From positions 62,001 to 126,000 of the forward strand of contig JAQJVL010000574.1 in NCBI GenBank assembly GCA_035578905.1: a DNA stretch of 64,000 nucleotides, in the 5' to 3' direction. Below, one piece after another: positions 1 to 64,000 of this stretch (its first letter is position 1; the number at the start of each line of letters is the position of its first letter). The notes under the pieces were generated by a model. That model made no database searches and was not told the origin of the DNA. It saw nothing but the letters and a program-made list of their open reading frames with translations. The stretch comes from Stictocephala bisonia (taxonomy: Eukaryota > Arthropoda > Insecta > Hemiptera > Membracidae). The position numbers were made by a program, and so were the translations under genes.

Positions 1-350
1 TCAGACTAATCAACAAACTCCCTGAAGGATTTCCAATTAATAACTAAACTCAATTCAAAACTCGACTTAGACACCTCTTGGTGTCTAAAACGTTCTATTC
101 TGTGGATGAGTTCATGATGAGTCGCTGGGAAGATTAAGATTAAGATTAAATAGCAGGATAGGAAGGCAGTGTGATTGTGCCTGTATGAATGTTAGAAATA
201 TATGTATTTGAATGTGGAGTGAATGACAATTTGTTGTTTAGTTTTAGAATTTTAATACATTTTATATATTATACTTATATTATGTTGACGATTGCATGAC
301 ATGTCAAAAATTGTTACTACGCAATAAAAAGTTTATTTATTTATTTATTT
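1..350 (+). mobile_element. 3' end of a non-LTR retrotransposon (LINE)
   Basis: The last codons of a LINE ORF2 are readable just before a stop at 135-137. The peptide FYSVDEFMMSRWED is typical of the C terminus of Jockey/CR1-type reverse transcriptases. A 3' untranslated region of about 200 bp follows and ends in a TTTA-repeat tail near 330-352. The ORF further upstream has in-frame stops, so this copy is dead and its 5' part lies outside the window. It abuts the left inverted repeat of the neighbouring DNA transposon. Confidence 0.7.
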
Positions 351-984
351 TATTCATGTGTGTTTTTTACTAAAAGAATTAAAAAGCAAACGTGGTTAGA
401 GCTAATAGTGTGAAACTTGGCATATTTGCTAACCTAAATAGGGGTAGTTTAAAATTAAAAAATTATCTTTATTAGTTTCAAAATGCAGCCATAAGAAATG
501 TTTATAGTAAAATAACTTTAAAACCATTATTTTAATTGAAAATATATTTGTATACTTATTTTTCTTGTAATAACGAATCCAAAGATTCTTTAATTTTAAA
601 TATCAGACAGAAAATAACAGAGTAAAGCACTTTTTCTTGTATGCTTGTTTAGGTTTTTTCACTTTAATAAATGTTACTAACCAAATGTGTTAATTCATGG
701 TCATTATAAACAGCTGTTTTCAATTATTTAAAAATATCAGCTGTTTTTATGTATAGTACTTTTTCATATATGCTTTTTAGGGTTTACTGAAAAAATAGCC
801 TTTTGTTAATAAAGAAATGTGTTTACATGAAACACAAATTGTATTATAAATGCCGTTTAATGTGACACCCTCCTTCAGCATTTCTCTTTCAGGGCTGAAG
901 CCTACGGTGCATTGATTTCGTAATATTTCAAAGATCCCAGGAGTCCCCCTTATGTTATTGTACGCTACTTCCACATGTCACTGA

Positions 985-2345
985 AGTTCTTACACATCAG
1001 GAACCTCTGTTTAGTATACTTGAGGTGGCCTCACAAAAAAAATATGTAGAGGATTCAAACCCGGTGACCTGGCTGGCCATTGAACACTTTGTGGTGGCCC
1101 TCAGAGGCGTGTAATGGTTTTATTAAGTTATACGGTATCAAAAGAGCGTACACAAACCCAGAAGGATTATTACGCCAATTCAATTCCATGCCACGCCAGC
1201 TTTATTTCGCACGACTAATAAACTTTATCCGTTATCCTGGACCTACATATGCCTAGTTAAAATTAATAAAAAGGGGAACTTATCTTAGGGGTTCCAGGAT
1301 GGCGTCTTCATGGAGAGTATTCACACGTAGATCTTGACACTACGCATCCTTCTGGCCAACAGACTGATCAGTCTGCCTTCAACCCAAACGGTTAACTTGC
1401 CACCCCACCATGCCTTGCGCCACTAAACCCTGGCATATCATTGGCCAGCCAACGTTGCCGGCTTATTATTGGGCGAGACCCTAATTAGACGCTTATGGGT
1501 ATAATATGGTGGGAAATTCAAATAATCTAATTGTCAGTGTGATTGGCCATTACAACTTTCTTCACGTCTAATACATTGCAAATAATATTTATCATTCAGG
1601 TAGTATCTCACATTGTTACGAAAATGAACTGCTGCCCCATCATGCATAAACCATGTGCCTCAACATAATACAAGTCTGGCAGAGTATTTTCTGGAAACGC
1701 GAGATACATGTTTCCGTTGAGACGATCCGGGAGGATACATAGCCCCAACAGGTAATCCCTAAGTATAGTACACCAAAGATTCACACCAAATCGATGAGAT
1801 CTAACAATAAGTGCATGGGGATTCTCTTGTCCCCAATCATGCATGTTATGAGAGTTGACTATACAATCTATTGAAAATCTAGCTTCATTTGTAAAGAAAA
1901 TATAACTAAGAAAAAAAGGATTTTGGACAATATATGTCAGTAACCATTGGCAATATTCAAGCCTGGGAGGATAGTCCTCAGGCAGTTGCTTTTGAACTTT
2001 AGTTTGGTGAACCTGATAAAAACAATTACTGTGAAGCGTACGCTAAACTGCGGTTTGGTTTACATCTAATATATTAGAAATTTTACGTACACTTGTCCTT
2101 GAATCTTCCCCAGCAATATCGAAAATATTTTCTTCGATATCATATCTTAATCCCACTGGCTTATTTTTAGTGGGATTACTAAATAAACCTGTCTTTCTTA
2201 GGCACCGATGAACAGCTTCAAATGACTTGCGATCAGGGGTTCACCTGTCAGGGAACCGTTCCATGTAAATTCTTCTGGCTTCTGCACCGTTTCCTTCAGC
2301 AGCACATTATACCAAAATGCATTTCATAATACTCAATGTTGCTGT
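985..2345 (-). pseudogene. Transposase pseudogene, IS630/Tc1-mariner superfamily
   Basis: On the minus strand the region reads as an arthropod transposase. It starts with an N-terminal helix-turn-helix part (ERFPDR, then SFEAVHRCLRKTGLFSNPT near 2200). A catalytic-core part follows, including NPHALIVRSHRFGVNLWC and LPDRLNGNMYLAFPENTLP at 1608-1844. Near 1070 is a relic of the usual end of the domain (NGQPGH, LYIFFLWGHLK). Stops and frameshifts break the gene throughout, and an unrelated stretch at about 1100-1540 interrupts it. It sits between the long inverted repeats of the element and is inactive. Confidence 0.7.
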
Positions 2346-2714
2346 ATATAGCCATTTCATAAATTATTTTCAGTGTTTTCAGTATTAGTATGTATAACAA
2401 GTGATTACAAAACAATAAATAAATAGCAATACTAAGACATAAACATTCATACTATATCTGTGAAAATAGCTTATGATTGACAATAATAAAAACAACTGAT
2501 ATTTTAAAACAATTGAAAACAGCTGTATAATGACCATGAAGTAAACTTTATACAAGTAAAAACCCCTAAACTAGCATACAATTAAAAGTTCTTTACTCTG
2601 TTATTTTGTATCTGATTTTTATGGATAAGATATCTTTAGATTTTTTATTAAATTTCCAAAATGTATTATACTACTATATTTTCAATTAATATAATGGTTT
2701 TAAAGTTATTTAAC

Positions 2715-4310
2715 TTCTAAATCTTTGAGGTTTACTTAACTAAAACATCAGATGGTACAAGATCATAATTACAAACATTTATAATTAAATTTTAATAAAA
2801 AAAAAAATTAACAGTAAGAATGAGAAAGAGGTTTAATTTCAGCAGGAAATACTGTACAGGAAATGGAATAGGTAAAATGTGAGTAGGACATCCTGAGAGT
2901 ATTAACTCATAAAGCAAGGGATCGGATGTCAAGGAAGCAAGGTCAGCACTGTACACATGCAAATCAGAATAATAAGATTTTAGACTCACCAAAATTTAGG
3001 CCGATGAGGGGAAAGAGTTGAGAAGAAAAAGCAGCCTATCCTGAGGCCCAGAGAAGTCATTTCAAGGGAATGCGAGTGAATCCAGACTCAAACGGCCCAC
3101 TTTACTCTGAGGGACGATCGGACGTCAAATCCACTACGGCCCATTGACACCCCATTCCTGCAGGAGATATAGAGTTCCAGGAGTATGTCAAAATCTTTTA
3201 AACACCTCCAGTGTTTAAGGGAAATGAAAATATAAATTGGTAGACAAAAAGAAATTTAGTAAGGGCGTTCAATATACATTTGACCTACACCAAAGCGTAA
3301 GCCGACGGACTGTACATTACTCATATAGGTACATTAATCGTAGTTTAAATAAGAAAAAGATATTTAGCTGATTGAGGAAATTAAGTCTTGTATAATTCAA
3401 TGTGCTGAAAATTTAAATTCAATTTGTAAATATATAAATAATAAATCCATGTAATCGATCACAGTCCGTATAAGTGTTTGTTTGTTTTGAGTTGATATAA
3501 ATATATAGTAAAGAAATAAATATTGCGTTGGATATATAAACCATTAACGTTGGATAATTCTTGGGAAGAATAAAGTAATAGTAACTAGGGACATTTGAAT
3601 ATATTTAACTTGTCACTTGAAGGTATTTGTAAAATAATATAATTTGAATTATATGGTAAATTGATTAGGGCGTCATAGTTAGTAAGGTCGGTATATTAGT
3701 GTTTGATTGTTAATTTCGATTGGAATTAATTGATTATTTCTTGAGTATAACTTGTTATTGAATGGATAATTTTCACTTGTTAGTATAGACGTTTTGCATA
3801 TATAATACTAGTTCAGTTGGATTCTTATTGTGAAATTTATATTATTATTTAGATAATTATGATTTAATAAAATTTGAGTTTGTTTATGCATAATTTAAAA
3901 TAATATTTCTTGAATTTATTGGATTACCAGACTGTATATTGAAGCCAATGCTAATAGTATTTTTTTGGCAAGATTTATCAAACGAATAATTTGTAGTGTC
4001 TATTATTTGATGAGAAGGGTACAATAAAGGAGGTGTATAGTTGTAAAATAGGATAAGAAAATTGTAAAATTTTGGAAAGTATTGTCAAGATGATATACTG
4101 TAAAAATAAATTTGTGTTGAATATTCACCAGTGTCAATAGTTATTCCAGGTCCTAGTTCCCTACACTAGCTAAGCGAGGTATTAAAGTTAAATTATTTCT
4201 CATTACTTGTGAAGAGAATAATCATTTGTGATTCAAGATTTTTCTAAACACTTTCAGTTTTAACGGAAGTAAAAGTCTTACTTAGTGGTTGTTTATCAAG
4301 AGTTTTACAA
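2715..4310. other. Insertion inside the right inverted repeat of the mariner-like element
   Basis: This segment separates the inner and outer blocks of the right inverted repeat and has no match on the left side. It has no convincing ORF. A more GC-rich part lies at 3000-3190 and the rest is AT-rich. I could not define its ends or assign it to a family. Confidence 0.4.
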
Positions 4311-4479
4311 ACTTTAAATATTCTTATGGGTGCCATTTTGAAATTAATAAAAATAAGTTTTTTGATTTTTGTATTATAAACTACCGCTAACTAGTTTACC
4401 AAATATGCCTAGTTTCACACTATTAGTTTAAATCACGTTTGATATTTTATTGTTTTGATAAAAAAACACATACAGACAG

Positions 4480-5655
4480 ACAGATGCTTAACGAGGCTAA
4501 GCAGGTCACCTGTTTATAGGAACTTTTTTGCTTATTTTTATGCCTACTATCACATCCTGAAGTTGTGCCAACCTCTCGCTAAATACTCTGTATATATATA
4601 ATCAATTAAAAGTATCTATGCCTAATGCATTTAACAGTCCAGTTTCGTGTTTGTCAATGAAAAAGACTCAAATGTCCGGAAATGGTAGTAGCATGTATTG
4701 ATCAAACGACGTTTTACATAATACTCGAGAACTAACGAATCTGTATACAAATATTACAAAATTAAAACATAATTGAGACAAGTAACTATAACAGAGTGTT
4801 ATTTTACCATATTTATAATATATTTTTGGTAAACTATTATAAAGCTACTTACTGAGTAGATGAGATTTCCTTTGTAGATGTATGTCTTGATCCCACACAT
4901 GATGGATAACGATAACTAAAATAGGTACAATTAAAAATTATAGATATATAAAAGCTAAGGCCATTTATGGAAACATTTATTTAGTCGATACAGTCAGATT
5001 TATAATAAAATGTATTTCACTCTAACTTTAGAAAAATAAACAGTACAGATTTTTGAGTGCTGTGATTATTAATCCAGTGTATATGGTTGTGAATTCATGT
5101 TCCACATTTCGATAGTACAAGCAACACCACTCTCCAGGATAAATAAAAAAGTACTCTATATGGAAAGCTCTCTAACTATTTCATTCTCACTGTACTATTT
5201 TACTTCTCATATTCATATATGTAGATAAAACATATCTGAACCTATCTTAGTGTTAAACTTAAATATATATATATATCTATGTTTACGTAAATGATTATGA
5301 TGAATGATGTTATAGTAAGTTTCACTAAAAACTATAAGAAATTATATAGGGATAATCTTTTCTTTATTTTCTGGTCCAAGTATTGCGAGTATAATAATGA
5401 ACTGTCAAAACTATATCAGCAAACATAAAACATCGCTTTACTGATATTCAGTTAGGTGCACAGCAAAACCCAAAAATTCTATATAACCTTTTTAGCTCAT
5501 CAAAGCAAACAATAAGAGAAGTTCATCAGCTATTCAGATGTGTTTATATATATACATATGTAGTGCGTTATCAACTCAATCTTAGAAAAGGGTACATTGA
5601 CAATATTATCTAGTCAAGAATGATAGTTCAGCATATATAGAGGAAAGTATTCTTT
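4480..5655. other. AT-rich intergenic stretch
   Basis: I see no ORF with protein-like composition, no RNA gene and no clear repeat here. Confidence 0.5.
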
Positions 5656-5976
5656 CCAAAGTTAATGGTGCTTCGTTAGTTCTAAAGCCGCACAAAGTTA
5701 ATGGTGCTTCGTTTGTTCTTAATCCGCCAAAGTTAATGGTGCTTTGTTAGTTATAAAGCCACCAAAGTAAATGTTGCTTTGTTAGTTCTAAAGCCACCAA
5801 AGTTAATGAGGCTTCGTTAGTTCTAAAGCCGCCAAAGTTAATTAATTGTGCTTCGTTAGTACTAAAGCCGCCAAAGTTAATGGTGCTTCATTACTTATAA
5901 AGCCACCAAATTTAATGGCGCTTCGTTAGGTCTAAAGCCGCCAAAGTTAATGGTGCTTCGTTAGTTCTAAATCCGG
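5656..5976. repeat. Minisatellite, about nine units of ~35 bp
   Basis: Nine head-to-tail units share the core CCAAAGTTAATGGTGCTTCG followed by TTAGTTCTAAAGCCG. Units differ by point changes, and the sixth has a short TTAA-type expansion. The array has no open reading frame of note. Confidence 0.9.
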
Positions 5977-6639
5977 AGTTTAAATTGGTCCCTTTTAATT
6001 CCATGTTGTATAAATAAAAAAATACCTTCAAGTTTTATTTCTGTTTTGATATTTAAATCTTATTACATTTGATACAGTTAATATAACACAAATCCTTATA
6101 GTCTGAAACCAAGCGTATTTACAATAAGTGCGATATTCTGCATGAAGTTAGAAATATGTTTACTTAAGAAAATGAAAACCATCAAACCAACATTTTATAT
6201 CGTGTGATAAAGAACTAAAGTAAATGAAACGTCTGTAGACAAAATTGAATTTATGGGTAAGTGCACAAGACAAGAGTTCTTGTAAATACACTATAAGGAA
6301 ACGCCTTTACGTATGTAGTGGTGAGTTTCAAATGTTATTTGTTGTGGTCAATTATCTGTAGGAGTTCAAGTAAGGATGGAATGTGAGGGCGGTGGAGGTG
6401 TATTATGTAAGCATTATCAGTCGATTAACTATATGAGGGACATGCAAAAACCCTTCTCAGTAAGACAATATTATAAATTATTATTTTATATATTACATCA
6501 TATATTATATAGATTAAAGGTTTTTAGCGTGTAATTAGACAATTTCAACAATTATATTAAAATATAACCAATTAGAAACAACAATAATATTAGCTATATT
6601 ATTTTTCCTAATTAATGTAAAAAATCTTGGTCAACGCTT

Positions 6640-7330
6640 ACTACCACACACATTTGGCTTATTGTTGATTGTAAGACTTATGAGAATGTTGAGTGTGTTA
6701 GTGAATATTTGAGGGTGATTTTCGATAATCGGATGAAATGGAACAAACATATTGATTATATTAGGAACAAGATAAGAAAATTTATGTTTATTTTATATTT
6801 TCTAAAAAATATTATTTCCTCAGCGCTTATCTGCCAGCTATAATATGCATACATTCAATATTTTTGCTGTATGGTATAATAGTATGACATGCTACATACA
6901 AGTCAATAATTTTATCTTTGGAATTAACTCAAAAGGCTGTTATGAAAGCTGCTCTAAATAAATGTTGTAGATTTCCTTTTTAAGATGAAAGTCTTTTCGA
7001 TCAATCAGCTTTACATATGGTGTTTACTATTGTAAATATTTAGAAACAAAAATATTGTATTCACTATTATTGATCATAATTATCCAACTAGAACCGCGAT
7101 AAATGTAGGTATTGAAGTTCCTAGACTGCCTAAATCAGCCAGTTTAACAAGCTCGTTTTATGTTTCAAATATTTTCTTCACTTGCCTTAAATTAGCCTAA
7201 GTTATTCAGATACTTATAAGATAAAATTACATAAAAATTTAAAAATTAACTGGTTACTTAATTTAGGTACATTAGAAGTTGACAAATTAATGAGTTCCAT
7301 TTATACATAATTTAGAGCTTGAGTGTTACA
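6640..7330 (+). pseudogene. LINE reverse-transcriptase C-terminal relic
   Basis: The plus strand near 6665-6810 reads YLRVIFDNRMKWNKHIDYI and then RNKIRKFMF. This is the segment downstream of the RT active site in Jockey/CR1-like LINEs. Near 6925-6985 a further relic resembles the usual LQKKAIR block (here TQKAVMKAALNKCCRF). Stops and frameshifts are frequent, so it is an old dead copy. The GT-rich tract that follows may be part of its 3' region. Confidence 0.6.
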
Positions 7331-7374
7331 TTGATTATATGGACTTGTGAATGAACATTGCAGGTGTGGATGCA

Positions 7375-7550
7375 AGTGTTATGTTAGTGTCTTGTTCGTG
7401 TGTGTGAGTAAATGCTCGTATGTGGTGTGTTTGTGCGTCTAAGCGTGAGCGAGAGGTTGTGCGTGTTGCGTCTGTGCACGCATGAGTGTGTGTCTGTTCG
7501 CGCATGAGTGCGTGTCTTTTTGGCTGTTCGTCGTTTGTTTCTGCTTCTTC
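7375..7550. repeat. GT/GC-rich low-complexity tract
   Basis: The tract consists of irregular GTGTGTGAGT/GCGCATGAGTG-like words. Both strands are open over about 80 codons only because of the simple composition. I do not treat either frame as a gene. Confidence 0.5.
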
Positions 7551-7579
7551 TTCTCTTATATATAATATTATTATCATTA

Positions 7580-8639
7580 TTATATTGTTATTTTCTCCAA
7601 TGTCCTCTGGTATGAGGAGTTTCTTTCGTGATATGTATATTAAGTCTTTTTTATTTCAGTTTTCCACTCACCAGGAAACAGTTTTGGTTATAACTACTCG
7701 GTATCCTCGAACATGCTTTATCCCATGAGAGTATCATTCTCAATAGTATTTTGTGTTGTTAATTTTGTACTTTTCTTTTTGAGAGTAAACCGATTTTTTA
7801 TTTGATTTTATTCCAACGAATCAACTCTCTACTAATTTTAGTAAAAACTGAGTGATTCTTTTTTACTTAAAACATTTTTACAGTAAAAATGTAACATTTG
7901 AAATGTTTTATTTAAACGCGTATATAATTACAAACGTTTACGAAGGGTACGATTTATTTAACAAACAATATGACTTTACAAAGTTTGATTGATGATATAC
8001 CAATGAATAACGTGTCGTGGTAAAAACACCTGTGTTGTTTTGACACGTGTTCATTAGTAACTCTTAGTAACACGTTCTCCCCCAGTTAGTTTCATTGTAA
8101 AATGTACGCACTAGAATCATTCATAACTACTTTGAATTTCCTTAAACCTTTTCACGCTGTAGTATTAATGATGCGTACACTTAATACTAATATTACTTCA
8201 CTACTTAAAATGTTACTTCTCTTGTGCATGTAACATTAGTTTGCAATCAAATGTTCCACATTCACAGCACCTTCCTGTACCATCATGCAACGAGCAAGTC
8301 ACCACGCACTTTTCCAGAAGTATCGTGCGACATTTCTAACTGACTACACGAGCAACTCAACCACGTGATTACAATGGCCTGATGTACAGTCTGTCTGTTA
8401 CATCTATGGCTGAGTTTTGTATTAAGCAGAATGTACACAAAGATACGAAAGCGGCCGAACTTTGACGACTTCGCCCGAACAGTAGATGTGCAGTGCAGCA
8501 ACCGTTCGGAAAATCTCCGTTATGGCCATAATTACCCTTCAAGCATCGAGAACTGCTGGATGGATGCTGATTTACTATTTTATCCGTATCTGAACATTCT
8601 GAATGGTGCAGTGCAGGAAATCACGTTCATCCTTAATAG
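7580..8639. other. Intergenic stretch without a recognised gene
   Basis: A somewhat GC-richer patch at 8270-8640 is open on both strands (72 codons minus, 89 codons plus), but neither frame resembles a known protein. I have no functional call for it. Confidence 0.3.
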
Positions 8640-9006
8640 CACGGGAAAAGTGATCCTTTCTGTTAATTCACTACCACTAAATTTGTTTTGTTTCCGTTAA
8701 GTCACTACCGCTTGATAAATATTCTATTGCTCTATGTTCCTCAATAATTTATATGCCCACTGTGGTATTCTTTTCCGCTATGAATATGGTATCACTGGCC
8801 TTATTTTGTCGTTTTCCATTTGGCACATTTGGCGGTAAGTCAATCATTGGATTTACCAGTTTGTGATCAACTTTGGTTGCTACTAAACCTAACCTAACCT
8901 AACCTGACCTAACCTAATCTTACCGTAATTGTGATAAGAAAGTAGTCGTAGTGAAGTAACAAAAAGTGGTAATGAATTAACGGTAAAGGTCTGGGAAAAG
9001 TTCCCG
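8640..9006. mobile_element. Candidate MITE with inverted ends
   Basis: The left end (8641 onward: CGGGAAAAG, then TGTTAATTCACTACCACT) is mirrored at 8938-9006 in inverse orientation, with mismatches. The arms are about 65-70 bp. The interior has no coding potential and includes the short TTAGG-type block. Target-site duplications were not identified. Confidence 0.45.
8885..8925. repeat. Interstitial telomere-like repeat (CCTAA)n
   Basis: About seven consecutive CCTAA-type units with minor variants correspond to the insect telomere motif TTAGG read on the other strand. The block is far too short to be a telomere. Confidence 0.8.
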
Positions 9007-10713
9007 TCCTGTATTTTTTTTTCGTTTCATTAAACTGCTTGAAGCTGTAATGCAGGATGTCCACGCGTACTTCAATGAGTAAATATGCCAGTAGTTAGGA
9101 ATATATTATATTTCATTAAATATATAATACGCTCTGTGTAGACAACTAACTTACACGGGGGAAGGAGTCCTGTACCCAGATTGCCTATCCAGCACCGTCA
9201 CATCATGAAGGGGAGACGTGACTAAAAGAAACTTTTTATTTTGTTCCATCACGGTGGTCCGGATAATGTTGATGATTTCGCTCATACACGATTTTTGTGT
9301 TTTTAAGATTATTTTAATTTGTTATCCTTAATAATGATATGCTAGGGAATACCCCTGAACGCTTGCGTGTCAATTCCGTCATTCACTGTGGAATTCCCAA
9401 CATAATCCACAGTAAATATCTCCATTCAGATCTCATTTTTTGATTATAATTTAATAATTGCATAATTTAAACTATGTAACTAAAACATAATCAAGTTAAC
9501 AATGACACTATTTTAAATTATTTAAATTTGTGACCAAGTAACTTTAAACTGTGTAGCCTACGTAGATGTGATGAATGCTTGATTGCATTAAGAGCCTGGT
9601 TAACATTTGGGACATTTAAATCTCTTTAAGCCTTTTAAACGACTGATAACCATTGACCTAGTGACCCAGATTTCCGCATTCCAAGCAAGGTCGCGGCCTT
9701 CCTCTTTCCCCTCCCCGGCGCCTGCCATCAGTCAACAATGCATGACGGATAGAGTATTGGTTAGTTTGCAGGCGCTGCCCTTTTATGTTTATTGTTACGA
9801 AACACTTTATTTTAAAAAAATAATGTAACCATGCAATTTGATGCACGTATCTAATGAGTTCAGCCGATAACTTTCTTGAGTATTCATTTCATTACAAAGT
9901 TAGTTTTTTGATTTTATATTTATCTTACTCACTGTCAAGTTTTTATAAATAATAATCATTACTAGTGGTCCTAACAACAGTATTAATTAACTGATTTTGT
10001 TTTATATAATCTAAAATCATGATTTAAAGGTAACTTATAACTGTTATTATTTCTGGAGTAATTACATTTATGGTAATAATTAATTATATCTGTATATTAC
10101 AATCTTTTTTACCAAATATAATATTCATAACAAGAGCGATATTTCGAATGCAGTATACTTTAATAAAACTATACACCTTGTTTATTATTATTATTATTAG
10201 CTCCGTATTATGTGTACTTCCTGTGCCGTGTTACTTGTCTTCCATTAAATAATAACACCTCTCTATTAATATAGAATTTTTGGAATATTTTCATAATTAT
10301 CCACGTTGTGTTAGTCCAAAATATTCTGTATACATCATACTGTATGTAGTATCACAAGGTCATTGTAGTCCAGCTACCTTAATTCATGAAAAATAATGTA
10401 AATAATTTTAACAATACATTAAGTACGTAAACGACAGACTGTTAGATAGGCAATAAACTATCTTTACTAAATTGTCTTTCCTGCTAAATTAGTAATTTTC
10501 AATTGACATTCAGTCATAAATTGCGAAAACTAGGCTAAATAATCCCTATAATAAAATAATAACAAACCATATTATTATTGATGACACAAACAGAGTTTAC
10601 AACTGAAAATTAAGAACGGTCATAAAATGTATGACCAGGCCTGGTACCAACATTAAGGAAGGTTGACTAGTCTCTGCAGCGTTGTTACACATTCATCAGC
10701 ATTGTTCAAAATT
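9007..10713. other. Intergenic stretch without a recognised gene
   Basis: The stretch is AT-rich with a GC-richer island at about 9600-9790, open on both strands for 60-75 codons. Neither frame resembles a known protein and no RNA gene was seen. Confidence 0.35.
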
Positions 10714-10989
10714 ACATCCTACCTAGAACACCCTACCTAGAACATCCTACCTAGAACATCCTATCCAGAACATCCTAAACAAACCATCCTACCCAGAACA
10801 TCCTACCTAGAACATCCTATCCAGAACATCCTAAACAGACCATCCTACTCAGAACATCCTACCCTGAACATCCTACCTAGAACATCCTGTCTAGAACATC
10901 CTACCTAGAACATCATAACTAGAACATCCTATCCAGAACATCCTAAACAGACCATCCTACCTAGAACATCCTACCCAGAACATCCTACA
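10714..10989. repeat. 14-bp minisatellite, about 20 units
   Basis: Tandem variants of ACATCCTACCTAGA occur throughout. Variants with CCAGA and AAACAGACC recur in order, hinting at a longer repeat of several units. Confidence 0.9.
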
Positions 10990-11039
10990 GGCTAGAATCA
11001 GGACATTTAATACTGATTTTTTAAGACGTATTAAGTTCT

Positions 11040-11850
11040 TTATTTACAAGAATATTACAATTTACGTATGCTGATTAACATACTCACAAATAAGTTAACG
11101 GTAGGGACCCCTAGGCAGAGCCCTTATGGGGTTCCATCATATTATTAACTACAATAAGAGAATAGGTACCAACAGTATGATAAATAAATTCATTAAAGGT
11201 ATGATATTTGATTAAAAAAAGAAACTTTCTGTTAGAATAGGCCTACGTATAACTAGAAAAAAAGAAAAACTACAAATAAAAGTAAAAATATAACACACAA
11301 GCGACCAAAATTACTTACATACATACACTATTGCATAAAAATACAATTAGAAATCTGATTAAAAAACAATAACTCATGTTCAAAATAATATCGTAATGTA
11401 GTAAACAGAATTTTTAAATAACCACAGTACCAGTTAAATACCAACAACATTTTAAATATAAAAATCGTCTTAAATTTATCTAAATAATGTATCTAAAGAA
11501 AATTTATATATCTTCAATGTATAAAAGCAGCTTTTTTAATTTAGCTAAATATCTCGGAGTAAAATAATATTTGCTGTCAAATTGAATAGTTTACTTGCAG
11601 TATAGCTTTAAAAAAGTTTAAGCTGTGTTAAAAAGTGTCTGAGAATTGGCATGTCTCGTAAACTATCACGAATTGCTATTCCACATCGTTTTGCAACACT
11701 GCTAATAAAAAATAATTGAACTGAACAGGACTTTTTGTGACACCACAGATCTTTAAAAAAATAATAAAATAAATAATTTAAAAAACTAAAAAAAACATAC
11801 GAATCATAACATAAAAGTATGTAAAGGTCAGGTGCTTCGAAATGCATTCT
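11040..11850 (-). mobile_element. Possible decayed LINE 3' region
   Basis: At 11608-11847 the minus strand ends in AIRDSLRDMPILRHFLTQLK, which resembles the C-terminal segment of LINE ORF2. Downstream on that strand, near 11040, the sequence ends with AATAAAGAACTTAA, like a LINE tail. The match is short and the region decayed, so the call is tentative. Confidence 0.3.
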
Positions 11851-14800
11851 AAGAGTAGGAAATATTTACCAGCATGAAAATTGTAATCATAAATAGTTTT
11901 AGATGCATTAATAAAACCCTGTAGATATATAGAATCATTGGCTCTTTTAGAGCCAGTGGAGTTGATCCTAGTTATTTTTTTTACATTTATTATACTTTTC
12001 CAAAGTCCTCGTCTCTTACGCTTTCAATTAAATATAATAGAGCTTTCTTATATCCTTCTTAGTTTGAAAACATTTTTGGTATCCAATGTACGCATGTGTA
12101 TAGTTATTATATTTAGCAATAGTTTAACTACATCGAATATCCTTTTAAATCGAACTAACATAATAATAAAATCGAATGATAATCAAATATCCATCGAAAT
12201 CGAACTAAAGCATGTTAAGGTAAGCTTTCTATATAAAAACCCGGTTTTTGTTGAAATTGTGTTATTTATTTACAAATTGTTAGTTAAAATTATTTTAATT
12301 CTACCGATAAAACATTAAACATAGGGTGTTCAAATATATTAAAAAACATATAATCACAAATAGTTCGACTAAATATAGGATATTTATACAAACCATGAGT
12401 AATTACAGATTTGTATTTATGATAAACTGTTGAATAACGCGTGGCAGCAAATCACCCGTCTGGAACGTCAATAACTGACAATAACACATTCACGCCCAGG
12501 CGGTTTCTACGAAAACACATTCCGTAACCATTCATAACCATATTGGCATTTCGTAATATTTTTTTGGCAGTAATATCACAATTGAATAAGTGTATTAAAA
12601 ATGTACTTTACTGTTTCAAGCTAATAACAAGTAGATTCCAGAAGAGAGCAATATATCGTGTTATATTTATTGAATATTTTGTAATATTAGTATAAATATA
12701 AATTATAATTAATTTTAATCAATTTAACTTGAATCAAAATAATTTAAGTTTTTATTTTGTGCTCTATGACTTTTCGGCTTGCCATACTTAAATATGTGAA
12801 AAACATATACAGTGAACCACAAATGTATAGGTATAAAATGCTACCACAGAAAACAATAATTAAAAATAGTTACTTTAATTTATATTAATATATACCTGTA
12901 ACAATAGTCAAGTATGGTACTTCTGAGATCAAGGAATAAATGAGACTCTAGGAGACAAACCGCAAAGCAATGGACCACCGGGTATTTTCCTATTCCAGGG
13001 AAGCGTATTGGAACAGAAGAGTTATTTTTTATTTTTCAACAGTTAAAAAATGACTTGCCTAGATCCATGCCATTACCTGAATAGAAGGGTACGTTGTTTA
13101 GTGTTTTTTACTTTGATTTTTAGCGTATGTAGAATTTTTATCAGGTTTTTAAATGTTTAACCTCGCAGTTACCCGAGTGCAAAAATAAATATTATTACCA
13201 ATAATACATAAATAATATATGGATGAATATTTTTTACTATATTTTGACCAATTTTATGTGTGGTTTTGAACAAAAATTATCTTTCTAAAGTCATTTACGA
13301 TATTTTTATCAAATTATTGTTGTTGTGTTAAACAAATAACATGTCTAAAATACTTTAGAAATGATTTTAGGAATAAAATGAGTAGTTAAAATTATCAATT
13401 GTAAAATGTTTAGGTGCTTATGTTTTTATTAGTAGCACTATTCAGTATCAAAATGCTGTAGTATCATTTTTGATGTAAATATAAAGTTCGTTTGTTGGTA
13501 TGTCGCTTGCCTAGCCTAACAGTTAATCGCGTTATTTTTTTATATCATTGTAATTTGAAGTATCTATTTTTCCTAATACCGAATTCTTGTTAAAATGTGG
13601 TATACTGTACAAAATCAAAATTCTAAAATCCCGGGTTGTCATGTCACTCACCATAAAACGTTAATTTATTTATTCTTAGATATTGAAGAACCTATTTTTT
13701 ATATTTTTGTACAAATTAGTACTTTTTTTGTAAATCGTATTAATTTTTTATCGAATTTCCAGCTTGTTTGAGCCAGTACCTGCAATATTTTCTAAGAATG
13801 TGATATTGAGTGTACTATAGCTGGAAACATTATGTTTTAATGTGTTTACATGTATTAAAAATGGTTTTTACATTTATTGTATGAACCACTTAATTCTACT
13901 TCTTACTTAAGTATGTCAAATGCTGCAGTAAACCAAAAGAGGTGAAGCCTTTTAGTTCTGCACGCTGTTGATTACATCATAGTGTTTTATACCTTAAAGG
14001 CATGGTTATGGTTTTTTTATTTTTATTTTTTTTTAAATAACGTATAAATATATTTTATATCCTTCTCTTAAATGTTTCTTCAAGTATATCATAAATTTAC
14101 TCTCTCAAAAGCAATGTTTAACTTGAAAACAATATATTTTACTCAATAATCCTTTTTATGTCCCTTTAGTTTGATAGAGGTAAATGTGGTTAACCATAAT
14201 CCATCACTATATTTCATATGTTCAAAACAGCAAAGATTTTGTGATGAAAATTTTGTAAACGACGGCAGGATTTGTTTAAAGATATTTTTTGTACAAAACC
14301 ACTTATAAAATACGTGAAAATATAGGTAAAAAATAATCATTATGTATTATTTATTAATTATTAATAATAGTGTTTATCTTTTCGCTCAGAAAACTGTGAG
14401 GTTAAAAATTTAAATAACTAGATTAACTTTAGATATATTAAATAAATTAATTTTTTTTTAATCACCCAATGAATAGAGAAAGGTTTGTAAATTCAAACTT
14501 CATCGTATCCATGTCATAGTCGAAAGGGACAAATAATTACGAATTGTACTTTAAAATAATTCGTTTATTTTCTTAATTTTATCTATATATTTATATAGTT
14601 TAAAAGAGTGTTTACATAATATTTTAAACATTACATAGCTTTTAAAAACAATTTAAATTACTATAAGCCAATAAAGTGTTGAACAGCCTGCTGATATGGC
14701 TCAGACTATCATAGGCTGTTCACGACTGTATACCTAAGTATGATATAAGATGCATAAAATGTCCGATACATTCCAACGTATGCTTACATTAATATACATA

Positions 14801-15641
14801 TGACTTAGCTGTATATTAACGATACGTAATATTTACAACGAAATCTATAAGTAGCACAGCCAAAACAATACATTAAATACATACACAATTTCTTGTAATC
14901 CAACATGCCTCTGGCCTACTAGTCGATGACGCAAAGAGCTTGATCTACTTCATGGTCCAAATATCACAGGTATTCATATAACTATCTACAAGTGCAACGA
15001 ATTTCGTCTACCTTACATAAGTACAAATCTATTAATTATTTACATTGACTATCTTGAAAGGAATCAATATATTGTGCGCTTAAAGAAGTAAATAATTGTT
15101 GTTTTTTTTTTTTTAATCTTTCTATGAATTTATAATTAATATTTAATGTTTATATACAAATTTTTCAAACAATGTGAACTACAAAGAATAGAATTATTCA
15201 TGAAAATATAAAATACAGTTTCAATTTAAAACCAAGCAACTGTATAATTTATATTACAGAAACACGTACGTAAATTCTCTACAAAGACTGCTAAGCTTAT
15301 GATATTAATCAATCTTTTTTACTGTTTAAAATATAAATCAACGAAAAATCTACGGTTATATACAATTTCATAACACATATATACATGTAAATAAAATTGT
15401 CACACTATATATTTACAATACATATACATTCTAAATATATACATCGTATCACAGATTCTTTGATCTTAAACTACGTAAGAAATATTACTGTAATTATTTT
15501 TATAACTATAAAGCCTACTTAAGTACTAACACATACGAAATGGACATGAATATTAAGTACATTACTGTGGGAATTGTATTAAAATGTTCCTTTTAGGATA
15601 AAAAAATGAATTTTCGGAAAACAGCCATTTATTAAAGTAGA
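11851..15641. other. Long AT-rich intergenic stretch downstream of the receptor gene
   Basis: I find no supported gene here. An open frame of 126 codons at 11938-12318 (plus) has AT-driven composition and no recognisable motif. A 9-bp inverted repeat (GAACAGCCT) sits at about 14680-14725. Confidence 0.4.
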
Positions 15642-15971
15642 CTATTTTTTAGGCCGAATCTGTAGACTATTTTTTAGGCAGTTCTTACAGACACTGTTTT
15701 CTTGAAGTTTAGCAGTTAACATATTTAAATCTATAATCTCATACTTAAAACTATCATCTGGAACATACTTATCATATTCCAAAAAATCAATCTTTCTCTT
15801 TGAACTTGATTGTCTGTTGGGCTTAGGCCTAGGCCTAGAGCTGCCTGGAACACTCACAGAAGAACTTGTAGTAGGCCTATCTTCCACAGAATCTGGTGTC
15901 ACCAATTTCTTCTTTCCTCGTCCACCAATACCTTTTCTTTTTTTAGTTACTCTGCAGCTAAATCGTGGCAT
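15642..15971 (-). pseudogene. N-terminal fragment of a Mutator-like transposase
   Basis: An open frame of 109 codons starts MPRFSCRVTKKRKG, has a basic Ser/Pro-rich segment (SRPRPKPNRQSSSKRK) and ends with a CKNC pair. The layout matches the start of the broken Mutator-like transposase at 45380, which also begins MPR, has a PRPRPTP segment and then a YDKY motif. The catalytic domain is absent, so this is probably a truncated transposon copy. It lies just beyond the likely 3' end of the receptor gene, on the same strand. Confidence 0.5.
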
Positions 15972-16215
15972 TATAAACTAAAAAAGTACACTAAAAAACG
16001 TAAAATATCGTCACTAACACAAACTTGTGATACTAAACAACGCTTGGTTTAAAACTTTGTTTACAAACACTGGCATAACCGTATGTTATGAACAATATAG
16101 AAAAAGTGATAACAGTACATCAGTAATAGTGTTTTTATAAAATAAAAATAAACCAGAATTTAAAAGAATTATCTAGGATATTAAAATAGTTTTTAAAACA
16201 ATTAGTTTAGGTTAT

Positions 16216-16233
16216 TTTATTAAGTCATTTATT
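16216..16233 (-). terminator. Candidate polyadenylation signals of the receptor gene
   Basis: Two TTTATT hexamers on the plus strand (16228-16233 and 16216-16221) read AATAAA on the minus strand. They lie about 260-275 bp beyond the stop codon at 16490-16492. AATAAA is common by chance in AT-rich DNA, so these are only candidates. Confidence 0.35.
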
Positions 16234-16489
16234 GAGTCAAAAATATGTAAATTTAAGGATACAATTAAATAATGTTATTAAATAAAGTAATCAATAAAAA
16301 ATCTGCACTTCATGTTTGTTCTTTATACAACATTAAACATATATTTGTATTTCTTTAATTGTGTTTGAAATCATACAAACTTTACACGTATAAATAATGG
16401 ATTGCAGTTTAAGACAAATGTTAAGTTACTAAAATGATCGGGCGAAGCAAGAAGAGTATTCGATGGAAGAAAGAACTGTGCATTAACCA

Positions 16490-16759
16490 TCAGACAGTTA
16501 CTTCCTCAGTAAACCTACTCTTGTCATCCAAGTTGATAACGATAGCGTGAGTTCTGGCATGTCCCGACCGGAGCTCCGTCTTATCACGATGGTTTGTCAC
16601 GGGTTCCGGCTCCACAGCGTCTGTGCATGCAGGGCTTTCACGATACCCGTCTGCGGCCTCCTGCATGGCGCTAATCTTGGCTGCCAGATGGCGATTACCT
16701 CGCCTCATGTTCGCCTCTTTCAGCAGTTCAAGCTGGGTATATAGCCTTTTGAACTCTTC
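16490..16759 (-). CDS. Receptor exon E13: cytoplasmic coiled coil, C terminus and stop
   Basis: This exon has 89 codons plus a stop, with acceptor TTCTTTTACAG. The helix EEFKRLYTQLELLKEANMRR corresponds to the cytoplasmic coiled coil after TM7 in GPR158/GPR179 (compare the E-L-K-K-L-Y-x-Q-L-E pattern). A charged tail follows, ending in EEVTV. The last three residues V-T-V fit a class II PDZ ligand pattern, which is only a suggestion. The tail is much shorter than the several hundred residues of vertebrate GPR158. Confidence 0.9.
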   Translation of the reverse strand, partial: EEFKRLYTQLELLKEANMRRGNRHLAAKISAMQEAADGYRESPACTDAVEPEPVTNHRDKTELRSGHARTHAIVINLDDKSRFTEEVTV

Positions 16760-19700
16760 CTGTAAAAGAAAAACAGAGATATTACTGTTCACAGTAAAGC
16801 CAGGTCTTCGAAAATAGATTTATAAGCTAAGGATTAAATAATTATATAGTAAATAAGTATCATTATTGTGGAATAAAACTATTTTGTCTATTGAATCATG
16901 ATTGGAAAATTATATACTATTATTTAGTATTGTACATTGACATAAATCTTACATAGGACACGAGACGATGTATTTTTAAAATGTTTGAAGCTCAAATCAA
17001 CTCTTCACATCGTAAGAAAACCAGGGTTCAATCTTTTAAAAATGGCAAGTTAATTTTTATTTTATTTTGTATGAGTATTTATATATTTTATATAAATATA
17101 AATTACAATGCTGCTAATTATTTTTATATAATACTTGAACCTTGTAATAATGTTTAAGTAGTCTTGTCCATAATATGTATATAATAATTTTATAACAATT
17201 GATACATAAATTATATTTTGAGCTACATATAGCTATAAAACAATATTGGCTCTATATTAGCATACATAAATTGCCACCAGCATGTCTAGCATTAAATATG
17301 AAGTTATGCTTTTATTTTCTGTTCATATTTTTGATAAAATAATAACTTATAATTCATAATTTGTTAGTAAAAAGAAAAGAGTATTTCAACTTAGATTTTC
17401 TTTCTTGTGCTTAATACCACACTTCAACAATATTAGACATTTTATGAGGATAAGGGAAGTATAAATCTAAACTCATACCAGCAGTATATTAGTAATTATT
17501 ATATTAAATATCTTGTAGCGTTCTGTACTTATATTTTCTTTATAAAATGTTAAATATTTTTTCAGCATTTCAATGAAAGAATGTGAGAACATTTTAGTTT
17601 TAATAATTTTTCAAATATGAAAAATTGATTATATTTTGTAGTTCATTTTTCGTTAAAAGCTATGTACCAAAAATAGATTACTCTTCCATACTGAATACAC
17701 GACATACTGTGGAAGACATGGATAAATTGTAAAACTATATATATAATATGGATATAAATGTTATTATATATTTTAAGATGATAAATTAGTCACCTGAACT
17801 TCCAGTTCGGTGTAACGGGCATACTCGTGAGTGACTGAGGAGTTAGTGGATGCCGCGTATTGAGAGTTGGACGATGGAGCGTATTGAGAGTTGGTTGACC
17901 TTGGTTTTGTGAGGAACTTGGTGGTCTGTGCCTTGGGGAGAGTGCTTGTGCAGTCCTCGGCCTTTCCGTGGCCTTTAAACACCATGTAGGCCTGAAACAA
18001 AATTATCACCTTAAAAGAACTCAATATTTAAAGAAAGCATCAAATAGTAAAGTCGTCAAATATCTAACTTTTCACCACATATCAAATGGAACCATAAAAA
18101 TTCGTCCATTTTCAAACTAAGGTCATTCGATTTTTTTATTCTGTTATCTGGTGAGCTTGAAAGTATAAAAATTAATACATACAACAAAAATTAGCATACT
18201 ATAAATTCAAAAAGAAAGCTACGTAAATAAGTAACCAAAATTAAAATATGATTCAATATAGAGTAAATAGTATGTTGAAGGCCCACAAAAATTAGCCTTA
18301 TAAAAGAGAAGCGTATTAGTATTAAACACAAACAAACTCAAATAGCTGTTTGGATAAAAACAAAAAAATTATTAAAAACATTGCAGGTTTTTATTAATGA
18401 CTATTTTGTTCTACAAGAAATCAACATCAGTTAATGTTCTTTTGTTTTACATCAGCATATTCACTGTCTCTATTAGTTTTTCTGTTGATTACTCTAATTT
18501 GTCTATTCATAATGTATTGCTTTAAGTCTTTAACAATCAAGTCTAAGTAATGTTATTATGGAAACTAACAAAAACTACTCCAGTAATTTCTTTGTCCTGC
18601 ACAAAACACCATTTTGGCACCAGAAAACAGTAAGACAGATTTTACTATCTAGTGAGACACGAGGTTTTAGCCATAAGTCAATTAAAATTGATACACATAA
18701 CATTTTTGAGTAAAAATCGAAGCACGTAATAATTTCTTTTTGTTATATAGTAATTGTATTTATATGTTTTTATTAAAAAAATAGGCTCGTATTATTATTG
18801 TATTGACCAAAACTAACAAACATCGATATTTGGTGAAACGATTTAGTAAAAACGATATTATTTTATTGTAATACAAGAAACATTTGTATTTATTATGCAT
18901 TTAGTAATTGATGAAATAGAATATTCAGTCAGTCCTTGTTCATTTTACACTTGCATTACACTTGATATATTTTGGTTAAAAAGAAAACAACTTCCTTATC
19001 TTCTACTTAGATACATTTATTTTCATACATGTTTACTGAGGAACAAATTACAAATATGAATTAGCCAACCTAATACAATAAATATTATAATGAAATTAAA
19101 TTGCCTCAGGATTGTTAGATTCATTGTTATCGAAGATTTTTTTTATTGTTTATTTTACAGACATTACCAAATATCAATAGAGTATATACAATTTATCTTT
19201 ATAGGGTGAAATATTTATAAGAACAGATAGAAAATTGTCCAATTGACTTCTACTAATAATACATTTATAAGTCAGAAACAAGTTTGTAGACAGTGTTTTG
19301 AACATGGAAGTAATGTAAACAAATCTATTTCCCACCTTACTGCCAAATATGAGGCAGAGCAGAAGTGTGACGGTCAGCTGTGTGTGGGCGAAGAATATTA
19401 TATACAGCAGATCTGGGTTAGCAGGGGACTGGAGAAACAACCTGGAATTATGAGCCATAGATTAGTAACCATAAACCATAAGCCATGAACCATAAATTGT
19501 AATAGATTAGCGTCTGTACAGAATCGTATGCCGTGTCCAGTATACGTATTGGGTCCTACGAAATGTCTCGAGTTAAGAAAAAGATAGGATCATTTGATTA
19601 CATTCACTTTAGCGCTTTAAGTAAAGGTGGTAGTAAAAATATAATAAATGTAAAAATATTTCTAGGATCCATCTCACTGAACCTAAAAGATCTAATAAGT

Positions 19701-22700
19701 CATTACAATGTTTTCCAAAATACATCTGTTTGTGTTTCAAATTTATTAATGTATTCTTGTATATATTAAGCATTTTTAGTGTTAATTTAAAGCGGTTTGA
19801 TATTTTACATGGAAAAACTGCTACTGAACCAAAACAATACAAAAAGTAGTTCTTTTTATTTTAATATTCCTCCTGCTGCAATGTAGTCGTGATTGAAGAT
19901 GCGAAGTTTAGCATAGTCATGGTTTATTGTATCAATGAAAAATTATTTTGATATTCTCTATACACCCTGCTCTGATGCATTCTAATTTTAAGTAAAATTT
20001 TCAATCAAATATATTTTTAGGTGGTAATTTGTCTAAAATAAAAATTAATATTCAAGAACTGTACATTTTTTGCAGGAGTGAAAAGGGGGTTTTTTTTACA
20101 CGAAAAGAGGTTCCTCACTAAGATAGCTTTGAAATAGCTGTTTGGAAACCAGCCAGGACTATTAGCCATCGGGAACCGTTGTTCAACAGGTGTTTGTTGA
20201 TTATCCTTGCATTACGTAACAGCTGATTATAATTAAACATTTTAGTTAACAAGCTTTGCGATGGTGTGAACTTAACATTATTATTGAGCAATGAGATGTT
20301 TAGTTTCGTTACTATATGGGTTTTATCAACAAAACGATATCATAAATACTTTTTTCAACCATAACAAGCAAGAAATTAATATTTTACTGGAACTACTTTC
20401 TTTACTATCGCTAGTACGGCCTTAATAAAAATTAAAGTAAACTTTAAACTGCATAATATAACAAGTCAATTTATTGTGTTTCATAGTCAGGTAGATCTAG
20501 TTAGTTTTAATCCTATGACACAGCGATAAAAATGGGTACAAAATTCAAAGAATTGGTGAAATGAATTAAATTTTACAAAACTCTTGTAGACTTAGACATT
20601 AAGGGAAATAATCTTACAAAGCAGAAAGTATTAAAGGCAATCCAATTTCTCTTTGCCTTTGAACCCAGTTTAAGAGATTTTATTTCAGATTTAATGAAAC
20701 GTTTATCAACGGTCTCCAGAAAATATAATTTTTATAACAGTTATATTTAATGTATTCTTTATACATTTCTTAATTTTATTAGCAAATGCATGTGGCACTA
20801 AAGAAACTGTTTGCAATAAAATAACTATATTGACTTTTCAACACAACACAAACGAACCAAGTTACAAAGTTTAGCAAATATGTTTTCTCATTAATATTAA
20901 ACTTACATAGAAACATTTAAGAAGCAAGAGAGTAGAAATTCGTTGTAAATAGCCATTGATATGAAACGGCTCTCGTTAAACTCTGAAGGTGCTTTTCTGA
21001 CCACTATACACAGCCGAATGCCCCATACCAGGAACAGCACTTCCACTGAAACGGAAAACATTATTCGGTATTGATTATTACTAAATTTTTTTTTTTGTTT
21101 TTGTTTTTTTAATTTCATAATGAATCACTTTTCTTTCCTACCATATATAAGGACATGCCTCACTTAAAATACAGTTAATTTCACTGAACCAATGTATTAC
21201 TACACACTAATACCACTTTTATTCGTAATTAATTACGTATAAAAGTGGTATTAGTGTATAGTAAAAAATTAAATATATGTAGTTCCAAAGAAAAGAAACA
21301 GCCTCAGCTGTACCTGGAGAACAGTTTTGCACATTTACCTAAATAATCATTGATTAAAAATGGTTGTCACTAGCTCTTTAGTAATTTTAATTTATTCTAA
21401 AATTACATTTATGCATGGAAACATAATGCATCGTAGATTTCTGGTCATATAAGTCAGCATACAGCTTGACGATGTACAGTCCACAATATAAGGACGAATG
21501 ATCTATACATTTACGACAACACGTCAGAACTAATCAGAACCTATCAATTTAAAAGTATTGAAAAAATAAGAGAACTTAAAATACAAAATTAATTTAATTG
21601 CGATTATCAACATCCTTTTGCTAATTTTAATTATATATTTTCAGTAATACGTGTAGTTATTTTCTTGTACGGTATGTGATAACTGGTTTACAGGATATAA
21701 GACTTAAGGTCTACATTTTTATAAACAACATTTTACAGACACTACTCCCTTTCTTATAATATAATAGGAGCAATTTGGAAAGAATCGTTTTTTTAATTTG
21801 TTACATATATTTTTTACTTATAACCTGAAATATATGGAAATAGTATTTATTTTGAATGGTGAAAATTTATTTAACTAGCGTAAAACAGATTTATTATTTG
21901 ATTCAAGTGCTAAACTATTTAATAAGGTGTTCTAATTTACTGAATGAAAACTGCATCATAGTTAAATAATATGTTTTTTTACTAAATTAAGAAAAGTAAT
22001 TATTGATGCATTAAATAACAATATAGCAATCATACGTAAAGATTAACATAAAAATCCATGGTAATAACTACACTTATCTTACCGTAGTGTAACAATTCCA
22101 GCTGAGCGTGAAGCTGAGTGGATAAAACATGCAAATGCCTCATAAGAGTTGCTAATTCCTTCCATATATTGCAATGAACACGACAGATCTGATATGGTAG
22201 ATGGGGACTGACAAGGTTAAGTTCGATAGCTTTTCATAAAGTTTAGTTATTTAAATAGATTTTTTCTTTAAGCTATTTAGAACGGAAATTTATAAAATAG
22301 ATTGAATTACAGTTATAAAAGTTTGTGTGCATTCTTGACATTGTATGCTCTTCTATGACTTCCAATTTCCTTAAGCATACAATTAGGATAAATTGAGAGT
22401 TTACCTGGACACTTTTTAGTATCTTTTCATAAATGTAGTGACTGAATGGTGGTACAAATTTTTTACGAACTGTTTATTTGACCATTTTAAGGTTAAATCT
22501 TAACTATGCTCACGCCTAACAATGATAAGCCTGACAATTCAAACCCTCAACGTGTAACCCTGACCAATCAACTCCTTCACTTGCCCTTAACTTAAGACAC
22601 TTCTCAAATGTCAGAAAAAGATCTTAAGGATAATTTTCGACGTCACTGACTCTCATTCATGCAAAAGCCTGTTTATAGAAAATAAAATAATGACCATTCA

Positions 22701-25700
22701 TTCCCTTTATATATTTGAGGTTTTAATTTTAACATTCAAAAATATTGACGCTGAGGCCAAAATAGGAAATTTCCATTCATACAATACAAGGCATAGGGAG
22801 GCACTATGCTACCCAAATCATAGGACAACAAAATTTGAAAAAGGCCCAGCTTATATGGGATTACATTTTTTAACAAATTGCCACTAAAAATTAAAAAAGA
22901 AAACAACATTTCAAAATTTTAAGATTTAGTAAAGTCCTTTCTTCTTTCGCATGCCTTCTACAGTGTAAAGGATTATCTTAATATGGAAAGTGCCAAGTTT
23001 TGATTGTTTTAAATTGTTTTAATTTATATATAACAGTTTGATCTATTTGACAACATTATTCAATGTATGCTTAAATATATATTTTGAGTGTTCAAAGTTA
23101 CAATTATTTTATACATTCGACTACCTCACATGTCTGTAGTACAAGATTATTAAATATTAATTAATTAATACAGTATTATATTAGTAGTAGTTAAAGTTAA
23201 TTTGACAAGATACAAAATTTGTACAAATAAAATTTATAATTGTAACAAACATTATGTGTTAATAAAGGATTTGATTTGATTTGATAACATTTTAATATCC
23301 AAACCTCAAGGTTGACTTTGAATCTTAATACATAAAAATTATCAGTGTCACGTTATCTCCAAACTTGGTTTCGATAAGCTTACAAAGGGTTTTACACCAT
23401 CACTTTAATTGAACTTTAATAATAATTCAATTACGGACAATTTCTTCATGACATATTTACATTGCAAAACTGTAAATGTCAGTGAACTACTCTTCCTCAG
23501 CTGAATAGTTACATTTAAAATGTGTCATGGTTACCAGAGTGGTAGGCCGCGTGATGACATCCCATTAGCCATTGCGCCCATTCTACTTTATTAGCAGCAC
23601 AAACTATTGGTTCGTTTTAGAACACCACTGTATCAAGCTTAGATTAAAGTAAATTATTATTTATCATCAAACAAATATTAATAATAGTAGTAACACAACT
23701 AATAATAATGTAAACAATAAATAGCATTTAAAAAACGTGTACTGTTCCTTACAGTTATTTTTTTAACCAAGCACTGTGGTGGAAGTTGAACATTTGAAGG
23801 CGAAAGCTATTCACGCGCGTGTAGTAAGGCAGCTCAGTGGTGGAAAGATTCCCCTCTGCCGCTGGAATCTCTCTACATGCTAAATATAACTGGAAGGCCG
23901 TGTTCTAAGTGTCTCAAATATAGAATAAAAACAATGGTTGTTGTATATAATTCGGGTAAAACTCATACAAAAATGTACATTGATGTTACATAGGAAACAG
24001 TAATCTCAGACTTTTAAAAGAACGTGCCTGACCATAACATTCACTTTAATTTGAACCTATAGCTTCTAAGATTTATTTAGTTACTCATTAACAACTGGAA
24101 CAATTTAATTAACTATTTAACATTGTTCATAATTAGCAAATTTTCCTCATACGTTTTAAAATCTTTACCTAAAACCTACGAGTAATAATTAAATTGTTGT
24201 GGCTCTTTTTTATAATTATAAATACTTTTGTATTTCCGTAATTGATAATTTAAACACTTTCCTCTTTTCACAATTTAATTAGTTTTATAGCCTACAATTA
24301 TTAAGCTCAAGACAATTAAGTTATGACAAACTGCTAGCCCCAACCACGGGAACAGAAAAAAAAAATATGATTGAACACAAAACTATTACAATCGATTGAG
24401 GTTAACATGTTTTGAAACCATTTTACAGTACTGGATGTTCTTTTTTAATGTATTTGGTTTCTTGGTTTACATTTCTGTAAAAGCAAAAAATTGGTAATTA
24501 AAATTTACTGTTTTTGGTTCATATAGTAGCTTATAAGAGTGTAGAAAGTTGAAAGTAAAAGAGTATAGTTGAAATTAAATTAGGGGTGAGAGCTAATTTT
24601 ATAAATTATAACAGTATATTATCTTATATAAAGTTGTGTAGGCTTCTTCTTTTATACGGTTCCTAACTAGATATTTTGCTTATAAGCCAAATTGGTTCTT
24701 TACAAATTTCTAAAAAGACTAATTTTTCTCCTTTAAATACGCATTTACTTTAGAAAAATAAAACTTCTGGTTTGTTGTAAAATGTGTTGCGAATAAGTGA
24801 AAGTGCCATTACGTCTATTGTCATAATGGAATATTTTAACAGAACAAACACTGGGGCTGAGTTATGTTTACGCTCTCAAACAAAACAAACACACAAACAA
24901 AGCCAACGTACGTGTTTATTGAACCATGTTATACAACATAATAGATTGTCGCATGTATGTTTTCGTGCACTTACGTGATAAATTCTTAAGTATAAGGACA
25001 GAGTATAATGCAATAAACTAAACAGTTGAAGAAAAAAATTATAGTTAATTTGTAAACATTTAACTAGTAACACTCATTGTTATAAGTGGCGGTTAATGGC
25101 ATCAATTACTATGGTATTTTATTAAGTGTGCTGTGCTGGAAAAAAAAGTTTTTTAATGATTTCTAACTATTCGTAAAAAAAAAAATAATATATTGAAAAT
25201 TTAAGACAAGGAAGAGATTTATTTTACTTTAAAATGTATAGTTTGAATGCACTTTGGTTCATTATGATTTCCTAATTGAATTATGCTCTATAATAAACCT
25301 TGCAAGTTATTATAATTGTGAAATTAGCTTAATAGTTAATGTGGAAACATATAATGAACCCAATAAAAATTGCTTTTCGCCTTTTTATCCTTACTCCATT
25401 TACTACTTGATCTATGCTGGTGTTTTATTCAGACAGAGATAACAGAAGTATGAATGCAGTACAAAGTGAATAACACTGATAATTAAGACTACAATATGAC
25501 ATGAATTATCTGTAACTATGCTTAAATACGGTTGGCTTAGCCACTCGGCCACCAGCTCTCCTCATCTCACCCGACCTAGCACTGATTATCGTCTTTAGTG
25601 GCAGCTTGCTGATATTGAAGGAATGGTCCCACAAGAAATTAGCCAACAAATACGAATGGCAGATGAATATCTTGAGGTCATCAGAAATGTGACTCGCGAT

Positions 25701-28700
25701 AATATGTAGTAGAGCCACCTTGATTTTGATGACAATGCATTCTGAGTATATACTGATGCTAAGGAATAACATCACAAGTGGTATGGCAGAGACGGATTTT
25801 GAGGTCATCAGCAGTACGAAACGGTAACAAGGCTTAGAACAACAAGGGACCAGATGACAGAGAATGGAGGATATCTACCAATGCTGAAGGAACGATCTCA
25901 CAAGTTTATTGCAGAGCCAGGAGTTGAGGTACGACTCTCGATAACAAGGCTTAGAACACCCAGGGACCAGATGTCAAAGATTACAGATTATCATTTTATG
26001 TGACACTGGTAAAACAAATCTATGTGAGTATCACCTTTATGTATAGATGACATACTTACTGATGCTTAAGAACTAGTCCCACGAATGCATGTGTTAGGGG
26101 CAATCCTTATGGTAAGGATTACAGAGTATCTGAGTGACATACATCATCTTCAGTTATAGCTGACATACTTTTTGATGCTGTATAAATGGTCCTACCAATC
26201 CGTGTGACAAACGTGTGCCTTAAGATTATCAGCATTGTGACCCACGACAACATGGGGCGGAGCCACCAGAGTCCTGATGATAAGGATTACAATATATCTG
26301 AGTGAGTATCATCTTTAATTATAGCCGATAAAATTACTTATGCTCAAGAAATGGTCCCACCGATTGTAACAGGTCCACCTAATTGACGATTAAATTAATT
26401 AAATTTAATAAAATACAAATTATTTAAATGAGGAAATAGGTGCATTTAATTTAAACAAATACAGAATATTTAAATAAATTCGGAAATTATAGCAAATTAA
26501 TAGCCAACAAATATAGAGAATTAGGTAGGCAGATTTATTCAATGGTAGTCTTCCGAGACACCTGTGTAAACAAAATTCCAAACATTGCAGACACGAGTGG
26601 ATACACTAGTTCAGTTTTGCGTCTGTCTGGGACTGGGACGAGTCGATCTAAAGGGGAGTCAATGTATCACAGAGTGACAGTCGAGCCCAAGATATATAAA
26701 AGATATTGTTAGTTGATAAAAGGACCACTAGAGGCAGCACCAATCAAGAGCACATGGACAGACCGGAAGTCTTGCCCTGAATCCAAAGCCCTAGTTTCTA
26801 ACGGACAGACAAGGCAAAGGACGCTAGCCTCGCCCATCACTCTTTCACTTCAATTCAGGCTAGGGCCGAGTGCACAAGTCACCGTGGGTGGTCGCTTGAC
26901 CTCAAACCCGAATAATGTAAAAAATGTTTTTATCGAACATATCTTAAATTAATATTTTAAAGTACCGGTAAACTGTCTAAATAAGTATACGATGTCCAAT
27001 TCGGAACAGTCATTACAGTTTTAATAGAACCTCAAGACCACGAGGGGCTTCAACATCAGATGAAGAAAAAACTAATATAAGTTTTAGTTTGTAAATTAGT
27101 TTAATCATGGTTCTAGAAATCAGTATCAAGTAAATAAATTCATTTTTGTACTATTGAAATTCATATATAAATTTAAAAATGTAATAAATTAGCTTTTTCA
27201 ATCTAGAGTCTTATTTATTGTAATTTACAGGCTCACCGATTTACCCATAAAAAACGACCCTGAGATATCTAAATAAATTTAATTTAAGTAAGAATAACTA
27301 ATTAATAAAAAACTTACTCTAATGTAATTCATCAAGTAAGAGAGAGGTTACACGATCCATGTAGTACAGTTACCATTATCAGTGTGATCTACGATGGTAT
27401 TGGCTGGAGCCACCAGAGTTCTGATGACAAGGATTATATAGTATTTGAGCGAGTGTCGTCTTTAGTTATACCTAACGTACTTACTGATGCTGAAGGAATG
27501 GTCCCACCAATCCGTATGGCAGAGGTAGGCCTTGAGGTCATCAGCAGTACGACCTACGATGACATGAGGTGGAGCCACCAGAGTCCTGATGACAAGGAAG
27601 ACAGAGAAGACAGCAACAATAATACCTAGCCTCTTCAGCAGGTCAAGGTCAGTGATCTTCACCGCTTTGGCTGACCTCACACGGAAGATTACTGATATCC
27701 TGATAAAGAAGTCAGATATTACATTAACATTGTTTACATAAAATAACGTATATTACAGTAAACAAGGTAAAACAGGAACTACTAAATTTAATAGAAAGCT
27801 ATTATATTAACTTAAAATTAGTTATATTATATCAAGGGAGATATAGTTCCATGATGTATTCCACTTTGCTTGCCTGTCTGCATGGTAGTTGGAGGGGGAC
27901 CTTTATACAGGGGGGGGACAAAATATTAAAAAGTAAAATACAAAATGGGTTGATTAACTCATTTCATGAAGATAAGATAGTAAACATTTTTTTCAATTAA
28001 ATGCACTCCTGCTGAAAAATAGAGCATTCAATAGTTAAAGTTGCACCCTGAAATGTCATGTTTTTCATAACTTTTTTTAAACACTACCAAAAGTCTTTCA
28101 CTTATGTAAACATGTTGAGGACTTAATTTAAAACTGTAATATATACGTTTCAGATTATTATCTTTTACTGTTTCACGATTATCCAAAGGCCATATTCGTG
28201 TGTTATTTTTATAAATATGTCGCTGTTATCAATAAATAAAAATAATGGTTTTTTTGGGCGTGAAGATGGTGACTCGTACAAAACTATGTTATAAAGAAGT
28301 AAGACTATCAGAAAGGGTCTTATCACACAATATTTAAAATAATAACAGCCAAATGTTTGTTTGCTATTTAGCCACTTTATTGGCACTTAGTGGGTAAAAA
28401 AGTGTAGCCAATTGAATGTGGTTTTAGAAAATTAAAATACAATAGTTTAAAGTTGTGTTATATATTTACAAACATTCTCATATTGTTGGCCATTTTTGCT
28501 TCTCATGACAAATTTAATAAAAAAGTTTCGTGTTTTTCAAAAACAAATTTCCTATTTTTACTAATAGTTGATTTTTCAAGAATGTATAAGAAATTATTTT
28601 GATGCATATATACATATAAACTAAGTGCTAGATTTTAACTATTCATTCTTTTATCCTAAAATGCTATAATTTAACCCTAAATATATAAAACAATTTAATT

Positions 28701-31700
28701 TTATTGAAAAAATGGTCATACATTTGTTTGTTTGGTATAAGTTTGCATTTCTAATGAGACCTTACAAGTTAAAATATCTTTGAACAGAAACAAAGTTATT
28801 GATGAAAAGCTATTATTTTACGTTAGAAGATAGTAATCCCGTTGAGACTATCTATTTTACATTAAATATAATTTAATATTCCATACAAAATGTATTATTT
28901 TAAAGTCAGTAGATAACAATCTGATATCATAGTTTTAATTGTTAAAATTGATAGCTTTAATTTTAAGTCTACGTGATTTTTGTAATACTTTTTTATGGTA
29001 ATAGTGAATCATGTTGGAAATCCAATATTTTCCATTCCACACTATTATGGTATTCCATTCAAGATTGTGGTATTCTTGAATTTTCCAACTACGATAGATT
29101 TTTCATAATTTTTATCAATCCATGAATATAATCTATATGCAAATGAGGTTGGTTTTTACATATTTATTTACTACTGTTTGCATAACATTCTTGAAAATGG
29201 TGAAAAACTAGAATTTTTCATCCACCACCTTAATCTATAATTATCTTGTCGTTGTAATCGTAACAAGCGACCTACGAAACCCCTAATTAATTATTTGTAA
29301 ATTTCTATTATTATGAATTGTATGTATTCTTTCTTCCCTATCTTAAATTTTTCCAGATTTTTCAGCATTCCATTAATAGTTATCAGCCTTTATAAGTACT
29401 TAAATATGATTCAAAACACCAAAAAAATTAATGTTTTCATATTTGCTCAAACTTTTATTTCTAGCAATTGTGATAATGGTGGAATATCATAAGTTTCTTA
29501 TCCGCCATTTTGTAGTACAACTTGTTTATGTTAAAAACGTAACAATCGACTTAAAATTCCCATAGGTACTAATTTTCAATGAAATATGTAATATATTTGT
29601 AGATTAATTCCAATTATTTACTGCTTTTGTTGCAAAAGTATTCAAATCGATTCATCTACTTTCTATTAATCGGAATCGTCCAACAATATTTTACCTGGTT
29701 TATTCTAAGAATATGCATGCTTATATAATTATATATTAGTTTAAGAGTAAAATTCATTTGTTTTCTTACGATAGTATATTAGTTTTTCTTAGCATAATTT
29801 CCTCTTGCATAATGTGCGTGTTATTTTATTTGTAACCCCGTTATATCACAACAATATTGTTAACTATTCAAGGCCGAATGTCTTATAAGCACAAATGATA
29901 TATCAGATTTGAAATGAATTTATTAAAGATTTATATACTATACTCTATTTATAATATAATAAAGATGGCCAGTGCATATATATACAGGTCTATCGTAATA
30001 AGTTCAACGATCTAATCTTATTTACAGCTGAGAAATTTGGACTTATTTAATGATAATAACTGTTAATTTATCTAATAATTTCATACTCTTATTAAAATTC
30101 TAGTTTTTGATTGATATTACAGAGTAGTTTACAAATATATAATTGACTTTGTCAAAAAGAAGTGTTTTAAAAACATTCTCTTTATTTTGTATCAAATAAT
30201 ATAAATTCTCATCAACCCACTTCCATACATATAATTCAAAATATAGTAAATTCAATTACCTCCAAGTTTTGAGCATAAGAGCCCCATAGGTAAGAGAGAA
30301 TCCTATCTCCCTTAACCAAACCCTTAGAGTACAAGTGATGATGTTAGGCCTTGGATACATCACGATCGTCTGAAAATTAAAATTATAAATCATGTATCGA
30401 TCATATATATGTAAACACGAAATGTAATATAACATTTAATATATGTAAAATGTAAACATACTAATTATAAAATAGAATAATTAACATAATACTTATAAAA
30501 CAATAGAAAACATAATAGAAGAATTAACAAATACTTATAAAGAATGTAGAAGTTATTACGGTTTTTTAGTGAAAAGCCAGTAATTATTTTCATTTTTTTA
30601 TATATTACAAGGTACTTTTATTATTCATAGGTAATTGTTTCATTGCAAGGTAAGTATTTCAATTTTGTTAACGTATTAACTATCACAATTTACATCTCAT
30701 AATGTATATCTCTGTGTGTTCTCTATGTTGTACAAATCCTTTACAAATTACTGTATCTACGTATTAAGTAGAGATTAACTGTACATGGTCCATAACTTGG
30801 AACCGTTTTGTTGAACGTAAAAGTCCCGTATGAACGATCCGTCAATACCTGTAGATGGGATGAACCTCGGTATACAATGTTGAATCGGTTCCGAACTGGA
30901 CGACCGTAGATCAGGCATGTGATTGTGGGAAGACTATCTAAACAATGGATCACATAGTTTCAGAGTACCTCTTGCGCTGTTTTACGGAGGGATTAGCTAG
31001 CTTAAATAGAATCAGTGAGGCAGGTCTCGAATGTTTTCATGGATTGGATCTAGCTCTGTGACAGAAGATCACTTTATATTTTTATTTCCATTAATATCTA
31101 TTGACATTTGGAGTTCTTCCAAGTGAAACATAGCTTTTATATAATTTTAAAAATAAAAAAAATGATAGCTGAAAAAATACGCTATATATAATGTAAATTT
31201 ATTTAGATTAACAAATGAAAACAAACATTTTTGAAAATGTTTCTTTTAACTGTCAATGAAGGCATTTCATGACTCGGAAACTGCTCAGCCATATATAATT
31301 CTACCTTCCTCTTATTAAGGAATGTTTTTTAAACTTTTATTTGAGTAAGTTCTTGATTACAATCAGAATGTAGACCCTTTCATTGATTGGAGGCTACCAA
31401 CTACTTAATAGTATTTATTTGTAATCCCTTTATGTTGTTAAGGAACTAACTGAAACAACATATCTAAAGTAGATTGAACATCCTTTACGATGTATTTTTA
31501 AACATATTGGGTCTATAAACCACGAAAAAACCTACAAATCATTGTGAAATAGGCTTGTATAAATAATTACCTAAATATTATTATATTCCAATGTGTAAAA
31601 ATATATTATCAAACTACCTTACGTTAAATATTGCAATTAATATGCATTATATACATGTATAATATAATGTTATTGGGTTTTTATCAGGATTTAATATTAA

Positions 31701-34700
31701 CATACAATTTTAATTAGGAAGACCTATTATAAAAACTGACATAGCATATATATACGTAAATTATTTACAGAATTCATGTTTAATTGCGCACACCATATGG
31801 TTTGCATGCATGATTAGTCCTAAAGTACTCTTATTTATTAGTTTTCATCTAAAACTTAACAAAATTACAATATTATGTTGTTTTAAGTCTAAAAAGTGAA
31901 AAGTAAAAGAACAAGTGTCGATCAAACGTTCAACACATATAACCATTAGTGTTTTCTTTGTTAGTCGAAACCCAGTTATTGTACGTGAGAGGAACTATAC
32001 TTTCCACACAACTCGATAAAACAATTTATGGCAAACACTTTGTGTGCTCTATTTCCCCTTTTATGGTTTCGTTTAAAGTTTGTGGCAATATTCCTTTTGG
32101 GTCGTCATTGTTTTTATTCTTTGAACAAAAAGCACTGCCAAACAGCTAAACGGAATTAAATAAAATTTTACTTTAGGCATTTCTAAAAAAAAGTGTTTTT
32201 TATCTCATCACGGGTTGTTGTACATAGATAGCTTTTTGTTTTAAATGTATATCCATAGAATGATAATATTTTTGTTAATAGGACAAATATAACCTTTAAA
32301 TAAATAAATGTATCTGCCTTAATCATTTTAAGTCAAATATTTTAACTAAAATAATAAACGTCTGTAAAAAGTATATGTATACAACTGAAAAATAAATATA
32401 TTATTAATTTTATTATTATTTAAACATTTTTCTTCAAATATGTTACATTGTAGTTGAATTTCATAACAACTAATTTTTATTACTTAACCATAGATCTGTA
32501 GAGTCGATATTGTTTTTACATTTCTGTATCACCTATACTAGTTATTCTGTAAAATTGTTAAATTATTTTACTTTATTTTTTACTTTACCGTCTACGCCAG
32601 TAGCATTTATACACAAACGATGTTGAGAGACCACGGTATCTATTGTAAATGTAAATGAATCTCCCGGGATTCGAACCCGTGACACCCATCAATGGAAGCA
32701 GATGTGTTTGCTCTATGCTAGCAAGAGGCCCATTATTAGATGCTAATCCACCTTGAACTATACCATGCAAGCCATATATAGTTGAAATGTTTAAAATTTA
32801 TAGATATTCGTAAATTACTCTGTTCGTTAATCGTTGTTGTATCTTTCAATGATACATTCATTACGTCATATATTTTCTTTAACAATTCATTGAGTAAATT
32901 AACTTTAATTCATTTGTACCTTCAAGCCTTAGTAAATATACATTGTATTACTAACATGTAAAAAAAAATTAATCGGACTAAATATAAAAGTGACCAAAAT
33001 ATTCTAGGACATTATAACCTACTAAGTAGCTTGGCTTAGTGATGACAATACTCGTATACTTACTGTGCAATATATAAAGAAGGCACCCAAAGTAATGACT
33101 CTGAGCAGAACTGGACTGGCTGCTCTTACAACCTGTAACAGTATAAATATACTGACCAGCTTGACTTAGTGATCGCGTAACTCGTATATTTACTGTGCAA
33201 TATATAAAGAAGGCACCCAAAGTAATGACTCTGAGCAGATCTGGACCTGCTTCTCTTACAACCTGTAACATTATAAATGTACTGAACAGCTTGTCTTAGT
33301 GATCACCTAACTCGTATACTTACTGTGCAATATATAAAGAAGGCACCCAAAGTAATGACTCTGAGCAGAACTGGACTGGCTGCTCTTACAACCTGTAACA
33401 GTATAAATATACTGACCAGCTTGACTTAGTGATCGCGTAACTCGTATATTTACTGTGCAATATATAAAGAAGGCACCCAAAGTAATGACTCTGAGCAGAT
33501 CTGGACCTGCTTCTCTTACAACCTGTAACAGTATAAATGTACTGAACAGCTTGTCTTAGTGATCACCTAACTTGTATACTTAATTTGCAATATATAAAGA
33601 AGGCACTAAAAAAATGACTCTTAGCAGAACTGGACTGGCTGTTCTTACAACCTGTAACAGTATAAATGTACTGACCAGCTTGACTTAGTGATCGCCTAAC
33701 TCGTATACTTACTGGGAATATATAAAAAAGGCACTCAAAGTAATGACTCTGAGCAGAACTGGACCTGCTTCTCTTACAACCTGTAACAGTATAAATGTAC
33801 TGACCAGCTTGACTTAGTGATCGCCTAACTCGTATACTTACTGGGAATATATAAAAAAGGCACCCAAAGTAATGACTCTGAGCAAAACTGGACTGGCTGC
33901 TCTTACAACCTGTAACAGTATAAATGTACTGACCAGCTTGAATTAGTGATCGCGTAACTCGTATATTTACTGTGAATATATAAAGAAGGCACTCAAAGAA
34001 AAGACTCTGAGCAGATCTGGACCTGCTTCTCTAACAACCTGTAACAGTATAAATGTACTGAACAGCTTGTCTTAGTGATCACCTAACTTGTATACTTAAT
34101 TTGCAATATATAAAGAAGGCACTAAAAAATGACTCTTAGCAGAACTGGACTGGCTGTTCTTACAACCTGTAACAGTATAAATGTACTGAGCAGCTCGGCT
34201 TAGTGATCGCCTAACTCGTATACTTACTGGGAATATATAAAAAAGGCACTCAAAGTAATGACTCTGAGCAGAACTGGACCTGCTTCTCTTACAACCTGTA
34301 ACAGTATAAATGTACTGAGCAGCCTGGCTTAGTGATCGCGTAACTCGTATACTTACTGTGCAATATATAAAGAATGCACCCAAAGTAATGGCTCTGAGCA
34401 GAACTGAACTAGCTACTCTTACAACATATAACAATATAAATGCACTGAGCAGCCTATTCCAGAAGGATCTCGATCTTTATTTTAACTGTCTGGAATAACG
34501 TTAAATCAATAGCAGAATCATACAAAAGTATTGTTAAAAACTGATAATTTCTGCAATAAAACGTTTATTTCATTAGTATGGAATAAATTAAGTAATATAT
34601 TTAGTATAATTTTATTTTCTTAGACTCATATATTAAAAATCCAAACTTATCAAAAATAGTACTAAACATGTCTACTGAAATCCTATAGAAAATATAAACT

Positions 34701-37700
34701 GACACAATATTACTTTGTTAACAAAAGTATTAATTGTAAAAGTGTATCATAAATCAATTGGCAATCTACAATTAACTATCTACATAGTTAACTGCTCCAA
34801 ATGGCCATCCCATCTCTTGGTTCTTCCATTAAAAAAATAATAGATATATTTCATTAGTCTTACCAATACGCAAGTAACAAATGTGTAAGAAATATTAATA
34901 CCCATAGTAGATAGAGTGTAATAATGACACTATTTTGGAATGTCTTTTGTTTCTATCTTAGTAGTAAATGTACAGAAATGTCAATAGTTAATTACTAAGA
35001 AATTTTATCGCATATATATCAAACGACTGACTATTATAATAATGAATGCTAATGTAGGAGATGTCCTAAGTTTGTACATTTACTTAATAAACACAATATT
35101 TTTTAAGGTGCAATGAAAATTGTCGCTCCTCAGACGTTATTATATAACTTCAGAGGAGCTTTAATGTAGGCTAGTAAGTAATGCGATTTCAGTTTTCTGT
35201 TATAATATACGATTTCTGATTTCTGTTCTATTCTACGATTTCTGCTCTGCTCTAATTCTGTCTACCTTCACATGGCCATATTTCCAAGTGAAAAGCACGA
35301 CTACAGGCAGGCAGCAGATGAAGACACAGGACATGATCAGGATTCCTGTCCGCATCACCCAGTTCAAGGACACCACACAAGGACTGTTGTCCTGGCAAGC
35401 TTCACACCCCTCAGCACAGGGAAGGCATATGAACGCATCACTGTTGTTGTACTGGTTCTCTTCATTCTACGAAATACCATTGTAATCGGTAAATTGTGAT
35501 TGTATTTCAATAAATATTCTACATTTCATATAATAATTTTTTTAGTAGGGTGAGTGCAACAGTGAATGACGCTTCATATGAGTTTCCACTTGACTATTAA
35601 ATCGGAAGACAGGCTATTGGATAGGGAATAGTTTAAATGTCTTGCCCGTTTCTCCTGGTTTTACTAAACATAAAACTTAACGTATTATCTTCAAACAGAG
35701 TATTGAAAAATAAAATTTATTGTACATAAATCACATAAATCATCGCACCAGTGAATGACTGACTGTATAGTTAATTATTATTGGTTAGGATTTCGATATT
35801 AAAATGAGTAAAATTGTCAACCTTAACATGTTTTATTTAATATAATATATTACAGTTTCAATCAATAATCAAAAAACTATAAAAATGTAGCTGACCTTGT
35901 TTGTACGATACGCTATAGTGGGGAAGCTTAAGATGAACCGGGTGGAACACTTATTGTGTTTGTGTTACAAACGGACACTTGATACTTTCTGTGTGAACTA
36001 ATGATAGGGAAGATTCAAATTAGGCTCCAACGTTACTTTTAAGATGTTTTGTGATGTTATTTATACGAAAAACGTTGGTAATGTTATATTAAAAAACTTA
36101 ATATGATGTTATTTATACTAAACAGTCATACACTGAGGGGTGATCATTCACTGGTGCAATCACCCTAATTAATATTTAATGAATACTGGGTGAAGCTATT
36201 TAAAAGCCAAAGCAATTTCTTTGATAAACAACTAGTTTTAAATATTTATGAAAATATGAAGTCCAGTTGATTGTGATGACTTTAGATGAACAAACATAGT
36301 TATAATTACTAACTAAGGTATATTTTGCATTATAAAGATTTTTTTCTTTATAGCCGCATATTCAGGACAACAAAAGATTCTACATCTTTACATGGAAACC
36401 GAACCACGTAGTATTGGCCTGATTTTTGTATCTTATAAGCCTGATACTCAATTATCTTCCCCACATAACATCCAGGCCTTGACTACCGCCCAACACGGAC
36501 ACCCCACACTTCTACAGTAGTGTTTACATCGATGACAACTATTTAAATCAATATCAATTATATAATGAAGATTTTACGAACTCATTTATTTACTATACAA
36601 CAATTTTATGTACACAAAAATACTATTAATGTTCTATTTTTTCACAAATTATGTCTTCTTTGAATTTAATATGGAAACTTATTCAATAGGTATTCTTGTA
36701 TTAAAAATTGTATAAAACTACTGGCTGTAGTAAAGAAACAAAAGTTAAAATTACAACGTACAGTTTGATTATAATTTGGTTTATTGCTTTTTGACTTTCA
36801 AGACAATATGGCAATCGTTAAACTAATTATGTCTCTCATTAAGCAAGCGTTTAATGTGTTACACAAAAGACAAATACATAACCCCACTAATGCTATCTAA
36901 GTAGGAGATAGAGCTTAATGTATCTTTAAGAATCTCATTAGTCTAATATATTATATTAATCTATTTACGTGTTGTTTGGAACAGGAATTCTTCGTCTTGG
37001 TTTAATTTTAAATGTTATATAACTCAAAGGGTCATATATTTATATTCGCACAATAAATTATACTTAATACATTGCTAATATAAGACAAAGGACAGTAACA
37101 TTTCTTGGTAATTATTTAACCACAATATCAATATTTACGTCATGTACACTGTTAAATGTTAATTTATTGAAAACTTTTATTACAGTTATATTTGAGCATT
37201 GAAACACAAAATGACTTGAAATTACGGAAATGGTGTTGATAAATAGGATTAAAACCAAAATACACAGATAAGGAGATTTTTGGACGAAAAAGTATTGAGG
37301 TATTTTCAATACTACAAAAATATGTAATACATAATATTGTATTACATATTTTTAAAAGAAGTCTATTTCAAAATATAAATTGCAATGTTATTTGATGAAT
37401 ATTACGAAACTATTAAACCTGTTTTGCTGTAGGAATTTAATTTCCTTGCATTAATAGGTATCAAAGCTACACAATAAGACAAACTAAACCATCATAGTCT
37501 ATTAAGTTTCTCCTTGCAATTAGTATTTCAAGGTTGAACTAAGGGAAGTTATTTACTCTTCAACACATTTATACTGAAATAATACAAATTACTATACAAT
37601 CTTCCACTTGAATAGAGATGTATTATATCAAATCTAGCTTTTAGAGCAGTAAACCTATTCATGTATAAATAATGTTGCTTTGTGATCGTTTGATGTATCT

Positions 37701-39238
37701 AATTTGAACGTAAAGTTCATCATTATCTTCCCTCTTCACTATGAGAACTATAATTAATATTGTTATAATTACTTTAACCTGATGGGAAAAATAATTAATA
37801 ATTTAGTAGGTCACAACACTTTTTTACTTCCATTTCCAACTATAATTGAATTTCATATTCCTTAAGAATGTCCAGTTCATATCGTTACAACCAAGTTTAA
37901 CTAACTTTTCAGTTTGCTAAAAAGTCTTCATAAATGTTTTAAGATATTTTTTTATTTAATCGTCTTTTGTGGGAGTAGTGGCATTTTAGAAATATCCCAT
38001 TTATTTATGCTTGCTGGTATATACTGATGTTTCAGATTTTTCTTCAAAATATATACCCATAACGTCCCTTATTAACATTTATCATCAATAAATATAGACT
38101 AGCCAAACCTTAATAATTGTCTGTATATAATTTCTTATTCCAATTATGGAAGAAAGCAAACCTTATTCACTGTCTATTGATTTCATTAAGCCCAGCCCTT
38201 AAACTGTTGAAATGTTCAGTTTTTTATTATTTTTTTAGTTATTGCATTATTTGACCAACTTCACTATCTATATAGTTAGTTACTACGTGTTCACCCAACA
38301 TATTGCCTGAAGGTTTTTTTATTGAAGGCCAATATCCATTTTAACTAATATCTGCCCATTTCCCATAGACGATTGCGTTTTATAGAAAACATATTCCAAC
38401 AGAGTATGGAGGGGGAAACCAGTACAGGACATGGTAAATATCACTGATAAAAGTATTTAGGTCCATAAATAAAAAGGCCAGGACATTAAATTTTCCAATC
38501 TCAAACTCATGTTCAAAGTTTTGACAAGTCATAAGCTTTTTTGACGAACACTTTATTAGTCTTTTATAAAATGGTGGTGATAAAAGTAAACAATATCAAA
38601 CGGTAGCTTACTTGTATCTCCTTTCATTTGAAATAATAACACTCAGTTTGCATTGGAATTCTTTAAAATTGTAAAAAAAAAAACAATCTAGAACTAAATA
38701 TATTAACAGACAGCCCTTGTTTCGCACTGGGGTGGTACTCTACACTTGCTTCACTAAGTGGTTCTCTCTAAACCATCACATTAATTAATTTGCCAGCGTG
38801 TGGCTCAGTGGCTAAGGCTTCGGACTGCGGAGGGCAGTTCCAAGGGTCGAATCCCCATTGAGCCAACAGTCGGTACTTCACTCGTTGAATAACGTTCACG
38901 CACAGGCCTGTAGGCCAATATAAACTGGCGAGTGAAGTTAAAATAAAATATATATATCAAACTGAACTGACTGAATTTTTGATATATTATAAAGTATTAT
39001 GGTATATATATATATACCATAATACCCACCCACCCTCCCATACACTCACAGTGGTCTGACCCACCCACCCTTCCATACACGTACAGTGGTATTGACCCTC
39101 TCATCCACTCACACATGAACAGTGGTGTTGACCTATCCACCCTCCCATACACGTACAGTGGTGTAGACCCACCCACCCTTCCATACACTCACAGTGGTTT
39201 GATATTATAAATATCATAATACTTTTTATATAATATAT

Positions 39239-39291
<53 letters not shown>

Positions 39292-42200
39292 TATATCATA
39301 TATAAAACAATATAAGTAACTTTAAGATAAGGACTATAATGTCAAAGTTATTAGAAGTGACCTTAAACATTCCACAATGAAAAATAGACTAGCCAAGCTT
39401 TTGTTTCGTGTTTGTTTTGTGTATCTACTGTTTGTAATTAATTCATAAATTGTTAATACCAATGAAACTGATATGGCAAAAAGGAAAAATGGAGGGGGTG
39501 TTTCTACCATTTAGACAAATGATTCGGGTCTATATATTCTAACTTTTCTCTAAATGTCATTAAGATTTGTTCTGTGGTTTAGATTTCATGATGAGTGAGT
39601 TAATCTTATTTTGATTTTATATATTAAGATTATACGTATATATACTATTTAAATATAAGATAGATATATTTAATAGATTACAATAAAACATTTTACAGCA
39701 GTAAACACTTTGTAGACTGTAAATTCGATTAGTAAAATAACGTGTTACATGTGTACAATATTTTGCTATATATAACATATTTTTATCAATAGTAAGTATC
39801 AAAAAATAATGTAAGATAAAATAATACTATTCTATTTATAACTGTTGATGATATAACCTCAAATACCAAGGATTTTAGAGTTAATGCATATTACTTAGTT
39901 TTAAATTTCTTAAAACTGAGATAGTCTATATACTATATATTATGAATAACTTGTTAAAAATAAATTTAATTAGTGTTATTTTGTCAAAAATCATTGGATG
40001 GAATTTTATAGCAACTAATTTTAATTACTTAAACATAGATCTGTAGATACTATATTGTTGTCATGTCAATTCACGTATTCCAGTTATTCAGAAAAATTAT
40101 AAAGTTATTTTATTTTAATGTTGGATTATTGTTATTTTGTCAAAAAATCTTGTTTTTGTTTGCAAATTAACATATACCATTAAATGTGCTTATAAAATAA
40201 AATTAACAACTTATGTCTAGGAAATAGCTAGTTAAATTGAAAATGTCTGAAAGGTACAGTAATTAATTATAGCTTCTACCATAGTTCATCTCACCAGCAT
40301 AAGTTTTTCATATTCCTCTTCGATCACAGTCCCATTGTAATATCGATGGATGGCCTTGGTGTAAGGGAAATAGAACCCTCGTTTGCAGACACACTTGTAG
40401 CTCCCACGACGAAAACCAAGCCCCGGCAACGCAACGCACTGAAACGTAATCATTAATTTAGGTTTTTTCTTTTTTCTTTTTTTTTCTTGGTCATAATATG
40501 TATTGATCCTTATACAGGCATATTACAATAATATGTAATATACAGGGTGGCAAAAAAAGTATGGAAACGCTTTCACAAATTTTGTATGACTTAACTTGTA
40601 AAATTGAAATCTTGTACAAGCTCATGGTTACAAATAACATACTTACAGACGCCATTAGCGACATTTCATCTTTTCAGGGGGACGGCCCACGAGGAGTTGA
40701 ACGAAAATATTCAACCTAAACCTAGGTCGAGTTTGTTATCAAATGAAAGGTTTATTCAAGAAAAAAAAATTGCCGCAAACCGGACTTTGAAAGGTCCAGA
40801 GTAGCAGTAATTTGAATTTCAAAGTAACTAATTTGAAAAATATTATCTCTCCGCTATTTAATGGTTTTACGTAAATTATTCTGATCAAAAGTTATAAAAA
40901 AAAAAACACGGATCACAATTTTGAAAAATTAAATAAAATATTATAAAATTATCTACGGAAAACGTTGTTGTGAAAGAGTTTCCATATTTTTCCCACCCTG
41001 TATATTATCCCTCTACAGTTACTGTTCCTTAAATGAGAGGGTGTCCCTAAAATACTTCCCCCAACTTAAGTTTACTGTTATTTTAGATAAAATTTTTAAA
41101 ATACCTTCCTATAGTCATAGGTCCTAAAACATTTTGTTGCTCAGCTCTCTGCCAGTTTATGTAATTGAAAACATTATTTATATGACTTAGACGTGTTACT
41201 AATTAATTAAATTAAATATATTAATAATTTAATTAAATAATATTAATATTAACCACGTTCAAATGTTTGTAAATTATAGCCTTTTCACTACTTTAACTGA
41301 CTATTACAAAAAACATAATTTGGTACGCAATTAAAAAGATATAAAAAACATCTCCAGTTAAATATTAAATTCAACTAGTACTTTTTTGGAAAAACAAATA
41401 ATGGAGAAGAACGCCTTCGATCAAGATAAGCTGCATATTCATCCAGGAACTTCTCGAAATTGTTGAAACCACCATCATTTTTTAAAGTAATGTCATGTCA
41501 TTCATAACATATAAGAAATAATTTATAAATATTTTTATGATATACGGCAACAAATCTAAGCCATTGAAGTATACAGGGTGCATTTATAATGGCCCATCAT
41601 TGTGATCTTGGGAACCATAGGTCTGAAAAATACTTCAAATGGGGAAAATTACCTTGTTATTTGAGATAATTAAAACACATATTTCAAATTTTGAAAATAG
41701 CGGCTATTTTCCAACATGGCACCCAATTATGTTTTTTTATCATTATGATTTTTTATGGAACAACCTATATTTTATGATAGTTTTAGATGGAAATAATAAT
41801 TTTAAGACCTTTTTAATATTAGATATTTTGCTTAAAAAGTAAATATGAGAGATCAAAATGTTTAGATTCTTTATGGACCATTGAGATAATTTAAAAAATA
41901 TATATATATATGCAAAATTTAAATAATCTGCAAATAATACAGCAACAATTTTGAAAACATATGCCTAGCTATTCTTTTTTCATGATTTGACCGAATAGTT
42001 TATTAAATTATAATACACAGAAACTAAAAAAATTTAGTACTATTTTGTAACAGATACATTGAATTTTAATTCAGATCGACGGCTTTATTTGTAGTTTATT
42101 TAAACAACTGATAACGGTTACAGTGCTGCTAACATCAATGTATGTGTTAGAAAATAGTTACAATATTTTAAAACTCTGTGTGTTATAAGTTAAAACATTT

Positions 42201-45200
42201 TTCTGTCAAATCGTAAAAAAAAGAATACCTTGGCATACATTTCTCACATTTTTTCAGTAACATTTGCATATTAGATCTTTTTTTAGTGTATATTAAAAAA
42301 ATATATATATCTCAATGGTAAGCTCCATAACAAATCTGAACATGTTGAGCTCTCATATCTACGTTATTAAGCCAAATATAGAAAAACTGCCAAGAATACA
42401 AAAGTCTTAAATTAATATTTATATCTTAAATTATTATAAAATATAGGGCGTTCTGTAAGAAAAAAATTGCCAACATATTGAAAAATGGTAGCTTTTTTTA
42501 GATTTGATTTCTGTATTTTTAATTATCTCCAAAAGCAAGGTAAGGTTCCCCATTTCAGGTTTTTTGTCCGACTTTATGGTTTCCAAGATTTTAATGGTGG
42601 CCCATTTAAAAAATACGCCCTGTATAGTTAAGGACACGCGTGTAGGAGGAAGAAGAGTTATCTCCTCATAGTTGGCTAGTATCGATAATGTACGAACATT
42701 AAAGATAAAGTTATACAATACCTCTGTAGTACGATTCTTGCACTTGTCAGATGCGGCAAAGATATTGAGCTGCGTACTCCCGGGTGGCAAGGGACACTGG
42801 TCGATGTCCACACGTCTCAGGTCAATGTCGATCCCGCTTGTACCTCTGAAATAATTATCTATAAGGAAACTCTAGTAATTTAAAGTATTACTCTTAAATA
42901 ACTTATTAAGTCCTAGAACTACCTTATGACTTGTCGACATTAGCTACGTATATTCAAATGTCGTTCCTCCGTTTGATATTGTATTCAATAGGCTAAATGA
43001 CTCTAAAAAAATTAATAACAGTATCAAATGTCTGATTCAAGGTCAATTTCTGGTTCAAGGATCAAAAGAGTCTGTTTCCAAGGATGGTAACTTGCATAAT
43101 GATAACTATCTATATATTCTAAACTGATGTATTTTTATTTTGTATCATAGTAGAACGGTTGGCATACTCATTTAAAAAATTTGCAAGATATGAAGATGAG
43201 AGTGCAAAATATGAGATATACTGGTATATATGGAGTATAAGATTCCAATTCAATGTTTATGAGATTTCTTTTTGATATATTATACGTGGAAATACCAATT
43301 TTTGACAAAATAAATTGGAAAAAAAATTACACCAAAACGTTGAACGGGATTTTACGTATTTGTTTACGTTAAAAGGAATATGACAGTCACTTCTTCTCAA
43401 GACAGATAATGACATATATATTCAATAAATAGGTTAGGTTAGGTTAGAAAGGTTACGTTAGGGTAGGTAACCTTACATTGCGTAAATAAAGGTACATATG
43501 GTAGGTTATGTTAGCGTAAGTTGGGCTATGTACATTTCCAGTTTACTATTTTCTTGTTAAATTTAAATAAAAAAGGTTAAACTTATATATAAACCTTACT
43601 TGAAAAAGTAGGTGTTGTTGGCGAACCCAAAGAAAGGCACTGTGTAGGTAAGCATCCATATATTTCCCCCACCACAGTCATAATATGGCTTGCTCCATTT
43701 TCCATCTTCATAGCGAACACTAAGAATTTCATCTGGCACTCTCGCCGTGTGGGTGGATTCATTGTATGTATACGTGTTGTATCCTGCAACGTATCATATA
43801 TTATAATAAAACGCATTTTAATGGACAGTAATTAAAGTTTTATTTATTTATTTATATAATAACAATATAAAACTGAATTTACATAGAAAAAGTGGATTAT
43901 ATTCACAGTATGAGTTATAAGAAAAATACCAGCATTAATATTAATATTCTGACATTTCCTATATAAAAAAAATTATAAAATCATAATGGAAAAAGTAAAA
44001 GTAATTAAATATTAACAAACAATAATATATAACAAAAATAGAATAAACTGAAAGAAAAAAAACAGAACGTTTAAACATAAAATATTATTTTATGCATTGC
44101 ATATTAAAGAAATACGTATTTCAAAAATTAAGACGAATATTATTGTTCATAGCTATAAATTAATACAGTACTCAGTTGGCTCACAGTTACATGTAATGAC
44201 TTAAATATAATATCATTTTCTTCACAAACGCGATTGAAATCAACAGGTTCAACCTGAAGTCGTCATTAAAATAACACCATATCAAAATGAAACTAAAATG
44301 ACAGATTTTAGCTTTGCGTGGAAAGAAATTTAACTTAATTCTAACTGCGAATAATATATTTAGCGTTTGATTAAAAATTTCAATTTATTATTTTGAAAAC
44401 TATTTGATTTCAGAGTTTCAATTTCTCTGGAGTATGCTCACTTATGTTTCGGAAGTAACTTCTACGGAAAATAATCTAAATAATATCCCTTAATCACGAA
44501 AATAACTGTTCACCGAATGTCACTCAGATGGTCCTAAAACAAAAAATCTGAGTTATACTTGTTCTATTGGATAAATACAATCTTCTAAAGTTCTATGCAT
44601 AATTTACTCGTTTGATACTTTAGAAACGTTTTGATTTATCTCTAAAATACTTTTTATGTGGTAAGCATATATATATTAACAAATATATGCTTACCACAGT
44701 TTTTTTATCCTTTAAATTTTTATTCTTTTATAAAAATTCCATTAATTTATATCATGTGTTGTACTTTAATTGAACAAGTCTCTCTTAATTAAGCAAGTTA
44801 AATTAAACTAGTCTCGTAATTGCAGTAACAAGCTATTAAGTGGAGTAATGGAACTATATGTGTTAGGTAATGATATTATCAAACCGCTTATCACTCTAGG
44901 ATTCTAACTGCATGCTGTTACATTTTCATAGGGACATTTCATGTTCATTGTGTCACCTCACAATGTAAACTGGGGAGCAGGAAGGCAAAAAATGTTTTTT
45001 CAAAAAAAATTTTTTTGCATATTTTGTTTCCTTGTTTAAGTTCTCTTTAAGAAAATATAAGTAGTGTTGCCAAAAAAATATTTACATGCGTTAAAAAGCA
45101 TAGTAAAGAAACGAAGACACCAAGATTTGGGCTCTCGGAAACCTCCAACTCACACACAGTTCATATAGTACACGTGTAATACTACATCAATGATATATTA

Positions 45201-48200
45201 TTCTGTCACGTTGGCAGTACAGCTTACATAGTCTGAGCAGACAACTGTTGTTGTTCTGCTATCCCGTTTTGTTACTGTTATTATTTACAGTACTATTATG
45301 TGTTATTATTGATGTTGTCTACAGTTTTAGTGATGTGTAACGGTGGTTTAGTGATTATTAGTGTTGTGTGATTGTGAAAATGCCTAGAGCAAGAGTGTCA
45401 TATAAAACTAAACCTAAACGTAAATTCAGGGGTAACCAGTATAAATCTAAGGATAATTTTAGGTTAGATGGTGATTTGCAAATCAGTCCTAGGCCTAGGC
45501 CTACCCCAAAAAATACTTCTTGTCAGAGTTCTTCTTCAAAGAAACTGTCTATGGATGGCTATGATAAATATTAGGCAGTAGGTGAAGAGAATGTCAAAAT
45601 TGTATTAGGCCTACTAAATTAAAGCATAAAAACATTTGTAAAGTGCAAGTTTTGCGATGCTGAAGATTGTATCGAACTTAGTATTATGGAAACTGGTAGA
45701 CATGGTTTGGCAGTAAACATTGAGATGAAGTGCAACCTTTGTTTACAATCTACTAAATTCTACAACTCACCTTTCAATACACAATCTAACAAGTATGACT
45801 TAAATTTAATGTTTGTTTATGCCATGAGATCCATTGGGCGTGGGCTTGGAGGGGCTAAAACATTTTGAACTTACCTGCACCACCACAAAAATTTGAAACT
45901 TACACAAAGATACTAAATGATGCAGTAGAAAGATGTGCTAATGACAGCATGACAAGAGCTACTAATGAAGCTGTACTGCACAACATTGATACTGATCCTA
46001 ATACAGACCTGTCCGTATGTCTGGCACTTATCTCTGAATGGCTTTATCAGTGTAACCTCATTTGATACTGGCAAAGTATTGGATATAGCTGTAATGTCCA
46101 AATATTGCCAAACTTGCACAGTAGCTAAGGAAAAAAATAATATTCCAGCTCATGTGTGTACTAAAAACTATATAGGTTTTAGTGGAGGGATGGAGGTCAC
46201 GGGTGCGGTACAAGTTTTTAAGAACTCAATCGACCGAGGAGTCCGCTATGTAAAATATCTCTGAGACGGTGACAGCAATGGTTTTAAGAAAGTCACTGAT
46301 GACAAACCATATGCAGAAAACGTAAGTGTTGAAAAACTTGAATGTGTCAACCACGTGAAGAAAAGAATGGGCACTAGATTAAAAGCTCTGAAAAAAACTT
46401 TTTAAAAAACGGACAAGTTGGAGGATGGAAGAGGCATAGGTGGTAAGAACCGTCTTACAGATAAACAGATGTATGACTTACAACTATACTATGGCTTAGC
46501 AATTAAAAGAGGTGGTTCTGACTGGCAACAAATGAAAAAGAATATATGGGCAATATATTTTCATAAAACTTCCACAGATAAAGAGCCGCAGCATAACATG
46601 TGCCCTAAAGGTGCAGACTCTTGGTGTGGATACAATAAAGCCCAAGCTAACAATGAAACTTACAAACATAAACATTCACTTCCTTATGTTGTCATGGTAA
46701 CAATAAAAGATATTGTTAAAGACTTACCTAACCCAAATCTTTAGAAAAGTGTGTCGACCAAAAAACACAGAACGCGAATGAAAGTTTCAATAATATAGTG
46801 TGGTCAAAGATCCCCAAAAATATTTTTGTGAGACTACACACCTTAAAACTTGGGGTATTTGATTCAGTATTGAGTTTCAATGATGGCTTTTACAGTAAAT
46901 TGACAGTTTACCAAAAGCTGGACCTAAAATTGTGCAGAACTGCAGTAAACGCGCTTCGCGACCTAGTTTCGGTTCGGTTAAAAAAGGCAGAGAAAGCGGC
47001 CCAAGAAATGACTAAAGAGGCAAGGGTTGCCAAAATCAAGAGAAAACTTGCCCTAGAAGAAGAGGAAGAGAATGCTGATGATCCCTGTATGGTGCAGGGA
47101 TGTTTTAGGCAGCTACTACTATATAATGGTGAGTTTTGACTTTTCCGCTAATTTTTCGAAACTTTGGTTTTTTTTATTTAAAGGTACATTTTTCTCAAAA
47201 AGCATTAAAGATAAAGGCTTGAATTTTTTTTTTTTTTTTGTTTATAGGTGACATAGTAATCTAGATATAAATTATAAATGAAAAACTGTAACCAAATCTT
47301 AATACTTTCTAATTAAAAAATAATAATAATGATTAAAAAACGGGACTTTTTTAGTTACATTTTTAAAATTTTCCAAAAAAATGTATTTTTTATTATTTTA
47401 TCATGAAAGTACACGCGTTTGTTTGTTAGGTAGTATATATTATTGAGTTAAAATTTGAAGTATGTAGCTTCAATACTTTCTGAGAAAAATGTTTCTAAAG
47501 TTGCCAATTTTAACATGCGTAGCATAGGGCCTTCCCGCTCCCCTTAATTGTAATCTATATACTTAAACTTTATTCACCGGTACTTATGCTTATTTAAACT
47601 TAAATTATATAAAAAATCTTGGTGACAACATTTAACGTGTAGTAAATTTAAATCAAAATAAATTTAACCCCATCCTATAGTTCATACGGTTATTATTTTT
47701 GAAATTTAGGTAATAACATTGGAGTGTTCTCGATTGATGAAAATTATTTGGAGATTTCCAATGCTTCGAGTGTTTTCAGAAACAAACACAATGATTTGAC
47801 AGGTACGACATACTCCTGTCGTCTTCATGTGTTTACTACCTTAGTCTACATTTACATCTAGTTTTTTCATTAACCTATTCCTAATAATTATTTAAGAAAA
47901 CTCTTAAAAATATATGCTTATAAACTACGGTTGACTGTTAGGAAAATTATGTGTTCCTACAAACTATCACACATATCATAATATTAACAAAATATAAAAC
48001 ATGACATAAATAAAAATTAAATACAAAATATGGAACATTCAACAATACAAAAAGCAGGTTTTTTAATGAAAAAATTGTTTCAACTTATCCAACCAGCCGT
48101 CTATCAGTTATTTACGTTCGTGGTAGTTCATCTATTCATTATAGAGGTTCGAGGTAATCGGTCTCCCTTCCTCGTTGAGTTGAGCGCTGGTTGTATAAGT

Positions 48201-51200
48201 TTTATATTTTTTTCTATTCAAAAATCTGCTTTTTGTATTGTTAAACATTTTCGTACTTCTAAAGTTCTTTTGTATTTCGTGCTGTGTTTTATTTTTTGTT
48301 AACATTGTGTTACGTGTGTTATAGTTAAGAACACACGACAATGATTGTTAAGAAACAATCAACCGTAGTCTTCAAGCATTTAGGTTTTAGTGTTTTCTTA
48401 AGTTATTATGGGTTAAGAAAAGAAACTAGTCTTAAATGTAGGCTAAGGTAGTAAGTAACACCTGAAGATGACAGGAGTTTTTTACATGTCGAAACGTTGT
48501 GTTTGTTCCTTAAACATTTGAATCATTGGAAATGTTCAAATAATTTTTATCAATCAGTTCTTAGGTATTCAAATATAATTAAATTTAAGTTAACTTTGAA
48601 AGTATTTAGGTTTTAAGTTACTTTATACTGTTTAAAGGAAGCATAATTTTCTGGTAGCAGTCATTTATTTATATAATAAAAAGGTTTGTATTTACATTTG
48701 ATTTATTAAATTTTAACTGAATTTCCCATTCATCGTACTATCTAGGCAGGTAATATCTGGTTTTATTTTATACCATTTTACTGCGGAAGTCTTTCCAATA
48801 ACATTTTCAAAGAGTTTCAAAAGAATGTTAGTAAGTACTATTTGAATACTTAATTTAGTTTATCATCAAAATAAACTTTTACAGTTTAAATATATATAAT
48901 GTATATTATGTATTTTTAATAATCTGACTAAAATACAGGATGAACAGAGATATATTCAAGTTTCTTTATTTATTATTTGTTTTTTATCTTTCTATAAAAG
49001 TTGAACTTTTTAATACAATTCTTTTGAGAAATTATTAAGTGGACTTTCCGTAAATTTTCCACTTCCGGAAAAGTTCTATCCACTAGGCTAGCAGGATGTC
49101 TAATGTTGATAAAACATAATTATACATTATCTCTACAAGAACGGGACCTACCTCTACTAAACTGGTTGTAGTTGTTGATGACATTCTCTGCATGTTTTCG
49201 GGCGATGAAGAACCATTCACTGGTGTTGCTAAGGTATTTGTACTCCACGGCCAGGTCCTTCGCCAGGATCGGTCCTTCAGGCAACCGATAAGCGTAAGGA
49301 CAAAACAGCTGGTAGTCCTTGTACTGAAACTACAAGGACATATTCCTGGTAATCACAGATAAGAATAAGAGCTTATAGCAACAAAATACAAGATATGTTA
49401 CTACTGTAACAATAAGAACCAAGCGAATACGTGTTTAAGCCTCAAAATACACGTTTTTGCATCAATGCTACGAATTTAGGGGTCTTTTTTTAAATGATGA
49501 CTGCCAAGCAACTCTTACAGTATGCTCTATACACCAGGGTAACAATATAATTTGTATGACATAACGATACTAAATTTAGGTTAGGTTAGGTTAGTTTAGG
49601 TTAGGTTAGGTTATGTTAGGTTAGGTTAGATTAGGTTACGTAGAGTGGAATACGTTTACAATGCCACTTGGTGGGACGAAGGTTAGCCACCGACAACTGA
49701 TCCTAAATTTTGTTAGCTTAATATACATGCCTTTTATGGCGTAATATATTATAAACACATAATCTGAAGAGGGAGTATCCTAAATACTGGAATTGCATGT
49801 TTCCATTTTTCATGGGAAGCATTTTAAAAATGATAGTAATTTTATATAAATGGCCTTGATTGTGTACCTATGATGTTAAAAAATAATTATAAGGAATTAT
49901 TTAATGTGCTATTAAATCATAATAAATTATACAGTAATTTTTTTTATAAATTGTATTTATGTTTATAAGAATGTTCCACTATCACTACCAAATAAAATAA
50001 AATAGGTTACTTATTTTATATGATTTATACTTTTTTTAATATGTGATCAAAATTGGTGATATCATTTAAATACATCGTCATAATATGGTTTCTTTACGTT
50101 CAGTGGATGTAAATCTTTCTACAAACAATTTGAACTTATTTAAAATAATACTGCACGTTTATGGGTGGATGGGTGATTCAATACTACTGTACGTGAATGG
50201 TCGTGTGGTATTGACCCTCAGATACACATAAATAGTATTGGTTATAAAGTAAATAAATACACAATTTGAAAGGGAGTATATCCAGTAATTCCCTTAGATC
50301 ATCGAGGTAAAATGTATCAAGTTAGGGAAGTTTTCAAAAGTTTACATGACTTAGGAAATAGCAAAAGAAAATGAATGAAATATACTACAGTAATTATTTA
50401 ATTTAAAACAGTTATATGAACTAGCTAATATTGTTCATAACATTTATAACTAGAAAAATGTTAAAACTAAAATACTACTGGTTATATGTGCAGAAAGTTA
50501 ATGCATACTAATATTTGTATATGAAATCATCATACTTCTTGACACGGAGATTTTCCTAGTCAAAATAAATAATGAAAATGTTAAATGAGTTGCCAAATAA
50601 ACATTGCAGGTGCTGGGTGTAGAGTGCACAACACTACATTGGCAAATATACTGTATTCATATTTTTTATGCTTTTTAATTTTACGTCTCAATATTAAAAT
50701 TATATATTAAAATAAAATAATGCTCTTTCATTTTCAATGTAATGATTATATTCAAATTTCATGTTATGGCTGGTACAGGTTTCATAATTAATAGCCTTGA
50801 ATATATAAATATATTATTTATTGGTCTATAATCAGCTGTCAGTTGGGTCACTGCAGTTGAAATATTAATTTTATTTCTTGATCTTAGAACTTAGGCTTAA
50901 GCGGCCGGTGTCATAACTAGAATCTACAGTTTCCGGTGACAACCGCGTCAAGGTACTATCTACAATATTTACAAGATGACCAGACGTTTCGCCCATACTG
51001 TGATGTGGCATCTTCAGTGGTTTCTCTGAGACTGAAAAAAAACAAAAAAAAACTACAATTATACACAATTAATAAATCTCTAGCATCGCCTAGAGTACAC
51101 AAATACACAGTTATTTTTTTTTTTTTTCTTTTTTCAGTCTCAGAGAAACCACTGAGGATGCCACATCACAGTATGGGCGAAACGTCTGGTCATCTTGTAA

Positions 51201-52373
51201 ATAATGTAGATAGTACCTTGACGCGGTTGTCACCAGAAACTGTAGATTCTAGTTATTTCTTGATGGTTGCTACTGAAAAAGTGCTTTTTATAGTTATCCT
51301 TTACATTTGTCAACTAAAATAATTGGTTTGTAGTTGCGAACTTCATTAAAACTAAGTTATTTTTTAAAAAAGATTTAGTTTTTAATAGTAATTTCCTTTT
51401 CACTTTATATGATATAAAACATTTAAATAATTTTGCTAAATATATAATATAATATATTTATAAATATATAAATTCCAAATATACAGGAATACTTGTTAAA
51501 TGAATAAACCAATTATAAAATGAACAGCACACGGAAAGGAGGGACTTCAAGAGGTCATGATACTACATGAACGATCGGTTACATTGCAAAATGATCCAGG
51601 CGACATATCTTGGCTTGCATAGAGCACATATGCATTGTTTTTCGTTGATCAATAACTGTCATAATAGAAATGTTATTATTATGTTGAAATGGCCCAATGT
51701 TTTTTATTTCTGAGACCATCTCTTCTGTATTTTATTTGTTGTTGAATTGTTTAAAATTGTATTTCCTTATGACGTAATTTCATACATGCTTTGTTAAATG
51801 TTGAATATGCTTTGTTTTTCGTGAATATTTATTACACATATTTGTACTTTGTAAATTATGATTTATAGACTGTCTGCACTACTAAAGGTTGTTGAGGTGT
51901 TATTGTTGTGTATTTTCGTTATCTCGTCAGTATTTTTAGTTGTAATTAGTTTGAGGTTCAGCCTTATCACAGGGAGGGATGTGTTTGCTTGGCTTGAGAG
52001 ATTCATTTTGTCATTGAAAAAATTTACTTTATAATTTATATGAAATTGCTTAATATTTATACATCTCTGTAAACATCTTTGTAAAATTTCGTTTACGATA
52101 AATAGTATACGCGTACTCCATATGTACATTGGACATAATTCATAAGTACTTCTACATGACTGTCTACATATAACACAAATAAAATTTTTAGAACAATACC
52201 TGGTCATAACAATTTCCTGCGGCAAAGATGTCATCATCAAACTCCACCATGCCAAAGAGATTGGCATGAAGGAGGTACTCAGAGTCCATCACTTCGGGAG
52301 CAGCGTACTTCCAGAGTCGGGTCAAGGTGTTGGCGCGGTTCACAGCGACGTCGGCTTCAACGCGAAACCTCTC
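16490..52373 (-). CDS. Class C GPCR of the GPR158/GPR179 (mGlyR-like) family, 13 exons, 5'-incomplete
   Basis: Thirteen exons on the minus strand join in phase through GT-AG introns (E1 52200-52373, E2 49152-49323, E3 43600-43783, E4 42722-42845, E5 40295-40438, E6 35266-35466, E7 one copy from an array at 33064-34425, E8 30260-30369, E9 27485-27699, E10 20907-21045, E11 19336-19441, E12 17794-17991, E13 16490-16759). The chain is 2106 nt: 701 codons and a stop. The order of domains is Cache ectodomain, Cys-rich EGF-like stalk, seven TM helices and a short cytoplasmic coiled coil, which is the GPR158/GPR179 layout. In mammals GPR158 is a glycine-sensing receptor that recruits RGS7-Gbeta5 at the plasma membrane. 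The ligand of this insect protein is unknown. Orthology to Drosophila CG31760 versus smog was not resolved. No signal peptide or start codon was found, so the 5' exon(s) are missing. Confidence 0.9.
16760..17793 (-). other. Intron between E12 and E13
   Basis: The intron is AT-rich. I see no repeat or ORF of note. Confidence 0.7.
17794..17991 (-). CDS. Receptor exon E12: proximal cytoplasmic tail
   Basis: This exon has 66 codons, phase 0 at both ends, with acceptor TTTTGTTTCAG and donor GTGACT. It begins AYMVFKGHGKAEDCTSTLPK and continues with a low-complexity Ser/Asn/Tyr stretch that contains a direct repeat (NSQYAPS, NSQYAAS). It ends HEYARYTELEVQ, the start of a helix that continues in E13. 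Confidence 0.9.
17992..19335 (-). other. Intron between E11 and E12
   Basis: The intron is AT-rich with no recognised element. Confidence 0.7.
19336..19441 (-). CDS. Receptor exon E11: ECL3 and TM7
   Basis: This exon is 106 nt (one base plus 35 codons), with acceptor TAATTCCAG and donor GTGGGA. It encodes LFLQSPANPDLLYIIFFAHT followed by QLTVTLLLCLIFGSK. A nearer AG (TTTCTCCAG) would break phase, so the acceptor ending at 19442 was chosen. H-T/Q-L-T-V-T is the hallmark of TM7 in GPR158-like receptors. Confidence 0.9.
19442..20906 (-). other. Intron between E10 and E11
   Basis: The intron is AT-rich. Open frames at 19533-19769 (plus) and 19609-19842 (minus) have no protein-like motif and are treated as chance. 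Confidence 0.6.
20907..21045 (-). CDS. Receptor exon E10: TM5 and TM6
   Basis: This exon is 139 nt with TG and AT split bases, acceptor TCCGTTTCAG and donor GTAAGT. It encodes EVLFLVWGIRLCIVVRKAPS (TM5 and start of ICL3), then EFNESRFISMAIYNEFLLSC (ICL3 to TM6). The K-A-P-S-x-F-x-E-S pattern is typical of this family. A 54-bp near-perfect palindrome lies about 160 bp upstream of its acceptor. Confidence 0.92.
21204..21257. repeat. 54-bp near-perfect palindrome
   Basis: Left arm 21204-21230 and right arm 21231-21257 are reverse complements at 26 of 27 positions with no loop. The arms start ACACTAATACCACTTTTAT. In the receptor pre-mRNA it would form a long hairpin about 160 nt upstream of the E10 acceptor. 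Confidence 0.95.
22685..23284 (+). mobile_element. LINE 3' fragment
   Basis: A LINE ORF2 C terminus is readable: HSYNTRHREALCYP near 22770, then (after a frameshift) NKLPLKIKKEN and SHAFYSVKDYLN near 22950. A 3' untranslated region follows and ends in short TTTGA repeats near 23270-23284. The 5' part is missing. It is inserted in the E9-E10 intron, antisense to the receptor. Confidence 0.75.
25586..26364 (-). pseudogene. Decayed tandem partial copies of receptor exon E9
   Basis: At least five or six imperfect copies of the 3' half of E9 and its donor-side intron follow one another (about 25586-25716, 25749-25815, 25873-25945, 26035-26110, 26140-26320 and 26305-26364). The best, at about 26170-26290, reads IIRTLVAPPHVVVG, then ADNLKAHVCHTDW and a stop where E9 has the second Trp. 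The copy near 25680 reads DDLKIFICHS and WDHSFNIS. Shared intron words (ACATACTTACTGATGCT) confirm that whole exon-intron segments were duplicated. Confidence 0.8.
26365..27235 (+). mobile_element. Solo LTR, 871 bp
   Basis: The element begins TGTAACAGG and ends GGCTCA, the TG...CA ends of an LTR. It is flanked on both sides by the 5-bp duplication CCGAT (26360-26364 and 27236-27240). A TATATAAAAG box lies at about 26691-26700. No internal region or second LTR is present, so it is most likely a solo LTR of a Gypsy- or BEL-type retrotransposon. It interrupts the decayed E9 copies. Strand is inferred from the TATA box. Confidence 0.8.
27376..27445 (-). pseudogene. Partial copy of exon E9 adjoining the functional exon
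   Basis: The minus strand reads VIRTLVAPANTIVDH, matching VIRTLVAPPHVIVG of E9, about 40-110 bp beyond the functional donor. The open frame across this piece and E9 on the plus strand is a shadow of the duplication. Confidence 0.75.
27485..27699 (-). CDS. Receptor exon E9: ICL2, TM4 and ECL2
   Basis: This exon is 215 nt, split-phase at both ends, with acceptor CTTTATCAG and donor GTAAGTACGT. It encodes the ICL2 segment RSAKAVKITDLDLLKRLG, the TM4 helix IIVAVFSVFLVIRTLVAPP, and the ECL2 stretch VGRTADDLKAYLCHTDWWDH with its conserved cysteine. It fits the family closely. Several decayed partial copies of the 3' half of this exon flank it downstream in transcription order (25586-26364 and 27376-27445). 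Confidence 0.93.
27700..30259 (-). other. Intron between E8 and E9
   Basis: The intron is AT-rich. No mobile element or additional exon was recognised. Confidence 0.6.
30260..30369 (-). CDS. Receptor exon E8: end of TM2, ECL1 and TM3
   Basis: This exon is 110 nt (36 codons plus AG), with acceptor TAATTTTCAG and donor GTAATT. It encodes TIVMYPRPNIITCTLRVWLR followed by EIGFSLTYGALMLKTW. The Cys at the top of TM3 (IITC) is the family's conserved partner of the ECL2 cysteine in E9. The split codon AG+G gives Arg at the E9 junction. Confidence 0.92.
30370..33063 (-). other. Intron between the E7 array and E8
   Basis: The intron holds a GC-richer patch at about 30730-31070 with an open minus-strand frame (CLIYGRPVRNRFNIVYRG) that looks transposon-like but was not assigned. 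It also holds a SINE at 32461-32770. The rest is AT-rich. Confidence 0.5.
32461..32770 (-). mobile_element. tRNA-derived SINE, minus strand
   Basis: Read on the minus strand, the head has a B-box-like GGGTTCGAATCCCGG (about 32665-32680) and an A-box-like TAGCATAGAGC about 50 bp upstream. The tail (32461-32585) is homologous to a second copy at about 39960-40130. The acceptor-stem folding of a true tRNA was not found. Confidence 0.6.
33064..33132 (-). CDS. Exon E7 copy c11, type alpha, intact
   Basis: This copy has 69 nt, phase 0 to 0, acceptor CTGTTACAG and consensus donor GTAAGTATAC. It encodes VVRAASPVLLRVITLGAFF plus IYCT. It is the last copy in transcription order and therefore nearest to E8. 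The RAAS/PV residues look more like the usual family sequence than the beta type. Confidence 0.85.
33194..33262 (-). CDS. Exon E7 copy c10, type beta, intact
   Basis: This copy has 69 nt, phase 0 to 0, acceptor ATGTTACAG and donor GTAAAT, weaker than in the alpha type. It encodes VVREAGPDLLRVITLGAFF plus IYCT. Compared with alpha it has A4E, S6G and V8D, adding two acidic residues at the ICL1-TM2 boundary. Confidence 0.8.
33324..33392 (-). CDS. Exon E7 copy c9, type alpha, intact
   Basis: This copy has 69 nt with acceptor CTGTTACAG and donor GTAAGT. Its peptide is identical to that of c11. The c8-c9 pair and the c10-c11 pair are almost identical over 260 bp, showing a recent dimer duplication. 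Confidence 0.8.
33454..33522 (-). CDS. Exon E7 copy c8, type beta, intact
   Basis: This copy has 69 nt with acceptor CTGTTACAG and donor GTAAAT. Its peptide is identical to that of c10 (E4, G6, D8). It is the most 5' copy that retains full length and both splice sites. Confidence 0.8.
33584..34425 (-). pseudogene. Exon E7 copies c1-c7, degenerate
   Basis: c7 (33584-33651) is 68 nt and its donor GT has become TT. c6 (33713-33780), c5 (33842-33909), c4 (33971-34038) and c2 (34228-34295) are each 68 nt, having lost one base near the 3' end (TATTGCACA reduced to TATTCCCA or TATTCACA), but keep AG acceptors and GT donors. c3 (34100-34166) is 67 nt with a TT donor. c1 (34357-34425) is full length (VVRVASSVLLRAITLGAFF) with a good donor, but its acceptor CAG is TAT. 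Inclusion of any 68-nt copy would shift the receptor frame. Confidence 0.8.
34426..35265 (-). other. Intron between E6 and the E7 array
   Basis: The intron is AT-rich with no recognised element. Any E7 splice must join the E6 donor at 35265 across this interval. Confidence 0.7.
35266..35466 (-). CDS. Receptor exon E6: Cys-rich linker and TM1
   Basis: This exon has 67 codons, phase 0 at both ends, with acceptor ATTTCGTAG and donor GTAGAC. The N-terminal half has the compact cysteine cluster FICLPCAEGCEACQDNSPC characteristic of class C GPCR stalks. The second half is a hydrophobic helix from TGILIMSCVFICCLPVVVLF to WKYGHVK, which is TM1 and the start of ICL1. The next coding block is the tandem E7 array. 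A 622-bp MITE lies about 80 bp upstream of the acceptor. Confidence 0.92.
35546..36167. mobile_element. MITE with TAGGGTGA ends
   Basis: The left end TAGGGTGAGTGCAACAGTGA and the right end, read inverted as TAGGGTGATTGCACCAGTGA, match over about 24 bp. A third internal copy of the CACCAGTGAATGA word lies near 35747. No ORF is present. It sits in the E5-E6 intron close to the E6 acceptor. Confidence 0.75.
37316..37353. repeat. 16-bp inverted repeat with 6-bp loop
   Basis: AAAAATATGTAATACA at 37316-37331 is the exact reverse complement of 37338-37353. It would form a stable AT hairpin; no function is apparent. Confidence 0.8.
38797..38945 (+). mobile_element. tRNA-derived SINE, plus strand
   Basis: An A-box TGGCTCAGTGG lies near 38811 and a B-box-like GGGTCGAATCC near 38846, about 35 bp apart. 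A tRNA-unrelated body with AGGCCTGTAGGCC follows, then an A/T-rich tail. The spacing and tail fit a SINE rather than a functional tRNA gene. Confidence 0.7.
38995..39240. repeat. Minisatellite of ~30-bp units flanked by inverted repeats
   Basis: Five to six units of CCCACCCACCCTTCCATACA/CTCACAGTGGT lie at 39025-39200. A perfect AT palindrome (38995-39024) precedes them. The flanks TATTATAAAGTATTATG (left) and CATAATACTTTTTATATAAT (right) are inverted relative to each other. Similar units recur at 59566-59640 and weakly at 50163-50230. Confidence 0.75.
39241..39290. repeat. (AT)n microsatellite
   Basis: An almost uninterrupted TA repeat of about 50 bp adjoins the minisatellite. Confidence 0.9.
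39960..40130 (-). repeat. Dispersed repeat, tail of the 32.5-kb SINE family
   Basis: The segment shares ACATAGATCTGTAGA and long flanking stretches with 32405-32585. It lacks the tRNA-like head and is therefore a truncated copy of the same family. Confidence 0.65.
40295..40438 (-). CDS. Receptor exon E5: EGF-like stalk
   Basis: This exon has 48 codons, phase 0 at both ends, with acceptor ACGTTTCAG and donor GTGAGA. It encodes CVALPGLGFRRGSYKCVCKR, then GFYFP. The spacing C-x(8)-G-x(4)-YKCVC-x(3)-GFY is that of the EGF-like/stalk module between Cache and TM1 in GPR158-type receptors. NGT is a sequon. Acidic residues (EEEYEKLML) lead into E6. Confidence 0.9.
40543..41000. mobile_element. MITE, Tc1/mariner type, 458 bp
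   Basis: The ends are CAGGGTGGCAAAAAAAGTAT and, inverted at 40980-41000, CAGGGTGGGAAAAATATGGA. TA lies directly outside both ends, as expected for Tc1/mariner target sites. The interior has no transposase. The open frame at 40604-40804 lies inside the element and is not a gene. Confidence 0.85.
41574..42622. mobile_element. MITE/foldback element, Tc1/mariner type, ~1.05 kb
   Basis: CAGGGTGCATTTATAATGGC on the left is mirrored on the right, and the arms match for over 120 bp (both contain AATGGGGAA and CTTGG-AACCATA). TA flanks both ends. A second inverted repeat is nested inside (41843-41905 against 42298-42360, landmark CCATTGAGATA). No transposase is present. Its right end is 100 bp from exon E4. 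Confidence 0.85.
42722..42845 (-). CDS. Receptor exon E4: end of Cache domain and start of the Cys-rich stalk
   Basis: This exon is 124 nt (one base, then 41 codons), with acceptor TTATTTCAG and donor GTATTG. It encodes GIDIDLRRVDIDQCPLPPG, the family's conserved closing strand of the Cache domain (the D-I-D-Q-C pattern). The first stalk cysteine follows (ASDKCKNRTTE, with NRT a sequon). A 1-kb MITE ends 100 bp from the donor side of this exon. Confidence 0.9.
42846..43599 (-). other. Intron between E3 and E4
   Basis: The intron is AT-rich and contains the TTAGG-type block at 43431-43470. Confidence 0.7.
43431..43470. repeat. Interstitial telomere-like repeat (TTAGG)n
   Basis: Three perfect AGGTT units are followed by degenerate ones (GGTTACGTTAGGGTAGG). 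Confidence 0.75.
43600..43783 (-). CDS. Receptor exon E3: Cache domain core
   Basis: This exon is 184 nt and split-phase at both ends, with acceptor CGTTGCAG and donor GTAAGG. It encodes RYEDGKWSKPYYDCGGGN followed by IWMLTYTVPFFGF, the beta strands of a Cache fold, as in other GPR158-like ectodomains. NES and NNT are sequons. It ends with AA, completed to Lys by the first base of E4. The TTAGG-like block at 43431 is in the intron downstream of this exon. Confidence 0.88.
44658..44697. repeat. Hairpin, 15-bp arms
   Basis: GTGGTAAGCATATAT at the left is the reverse complement of ATATATGCTTACCAC at the right, with a short AT spacer. Confidence 0.8.
44972..47543 (+). mobile_element. Mutator-like DNA transposon (inactive)
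   Basis: Short inverted ends GGGGAGCAGGAAGGC (44972-44986) and, inverted, GGGGAGCGGGAAGGC (47529-47543) enclose a broken Mutator-like transposase gene. The 9-bp target duplication typical of MULEs was not seen. The element lies in the E2-E3 intron, antisense to the receptor. Confidence 0.7.
45380..47139 (+). pseudogene. Mutator-like transposase pseudogene
   Basis: Conserved blocks appear in order in shifting frames: a basic N terminus (MPRARVSYKTKPKRK), a Cys pair (KCKFCDAEDC), a second Cys block (EMKCNLCLQS), a segment from GFISVTSFDTGKVLDIAVMS to KYCQTC, the middle block FSGGMEVTGAVQVFKNSI, the ECVNHVKKRMGTRLKALKK motif, and a Cys/His block with CPKGADSWCGYNKA. These match the arthropod Mutator-like transposase domain family. 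Stops at about 45572, 45866, 46262 and 46742, plus frameshifts, inactivate it. Confidence 0.8.
47739..48562. mobile_element. Foldback element with ~215-bp diverged inverted arms
   Basis: The left arm (about 47739-47950) and right arm (about 48340-48562) are inverted copies at roughly three-quarters identity by eye. Landmarks include ACTACCTTAG, TTTAAGAAAA and CTACGGTTGA. The right arm contains CTGAAGATGACAGGAG...GTCGAAACG. No transposase is present. A second, smaller foldback is nested between the arms. Confidence 0.75.
48041..48242. mobile_element. Nested 202-bp foldback/MITE
   Basis: AACAATACAAAAAGCAGGTT at the left is mirrored by AATCTGCTTTTTGTATTGTT at the right, and inner words (CAACTTATCCAACCAG) are also mirrored. 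Overlapping open frames on both strands here arise from the symmetry. Confidence 0.7.
49152..49323 (-). CDS. Receptor exon E2: Cache domain
   Basis: This exon has 57 codons plus one base (phase 0 in, phase 1 out), with acceptor GTAGTTTCAG and donor GTAGGT. It encodes FCPYAYRLPEGPILAKDLA and then SEWFFIARKHAENVINN, the amphipathic helix that packs on the ligand-sensing Cache fold in this family. NTS is a possible N-glycosylation site. The single G left over pairs with GA of E3 to make Gly. Confidence 0.85.
49576..49638. repeat. Interstitial telomere-like repeat (TTAGG)n, about 12 units
   Basis: Twelve or so units of TTAGG with single-base variants (TTTAGG, TTATG, TTAGA) run in the same direction as the block at 43431. 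Confidence 0.85.
50913..51256. mobile_element. Foldback element, ~136-bp near-identical arms
   Basis: The left arm 50913-51048 and right arm 51117-51256 are inverted copies with only a few differences, separated by about 68 bp. The arms contain GTCTCAGAGAAACCACTGAG and CAGTATGGGCGAAACGTCTG. The arms are far more alike than those of the 47.7-kb foldback, so this copy is young. Frames reading MPHHSMGETSGHLVN on both strands are the same arm read twice. Confidence 0.88.
52200..52373 (-). CDS. Receptor exon E1: start of the extracellular Cache region
   Basis: This exon has 58 codons and is phase 0 at both ends, with acceptor TTATTTGCAG and donor GTATTG. It encodes a helical lead (ERFRVEADVAVNRANTLTRL) followed by LLHANLFGMVEFDDDIFAAG. 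This corresponds to the region just before and at the start of the Cache domain in the GPR158 family. It joins E2 without a split codon. The upstream intron carries an exceptionally long CT tract. Phase 0 at the 5' end means at least one more coding exon is expected upstream. Confidence 0.85.
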
Positions 52374-52477
52374 CTGCAAATAATGTAAATAAAATTAGGC
52401 AAAATTGATTTTGTGATATAGGTTTAGTTAAAAATTGACAAATTATAACTGTTGTGGACCAGGCAAATTGATTAGAG

Positions 52478-54004
<1,527 letters not shown>

Positions 54005-54173
54005 AGCGCATTTGGTTTATTTTGAAATGAGCACGAATCTTTGAACTAAAATAAAGAAAATAATCATTTCTCTTGACCGATATGGACATTTATATTTACA
54101 AGTTACTAGCAATTTCCAATTTAAAAGTGTTTGTTTGTATTTGTTACAAGTCTCAGTTCCTTAAAATCCAGAT

Positions 54174-54960
54174 AGTTAAAAATGGCTTTCCAGTCTCGCT
54201 ACGGGGAGTCTAGTAATCAAAGAGACCCCCCGTCCCGTAAAGTAAAAGGAGGAATGGAAGATGGCAACGAGACTTAAATAAATGCAATCTGGAGAAAGTC
54301 TTCACTTGAGTTCAAAATACGCCTTACCCGCTGATGGATGACGATGTTGAAGGCGGTTTTGTGAAGTTCTGTCAGTCTCTGGAAGAAAATGTGATAGAAA
54401 ACTCGCTCTTAAGGTATATTGCATGTGGAAACTTTCCTCTGTGGTTCTCTAAAGAGTTAAAACTGCTAGTTGTAGAGAAAAAACTTCTTCGTAGAATATT
54501 CAAGTGCACACAGAGAGAAGAGGACTACTTTAGATTCTCCGGGTTATGAAGGAGATGCAAGGAGCTTACTAACCAGTGCCACTCATTGTATATGAATCAT
54601 ATAAATGCAGCAATTTCAGAGAACGTGAAAGTGTTCTGGGGTCGCATAAAAAGCCAACGAAAACAATCATAGTTTCCCTTAAAATGCATCTGGATGGGAA
54701 GGTTGTGGAAGATCCATCTAAGGTGTTTAAATTCTTTGCCTGCTTCTTCGCTTCGGTCTACAGGTTGCCGAGAGGTCCTCCCAGTCCATTTCCTCCACTG
54801 TTTGACTTGAACTAGTCATCTAGTTTTGTGAGCTGTATTGAGATGGAGAGTAAGCTGGGGGCCCTTGATCGCAACAAGGGATTCAAGAGCAACGCCGACA
54901 CTAAGGTATCCATTGTCTTGTGGCTGGGAGAACTGATAAAAGTGTATAAGGGAGAGAGAC
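54174..54960 (+). pseudogene. LINE ORF2 fragment between endonuclease and RT domains
   Basis: Shifting plus-strand frames read FPLWFSKELKLLVVEKKLLR near 54435, then RRCKELTNQCHS, then ENVKVFWGRIKSQRK near 54620, and a relic of the KLGALDxNKGF motif near 54850. This is the linker before the RT domain of Jockey-like LINEs. Stops break it and no RT domain follows. Its end merges into the satellite at 54920. Confidence 0.65.
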
Positions 54961-56825
54961 AGGAACACGTAGTACAGCTAACTGACTGATAAGGCTAACT
55001 TACACACTGCACCTCATCCACCTCCACTGACGAGTTACCAGTGCATTGTGGCTATAAGCATTGATAAGAGTGTGAGGTTGGGAGAGGGACCACGTTGTAC
55101 AGCTGACTGGACTGATAATTCTAACTTACACACTGTACCTCATGCACCTCCACTAACGAGTTACCAGTGCATTGTGGCTATGAGTACTGATAAGAGTGTA
55201 AGAGGGAGGGAGAGGGACCACGTTGTACAGCTGACTGGACTGATAGGTCTAACTTACACACTGTACCTCATCCACCTCCACTGACGAGTTACCAGTGCAT
55301 TGTGGCTATGAGTTCTGATAATAGTGTAAGAGGGAGGGAGAGGGACCACGTTGTACAGCTGACTGGACTGATAAGTCTAACTTACACACTGTACCTCATC
55401 CAACTCCACTGACGAGTTACTAGTGCATTGTGGCTATGAGTACTGTTAAGAGTGTAAGAGGAAGGGAGAGGGACCACGTTGTACAGCTGACTGGACTGAT
55501 AGGTCTAACTTACACACTGTACCTCATCCACCTCCACTAACGAGTTACCAGTGCATTGTGGCTATGAGTTCTGATAAGAGTGTAAGAGGGAGGGAGAGAG
55601 ACCACGTTGTACAGCTGACTGGACTGATAAGTCTAACTTACACACTGTACATCATCCATCTCCACTGACGAGTTACCAGTGCATTGTGGCTATGAGTTCT
55701 GATAAGAGTGTAAGAGGGAGGGAGAGAGACCACGTTGTACAGCTGACTGGACTGATAAGTCTAACTTACACACTGCACCTCATCCACCTCCACCAACGAG
55801 TTAATAGTGTATTGTGGCTATGAGTACTGATAAGAGTGTACAAGGGAGAGAGAGGGGAACACGTAGTACAACTGACTGGACTGATAAATCTAACTTACAC
55901 ACTGTACCTCATCCACCTCCACTGACGAGTTACCAGTGCATTTTGGCTATGAGTACTGATAAGAGTGTAAGAGGGAGGGAGAGGGACCACGTTGTACAGC
56001 TGACTGGACTGATAGGTCTAACTTACACACTGTACCTCATCCACCTCCACTGACGAGTTACCAGTGCATTGTGGCTATGAGTTCTGATAATAGTGTAAGA
56101 GGGAGGGAGAGGGACCACGTTGTACAGCTGACTGGACTGATAAGTCTAACTTACACACTGTACCTCATCCAACTCCACTGACGAGTTACCAGTGCATTGT
56201 GGCTATGAGTACTGTTAAGAGTGTAAGAGGAAGGGAGAGGGACCACGTTGTACAGCTGACTGGACTGATAAGTCTAACTTACACACTGTACCTCATCAAC
56301 CTCCACTAACGAGTTACCAGTGCATTGTGGCTATGAGGTCTGATAAGAGTGTAAGAGGGAGGGAGAGAGACCACGTTGTACAGCTGACTGGACTGATAAG
56401 TCTAACTTACACATTGTACCTCATCCACCTCCACTGACGAGTTACCAGTGCATTGTGGCTATGTACTGATAAGAGTGTAAGAGGGAGAGAGAGGGACTAC
56501 GTTGTGCAGCTGACTGGACTAATAAGGCTAACTTACACACTGCACCTCATCCACATCCACCAACGAGTTAATAGTGTATTGTGGCTATGAGTACTGATAG
56601 GAGTGTACAAGGGAGAGCGAGGGGAACACGTAGTACAACTGACTGGACTGATAAATCTAACTTACACACTGTACCTCATCCACCTCCACTGACGAGTTAC
56701 CAGTTCATTGTGGCTATGAGTACTGATAAGAGTGTAAGAGGGAGGGAGAGGGACCACGTTGTACAGCTGACTGGACTGATAAGGCTAACCTACACTCTTC
56801 ACCTCATCCACCTCCACTGATACTG
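54920..56825. repeat. Satellite array, about 15 units of ~128 bp
   Basis: Head-to-tail units carry the landmarks TTGTACAGCTGACTGGACTG, CTTACACACTG, CATCCACCTCCACTGACGAG and TACCAGTGCATTGTGGCTAT. Frames at 55814-56053 and 56581-56820 are nearly identical and 767 bp apart, showing a higher-order repeat of six units. Short open frames (MSTDKSVRGRERDHVVQ) are incidental. The first unit is continuous with the LINE fragment. Confidence 0.93.
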
Positions 56826-57107
56826 GTTTTGTCCATCATGCCTCCTAACTGCGGATATTATATGAAAGGCAACATGCCATGCAAAGCTGCAAAATGATGT
56901 TGAGTATTTACAATTGTGTGTATGTTCGAACGGAATAGTTGCACTTATTTTAAAAAGAAATGGACCAGGCAGATCACTGTAAAAATTATGTAAAGTTTGT
57001 CTCCATAAAAGGTGTAAATATAAAATTTGTAGTTTTCAAACCATATAGTTTTTATTAAGAATCATTAAAGTGCAAGACCTCATCCTATTTGTCTAACATC
57101 AATATTT

Positions 57108-57345
57108 GATCGAGTCTGTGGCTGAATGGTCTACGGTGTCGGGACTTTGAGCCTGGGTTAGAGATAGTACAGGTTCGATTCCGGCCTGGACTGGAACATT
57201 TATCAGTAATATTCACCTTCTACTGTACTGGTTCGCCCCCGTACTATGTCAGAAAAGTTCCTCACTCAGATTTATAGTCTATGAGGAATGGGCAGAGTAA
57301 CGTTAAGAGGGAGATTTGTCTCTCCTTTAAAAAAATGTCAACTTT
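57108..57345 (+). mobile_element. tRNA-derived SINE, plus strand
   Basis: A-box TGGCTGAATGG (about 57120) and a perfect B-box GGTTCGATTCC (about 57172) are spaced about 50 bp apart. A non-tRNA body of about 150 bp follows and ends in CTCTCCTTTAAAAAAA. Confidence 0.8.
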
Positions 57346-58527
57346 GGTTAAGTAAAAATTTGTATGTAAAACCATACCATCGAATAATTTTAAGCTGGAT
57401 GAATATTTTAATAATAGTAATGTAAAGTAATTTTTGTAAGCGTTTCAAAAATCCAACATATAATATCAGTAGTGATAAATTAGTTTATTGTGAATTATTT
57501 ATATTAGCAAAAGCCTGCGAAATGGACTGTTTAATGTTCTACTGTTTAATGTTCAAAACACTTTAAAACCTGTATATCATACTTAGTAAAACATTACTGA
57601 ACTCAACATTTCACACAAATAGGAATTTGTTAGAATGTTGTACTATCCATAGCATTGACGTTCGTCAAATGAAGTAGTAAGAAAGTGCGTATAAAATTGG
57701 CATTTTCCTAATATAAATTTGGGTAGATTTTTATTTAGAGACAAAAGACTTTAGAACCCTTTTTTTACACCTCTGAAAAATAGGTAGAATAATTGTTCCG
57801 TGTTGCAAAATCGTAGAATTTGTGTTTTTTATAAATCCTGATCATTCAATTTATGTATTTAGCTTCTGTATATAATTTAGATGATAAATATGGTTTAACT
57901 AAACCTGTCAATTCGTACGTTTAAGGTACTTAAATTTTAACTTTTATTTTCTTTTTTTTAATATTAGTTGGGTTTTTATTTAAGTTAAAATAACTTAATG
58001 GATGACCAGACAGTATATTTTGATTATACCGTTCCAGTTAAACATTTAAGAAAAATCTATTATTCATACGCAGATATTGACAAAATAAATGTATGAATTC
58101 AATACGAAGGAAGGATATCTGGACGACTCTTCCACATCACCGCATTTCACGGTGTTCTGAACAGAAAACCATCAGCTGTTATTTTCTGTGATTGTAGGCC
58201 TATAAGGGTACCGATTTTTAAATTATTTGTTAAATCATTCACCCAATATGCTCAGTTTATAAACAGGCTATAAATGACTCATAATTAAATGTAAAAGCAA
58301 AGTAGATCTTCTTTCTTTCTGTAAAAACTAATCCTCCATTATCATATTATTCATTCATTGGCCAATACTTTTACGTGGGTAATGTACAATTTAACAACAA
58401 CGAATTTTGCGTACTTCGTGTAGTGGTTAGAGAAGCAAGTTTATATTTTTAGTCTGCTGAATAAATTTTTACTATAACTGAAGATTATATAACGTAGATT
58501 ATTTATTTATAGAAGCAGAGAGCAATA
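57346..58527. other. AT-rich stretch upstream of E1
   Basis: No exon of the receptor, RNA gene or repeat was recognised here. Confidence 0.5.
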
Positions 58528-59170
58528 CCCTTCGCACGCAGCAAACTAATATATACCTAGCCTCTACTTTACCTCAAACGTGGAAAACGAAGATATCCGA
58601 ATTGAAATATTTCTGTCGATGCTATAAATAATCCTAAAACTTCCGCTAGAGTGCAGCATCAACTTAGACATGTCTTTGGCCAACTCCATCAGCCTATCAA
58701 AAACGTAAATAGTATTTGAATGAAAAAGGGCGGAGCAGCCAATTAGAGCGCGCATGAGCACGGCTCCGTCTCCTGCCTTTGCACACACGTAAAACGAAAA
58801 TATCTTGCCTCTTTCGCTCCATCTAAGCACATTATTTTCAACACAACGTTCTTTTTCTCTGTTTTCTAGTTTTCAATTATTTTGTTGTAGTTATTATTGT
58901 AACATAACTGAAAGATACTGTTAAAAGTTGCAACTAAAATGTTGACAGTTTTATAAATATATGTCTTTTCATTATTATAATTGTACATCTACAATTAAAT
59001 ACTGTTAAAAGTTGTAATTGTTACTTTAAATATAAATTTTTATTTTGTATATACCTTTATGTTTCTAAAACTTTAAATAAAATTAACTTCACATTTCATT
59101 AAAATTATTTTTTTTACATAATTACGTGTTACTTTAAAAAAAAGGTAAAATAATTTACGCGTGCGAAGGG
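58528..59170. mobile_element. Candidate TTAA-type (piggyBac-like) MITE, 643 bp
   Basis: Perfect 12-bp inverted ends CCCTTCGCACGC (58528-58539) and GCGTGCGAAGGG (59159-59170) enclose a non-coding interior. TTAA lies directly outside the right end, and AATA outside the left. C-C-C ends plus TTAA suggest the piggyBac superfamily. The 88-codon minus-strand frame at 58564-58830 lies wholly inside it. Confidence 0.6.
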
Positions 59171-59565
59171 TTAAGTAATTGATTTTTCTCGAAATGTCAT
59201 ATAGGAGTAAGAATAAAATATAAATCTATAAATGGGAACATAGAAAAGTTTGATAATAAAAGCAGAGATAATTGAGAAGAAACTAAACAACAAATTAACG
59301 ATGTCTTTCTGTGTTATTCGCAACTTAAAATAATACTGATTTTTCTGGATTTATAAGATATAAATACCTCTATAGCTGAAATGTGTACATGACACTTTCC
59401 ATTAAAATTTTCCTTCGGGTAGTTTTATTTATTTTAAATAAGGATGAAATTATATTCAATTGGTAACTCTTACATAGTTGAGATTATTGATGTATTTAAT
59501 AATCAATTACAATACTAATCTTATTTACATTCATATATATTCAAATATATTTAAAACTTAAAATA

Positions 59566-59640
59566 ATGTTCCACCCACCCAGCCATACACGTACTGTAGT
59601 GATGTCCCAACCACCCTCCCAAACACATACTGTGGTATTT
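59566..59640. repeat. Short copy of the 39-kb minisatellite family
   Basis: Two units of CCACCCACCCAGCCATACAC/GTACTGTAGTGATGT resemble the array at 39025-39200. Confidence 0.55.
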
Positions 59641-59816
59641 GTATTTACCACTTCTGGTGATAGTGAAGTTATACTTTATACTTTATTTTATTTCTTTATT
59701 ATGCCAAGAATACAAAATTGTACATGGGCATTTGTCACTTATATACAATACTAATTGTCATTACAATACTAAAATAACTCAAAATAACTTATTTTAACTA
59801 AAACTAAGGAACATGT

Positions 59817-61424
59817 TTACCTTACCGGTACATTAAAGATAGAAATAAACTCATTCACATTATATATAGCTGTCTCTACTAGTTTATCTCTCAAAATTCG
59901 TTTGAACTTGACCAATTTTTGTTCTTGTTTTAGGTGGTCTGGTAAATTATTAAATAGACGTATTCCAGCCTGTAAGAGGTGTCTTTCAGAAAAAGAAGTT
60001 TTGTGTTTCGGGATTACCAGATTTAGTTTGTTTCGGAGATTATACTTATGCGAATGGGTGGATGTGGTAAAAAGTTGTGGATTTTTTTTGACAAATAAAA
60101 GGGTTTCCAGAATATAGATGGAAGGGAAAGTTAAAATGCCATTCTGTTTGAAAATTTGTTTGCAAGATTCGGTTTTTTTCAGTCTAAAAATTGCCCTGAT
60201 GGCTCTTTTTTGGAGCCTGAATAAGTATTCGGTTCTGGTTGATTGAGCACCCCAAACTGGAACACCATACATCAGGTGAGGATAGATGATACCGTAATAT
60301 ACAGTCAGGAGAAGATTTATGTCTGTAAAAAGGGAAAGCCTTCGCAGGATAAAAATGCCAGAGCTGATGGATAGTGACACCTTTTTGATGTGGCTATGGA
60401 AGTTAAGGTTCTCATCGATTATAATTCCGAGGAATTTCACACTGTCAGACGATTGTACTTGGGCTTCGTCCAGGAAACAAGAAAAACCTACTCTGTCATG
60501 GCTACGTATGGAATATTCCAATAATGTTGTCTTGCTGGGGTTTACTCGAAGACGATTACCACCGAACCATTCAATCAGGCAGTTAGCTTTTACAAACATG
60601 TCTTGCTCTAGCAACTCACTGCAGGGCCCTATCATTGTTAAAGTAGTGTCATCGGCGAACATACATATATCAGCATCGTTGACTCCAAGACTAATGTCAT
60701 TTATGAACAACAAAAAAAGTAATGGCCCGAGGACTGACCCTTGTGGCACGCCTGTCATGGTCAGTAAGTCGTCTGAAAAACAATACTGAAGTGCATTAGA
60801 CGAATCGACAAATGGAATTTTTACTACTTGTCGCCGTCCACACAGGTATGAACGGAACCATTTCAGCGGATTGCCTCTGATTCCCAACTGTTGGAGCTTA
60901 CTCAAAAGAAGCTCATGATCGACCAAGTCGAACGCCTTTGTGAGGTCAATAAAAGCACTTGCGACAAGCAACTTCCTATCCAGAGCATAAACTACTTGGT
61001 TGGTCAAGTGAAACATAGCGTCAAGAGTGGATTTATTTTTTAGGAAGCCAAACTGCTGCTTAAAAAGCACATCGTGATCTAACATAAAACTCATGAGTCT
61101 GGTGTAAACAGCTTTTTCTATGACCTTAGAAAACGTCGAGACTAGAGTTATCGGCCTAAAATTATCGATCTCATCCTTAGACCCCTTTTTATGCAATGGT
61201 AGAACGACTGATGATTTGAGCACCTCAGGAAACTGTCCATTCAGGAATGAATAGTTAATTAAGTGGACTAGTGGGTCAACCAAGACCTCGTAACTATCCC
61301 TCAACAGTTTAGAAGACATACCATCCATTCCTGAAGATGTCTTGACTTTAAGGGATGTGATAATGTTAATAACTTCCTCCCTTGTTACAGGAGTGAGAAA
61401 GAAGGAGTTGGTGATAGACGACAA
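59817..61424 (-). pseudogene. LINE ORF2, reverse transcriptase part
   Basis: An open frame of 535 codons has the RT blocks in order: FRPITLVSTFSK (residues 89-100), FIDLTKAFD with the first catalytic Asp (158-166), GVPQGSVLGPLLFLLFIND (225-243) and the FADDT box (256-260). The thumb and C-terminal segment ends TAIYNVNEFISIFNV. The copy synthesises nothing by itself because the upstream endonuclease is frame-broken and truncated. Confidence 0.9.
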
Positions 61425-61523
61425 TTTGGGTCTGGTAGATGACAGTGGAGAGGGAAACCTGAACGATAACGATCAGCAACACCAGTGAAAAACGAGTTAA
61501 ACATATTGGCCACTACTTGAGGG

Positions 61524-62390
61524 TCAGACACTCTTAACTCTTAATTTGTTGCCATCCCGGACGTGATAGTTCTGAAAGTGAGGTTTATGAGACCGTGCTG
61601 TTATTTCGTTTACTACCTCCCATGCAGCTTTAGATATGTTGCTTGATGAACTTAATTTTCTAGATACTAGAGCAGCCTTTTCCTTCCTGATAAGATCTCT
61701 GGACAACAACTTCAACCTTCGATATTCAGTTCTTAAACTGCTGGACCATTCTAAATCCTTGCTGTTGTAATACAGGCGTTTAACATCTTCAAGCAAGGAT
61801 ATGAGCTTCGAACTGAATTTGATCCTTTTTCTACTTTTTACTGATTTAAGTTTAATCTTTTTCAGAGGAAAAGCCAAATCAAAATAAAAATTCAGGGTTT
61901 TAATAAAGTTTGCTGCCGATATATCAGTATCCCTGGACGAAAATACCCCCTCCCAGGATTCAGACCTAAGAAGCTGGATGAAACCTTGAGTACTACTGTT
62001 GTTTATCATACGTTTGACCGTGTACCGGGGGGATACCTCGTCGACCAGGTGCGCAGATTTGACCCTGAGAACTTGCGCATGGTGATCCGACAAAGCAGAT
62101 ATCACAACACTGCACTTGAAACAATCTGGGTGAAAATCAGTGCAGATATTGTCGATTAATGACTTTGACCCTTTAAACTCTCTTGTAAATGAGTGAATGG
62201 AAGGGTTTAAACCAAAGCTGGTCATTAAGTTGAGAAATTTGTGTTTTTTTAAGTCATCTTTAGTCATATCTACGTTAAAATCTCCCGCTACAATTGTCTG
62301 GCCCGAGGTTGGCATAATACAGTTCAAACATTCAAATAGGACATCAAAAAAGGAGTCGCAATCGGAAATTGGGGGTCTATAAGTGGCCAA
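61524..62390 (-). pseudogene. LINE ORF2, endonuclease part
   Basis: An open frame of 288 codons contains the endonuclease motifs VAGDFNVDM (about residues 37-45), SLIDNICTDF, and ALSDHHAQVL with the catalytic SDH. It lacks the first endonuclease motifs because of 5' truncation. The coiled, basic linker (KRIKFSSKLISLLEDVKRLY) leads to the RT domain. It is separated from the RT frame by frameshifts between 61424 and 61524. Confidence 0.85.
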
Positions 62391-62395
62391 AACAA

Positions 62396-63299
62396 CTGCA
62401 CAGCCATAGTATTTTTATGGTATTTTTAGTATGGTTATTATAGTACCATATCCAAGTTAAGGTTAAAATTACATATTTTTATTCTTATGAGAGCTCCTGG
62501 TAATTATATTACTTAAAATACAGAAAATTATCAGTTTCGTAATAATAAAACAACTAGAAAAATGTGTCTTTTTGTTTTTGGCATACCATTAAGATCATGT
62601 TCAGTTATAATTTGTGATCCAATTATTATTATCTTTATTTAAATACATACATTTGGAAATATATAAAAACTTTTGAAGAACAATAAACGTTCCCACCATA
62701 TATAGTCTCAAAATCAATTTGATAAGTGTCAGAAAGTGCCTAGTCGGGAAAATTCAATCTTGGCAGGATCTAATAGTCTGATATTATCCTTTGTAATCCT
62801 GCTAATGTTCCATTCTCTAAGAGCTTCCATTTCTGGAAGGATAATGTTTCGTAGAACAAAGTCTCAAATACAGAAAATTTTGTAATATAATAACAAATAC
62901 TGAGTGTAACTTAATTTTAACAAATGACACATTACATATGGCTAAAACAAGTTGTCCATAGCTGAGTGTAAAAATACTTTAATAACTGTCAATTCTACGA
63001 ATGAAAATTGGTAATCATGAATAGTTTTTATTAAATATCTATAAAATAAGTTTACTAAACTTAAACTAATACCGTGCATTCAATAAGTTTAGTTGATTCG
63101 TACTATATACATACACGAGGCATGTTAAAAAATACATTGACTATTTGAACTTCGTGGGCCCAGTTAGTTCTAAGTAAATCCGCTTATAGTGGCTCTTGGT
63201 AGAGATCAGCTGATTACAACGCAATAAGTAGATTGGATATATCATTATTGGTTGCTTAGCAACAAGGCTATTTATGAAGTGTGTTTTCTTCATGTGGCA
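62396..63299. other. AT-rich stretch between two LINE copies
   Basis: I see no ORF or structured element here. Confidence 0.5.
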
Positions 63300-63960
63300 G
63301 GTTATGCAATGTGAAGTTTGACAGGCTACGACTTTTGAACGCTTTAATGATTTTTGGCAAATTAACTGTAGCTAGTATCTTATTGTAGACAGTTTGAAGC
63401 CATTGTTTCACTTTACTACCAGCATGCATAGGAAATTCCTAAAAGACACCGTCAAGACCGGCTGCTTTCCATTCTGGTAACGGGGAAATCACCCTATCTA
63501 TTTCTTCCTCCGTGAAATTTCTAGATACTTCTATGGGTGCCAAATGGATATTTTTAATTTAATTTAGCTTGTGAAGCACATGTTTGTCAGAAGGAGTGCG
63601 GGCTGACTTTGATAAGCTGTCTATCCGTTCAGCTATATTCGCAGCCTTCGGGTGGAGCACTTCTCTTTGATTTGGAGATTTACCAGTAGAAAGTTTCCTT
63701 AAAAGTGACCATACTTTTCTACTGCCGTGGGTAAAGTTTCTATCTTCAACAGTTTTAACCCATATTTCTTTCTGACACTGTCTAGAAAGTGCAGCAGCAG
63801 ATAAGCTGTGTTGGAGTTTTCGGTGGGATAAAAGTCTTTGTAAATGTCATCTGATTCCTTACTCCATCCTAGTATATACTCCTTTCTGTATTTTCTCGGT
63901 ATGCAAGCTTTAGCAATGGACAAGACGAGACTTGGGAAACGATCGTAATTTCATATTGTA
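63300..63960 (-). pseudogene. Second LINE relic at the window edge (Jockey-like)
   Basis: The minus strand at 63699-63923 reads KACIPRKYRKEYILGWSKES, then DDIYKDFYPTENS, the linker between endonuclease and RT of a Jockey-type element. Below it are relics such as FTSxIKLKISIWHP and KYLEISRRKK. It runs off the window end and carries multiple stops. Confidence 0.65.
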
Positions 63961-64000
63961 GGAGGAATAAACCTGATGGTATCATCAAGCCTAATGATAA

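Follow-up and report, generated by a model that had tools for sequence, protein, structure and literature searches.

Can a receptor gene draw on eleven versions of one exon, or does it have to find a usable copy inside a tandem repeat? The question is raised by a locus of Stictocephala bisonia (contig JAQJVL010000574.1), examined here in a window of 64,000 nt, in which the ICL1/TM2 exon (E7) of a receptor gene is repeated in an array. The first-pass annotation had described this array as a cluster of alternative exons, chosen one at a time. The identity of the gene, the structure and state of the array, and the divergence among its copies are considered in turn.

The host gene

Thirteen exon pieces, E7 included, are recognised on the minus strand between nt 16490 and 52373. 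When joined, the exons match the Pfam domains 7tm_3 (PF00003, E 1.8e-45) and GPR158_179_EC (PF22572, E 7.1e-34), and E6-E7-E8 align without gaps to human GPR158 (7ewl_A; query 18–135 against chain residues 364–481, E 4.9e-20). A 7tm_3 core, a GPR158/179 extracellular domain and an E6-E7-E8 segment collinear with human GPR158 together define a GPR158/GPR179-type class C receptor, so that the identity proposed in the first-pass annotation is supported by both the domains and the human alignment. The best match among the 120 listed of 418 homologues is a protein of Homalodisca vitripennis (83% identity over the whole query).

E6 (nt 35266–35466, minus strand), the 5′ end of which was set by comparison with homologue P0001, encodes the end of the extracellular part and TM1, and finishes at a phase 0 donor (AAG/GTAGAC). 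E8 (nt 30260–30369, minus strand) supplies the rest of TM2, ECL1 and TM3. The remaining exons are all on the minus strand: five lie on the N-terminal side of E6 (52373–52200, 49329–49152, 43783–43600, 42845–42722 and 40438–40295) and five follow E8 (27699–27485, 21045–20907, 19441–19336, 17991–17794 and 16759–16490, the last including the stop codon). The E6 donor after nt 35266 and the start of E8 at nt 30369 had both been placed correctly in the earlier annotation, and its description of the array exon as ICL1/TM2, phase 0, and 69 nt when full-length was also accurate.

All 13 recognised exon pieces are open and have plausible splice sites, and the C-terminal 14 residues of the receptor match those of Homalodisca with one exception. 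The exons other than E7 are open and conserved to the C-terminal end, an indication that the protein is still under selection, and from its sequence the gene looks alive.

Structure of the tandem array

Tandem Repeats Finder (TRF) reports a single array of 11.0 copies at nt 33028–34453, with a period of 129 and a score of 2192. Divided at the start of each exon copy, the minus strand yields 11 units of 128–130 bp, each made up of one E7 copy and a 61-nt intron, in agreement with the eleven consecutive exon-plus-intron units of this size noted previously in the assembly. The exon parts span nt 34425–33064 on the minus strand, and the first exon bases of copies c1 to c11 are at nt 34425, 34295, 34166, 34038, 33909, 33780, 33651, 33522, 33392, 33262 and 33132. 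Each of the ten introns that separate the copies is exactly 61 nt long, and the exon parts range from 67 to 69 nt, so length changes are confined to the exon parts. Five copies have an exon of 69 nt (c1 and c8–c11), five have one of 68 nt (c2 and c4–c7), and that of c3 is 67 nt.

A search for E7 outside the array was made with an ungapped profile derived from the E7 of homologues at a fixed length of 69 nt, which would miss a split exon or one of another length. The homologue profile gives c9 and c11 a score of 91.6. Outside the array, the scan detected no stand-alone E7 on the minus strand of the E6–E8 interval, the best 69-nt frame scoring −23.5, and nothing above zero was found with it elsewhere in the window on either strand. 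On this evidence, the previous statements that no separate copy lies between E6 and E8, and that the gene must use the array, both hold. Homologous tandem exons lacking a constitutive copy, as far as this ungapped scan can detect one, are expected of a mutually exclusive cluster, and the result is a point in favour of that reading.

State of the exon copies

The copies, all on the minus strand, are in very different condition. The first, c1 (nt 34357–34425; 69 nt, VVRVASSVLLRAITLGAFFIYCT), has a GTAAGT donor and an acceptor in which AG has become AT. Frame shifts are found in c2 (nt 34228–34295), c4 (nt 33971–34038; donor GTAAAT) and c6 (nt 33713–33780), each of 68 nt, and also at the end of c5 (nt 33842–33909; 68 nt), which has an ancestral-type start. 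The shortest copy, c3 (nt 34100–34166; 67 nt), carries an in-frame stop and has lost its donor GT (now TT), and the same donor loss is seen in c7 (nt 33584–33651; 68 nt). The last four copies are of 69 nt. Copy c9 (nt 33324–33392) encodes the peptide VVRAASPVLLRVITLGAFFIYCT, referred to here as type A, and has both AG and GTAAGT; the exon of c11 (nt 33064–33132) is identical to it. Copy c8 (nt 33454–33522) encodes VVREAGPDLLRVITLGAFFIYCT, type B, and has a GTAAAT donor following ACA; its exon is identical to that of c10 (nt 33194–33262).

A splice dinucleotide is therefore missing in three of the 11 copies (the acceptor of c1, and the donors of c3 and c7). Full length, AG and GT occur together in c8–c11, precisely the four copies whose acceptors (33132, 33262, 33392 and 33522) had been singled out in the first-pass annotation, and the other seven are unusable as they stand. 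In a mutually exclusive cluster every copy should be spliceable and keep the frame, which is the case for only 4/11 here, and these four encode just two peptides, alternating along the array.

Eight copies retain both AG and GT, giving 256 possible inclusion sets. Sixteen of these, one of which includes no copy at all, are in frame and without a stop, and in the other 240 the frame is lost or a stop is present. Splicing of E6 straight to E8, skipping all copies, keeps the frame. Such figures could mean that the array harms the gene, with transcripts often skipping every copy or including several, so that the receptor would be largely lost or made in a form without the segment. The frame-keeping skip and the 240 disruptive sets are consistent with this, as are two hymenopteran gene models, isoforms X2 of Mycetomoellerius zeteki and Copidosoma floridanum (P0074 and P0075), in which exactly the 23 residues of E7 are missing. 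The reading is nevertheless a distinctly improbable one, and the open exons elsewhere in the gene, conserved to the C-terminal end, speak against it. The two X2 models may themselves represent either E7 skipping in other insects or incomplete models.

Divergence among the units

If the copies were maintained as alternative exons, coding constraint or diversifying selection would be expected in their exon parts. Neither was detected. Variable columns are as frequent in the exon (19/69) as in the intron (18/61; Fisher p 0.85), and the distinct exon changes comprise 14 nonsynonymous and 7 synonymous (67% nonsynonymous, compared with 69–73% expected without selection). This is a coarse test, in which the 21 changes were counted against c11 rather than along a tree, and columns beside deletions are uncertain. 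Within the limits of such a test and its small numbers, the copies as a set show no sign of being kept or diversified as coding sequence. Drift is similar in the exon and intron parts, as would be the case in an exon-bearing minisatellite.

The relationships between units also have a higher-order pattern. Mean identity is greatest between units four apart (0.934), compared with 0.914 at a lag of two and 0.888 between neighbours. Correspondingly, c2–c5 resemble c6–c9, and c8–c9 resemble c10–c11. Growth by block-wise, higher-order copying is usual for minisatellites, and a four-unit block structure of this kind is shared by the present array. The intron parts of c5 and c6 are identical and their exons have five differences, a pattern that suggests exchange between units.

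The same comparisons bear on whether the array is an artefact of assembly, the real genome having one or a few copies. Assemblers can miscount tandem units, but every pair of units here differs, by 1 to 22 substitutions (exon plus intron), and a higher-order pattern is not what simple copying by an assembler would be expected to produce. Both features argue against a simple assembly error, which is considered very unlikely.

Type A and type B peptides

Type A is the peptide found in Homalodisca vitripennis. Type B differs from it by three substitutions, A4E, S6G and V8D, which were compared with an alignment of 129 homologous proteins (the 120 listed of 418, and 9 from a query with type B), most of which came from the type A query. 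E7 is present in 127 of them. All 127 have A at position 4 and S at position 6. At position 8, where type B has D, the residue is V (90 proteins), A (32) or L (5). The corresponding residues of human GPR158 are A, G and I, so S6G alone does occur in nature. At 68.1, the profile score of type B falls within the range of the homologues (lowest 56.8, 126 scored), which would count against c8 and c10 being unused passengers. Among the 59 passing proteins (61 candidates) listed for the type B query, none has the type B peptide, the closest showing 91% identity over 45 residues.

The donors of the two types were also compared. In the rest of the receptor gene, all 11 donors that were read have G at −1 or +5. 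The donors of c9 and c11 have +5G, whereas those of c8, c10 and c4 have neither −1G nor +5G. Although the sample of donors is small, this suggests that the type B copies are less well recognised by splicing.

A true mutually exclusive cluster would have E6 joined to one of c8–c11, with a regulated choice between a type A and a type B receptor, the two having different ICL1/TM2 segments. Four of the 11 copies have the required length and splice dinucleotides, the two types alternate along the array, and tandem exons often become mutually exclusive (PMC6071210). Weighed against this are the small repertoire of peptides, the departure of type B at positions invariant among 127 homologues, its weak-looking donors, exons without excess constraint over the intron, and the lack of type B among the 59 listed proteins, though no listed protein is closer to this species than 83% identity. 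Nor did any docking site score better than shuffled sequences: when the repeat introns were paired with the flanking introns, no docking/selector pairing surpassed the shuffles in this limited test (10/40 and 7/12 were as good; the controls used 3 of the 11 selectors). The predicted RNA fold of nt 33064–33392 was likewise no better than shuffles (z −0.87; 21/100 as good), and a search of nt 30000–36000 against Rfam gave no match at the gathering score. A regulated cluster is accordingly unlikely.

A still less likely version is that c8–c11 act as a functional A/B switch, with type B used only in some cells or stages and coupling altered by the choice of exon. If true, type B would give a glycine-receptor-like GPCR a Glu and an Asp in ICL1 and at the beginning of TM2, and the gene would have a mutually exclusive exon inside its 7TM core, with the minisatellite as a continuing source of new exon copies. 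The broader claim, that the array is a cluster from which single exons are chosen, is not borne out, given that there are only two peptides, seven unusable copies out of 11, and no excess constraint on the exons. What is left of the alternative TM2 exon is the A/B pair, and its chances are slim.

A conserved exon within a probable minisatellite

The array is probably an exon-bearing minisatellite in which the gene makes use of c11, c9 or both, and the other copies are drifting. The copy structure, the decay pattern, the identical exons of c9 and c11, their match to the conserved peptide, and the open flanking exons are all directly seen. A segment of about 129 bp, made up of the ICL1/TM2 exon (69 nt) and intron sequence (61 nt), would have undergone tandem duplication, after which the array would have expanded and been shuffled in blocks of several units, presumably by unequal exchange or slippage. 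E6 would be spliced to c11, the 3′-most copy, in which every signal is present, or else to c9 with its identical exon; E8 would follow, and the protein would be the same either way; c11 is most likely the exon in use. Decayed copies would be skipped, or would mostly break the frame when included, and the 61-nt introns may hinder the joining of neighbouring copies. The remaining copies would be neutral, having drifted like intron because one good copy suffices. That c8 and c10 keep the frame, acceptor and GT is a point against the minisatellite reading, and drift among unused copies is no proof that these two are unused.

The array is a tandem exon duplication, an already known kind of arrangement, in which homologous copies of an exon lie in a row with adjacent intron (PMC9013439). 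The present locus has the same series of exon copies, each with its neighbouring intron, and differs from the cases covered there in having 11 copies, 7/11 of them unusable, that vary as much as the intron does. With the Dscam1 and Mhc clusters (PMC6071210) it shares an arthropod gene, a large array of homologous exons, and a constitutive copy that was not found. It differs from these in its two intact peptides, its seven unusable copies, and the lack of a docking/selector signal in a limited test. Among the open-access literature matches listed, nothing on point was found concerning mutually exclusive exons, either of GPR158-type receptors or of the core of a GPCR, and no open-access match combined a minisatellite with a tandemly duplicated exon.

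Kringle IV-2 of LPA is an exon-bearing VNTR, the copies of which are joined in frame. The S. bisonia array is similar in having exon and intron within a tandem repeat, but here the joining of more than one copy would add a further TM2 segment or break the frame. Nature provides in this array a clear example of a conserved exon confined to a tandem repeat: from eleven near-identical copies with 61-nt introns between them, the gene must splice a single good one. By itself it does not demonstrate receptor diversity. The locus is of use in studying how arrays of this kind are tolerated, and whether they supply the starting material for mutually exclusive clusters.

Other repeats in the window

Several decayed partial copies of E9, corresponding to its 3′ half, were found in the intron after E9 (nt 25611–27443, minus strand). 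The best of these has 80.7% identity over 114 nt, and the longest holds a stop. A second array identified by TRF, with a 128 bp period and 14.9 copies, is at nt 54918–56820, upstream of the recognised receptor exons, and is of different sequence. The E9 copies and this further array indicate that tandem copying is common in this window, where TRF also reports several arrays of shorter period. A reverse transcriptase ORF (PF00078, E 2.8e-31) occupies nt 59823–61472 on the minus strand, and a further long ORF (nt 62414–61527) may represent its upstream portion. A 1.5-kb CT repeat (nt 52481–54003; TRF unit CTCT, 380.8 copies) lies immediately upstream of the first receptor exon recognised. TTAGG, the usual telomere repeat of arthropods, occurs as 12.6 copies (TRF) at nt 49576–49638, between two recognised receptor exons.
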